A stretch of 13,830 bases of DNA from a bacterium (GTDB lineage: Bacteria > UBP15 > UBA6099 > DSWB01). The stretch covers positions 1-13,830 of the forward strand of contig JAGUYV010000265.1 in the NCBI GenBank assembly GCA_020061125.1, read 5' to 3'. The position numbers and the translations under genes were made by a program. Positions 1 to 13,830 of this stretch are shown here, one piece after another. The notes beneath the pieces were generated by a model. The model had not been told where the DNA came from. It made no database searches and saw only the letters and a list, made by a program, of their open reading frames with translations. Position 1 is the first letter of the stretch. Each line of letters starts with the position of its first letter.

Positions 1-1666
1 CGAAGCCCCGGCCCGTGTCCTTGACCGAGAGCGCCAGGCTGCGGCCCTTGCGTTCAAGACGCACGAAAACCTCGCACGGCCCCGCGTGCCGCGCGATGTT
101 GGTGAGACTCTCTTGAAGCGCCCTGTACAAGAACAAAGCCACATGGGGGGGCAGATCCTTTGGGTGCAAGTATTCTACATGCGAATGCATGACAAATGAA
201 GACCCTTTTTTAATTTCGTTGACATAATGTTCCACGGCCGCGGACAGGCCGAACCGGTCCAGCATGACCGGGTGCAGCCCGTAGCAGATGGCGCGCAGGG
301 CGCTTGTCAGTTCCTTGAGATTATTGGAAATGATGCGGACGGTGTCCTCGGCGCCCGGTGTCGCGCGCCGCAGATTTTCCAGCTCGATGGTGGCGATAGT
401 GATCATTTCGCCCGCCTGGTCATGAATTTCCTGTGCGATGCGGCTGCGCTCGGCCTCCTGCGCGCGGATGAGGGAACGCCACAGCTTCTGGAGCGTTTCC
501 TTGCTTTTCCGCAGTTCGGCCGTGCGTTCATTCACGCGGCGTTCCATGTCGCTGTACGCCTGCCGCAGGCGCTGCTCCGTGTCTTTTAATTTGGTGATGT
601 CTGCGGCCACGCCGGTCACCGCATAAACATTTCCCTGCGCATCGAACATGGGCGCCTTAGTCGTCAAATACATGCGTTCCCTGCCGGACATGCGGGCCGG
701 TTCCTCGAATACAAGACAACAACGGCCCTGTATCACGGCGTTGTCATTACGCACCATAATTCGCAGGCTCTCTCCGGAAAACAGGTCCGCGGCGGTCTTG
801 CCAATAATGTCTTCGGCCGGCATTCCGGCTCCGGCTTCCACGGCCTGGTTCACGAACAGATAGCGGCCCTGCAGATCCTTCACGAATACCATGAGCGGCG
901 TTGCATCGAGAAAGGATTGAAGAAACTGCTTGTTCCGCTCCATGAAATCGGCCGCCTGGCGCTGCTCGGTAATGTCCTGGATCAGGCAGTAAATGAGCAG
1001 TCTGTCCGCGTTGCGCACCGGGCTGGCGAACACGCGTACCCAGCGCACGGCGCCGTCCGCCAAACGGTGCATGGCTTCGAACGGCTCCCTCCGTCCCGTC
1101 CTGGAAAGAATGGAGTGCTTTTCAAGAACCGGCGCAGGAGACAAAGATACATCTTGCACGGTCATGCGCCGCAGTTCGCTGCGGCTCCATCCGTAGAATT
1201 GTTCGGCCGCGGGGTTGGCGTCCACAAAGCTCCAGTCCGCAGGATCCACAATGACCTTGATCGCGGCGGTGTTCATGAAAATCGTGGAATAGAAATTCTT
1301 GACGCATAGCGGGTTTTCCGGGGCGTCGGATTCATGGGCGCAGTCGAGCGGGGCCGCAAGCACGGCGAACAAAGGGCGTCCATCGTCTTCATGATCCAGG
1401 GGCGACACGCGAACGCTCCATGCCGCCTCTTTGTCATCCACCCGGGCGGCAACGGCCCGGCTGCGGAATTCTCTGCCCGTAAGAACCGCTTCGCGCAATC
1501 CTTCTTCCACCACCCTGCAAAGCGCCGCGTCCATAATGTCTTCAAGGCGCGCGCGTGTTTTGCAGCCCCCGTCCGGGTCTTGGCTGCAGTAATGAACAAC
1601 CCCGTTCGAATCGCAAATCAGTGCGATTCCGGGCAGCAGAGACAGCAAAGCATGCAAATGCTTCAA
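1..1666 (-). CDS. Multi-PAS sensor histidine kinase, HisKA_3/NarL type (partial, C-terminus beyond left edge)
   Basis: This reads as a cytoplasmic sensor kinase of a two-component system; its response regulator is not in the window. The frame is open on the minus strand from just after a TGA at 1690-1688 to the left edge. In order it shows a degenerate PAS-like start (LPGIALICDSNGVV, about 1635-1595), a PAS domain with PAC end (FVDANPAAEQFYGW, then LIYCLIQDITEQ, about 1300-960), another PAS (ATPLMVFVKDLQGRYLFVNQ to VAADITKLKD, about 920-590), a coiled-coil linker, the HisKA_3 H-box (ERSRIAQEIHDQAGE, phospho-accepting His codon at 424-422), the N-box (ALQESLTNIARHA, about 121-83) and the G1 box DTGRGF at the edge. 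No membrane segment is seen, so it probably senses an internal signal such as redox state or a ligand. The start is unclear: the first in-frame ATG is at 1534, but PAS-like coding extends upstream. TTG at 1666 is a guess. ATGs at 1691 and 1686 are out of frame and soon hit stops. Function is confident, start is not. Confidence 0.88.
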   Translation of the reverse strand, partial: MKHLHALLSLLPGIALICDSNGVVHYCSQDPDGGCKTRARLEDIMDAALCRVVEEGLREAVLTGREFRSRAVAARVDDKEAAWSVRVSPLDHEDDGRPLFAVLAAPLDCAHESDAPENPLCVKNFYSTIFMNTAAIKVIVDPADWSFVDANPAAEQFYGWSRSELRRMTVQDVSLSPAPVLEKHSILSRTGRREPFEAMHRLADGAVRWVRVFASPVRNADRLLIYCLIQDITEQRQAADFMERNKQFLQSFLDATPLMVFVKDLQGRYLFVNQAVEAGAGMPAEDIIGKTAADLFSGESLRIMVRNDNAVIQGRCCLVFEEPARMSGRERMYLTTKAPMFDAQGNVYAVTGVAADITKLKDTEQRLRQAYSDMERRVNERTAELRKSKETLQKLWRSLIRAQEAERSRIAQEIHDQAGEMITIATIELENLRRATPGAEDTVRIISNNLKELTSALRAICYGLHPVMLDRFGLSAAVEHYVNEIKKGSSFVMHSHVEYLHPKDLPPHVALFLYRALQESLTNIARHAGPCEVFVRLERKGRSLALSVKDTGRGF

Positions 1667-1748
1667 GTCCGATACGACCGTTTCATATCATGGTAAAAAC
1701 AAACACACTGCTGCTGGGGGGCAGGAGTATTAACCTGTAAACAATACT

Positions 1749-1776
1749 ATTGTAGTGCAAGCAATTCAAGTTTCAA
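1749..1776 (-). promoter_or_regulatory. Putative promoter of the histidine kinase gene
   Basis: On the minus strand TTGAAA (1776-1771) and TACAAT (1754-1749) are separated by 16 bp. Each hexamer matches the sigma-70 consensus at 5 of 6 positions. It points at the kinase gene and would start RNA near 1742, leaving a short leader of about 75 nt. That leader contains a weak AGTATT/AATACT hairpin (1748-1726). The call rests on consensus match only. Confidence 0.5.
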
Positions 1777-1850
1777 GCATGACAAGAAAATCATAATAAT
1801 GGAGTTTCCCGAACCTGTTAACCGGTATTGCGCGCGAAAGGGCCGCGCCC

Positions 1851-1879
1851 TGGATGCCCGTATTCGTGTCTGATATAAT
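1851..1879 (+). promoter_or_regulatory. Putative promoter of the FAD oxidoreductase gene
   Basis: A perfect TATAAT lies at 1874-1879, 42 bp before the ATG at 1922. The -35 position at 17-bp spacing is TGGATG (1851-1856), a poor match, so an activator may be needed or the -35 assignment may be wrong. A strong purine-rich ribosome binding site (GGGGGAGAGAGAG, 1908-1920) sits just before the start codon and supports that start. Confidence 0.45.
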
Positions 1880-1921
1880 ACGCGGACCAGTATTCTATGA
1901 AATCACCGGGGGAGAGAGAGC

Positions 1922-3502
1922 ATGGCCAAATCCGGGTATGACCTCATTGTCATCGGGTCGGGCATGGGCGCGTTGAGCCTGGCGTCCATTATGGCCAGGG
2001 CCAGGCGCTGGCGGGTGCTGGTTCTGGAACGGCACCACGCGATCGGCGGGTACACGCACACCTTCAAGCGGCAGCGCAGCTTTCAGTGGGATGTGGGCCT
2101 GCACTATGTGGGCCAGCTCGGAAAGGGCGAAGACGGGAGGTTGCTGTTTGACTACATCACGGACGGCGCGCTGGAATGGAACAAAATGCCCGACCCGTTC
2201 GATGTGTTCTCATACCCGGACTTTTCGTTCCGCGAGCGTGAAGGCGCGGCAAATTTCAAGACAGATCTGATCGCCATGTTCCCCGATGAAAACAAGGCCA
2301 TTTCGCAATATTTCAAAGACATCAAGCGCGCGGGCGCGTGGAACATGACCCGCGTTATGGCCGGGGTTCTGCCCGGCGCGGCCGGGCGCGCGGCCAAAGG
2401 CGTCAGCCTCGCGGACCGCGGCTTCGCGCTCACCACGACAAAGGAATACACGGAACGGAATTTCAAGGATCCGAAGTTGCGCGCCCTGCTGCTCTCGCAA
2501 TGGGGCGATTACGGACTCACGCCATCGGAATGCCCGTTTGTGATGCACGCGCTGGTTGTGTCGCACTTCATGGACGGCGGCTATTATCCCGCGGGCGGCT
2601 CCGGCAGAATCGCCGATTGCGTGCGGCCCATTGTGGAAGACGCGGGCGGGCGCTTCATCACCCGCTGCGATGTGCAGGAGATTATTGTGCGCAACGGCAA
2701 GGCCGCGGGCGTGAAGGCGCGGATTAAAAAAGGCAAGGAAATCGAGGAGCGGGAATTCTTTGCTCCGGTGATCGCGTCCAACGCCGGAGAGTACAACACC
2801 TTCACGCGCCTGCTGCCCGGCGAGTATGCGGACAGGCACTGGAGCGACCCGCGGGACAACGGGCATTTCATGAGTACGGCGTGCGTGTACATCGGCCTCA
2901 AGCAAAGCCCCGAAAAGCTGGGGCTGCGCGGAGAAAACTACTGGTTCTACGGCAGCTACGACCACGACGCGAATTACTGGAAAAACGATGTGCTGAACGG
3001 CAAGCCGCTGTGCGCCATGGTCACTTTCCCCTCGATGAAAGATCCCGATGCCGAAGGACACACCGCGGATGTGCTGACCTTCGCGCCCTACGCTTGTTTC
3101 AAGCAGTGGGAGGACGCGCCATGGCGCAAACGCGCTCCGGAATATTACGAGGCCAAGGAAAAGATGGCGGACGCGCTCCTGGATTTCGTGGAATCGCGCA
3201 TGCCCGGATTCAAGGATCTGATCGCGTTCCGCGAGGCGTCCACGCCCCTGACCAATGTGCATTTCTGCGGGCATCCGCAGGGCGGGATATACGGCATGCC
3301 CGCCACGCCCGCGCGCCTGCGCAGGCAGCCGGTGAACGCCAGGACGCCCGTGAAGAATCTTTACCTCACGGGCGCGGATGCGTTCATGTGCGGCATTCTG
3401 CCCGCGGCCATGGGCGGCGTGATCGCCGCGGGCAACATCATGGGGCCGCTCGGGTTCCTCGGCGTCATGGCGCGGATGGGACTGGATTCCATGAAGCGAT
3501 AA
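1922..3502 (+). CDS. FAD-dependent oxidoreductase, retinol saturase / phytoene desaturase superfamily
   Basis: This is a 526-residue flavoenzyme resembling all-trans-retinol 13,14-reductases and CrtI-type carotenoid desaturases or isomerases. The N-terminus carries the dinucleotide-binding motif DLIVIGSGMGAL (7-18), the acidic end of the second strand VLVLER (32-37), and IGGYTHTF (41-48). It continues with FQWDVGLHYVG (54-64), close to the DVGxHY signature of the retinol saturase branch. The C-terminal FAD motif is NLYLTGADAF (479-488), followed by the Gly/Ala-rich PAAMGGVIAAGNIMG. Length and domain ends are complete. Bacterial members act on polyenes, isoprenoids or unknown lipids, and nothing nearby fixes the substrate because no crt, terpenoid or quinone gene is present. 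It is a single-gene unit with its own promoter candidate and a strong terminator, divergent from a sensor kinase. The family call is firm, the reaction unknown. Confidence 0.88.
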   Translation: MAKSGYDLIVIGSGMGALSLASIMARARRWRVLVLERHHAIGGYTHTFKRQRSFQWDVGLHYVGQLGKGEDGRLLFDYITDGALEWNKMPDPFDVFSYPDFSFREREGAANFKTDLIAMFPDENKAISQYFKDIKRAGAWNMTRVMAGVLPGAAGRAAKGVSLADRGFALTTTKEYTERNFKDPKLRALLLSQWGDYGLTPSECPFVMHALVVSHFMDGGYYPAGGSGRIADCVRPIVEDAGGRFITRCDVQEIIVRNGKAAGVKARIKKGKEIEEREFFAPVIASNAGEYNTFTRLLPGEYADRHWSDPRDNGHFMSTACVYIGLKQSPEKLGLRGENYWFYGSYDHDANYWKNDVLNGKPLCAMVTFPSMKDPDAEGHTADVLTFAPYACFKQWEDAPWRKRAPEYYEAKEKMADALLDFVESRMPGFKDLIAFREASTPLTNVHFCGHPQGGIYGMPATPARLRRQPVNARTPVKNLYLTGADAFMCGILPAAMGGVIAAGNIMGPLGFLGVMARMGLDSMKR

Positions 3503-3533
3503 AAAAGGCCGCTTCGCAGGGAAGCGGCCTTTT
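3503..3533. terminator. Bidirectional intrinsic terminator between convergent genes
   Basis: A perfect 13-bp stem, AAAAGGCCGCTTC (3503-3515) with GAAGCGGCCTTTT (3521-3533), closes a 5-nt loop GCAGG. It begins directly after the stop codon of the FAD oxidoreductase. The plus-strand transcript ends its stem in TTTT. On the minus strand the stem runs into TTTTTT (3506-3501), so it also terminates the metF operon, whose last gene stops at 3561. Confidence 0.92.
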
Positions 3534-3560
3534 GAAGTCCGTTTGAATAAAAAAGCGGAA

Positions 3561-4496
3561 TTACACCTGTGGTCGGGGCAGGAGTTTGGCGCGTTCGACC
3601 AGCTCGGGCACTTTTTCTTCCCACTCGATGGCCATGATGTGCGCGCCGGCCACGCCGGGGATGTTGCGGCATTCCTCGATCTGCTCCATGAGGATCTTGA
3701 TGCCTTCCTCGGTCTGCTGTCCTTTTTCCACGCCCTTGATGCGGTCAATGAGGGGTTGCGGAATGGTGATGCCGGCAACGAACTTGTTCATGTAGTTGGC
3801 CATACCGGCGCTCTTGAGCGGGGTGAGGCCGGCCATGATGTAGCACTTTTCCGTGAGGCCCATGTCCACGGCCTGCTTCATGAAGGTTTTGAAGCGGTCC
3901 ATGTCGTAGATGCACTGGGTCTGGATGAAGTTGGCGCCCGCGGCGATCTTCTTGGCGAGCCGGTGCACGCGGAACTCGAACGGGTCGCCGAACGGGTTTT
4001 CCGCGGCGCCCAGGAACATTCCGATGCCGCCCTCGACTTCCTCGCCGCTGTTGACCTTGCCCTCGTCGCGGATGGTGCGCACCACATCCAGGAGCTGGAT
4101 GGAATCCATGTCGAACACATTCTTGGCCCTGGGGTGGTTGCCGAATTTCTGGTGGTCGCCGGTGAGGCACAGCATGTTGCGGATGCCCAGGGCGTAGGCG
4201 CCGAACACATCGCTCTGCGCGGCGATACGGTTCCTGTCGCGGGTGACCATCTGCATGATCGGCTCCACGCCCTCTTTGATGAGGATGGCGCTTGTGGCGA
4301 TGGAGGACATGCGCACCACGGCGGTCTGGTTGTCGGTGACATTGGCGGCGTCCACTTTGCCTTTGATGTAGGAGGCCTTTTTCTTGATCACCTCGATGTC
4401 GGCGCCTTTGGGAGGCCCGCACTCGCAGGTCACGGCAAAGTGGCCGCCTTTGAAAACTTTTTCAAGGTTGCTGCCTGATTTCAGTTCATCACTCAT
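3561..4496 (-). CDS. metF: Methylenetetrahydrofolate reductase, MetF subunit
   Basis: MetF is an FAD-containing TIM-barrel enzyme that interconverts 5,10-methylene-THF and 5-methyl-THF, in the methyl branch of the Wood-Ljungdahl pathway and in methionine supply. The 311-residue protein has the expected MetF length. Visible active-site motifs are CECGPPKG (24-31), whose Glu25 matches the catalytic Glu28 of E. coli MetF; MLCLTGDH (108-115), whose Asp114 matches Asp120; and NFIQTQCIYD (179-188). The start chosen is the ATG at 4496, preceded at 7 nt by AGGGAG. An in-frame start 30 nt upstream lacks such a site. It is the last gene of the hdrCBA-mvhD-metVF operon, 95 nt after metV with a strong hairpin in the gap. 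Because it is linked to metV and hdr genes, it probably takes electrons through MetV and the Hdr complex rather than directly from NAD(P)H. That last step is inference. Confidence 0.95.
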   Translation of the reverse strand: MSDELKSGSNLEKVFKGGHFAVTCECGPPKGADIEVIKKKASYIKGKVDAANVTDNQTAVVRMSSIATSAILIKEGVEPIMQMVTRDRNRIAAQSDVFGAYALGIRNMLCLTGDHQKFGNHPRAKNVFDMDSIQLLDVVRTIRDEGKVNSGEEVEGGIGMFLGAAENPFGDPFEFRVHRLAKKIAAGANFIQTQCIYDMDRFKTFMKQAVDMGLTEKCYIMAGLTPLKSAGMANYMNKFVAGITIPQPLIDRIKGVEKGQQTEEGIKILMEQIEECRNIPGVAGAHIMAIEWEEKVPELVERAKLLPRPQV

Positions 4497-4529
4497 GGGT
4501 CCACTCCCTGATTGAGTTGGTTTCACCTG

Positions 4530-4566
4530 CGGGTTCCGTAACGGTGCGGAGACAGGGCGGAACCCG
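4530..4566 (-). repeat. Inverted repeat in the metV-metF gap (mRNA hairpin)
   Basis: CGGGTTCCG (4530-4538) and CGGAACCCG (4558-4566) form a perfect 9-bp inverted repeat with a 19-nt loop. In the operon mRNA the hairpin ends 33 nt before the metF start and is not followed by a U-run, so it should not terminate. It more likely affects mRNA processing or the relative yield of metF. Read on the plus strand it is followed by TTTTATT and would resemble a terminator for antisense transcripts. Confidence 0.7.
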
Positions 4567-4591
4567 TTTTATTGTGAGTCGCCGCGGGGCG

Positions 4592-5350
4592 TCAGCCCTG
4601 GCTTTTGGCCGCGGCTTCGGCTTCTTCGGCCTTCTTTTCGAGCTCTACATTTTTCTTGTGCTCTTCCTCGGCGTCGAGCTTGGCCATGTCCTCGCGGGTG
4701 AGGTGGCGCACGCCGCCGTCCGAGCTGGTGCTCCAGTCCTTCATGGGCATGATCTTGTAAATGTTGTCGAGCTTGCCGATGGACTTGAGGCGTTCGTAGA
4801 TGAGGTGCCACACGCACTCGATGGTTTTGGGGTCCACCTCGCACATGCCTTTTTCGGAGCCGCCGCAGGGGCCGTTGAGGATGTGCTTGGAGCAGCGGGC
4901 GATGGGGCACAGGCCGCCGGTGAGGTGCAGGATGCAGTTGCCGCAGCCCGCGCAGCGCTCTTCCCACACGCCCGGCACTTTGCCCACAGCCAGGCCGCCG
5001 GTGTTCAGGCCGGGGAATATCGGCACATTGGGATACACATCCACCAGGCCCTGCACGCCCGCGCCGCAGCCGATGCACACGCACGCTTCCACTTCGGCCA
5101 TGGCGTCCTTGACCATGTCGAAATATTCCCAGTCGCACTGGCGCGAGATGGTCATTTCCTTGATTTCGATGTCGCGGTTCTGGTTGTTCTTCACGAACAT
5201 CTTGAGCGCCGAGGCCATGATGCCGACTTCTTTTTCGCCGCCGGACAGGCACACGCTCACGCAGCCGCCGCAGCCGAGGATCAGGATCTTGTTAAAGTCC
5301 TTGATCATCTCCGCGATTTCTTCCATAGGCTTCTGTTCCGCTACGATCAT
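4592..5350 (-). CDS. metV: MetV, zinc/Fe-S partner subunit of methylenetetrahydrofolate reductase
   Basis: MetV is the small Fe-S subunit that partners MetF in many anaerobes and passes electrons to its flavin. The 252-residue protein is cysteine-rich. An N-terminal half carries LGCGGCVSVC (Cys27, 30, 34) and ACVCIGCGAG (Cys90, 92, 95). It is followed by the MTHFR C-terminal-domain signature: RCAGCGNC (Cys133, 136, 139), CPIARC (148-153), NGPCGG (159-164) and Cys170. The tail after about residue 220 is a Lys/Glu/Ala helix of unknown role. The ATG at 5350 is preferred over GTG at 5359 because AAGGAG (5364-5359) lies 8 nt before the ATG and overlaps the GTG. The gene lies between mvhD and metF with gaps of 99 and 95 nt. 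Identification is firm from the motifs and gene order. Confidence 0.93.
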   Translation of the reverse strand: MIVAEQKPMEEIAEMIKDFNKILILGCGGCVSVCLSGGEKEVGIMASALKMFVKNNQNRDIEIKEMTISRQCDWEYFDMVKDAMAEVEACVCIGCGAGVQGLVDVYPNVPIFPGLNTGGLAVGKVPGVWEERCAGCGNCILHLTGGLCPIARCSKHILNGPCGGSEKGMCEVDPKTIECVWHLIYERLKSIGKLDNIYKIMPMKDWSTSSDGGVRHLTREDMAKLDAEEEHKKNVELEKKAEEAEAAAKSQG

Positions 5351-5449
5351 GGATCTCACTCCTTCTTAAGATGCAGGGGCGGTGTGTCCGCGCCGTCCCC
5401 GCGGGCTGCGGCGCGCGGCCTCCGCATTTATGGTGTGGTTCTGTTTTCC

Positions 5450-5905
5450 CTATTTTTTGTTGAGCGGGCTTGGCCCCATCTCCGTGATCCTGTCGTTCAT
5501 GATGTTGGCCACTTCCACGAAGCGGCCGAACATGGCGGCGGACAGGTTGAACATTTCGAGGCGGCGCGAGCCGACGCCGATTTCGTCGAGGATTTTCTTG
5601 GCGTAGCGCACGCGGCGCTTGGCCCAGTAGTTGCCCTCGGCGAAGTGGCAGTTGCCCTCGAGACATCCGGCCACATACACGCCGTCCGCGCCGTGCTCGA
5701 ACGCTTTGAGCAGGTGCACCACATCCACGCGCCCGGTGCACGGCACGCGGATGAGCTTGATGTTCACGGGATACTCGGTGCGCGTGCTTCCGGCCAGGTC
5801 GGCCGCGGCGTATGCGCAGAAGTTGCAGGTGAACGCCACGATTTTGGGCACGAAACCCTCGGCGGGTTTTTCCTTGACGGCAACCTGTTCCTGATGGTCC
5901 GACAT
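5450..5905 (-). CDS. mvhD: MvhD/FrhD-like [2Fe-2S] electron-transfer protein
   Basis: MvhD is a small iron-sulfur adaptor that connects an electron-donating enzyme, in methanogens the F420-non-reducing hydrogenase, to HdrA. The 151-residue protein shows the family cysteines in CNFCAYAAADLAGSTR (Cys27, Cys30), PCTGRVD (Cys56) and GCLEGNCHF (Cys81, Cys86). Five cysteines in this arrangement fit a [2Fe-2S] site. The FrhD/MvhD signature is complete and no stop or selenocysteine codon interrupts it. A GGAGGAAG ribosome binding site lies just before the ATG at 5905. It sits directly downstream of hdrA, as in Hdr-linked operons generally, so it should dock on HdrA. No hydrogenase gene is in the window, so its donor here is unknown. 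Confidence 0.94.
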   Translation of the reverse strand: MSDHQEQVAVKEKPAEGFVPKIVAFTCNFCAYAAADLAGSTRTEYPVNIKLIRVPCTGRVDVVHLLKAFEHGADGVYVAGCLEGNCHFAEGNYWAKRRVRYAKKILDEIGVGSRRLEMFNLSAAMFGRFVEVANIMNDRITEMGPSPLNKK

Positions 5906-5921
5906 GATTCTTCCTCCCGGG

Positions 5922-5936
5922 GGCCGCTGGGCGGCC
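5922..5936 (-). repeat. Short GC hairpin upstream of mvhD
   Basis: GGCCGC (5922-5927) and GCGGCC (5931-5936) form a perfect 6-bp stem with a 3-nt loop, in the hdrA-mvhD gap about 16 nt before the mvhD ATG and just upstream of its ribosome binding site. There is no U-run, so it is not a classical terminator. It may influence translation or protect mRNA ends. Confidence 0.5.
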
Positions 5937-5993
5937 TGTGCGAAGTGCTTGGTCCAGATACCTTAAAAATCAGCCGCGTGAACCGGCGGTGGA

Positions 5994-8900
5994 TCACGCG
6001 GGGTCGGGTTCGAAAGTGAACAGCTCCTCGATCATGGCGCCGAGCTGAATGTCCTTGAAGCCGCACAGCTCGATGGCCTTGGCCGGGCACTGGCCCACGC
6101 AGGTGCCGCAGCCGTGGCATTCCACGGGCGAGATTTCCGCGATGCCCATGCCCACATTCTTCATCTTTGGAATGCCGTAGGGGCACACGCGCACGCAGGT
6201 CACGCAGCCCGCGCAAAGCTCCTCGTTGACTACGGCCACGCAGGCGTCGGATTCGAGTTCGTCCCTGCCCAGGATGCTGCCCGCATGGGCCGCGGCCGCG
6301 TAGGACTGCGAAATGGCTTCGTCCACGCTCATGGGCGAGTGGGCCGTGCCGCACAGGTATTCGCCTTCGGACGCGAAATCAATGGGCTGCAGTTTCACAT
6401 GGGCTTCCTGGAAGAAGCCGTCTGTGTTGAGGGTGAGCTTGAAGCCGCGGGATACATCAATGGCGTTGTCGCGCGCCACCACGCCCGAGGCCAGGGCCAC
6501 GCGGTCCGCGGGGAACTCGAACTCGCGGCCCATGGTCTGGTCGAACACGGTCACGGCCAGGCGGCCGCCGCTTTGCGCCACCACGGGCGGCTGCTCCTTG
6601 TCGAACCGCACGAAAATCACGCCCATCTCGCGCGCCTTGCGGTAATAGTCCTCGCGCATGCCGTAGGTGCGGATGTCGCGGTACATCACATAAATATTCA
6701 GATCGGGATTCTTTTCCTTGAGGTGGATGGCGTTCTTGACCGTTGCGGTGCAGCACACGCGCGAGCAGTATTTGTGCTCGTCGTTGCGCGAACCCACGCA
6801 CTGGATGAACACCAGATCCTTGAGCGACTTGGGGTCGAGTTGCCCATCGGCAACCTGCTGTTCCAGGGAGCGCACGGTGAGCACGCCGTCGCCGCCGAAT
6901 CCGTATTCGCCGTCTTTGGGCTGGTACTCGACTGCGCCCGTGGCGATGGTCACGGTGGCGTGCATGACTTCGGTCTTGTTGCCCGCAGCGTCCTGGATGA
7001 TGCTCTTGAAATGTCCGATGCCGCCGTTGATGTCCACGATTTTGCTGTTGAAGTGGACCGTGATGTTGTTGTTGGAGTTGACGGCGGCGATTTTCTGTTT
7101 GACAACCTCGCGGATGTCGCCGCCGTCCAGGGTGGTGCGCAGGTTCAGGGTTTCGCCGCCCAGGTGGTCCGACTGCTCCACGAGCACGACCTCGAAGCCC
7201 TGATCGGCCAGGTTCAGGGCCGTGCTCATGCCGCTCACGCCTCCGCCCAGCACCAGGGCGCGCTTCACGATCTTGAGCGTGGACTTGTGCAGCATTTCGA
7301 GTTTCTTGGATTTGGCCACGGCCATGCGCATCAACTCGATGGCTTTCACAGTGGCTTCTTTGGGGCGCTTGCCGTGCACCCAGGAGTCCTGGTCGCGGAT
7401 GTTGGCCATTTCGAACAGGTACGGGTTGATGCCCGTGTCGCGCAGCATTTCGCGGAACAGGGGTTCGTGCGTGCGCGGCGAGCACGCGGCGATGACCACG
7501 CGGTTGAGCTGGTTCTCTTTGACGATTTTCTTGATGCCGTCCTGCGAGTCCTGGGAGCAGGTGAAGAGCAGATTGTCGGCGTACACCACGCCGTCAATCT
7601 TTTTGGCCTCGTCGCGCACTTTTTCCACATCAATGACCGAAGCGATGTTCAGGCCGCAGTGGCACACGAATACGCCGATGCGCGGTTCCTGGCCCGAGGT
7701 GTCAATTTCCGGCGGGTATTCTTTCTTGCGCGTGAGGGTCCAGCGGGTATCGCCGAGCAGACTCATGACCTTGCCGGCCGCGCCCGTGGACTGCACCACG
7801 GACTCGGGGATGTCCTTGGGGCTTTCGAACGCGCCGCACACGAACACGCCCGGGCGGCTGGTTTCCACGGGCGAATACTCCTCGCCCTTGCAGAAGTTGT
7901 ATTTGTTGACTTCCACGCCCGCGGTTTTCGCGAGTTCCACGGCCTCGGGAGACGGCTCCAGGCCGCAGCTCAACACGGTCATGTCGAACTGTTCTTCCTT
8001 GTATTTGCCGTCCTCGATGTAGCGGATGACGCAGTTGTTGTTTGCGGGGTCTTCCTTGATGGCGGAAATCATGCTGCGCTTGTATTTCACGCCGTAGTTG
8101 TCGCGGGCGTTCTCCCAGTAGCGGTCGAAGCCCTTGCCGAAGGCGCGCAGGTCTTTGTAGAAGATGGTGACATCGAGTCCGCGCACATGCTCGGCGCCCA
8201 CGATGGCCTGCTTGGTGGCGTACATGCAGCACACGCTGGAGCAGTAGCCGCGGCCGATGCGCTCGTTGCGCGAGCCAACGCACTGGATGAAAGCGATCTT
8301 TTTGGGTTCGGCGTTGTCGCTGGGGCGCTGCACATGGCCGGCGTAGGGGCCGGAGGCGCTCAACAGGCGCTCGAACTCGAGGCTGGTGACGACATTGGGA
8401 TTGCGGCCGTAGCCGTATTCGCCCAGGAGCTTGGGGTCGGTGATTTTGTAGCCCGGGGCCAGAATGACCGCACCCACATTCAGGGTGATGTCCTTGTCCG
8501 TGTCGTTGTAGTTGATGGCGCCGGCCTTGCAGACCTTTTCGCACACGCCGCATTTTTTGCCCTGGAGCTGGCGGCAGTAATTGGGGTCAATGAAGCATTT
8601 CTTGGGCACGGCCTGTGGGAACATGAGGGAGATGGCGCGTCGCGTGTTGATGCCCTCGTTGAATTCGTTGGGGATGTTGAGCGGCTTGGTGGGGCATTTC
8701 TTGGTGCATTCCTCGCAGCCCGTGCACTTGTCGAAGTCCACATAGGTGGCTTTCTTGTGCACATGCGCGTTGAAGTTGCCGGGGCCGCCCTCGAGTTTGG
8801 TGAGATTGCTCAACACCATGATGTCAATGTTGGGGTGTCCGCCCACGGCCACCATGCGCGGGGAGAGCATGCAGGTGGAGCAGTCGTTGGTTGGGAAGGT

Positions 8901-9065
8901 TTTGTCGAGCTGCGCCATGCGGCCGCCCACGGAGGCGTCCTTGGTCACGATGGTGGTGAGGTACCCGGCGTCGGCCAGGGACAGGGCGGCTTCCAGGCCG
9001 GCGATGCCGCCGCCCACCACGAGCACGGACCCGACTTTTCCATTGCCTTTTGCGTTGTCGCTCAT
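5994..9065 (-). CDS. hdrA: Double-module HdrA: FAD/Fe-S heterodisulfide reductase subunit A family
   Basis: HdrA is the flavin- and Fe-S-containing core of Hdr complexes and the site of flavin-based electron bifurcation in methanogens. At 1023 residues this chain is clearly longer than classical single-module HdrA. Module 1 (about 10-455) has an FAD motif GGGIAG (18-23), an inserted two-cluster ferredoxin (Cys114, 117, 120, 124 and Cys164, 172, 175, 179) and the HdrA motif CX12CX3CC (Cys262, 275, 279, 280). Module 2 starts with the HdrA N-terminal domain (VFVCHCGLNI, 465-474) and continues with a second FAD motif GGGVSG (607-612), no inserted ferredoxin, a second CX10CX3CC (Cys756, 767, 771, 772) and a C-terminal 2x[4Fe-4S] ferredoxin (Cys951, 954, 957, 961; 983, 986, 989, 993). 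The ATG at 9065 has AGGTGA 5 nt upstream and is preferred over GTG at 9074. It receives electrons from MvhD and passes them to HdrBC and MetVF (inference). Confidence 0.95.
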   Translation of the reverse strand: MSDNAKGNGKVGSVLVVGGGIAGLEAALSLADAGYLTTIVTKDASVGGRMAQLDKTFPTNDCSTCMLSPRMVAVGGHPNIDIMVLSNLTKLEGGPGNFNAHVHKKATYVDFDKCTGCEECTKKCPTKPLNIPNEFNEGINTRRAISLMFPQAVPKKCFIDPNYCRQLQGKKCGVCEKVCKAGAINYNDTDKDITLNVGAVILAPGYKITDPKLLGEYGYGRNPNVVTSLEFERLLSASGPYAGHVQRPSDNAEPKKIAFIQCVGSRNERIGRGYCSSVCCMYATKQAIVGAEHVRGLDVTIFYKDLRAFGKGFDRYWENARDNYGVKYKRSMISAIKEDPANNNCVIRYIEDGKYKEEQFDMTVLSCGLEPSPEAVELAKTAGVEVNKYNFCKGEEYSPVETSRPGVFVCGAFESPKDIPESVVQSTGAAGKVMSLLGDTRWTLTRKKEYPPEIDTSGQEPRIGVFVCHCGLNIASVIDVEKVRDEAKKIDGVVYADNLLFTCSQDSQDGIKKIVKENQLNRVVIAACSPRTHEPLFREMLRDTGINPYLFEMANIRDQDSWVHGKRPKEATVKAIELMRMAVAKSKKLEMLHKSTLKIVKRALVLGGGVSGMSTALNLADQGFEVVLVEQSDHLGGETLNLRTTLDGGDIREVVKQKIAAVNSNNNITVHFNSKIVDINGGIGHFKSIIQDAAGNKTEVMHATVTIATGAVEYQPKDGEYGFGGDGVLTVRSLEQQVADGQLDPKSLKDLVFIQCVGSRNDEHKYCSRVCCTATVKNAIHLKEKNPDLNIYVMYRDIRTYGMREDYYRKAREMGVIFVRFDKEQPPVVAQSGGRLAVTVFDQTMGREFEFPADRVALASGVVARDNAIDVSRGFKLTLNTDGFFQEAHVKLQPIDFASEGEYLCGTAHSPMSVDEAISQSYAAAAHAGSILGRDELESDACVAVVNEELCAGCVTCVRVCPYGIPKMKNVGMGIAEISPVECHGCGTCVGQCPAKAIELCGFKDIQLGAMIEELFTFEPDPA

Positions 9066-9137
9066 ATCAGTCACCTGTGTGAAATTTCGAGATTTGTCCC
9101 ACCCCGGTTTTGGTTGCGCAAAAGCCGCGCGCCGTGA

Positions 9138-10046
9138 TCACGCCTCGGCCGCGGCGGGTTTCTTTTTGGTTTCCGGCTCGGGCGGAGGAGGCGCGTTCAG
9201 CGCGTCCTGAATAAGGGGCAGCGGGTCCGTGATGTGCTTGTTGAACCACGCGGTGTACTCCTGCAGCCCGAAGGCCACGCCCATGAGTTCGGTGAAGTAA
9301 TAGACCGGCATGCTGAACCCGAGTCCGGTCTGGGCCGCGGCCGCGGCCTGGCGCGTGTCCAGGTTGAGCTGGCACATGGGGCACGCGGTCACGATGCAGT
9401 TGGCGCCCGAGGCCTGCGCCGCGGCGAATATTTTGCCGATCAGGGACACGACCACATCCGTGCGCGGCACGCTCAAGCTGGCGCCGCAGCAGTCGGTTTT
9501 GCCGGACCACTTCACGGTCTTTGCGCCCAGGGCGCCGCAGATGGCATCAATCAGCGCCGGGTCCTCGGCGTCGTCCATCTGCATGATTTCGGGCGGGCGC
9601 ACCATGAGGCAGCCATAGTACGCAGCGGGTTTGAGATGGTGCAGGGACCGTTTGACATGGGACTTGATTTCGTCCAGGCCCACATCGTTCATGACCACCT
9701 CGAGCAGGTTGCGCACGGTCACGCTTCCCTTGAACTGGCCGGCGATGCCGCTGCCTTTTTTGCGGCCCTCGTGCTCTGCGTGCTTGAGGTTGGCGAAGCA
9801 CGCGGCGCAGGGGGTGACCACATCGTTGCCGCCCATCTGCTCGGCCAGGATGAGGTTGCGCAGGGCCAGGTTGTAGCCCACTTCATGGTCCGCGATGTGC
9901 GTGGCGCTCGCGCCGCAGCAGTTCCAGTCCGGAATTTCCTGAAGCTCGACGCCCAGGTATTTGCACACGGCTTTGAGGGACATGCTGAAGTCGCTGCCCG
10001 TGCTGTGCATGCTGCACCCGGGGTAGTAGGAAAAGGTCTTGGCCAT
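9138..10046 (-). CDS. hdrB: Heterodisulfide reductase subunit B (CCG-domain protein)
   Basis: HdrB carries the noncubane [4Fe-4S] clusters held by two CCG domains, which in methanogens cleave the CoM-S-S-CoB disulfide. In bacteria the same subunit serves other disulfides or simply electron transfer. Both CCG motifs are complete in this 302-residue protein: Cys11, CCG at 43-45, CAAC at 80-83; and Cys146, CCG at 186-188, CPMC at 222-225. The start at 10046 lies 2 nt after the hdrC stop, with its ribosome binding site (GGAGAGGCGAG) inside the hdrC end, which indicates translational coupling. An in-frame upstream extension to 10178 overlaps hdrC and is rejected. The C-terminal tail from about residue 283 is Pro/Lys/Ala-rich and not part of the family core. 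With no coenzyme M pathway visible, methanogen-type heterodisulfide is an unlikely substrate. Confidence 0.95.
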   Translation of the reverse strand: MAKTFSYYPGCSMHSTGSDFSMSLKAVCKYLGVELQEIPDWNCCGASATHIADHEVGYNLALRNLILAEQMGGNDVVTPCAACFANLKHAEHEGRKKGSGIAGQFKGSVTVRNLLEVVMNDVGLDEIKSHVKRSLHHLKPAAYYGCLMVRPPEIMQMDDAEDPALIDAICGALGAKTVKWSGKTDCCGASLSVPRTDVVVSLIGKIFAAAQASGANCIVTACPMCQLNLDTRQAAAAAQTGLGFSMPVYYFTELMGVAFGLQEYTAWFNKHITDPLPLIQDALNAPPPPEPETKKKPAAAEA

Positions 10047-10048
10047 GA

Positions 10049-10588
10049 TTATCTCGCCTCTCCGATGATCTTGCGCATGGCGCCTGTGTCTTTGATTTTG
10101 CCGCTGTATTTGATCTTGCCTTTTTTCATCATCTGGATGCCCAGGTCGCGGTCGCTGGTGAAATCCTTGGTGCCCCATTTGTAATGGGCCATGAGAAGCG
10201 GCTCGTTCATGCGGCCGCGCGCGCGAATAATGTTAAGGAAATGCTTGTAAAGCAGGGCCACATTCGGCTCGGCCACTTCGCGGCCTTCCTCGAGGGCCAA
10301 CTCCTTGAGCGCATCCACCACGCGGCGCGCGCTGATGTCCTGCGGGCAGCGGGTCTTGCAGGTTTCGCAGCCCACGCACAGCCAGATGAAATCGCTGGCC
10401 AGGGCTTCGTCCTTGAGGCCGAGGATCACATTGCGGATCATGTGCGCGGGGGACGAGTCCGTGATCTCGGCCACGGGGCAGCCCGCCGAGCACTTGAGGC
10501 ACTGGTAGCACGCGGAGAAGTCCACGCCGCTCTTGTCCGCGATGCGTTTTGTGAATTCCCTGTCAATTTTCACAGCCGTTTTGCTCAT
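10049..10588 (-). CDS. hdrC: Heterodisulfide reductase subunit C (ferredoxin-like)
   Basis: HdrC is the small ferredoxin-type subunit that wires HdrA to HdrB. The 179-residue protein has two [4Fe-4S] motifs of CX2CX2CX3C type: Cys27, 30, 33, 37 (ACYQCLKCSAGC) and Cys71, 74, 77, 81 (LCVGCETCKTRC). The rest is helical and basic, with no membrane segment, so this is the soluble HdrC type and not the membrane HdrE-linked kind. It is the first gene of the operon. The ATG at 10588 is the first in-frame start; a weak AAGGGA lies 11 to 12 nt upstream. A leader of about 200 nt separates it from the predicted promoter. Confidence 0.94.
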   Translation of the reverse strand: MSKTAVKIDREFTKRIADKSGVDFSACYQCLKCSAGCPVAEITDSSPAHMIRNVILGLKDEALASDFIWLCVGCETCKTRCPQDISARRVVDALKELALEEGREVAEPNVALLYKHFLNIIRARGRMNEPLLMAHYKWGTKDFTSDRDLGIQMMKKGKIKYSGKIKDTGAMRKIIGEAR

Positions 10589-10795
10589 CGCCGCACATCC
10601 CTTCGCGGCCGGCGCGCGCGCCAGCCGGTTGCGTTCTTTATGTGTCCTGCATTGCGTTTGTTCGAAATCCCGCGCGGAAGCAACGCGGCCTGCGCGCCCT
10701 TGCCTTAAAAATCCCAGTATTCAACTCGATATTTGCGCTTGATTCCCTGGGGCGAACAGTCCAAGACACCTTGCTCCGGCTCTTAATCTCACCAC
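10589..10795 (-). other. Leader region upstream of hdrC
   Basis: About 200 nt lie between the predicted transcription start and hdrC. I see no gene here and recognise no riboswitch class or intrinsic terminator. The leader holds GATTTTTAAGG (10713-10703), an 11-mer that recurs on the same strand in the hdrA-mvhD gap (5971-5961), and a GC-rich stretch (10589-10625). A long untranslated leader is compatible with RNA-level control, but this is not shown. Confidence 0.4.
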
Positions 10796-10824
10796 ATTAT
10801 AAATGAGTATATGAAATTTGCAAA
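10796..10824 (-). promoter_or_regulatory. Putative sigma-70 promoter of the hdrCBA-mvhD-metVF operon
   Basis: On the minus strand TTTGCA (10824-10819, 4 of 6 matches to TTGACA) and a perfect TATAAT (10801-10796) are spaced by 17 bp, in a locally AT-rich segment (10797-10862) that contrasts with the GC-rich surroundings. It faces hdrC and is the best promoter candidate for the six-gene operon. Confidence 0.65.
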
Positions 10825-10887
10825 TGTATATCAATTCATACTTGGGTAGGAGAAAATAAGGCAATTTACACAGGGATGCGCGAGATG

Positions 10888-10909
10888 AAACACCCCCGCG
10901 CGTGGAGTG
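10888..10909 (-). terminator. Weak terminator candidate after the Tad-like gene
   Basis: Downstream of the minus-strand gene ending at 10948, a 6-bp stem including one G-T pair (10909-10904 with 10896-10891) is followed by TTT only. The stem is GC-rich but the U-run is short. Termination before the hdr promoter is expected, but this hairpin is only a weak candidate. Confidence 0.25.
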
Positions 10910-10947
10910 CGAAGACCATGGGACAGCATGTCACGCCGTGGCAGGAT

Positions 10948-11874
10948 TTACTTGGAAAGACCCACGCTGCGCAGCCCGAAATCCACGGCCGGAATGTGGA
11001 TTTCACCGCTGGTGGCGTATTTCAAAAACCGGCCCTTGACCTCGCTGCTTTTCACCAGCGAATCCAGGAAAAACGCGGCAAAGCCCACGACTTTGACATC
11101 CGCGCGGCCCCCGACGTCCAGGGACTCGATCACGGGCAGAAAGACCAGGCGTTTGCTGCCCGTGGCGATGTTGTCAAACTTTTCGTTGGGGTTTGCGTCA
11201 ATCCGGAAGCTGATGCCGGACTTGGTGGGGCCGACCATGTCGCCCGTTTCCGTAAGCACCCACATGCCCGCTTCGAGCCGGCCCTGGTAGCCGTTCATGA
11301 GATTGCTTTCATAGTTGCTTGCGCCGGTGCCGCCAAGCGCCAGGGGGCCGTAGTTGCTGCAAACGCCAGGAGACCCGGTCTTATCGCATGCGCCCGCGCC
11401 GAGTTTCAGCACATATACATCTCCGTACACGAAGTTTTCCTGCTCCACGCCGATGGGAATCACGCCTGTGAGCGCGCCCACCACGCCGGATGCGGCTTCG
11501 GCGTCCACGGTTACGGGTGTTGAATATTTTCTAATAATTGGCGCAAAAAGATATTGCAGATTCTCCCTGATGGTCACGCTGATGCGGCTGTAATCATCTC
11601 CAGGAAATGTCACCGAAACATCGCCGGGCGCCACTCCGAAGCGCGTAGCATAATCGAGGGCTACGGTCTGGGCCGAGTATTCATCGAACGGCAGTTCGCG
11701 CGCACCGGCCAGGGCCGCCGCATCCGCCGCGTTCTGCAAATGGGCGCGTTTGACCACCCCGCGCCCGTAGTCCACCACGAACGCCATGATCACCATGATC
11801 AATGGCAGAGCCACCACGAATATGAGCGCAACATTGCCTGTTTGTGCCTGGGAATGAGGAATTTTCTTAACCAT
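10948..11874 (-). CDS. TadG-like membrane-anchored protein (putative Flp pilus-assembly Tad domain)
   Basis: The 308-residue protein begins with a short basic segment, one transmembrane helix (about 15-35, VALIFVVALPLIMVIMAFVV) and the conserved stretch HLQNAADAAALAGAREL (45-61). Together these are the hallmark of the Tad/TadG N-terminal domain of pseudopilin-like Flp pilus-assembly proteins. The remaining 240 residues are predicted to be outside the membrane, with two cysteines (about 153 and 162) that could form a disulfide. I do not recognise this part. Its pilus role is unproven because no tadA, tadB, tadC, flp or cpaB gene is nearby. It stands alone between the hdr operon and the divergent exbB. 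The ATG at 11874 is chosen because a GGAAAGGA sequence lies about 10 nt upstream. ATG at 11886 is possible, but that purine run abuts it. Confidence 0.75.
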   Translation of the reverse strand: MVKKIPHSQAQTGNVALIFVVALPLIMVIMAFVVDYGRGVVKRAHLQNAADAAALAGARELPFDEYSAQTVALDYATRFGVAPGDVSVTFPGDDYSRISVTIRENLQYLFAPIIRKYSTPVTVDAEAASGVVGALTGVIPIGVEQENFVYGDVYVLKLGAGACDKTGSPGVCSNYGPLALGGTGASNYESNLMNGYQGRLEAGMWVLTETGDMVGPTKSGISFRIDANPNEKFDNIATGSKRLVFLPVIESLDVGGRADVKVVGFAAFFLDSLVKSSEVKGRFLKYATSGEIHIPAVDFGLRSVGLSK

Positions 11875-12227
11875 AACCGAGGACATCCTTTCCAAAGTGA
11901 TGCCCCGCCGGTTATGGCCTTATTTACCCGTTCCTGGCATAACATGAAACATGCTTTTTGAAAACTCTGCAACACCTGGCGAACGGACGCTATTGTGATG
12001 CCACTCCCCTGTAAGAGATCTTGCCAGATGTGTATCAAAACTGTGCGGCCGCCATGTGAAAATCTTTGCTAAAAGTGCAACCGGAGCCTTGTATTCCCCA
12101 TGTGAACAAGAAGACGATTTCAAAATTGCGGGATCAAATGGGAGCGATGGCTGTCATATCTGATAAAAGGAGGGAACCTGTCACATTCGACACAATGCCT
12201 ATAGTTGACTATTTTTACTTTTTTCTC

Positions 12228-12257
12228 TTGATTTTTCTTTTTTTCTGTGATTAAAAT
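12228..12257 (+). promoter_or_regulatory. Putative promoter of the exbB-exbD-tonB-like operon
   Basis: TTGATT (12228-12233) and TAAAAT (12252-12257) with an 18-bp spacer match the sigma-70 hexamers at 4 and 5 of 6 positions. The start would be near 12264, giving a leader of about 118 nt that begins with the palindrome at 12274-12301. In an AT-rich island such matches arise easily, so confidence is moderate. Confidence 0.45.
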
Positions 12258-12273
12258 TACAAAAGGATTTTTT

Positions 12274-12301
12274 AGTGTATATATAAATTCAAATATACAC
12301 T
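12274..12301. promoter_or_regulatory. Perfect 9-bp palindrome upstream of exbB, operator candidate
   Basis: AGTGTATAT (12274-12282) and ATATACACT (12293-12301) are exact reverse complements around a 10-bp AT-only-but-one centre. The symmetric half-sites have centres 19 bp apart, about two helical turns, which suits a dimeric DNA-binding protein. It lies just after the predicted transcription start and 80 bp before exbB. As RNA it would form an AU-rich, fairly weak hairpin. It does not resemble a Fur box. Confidence 0.5.
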
Positions 12302-12381
12302 TTGGAAAACAAATGACGACAATGGATTATGTGCAGGCAAAACGGCACGCTAATTGATCCTTAACACACGCGGAGGCGCAC

Positions 12382-13032
12382 ATGGGAGATTTTTTAAGGG
12401 TAGCGGTGGAAAGCTGGTATGTGATGGCGCCGCTGTTTCTTGGCTCGATCATGGCCCTGGCCATTTGCATCGAGAAGGCGTTTCACTTGAGCCGGGCGCA
12501 GGTGGACCCGGCGCGGCTCATGAACAAAATCAAGGAAGCCATCAGGCGGCGGGATTTCCGCGTGGCCGTGGGTTACTGTGAAGCTACGCCAGGCCCCGTG
12601 GCAAAGGTTCTGGCCACGGCCATCGAGTTGCGCACCCTGCCGGACGAGCAGATCAAGCAGGGGGTCGAGGAATCCGTGCTCACGGAGATTCCGCGCCTGG
12701 AGCGGTTCCTGCCAACCTTGAGCAGCATCATCACCCTGGCCCCGCTCCTGGGCCTGCTCGGCACCATCACCGGTCTCATGAAGGTGTTCTCCAAGTTCGC
12801 CTACGAGGCCAATCCCAATCCGGCCATGCTCGCAGGCGGCATCAAGGAAGCCCTGTACACAACGGCCGTGGGCCTGGCCGTGGCTATCGTATTCTTCTTT
12901 TTGCACAATGTGCTGTCCACGCGCATAGACAGCCTTATCAATCAGATGGAAAAGAGCGTGGTCGAGCTGCTGAACTTTATGCGCATGGAGGGGGCCAATG
13001 ACGCTGAACTTCAAGCGACGCAGCAGAATTAA
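12382..13032 (+). CDS. exbB: MotA/TolQ/ExbB-family proton channel protein
   Basis: ExbB/TolQ forms the pentameric inner-membrane channel that, with ExbD/TolR, turns proton flow into work on TonB or TolA. The 216-residue protein has the family layout: TM1 (about 13-30), a cytoplasmic loop, TM2 (about 112-135) with APLLGLLGTITGLMKVF (120-136), and TM3 (about 159-178) preceded by GGIKEALYTTAVGLAVAI (142-159). The threonines in TM2 and at the start of TM3 are those that line the channel in the family. Length is close to that of TolQ and ExbB. A good GGAGG lies 5 nt before the ATG. The last 35 nt overlap exbD. ExbB is preferred to TolQ because a TonB-like gene follows and no pal or tolB is seen. 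MotA-like or gliding systems cannot be fully excluded. Confidence 0.9.
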   Translation: MGDFLRVAVESWYVMAPLFLGSIMALAICIEKAFHLSRAQVDPARLMNKIKEAIRRRDFRVAVGYCEATPGPVAKVLATAIELRTLPDEQIKQGVEESVLTEIPRLERFLPTLSSIITLAPLLGLLGTITGLMKVFSKFAYEANPNPAMLAGGIKEALYTTAVGLAVAIVFFFLHNVLSTRIDSLINQMEKSVVELLNFMRMEGANDAELQATQQN

Positions 13033-13477
13033 GCCCGATATCGCGATGACGCCGCTCATAGACGCCGCGTTCATTCTGATCCTCTTCTTCGCGGTCACCA
13101 TGAATGTGTCCAAGGCGCCCACGGGTGTCACCGTGCAGACCGCGGCCGGCAAAACCGCGGAGACAAAATCCAGCAACGCCATCATCACCGTGACTGCGGC
13201 GGGGGCGCCCTGGGCGTATTTCAACGCTACGCCCGTGGCATCGCCCGGCCAGCTCACGAAACTGATCCTCGACAATAAAGAGCAGACCGGCAAGTTTCTG
13301 ATCCGGCCGGACAAGGCCGTGAAATACGAAACGCTTATGGAAATCCTGGACATCGTCCGGCTCACGGCCGGGCGGGACGCGGACATCGCCCTGGCAATGG
13401 AACTCAAGGACGGGCAGGGCGCCGCGCCCGAAAAGGAGGAAGGCAGCGATGGCCAAGAAGCCGATGAAGCCCCATAA
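12998..13477 (+). CDS. exbD: ExbD/TolR-family biopolymer transport protein
   Basis: ExbD is the single-span partner of ExbB; its membrane aspartate carries the proton. The 159-residue protein opens with a basic cytoplasmic stretch and the signature PDIAMTPLIDAAFILILFF (13-31), with Asp22 in the position of the essential Asp25 of E. coli ExbD. A periplasmic domain follows to about residue 135, ending in an acidic, low-complexity tail not typical of the family. The start lies inside the end of exbB, with GGAG 7 nt upstream (12987-12990), so translation is probably coupled. The tail overlaps the next gene by 29 nt. Confidence 0.9.
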   Translation: MTLNFKRRSRIKPDIAMTPLIDAAFILILFFAVTMNVSKAPTGVTVQTAAGKTAETKSSNAIITVTAAGAPWAYFNATPVASPGQLTKLILDNKEQTGKFLIRPDKAVKYETLMEILDIVRLTAGRDADIALAMELKDGQGAAPEKEEGSDGQEADEAP

Positions 13478-13830
13478 GCCTGCGGCGGCCGCGCCCTCAA
13501 GGCCCGCGTCCGTTCCCGAGGGTGCGGCGCGCTCGGCGTCCTACGCCATCTCCGTGGCCGTGCACATTCTGGTTCTGCTTGTCATTTTCTTTTCGGCCCA
13601 GTTCATCAAGTCCACGCCAACGCCCGAGCCGCAGAAGAAATTCGAGGAAGTCCTGCTCCAGTTCGACATGGGCGTGCCCGGCTCTGAAGGCATGTCCGTG
13701 ATGGAAACCCTGAACCCGGACGCGGATTCTCCGATTGACAACCCAGACCAGGGATCGCCGGACGCGCCGGAAACGCAGGAGCGCACGGCGCCCAGGCAGC
13801 AGAGCAGCACGCAGCCCGATCCCCGGTCCG
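13449..13830 (+). CDS. TonB-like energy transducer, N-terminal part (runs off right edge)
   Basis: The frame is open from ATG 13449 to the window end, 127 codons seen. AAGGAGGA (13433-13440) lies 8 nt upstream. The protein starts with a Lys/Pro/Ala-rich cytoplasmic segment, then one transmembrane helix (about 33-53) containing SVAVH (35-39). This Ser-x3-His pattern matches Ser16/His20 of TonB, which contacts ExbD/ExbB. A Pro/Gln/Glu/Asp-rich periplasmic linker follows, as in TonB or TolA. The diagnostic C-terminal domain is outside the window, so TonB versus TolA or a shorter adaptor is not decided. Gene order exbB-exbD-this and the overlap of 29 nt with exbD support the TonB role. Confidence 0.75.
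   Translation, partial: MAKKPMKPHKPAAAAPSRPASVPEGAARSASYAISVAVHILVLLVIFFSAQFIKSTPTPEPQKKFEEVLLQFDMGVPGSEGMSVMETLNPDADSPIDNPDQGSPDAPETQERTAPRQQSSTQPDPRS

Follow-up and report, generated by a model that had tools for sequence, protein, structure and literature searches.

Introduction

In methanogen HdrA, one ligand of the cluster in the N-terminal domain, Cys197, is supplied by the partner HdrA chain, and the archaeal HdrA3/4 and the HdrA of Moorella have earlier been read as fused heterodimers (PMC9012536). The class has since been named type II HdrA, a fusion of A6-like and A12-like HdrA (PMC12054007). Two residues, E356 and K409, serve to tell bifurcating flavins (PMC9430772). Furthermore, a GltD/Nfn-like NAD(P)H module is known from Moorella (PMC9430772) and from the archaeal type III HdrA, and two separate GltD insertions have been inferred in archaeal HdrA (PMC12054007). 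In Sporomusa, the complex fell apart on purification (PMC9430772). The energy balance of the Wood-Ljungdahl pathway is decided at the reaction of the Hdr-type methylene-THF reductases, whose actual electron partners are not yet settled.

Here, a double HdrA is analysed that is encoded in a window of 13,830 nucleotides (the whole stretch of contig JAGUYV010000265.1 under study). With a probability of roughly 0.8, it is a type II HdrA from a bacterium, in which an asymmetric version of the HdrA homodimer is covalently fused into one chain, and it serves an Hdr-type methylene-THF reductase (HdrCBA-MvhD-MetVF) as its electron hub. The double-HdrA layout as such is not new, as it is already classified as type II HdrA (PMC12054007) and as its own heterodimer (PMC9012536). 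With a single copy of each port, a one-chain pseudo-dimer should make the question of which flavin bifurcates easier to address.

Operon and window layout

Six genes in the order hdrC-hdrB-hdrA-mvhD-metV-metF form one operon on the minus strand (Pfam, NCBIfam):

10049..10588, minus strand: hdrC (TIGR03290, Fer4)
9138..10046, minus strand: hdrB, with two CCG domains (PF02754, TIGR03288)
5994..9065, minus strand: double (type II) HdrA, 1023 aa (Pfam; NCBIfam HdrA2, 945 bits; PDB HdrA; AlphaFold2 model)
5450..5905, minus strand: mvhD (PF02662, E 3.8e-47)
4592..5359, minus strand: metV (PF12225)
3561..4526, minus strand: metF (PF02219, E 5.9e-41)

Judged by its predicted products, the operon is the known 'Hdr-type' methylene-THF reductase set (MetFV-HdrABC-MvhD), and its HdrA chain is genuine and intact; both the operon type and the protein class were known before. 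The link to HdrBC and MvhD made in the initial annotation is borne out by the presence of hdrC, hdrB and mvhD in the same operon. Translation of hdrA is likelier to start at the ATG at 9065, which has an AGG-type ribosome site just 5' of it, than at the GTG at 9074.

Several other genes share the window. A 526-aa FAD oxidoreductase of the phytoene desaturase/carotenoid isomerase superfamily (1922-3502, plus strand; below the NCBIfam cut-offs) is convergent with the metF end of the operon, and a 555-aa open frame (2-1666, minus strand), by eye a PAS-domain sensor histidine kinase, runs off the contig. On the other side lie a TadE/G-like gene (10948-11895, minus strand) and, at 12382-13829 (plus strand), ExbB/TolQ and ExbD/TolR genes followed by the start of a possible TonB/TolA-like protein that also runs off the contig.

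Domain architecture of the HdrA chain

The chain is divided as follows:

7743..9041, minus strand: module 1, FAD core, aa 9-441 (VIA-align Z 53.2 to 8rwn_A; Cys conservation)
Within module 1, about aa 106-183: inserted 2[4Fe-4S] ferredoxin
Within module 1, C65: Cys197 equivalent (Cys conservation)
7272..7691, minus strand: HdrA N-terminal iron-sulfur domain, aa 459-598 (phmmer to HdrA N-domain)
6246..7271, minus strand: module 2, FAD core, aa 599-940, without inserted ferredoxin and without Cys197 equivalent (VIA-align to 5odc_A)
5997..6245, minus strand: C-terminal 2[4Fe-4S] ferredoxin, aa 941-1023 (Pfam Fer4; Cys 951-993 conserved)

The initial annotation had described two HdrA-type FAD cores in one 1023-residue chain, and phmmer, VIA-align and AlphaFold2 all agree with this; both cores are complete. 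Searched against the PDB with phmmer, the chain gives three separate HdrA blocks, corresponding to the FAD core with inserted ferredoxin (14-384), the N-domain (458-631) and the C-terminal ferredoxin (837-1015). In the AlphaFold2 model of the chain (40 homologues; pLDDT 90.6, pTM 0.91), both modules adopt the HdrA fold. In this model, core 1 (aa 9-441) matches Methanothermobacter HdrA (8rwn_A, 149-576; Z 53.2, rmsd 1.3 A, 424 residues), and aa 459-1018 align with 5odc_A 2-652 (Z 44.2, rmsd 3.4 A, 557 residues), the latter with a length difference that corresponds to the inserted ferredoxin missing from module 2. Both phmmer and the structure match thus bear out the proposed division, in which module 1 has the inserted ferredoxin and lacks the N-domain and C-terminal ferredoxin, and module 2 shows the reverse.

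The expected CX10-12CX3CC motif is present in both modules, as CX12CX3CC in core 1 (C262/275/279/280) and CX10CX3CC in core 2 (C756/767/771/772), conserved in 38-40 of 40 homologues. The N-domain cysteines C468, C470, C503 and C528 are conserved in 40/40 sequences of the homologue alignment, and the second motif of the inserted ferredoxin has the spacing CX7CX2CX3C. Seven [4Fe-4S] motif sets can be counted: two in the inserted ferredoxin, one in core 1, one in the N-domain, one in core 2 and two in the C-terminal ferredoxin. The earlier estimate of two FADs agrees with the motifs, but that of 'about six' Fe-S clusters was too low, and the motifs predict two FADs and seven [4Fe-4S] clusters per chain.

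A covalent pseudo-dimer

The N-domain is confined to module 2, and one copy each of the C-terminal and inserted ferredoxins is left in the chain. Every one of the 46 module 1 sequences that have a residue at the site carries the Cys197 equivalent as Cys or Sec, and Cys is found there in 0/48 module 2 sequences. Because the N-domain lies only on module 2 and the Cys197 equivalent only on module 1, the chain is best read as a covalent pseudo-dimer, whose two modules would complete one shared cluster within a single chain. The features that define type II HdrA are all present: two FAD domains, the split of N-domain and Cys197, E356/K409 in both halves, and halves that fall in separate clades. A TGA codon (Sec) lies exactly at the Cys197-equivalent site in 10/53 double HdrAs; these carry the motif CSIU (L052, L054, L097, L099, L112, L115, L117, L118, L122 and L128).

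Relation to QmoA and QmoB

The initial annotation likened the layout to a fused QmoA/QmoB pair, in which case the protein would be a quinone-linked, non-bifurcating electron conduit. The likeness holds for architecture, as QmoA and QmoB are also an HdrA pair with complementary Cys197 and N-domain: QmoA is without the N-domain and keeps Cys at the Cys197 site, and QmoB shows the reverse. Moreover, the genome of the window encodes qmoABC. The likeness does not extend to descent. When the two modules were placed separately among HdrA, QmoA and QmoB, as had been suggested, each fell in a group of its own, distinct from Qmo and from most of the single HdrA. QmoA and QmoB, taken from three genomes, are each other's nearest kin in a clade of their own (SH-aLRT 100), and the AU test rejects a topology that joins module 1 to QmoA (p = 0.00015). 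In addition, QmoB has a fused MvhD domain and a qmoC partner, whereas no MvhD domain is fused at the C-terminus of the window HdrA and no qmoC membrane subunit adjoins hdrA within the window operon. On the AU test, descent from a QmoA/QmoB fusion is rejected, and the Qmo reading as a whole is strongly disfavoured and very improbable.

The bacterial trees agree instead with the two separate parental clades of type II HdrA (PMC12054007). Unfused relatives (L116, L125, L061) adjoin the module 1 and module 2 groups, and a divergent module 2 subgroup is only loosely placed.

Distribution and the GltD insert

In a sample of 386 genomes taken outward from that of the window, a double HdrA match (E <= 1e-180) was found in 41, and relatives of the whole chain occur in dozens of genomes at 32-62% identity, far beyond chance. 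It had been considered that this might be a common form with only one functional flavin; the form is indeed common and already classified, but it is not single-flavin, as both modules keep their FAD motifs and E356/K409.

Double HdrAs fall into two size classes, a compact class of about 1000-1040 aa and a long class of about 1480-1540 aa. Within the module-1 inserted ferredoxin, the stretch from query residue 150 to 176 spans 27 aa in the window chain and about 484-516 in the long class. In G001, the insert contains Fer4_20 and Pyr_redox_2 domains (Pfam), comparable to the GltD/Nfn-like NAD(P)H module. No GltD insert is present at this point in the window HdrA, which accordingly is neither of the Moorella type nor a type III HdrA/HdrL. 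Single HdrAs of ~1130 aa with a similar large ferredoxin insert (L053, 4200-7631; L056, 3965-7354; L126, 1136 aa) resemble HdrL/type III HdrA.

All seven sampled genomes of the window's phylum have a double HdrA; six carry the insert and only the window copy is compact. Genes for metV/metF lie within 7.5 kb of 12/20 long and 4/33 compact genes, the latter four being those of the window and of three genomes of one other phylum. In a tree built from 778 columns that exclude the ferredoxin, the gene of the window pairs with the insert-bearing G001 as its sister (support 100), within a starred set of 14 that includes 10 insert-bearing sequences. The insert state changes at least seven times on this tree, and at least five times counting starred branches only. 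These counts give no direction of change, but the nesting favours a loss in the window lineage. Repeated gain and loss of GltD in bacterial double HdrA is mildly new, as it is not stated in the cited literature.

Compared with G001, the window HdrA is 35-44% identical at aa 151-230, against 71% at 12-60 and 88% at 231-290; in the stretch 151-230 it resembles the compact G060 form more than G001. In an AU test on 109 columns, grouping of the window sequence (G000) with G001 was not rejected (p 0.30). An assembly artefact is an unlikely cause of the missing insert because the segment is an intact compact-type ferredoxin and not a simple deletion junction. Tentatively, and at somewhat less than even odds, the module-1 inserted ferredoxin may be regarded as an exchangeable port at which a GltD cassette has repeatedly been inserted and removed. 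The window lineage would have lost its cassette, possibly by segmental recombination with a compact copy, and would thereby have switched its methylene-THF reductase away from NADH and towards some other partner, for example hydrogenase or free ferredoxin. On one contig, a few genes separate an insert-bearing double HdrA from a compact one, and the two are sister sequences (L093, G192:C93, 1776-6266 and 8671-11742). The nesting of a compact sequence among relatives that have the NADH cassette offers a natural experiment on which part sets the partner.

Electron entry

Absence of the GltD insert leaves the window chain without an NAD(P)H site of the type seen in Moorella, and its mid-potential donor or acceptor is expected to come through MvhD from a partner encoded elsewhere. 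By analogy, a hydrogenase acting via MvhD is a possible partner: on a Chloroflexi contig (L012), mvhD and then the small and large subunits of a [NiFe]-hydrogenase come after a compact double HdrA. The window genome, which also has acetyl-CoA synthase, encodes VhuA- and VhuG-like [NiFe]-hydrogenase subunits on a short contig, but these genes may serve its single HdrA instead; the hydrogenase contig is broken and the genome is 79% complete. Free ferredoxin is a possible alternative, and so is a quinone link like that proposed for Sporomusa (PMC9430772). Compact double HdrAs also occur in Wood-Ljungdahl clusters at L046, L091 and L092, with the order fhs-hdrCBA-mvhD-folD-metVF-CODH at L046 (Pfam).

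Which flavin bifurcates

The equivalents of E356/K409 are E232/K285 in module 1 and E735/K777 in module 2. Across the family, E356 is kept in 47/48 and K409 in 47/48 module 1 sequences, against 45/48 and 42/48, respectively, in module 2. Because the pair is kept in both modules, sequence alone does not single out the bifurcating flavin. Module 1 is favoured because the only remaining free-ferredoxin port sits there, although naming it the sole site is a guess. MvhD would dock at the C-terminal ferredoxin of module 2, and electrons would reach the module-1 FAD, which would bifurcate or confurcate, with the inserted low-potential ferredoxin of module 1 (free ferredoxin) on one branch and HdrC-HdrB, leading to MetVF, on the other. 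The module-2 flavin would act as a relay or as a second bifurcating site.

Two other arrangements have to be weighed. Both flavins could bifurcate in series and reach lower potentials, a tandem proposed by the respective authors for BamE (PMC9430772) and for type II HdrA (PMC12054007) and consistent with the two residue pairs here and in most relatives. This is rather unlikely, as only one inserted and one C-terminal ferredoxin are left and module 2 is more divergent, with K409 lost in 6/48. Less probable still, the flavins could be relays in a complex that does no more than connect MvhD with MetVF, which is one variant of the membrane-linked model for Sporomusa. The absence of an NAD(P)H module from the window HdrA would suit such a complex, and so would findings from Sporomusa, whose MetVF can work with reduced ferredoxin on its own and whose complex holds together loosely (PMC9430772); the bifurcation residues and the free-ferredoxin port of module 1, however, are intact.

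Comparison with known systems

BamE of the class II benzoyl-CoA reductase resembles the window HdrA by description in having two flavin sites, both with the bifurcation signature (as cited in PMC9430772), and the two are set apart by gene neighbourhood, with no bam genes around the window hdrA (Pfam and NCBIfam on the window).

The archaeal type II HdrA (A3/A4) of methane-metabolising archaea (PMC12054007, PMC9012536) shares with the window protein two TrxR/FAD cores with A6-like and A12-like parents, complementary Cys197, N-domain and C-terminal ferredoxin, and, in most members, E356 and K409 in both halves. The window HdrA differs in being bacterial and linked to metVF, and the order of the N-domain and Cys197 halves stated for HdrA3/4 is the reverse of that found here (PMC9012536).

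Moorella thermoacetica MetFV-HdrABC-MvhD has the same six genes and a double HdrA with E and K in both modules (PMC9430772), but its 162.8 kDa HdrA also contains a GltD module for NAD(P)H and one more ferredoxin, whereas the window chain is without GltD. Similarly, the 101 kDa HdrA of Sporomusa ovata is double, without GltD, and works with MetVF and MvhD (PMC9430772). Its predicted [4Fe-4S] clusters number five and only one of its modules has E/K, whereas the window HdrA has seven predicted clusters, the inserted ferredoxin and E/K in both modules.
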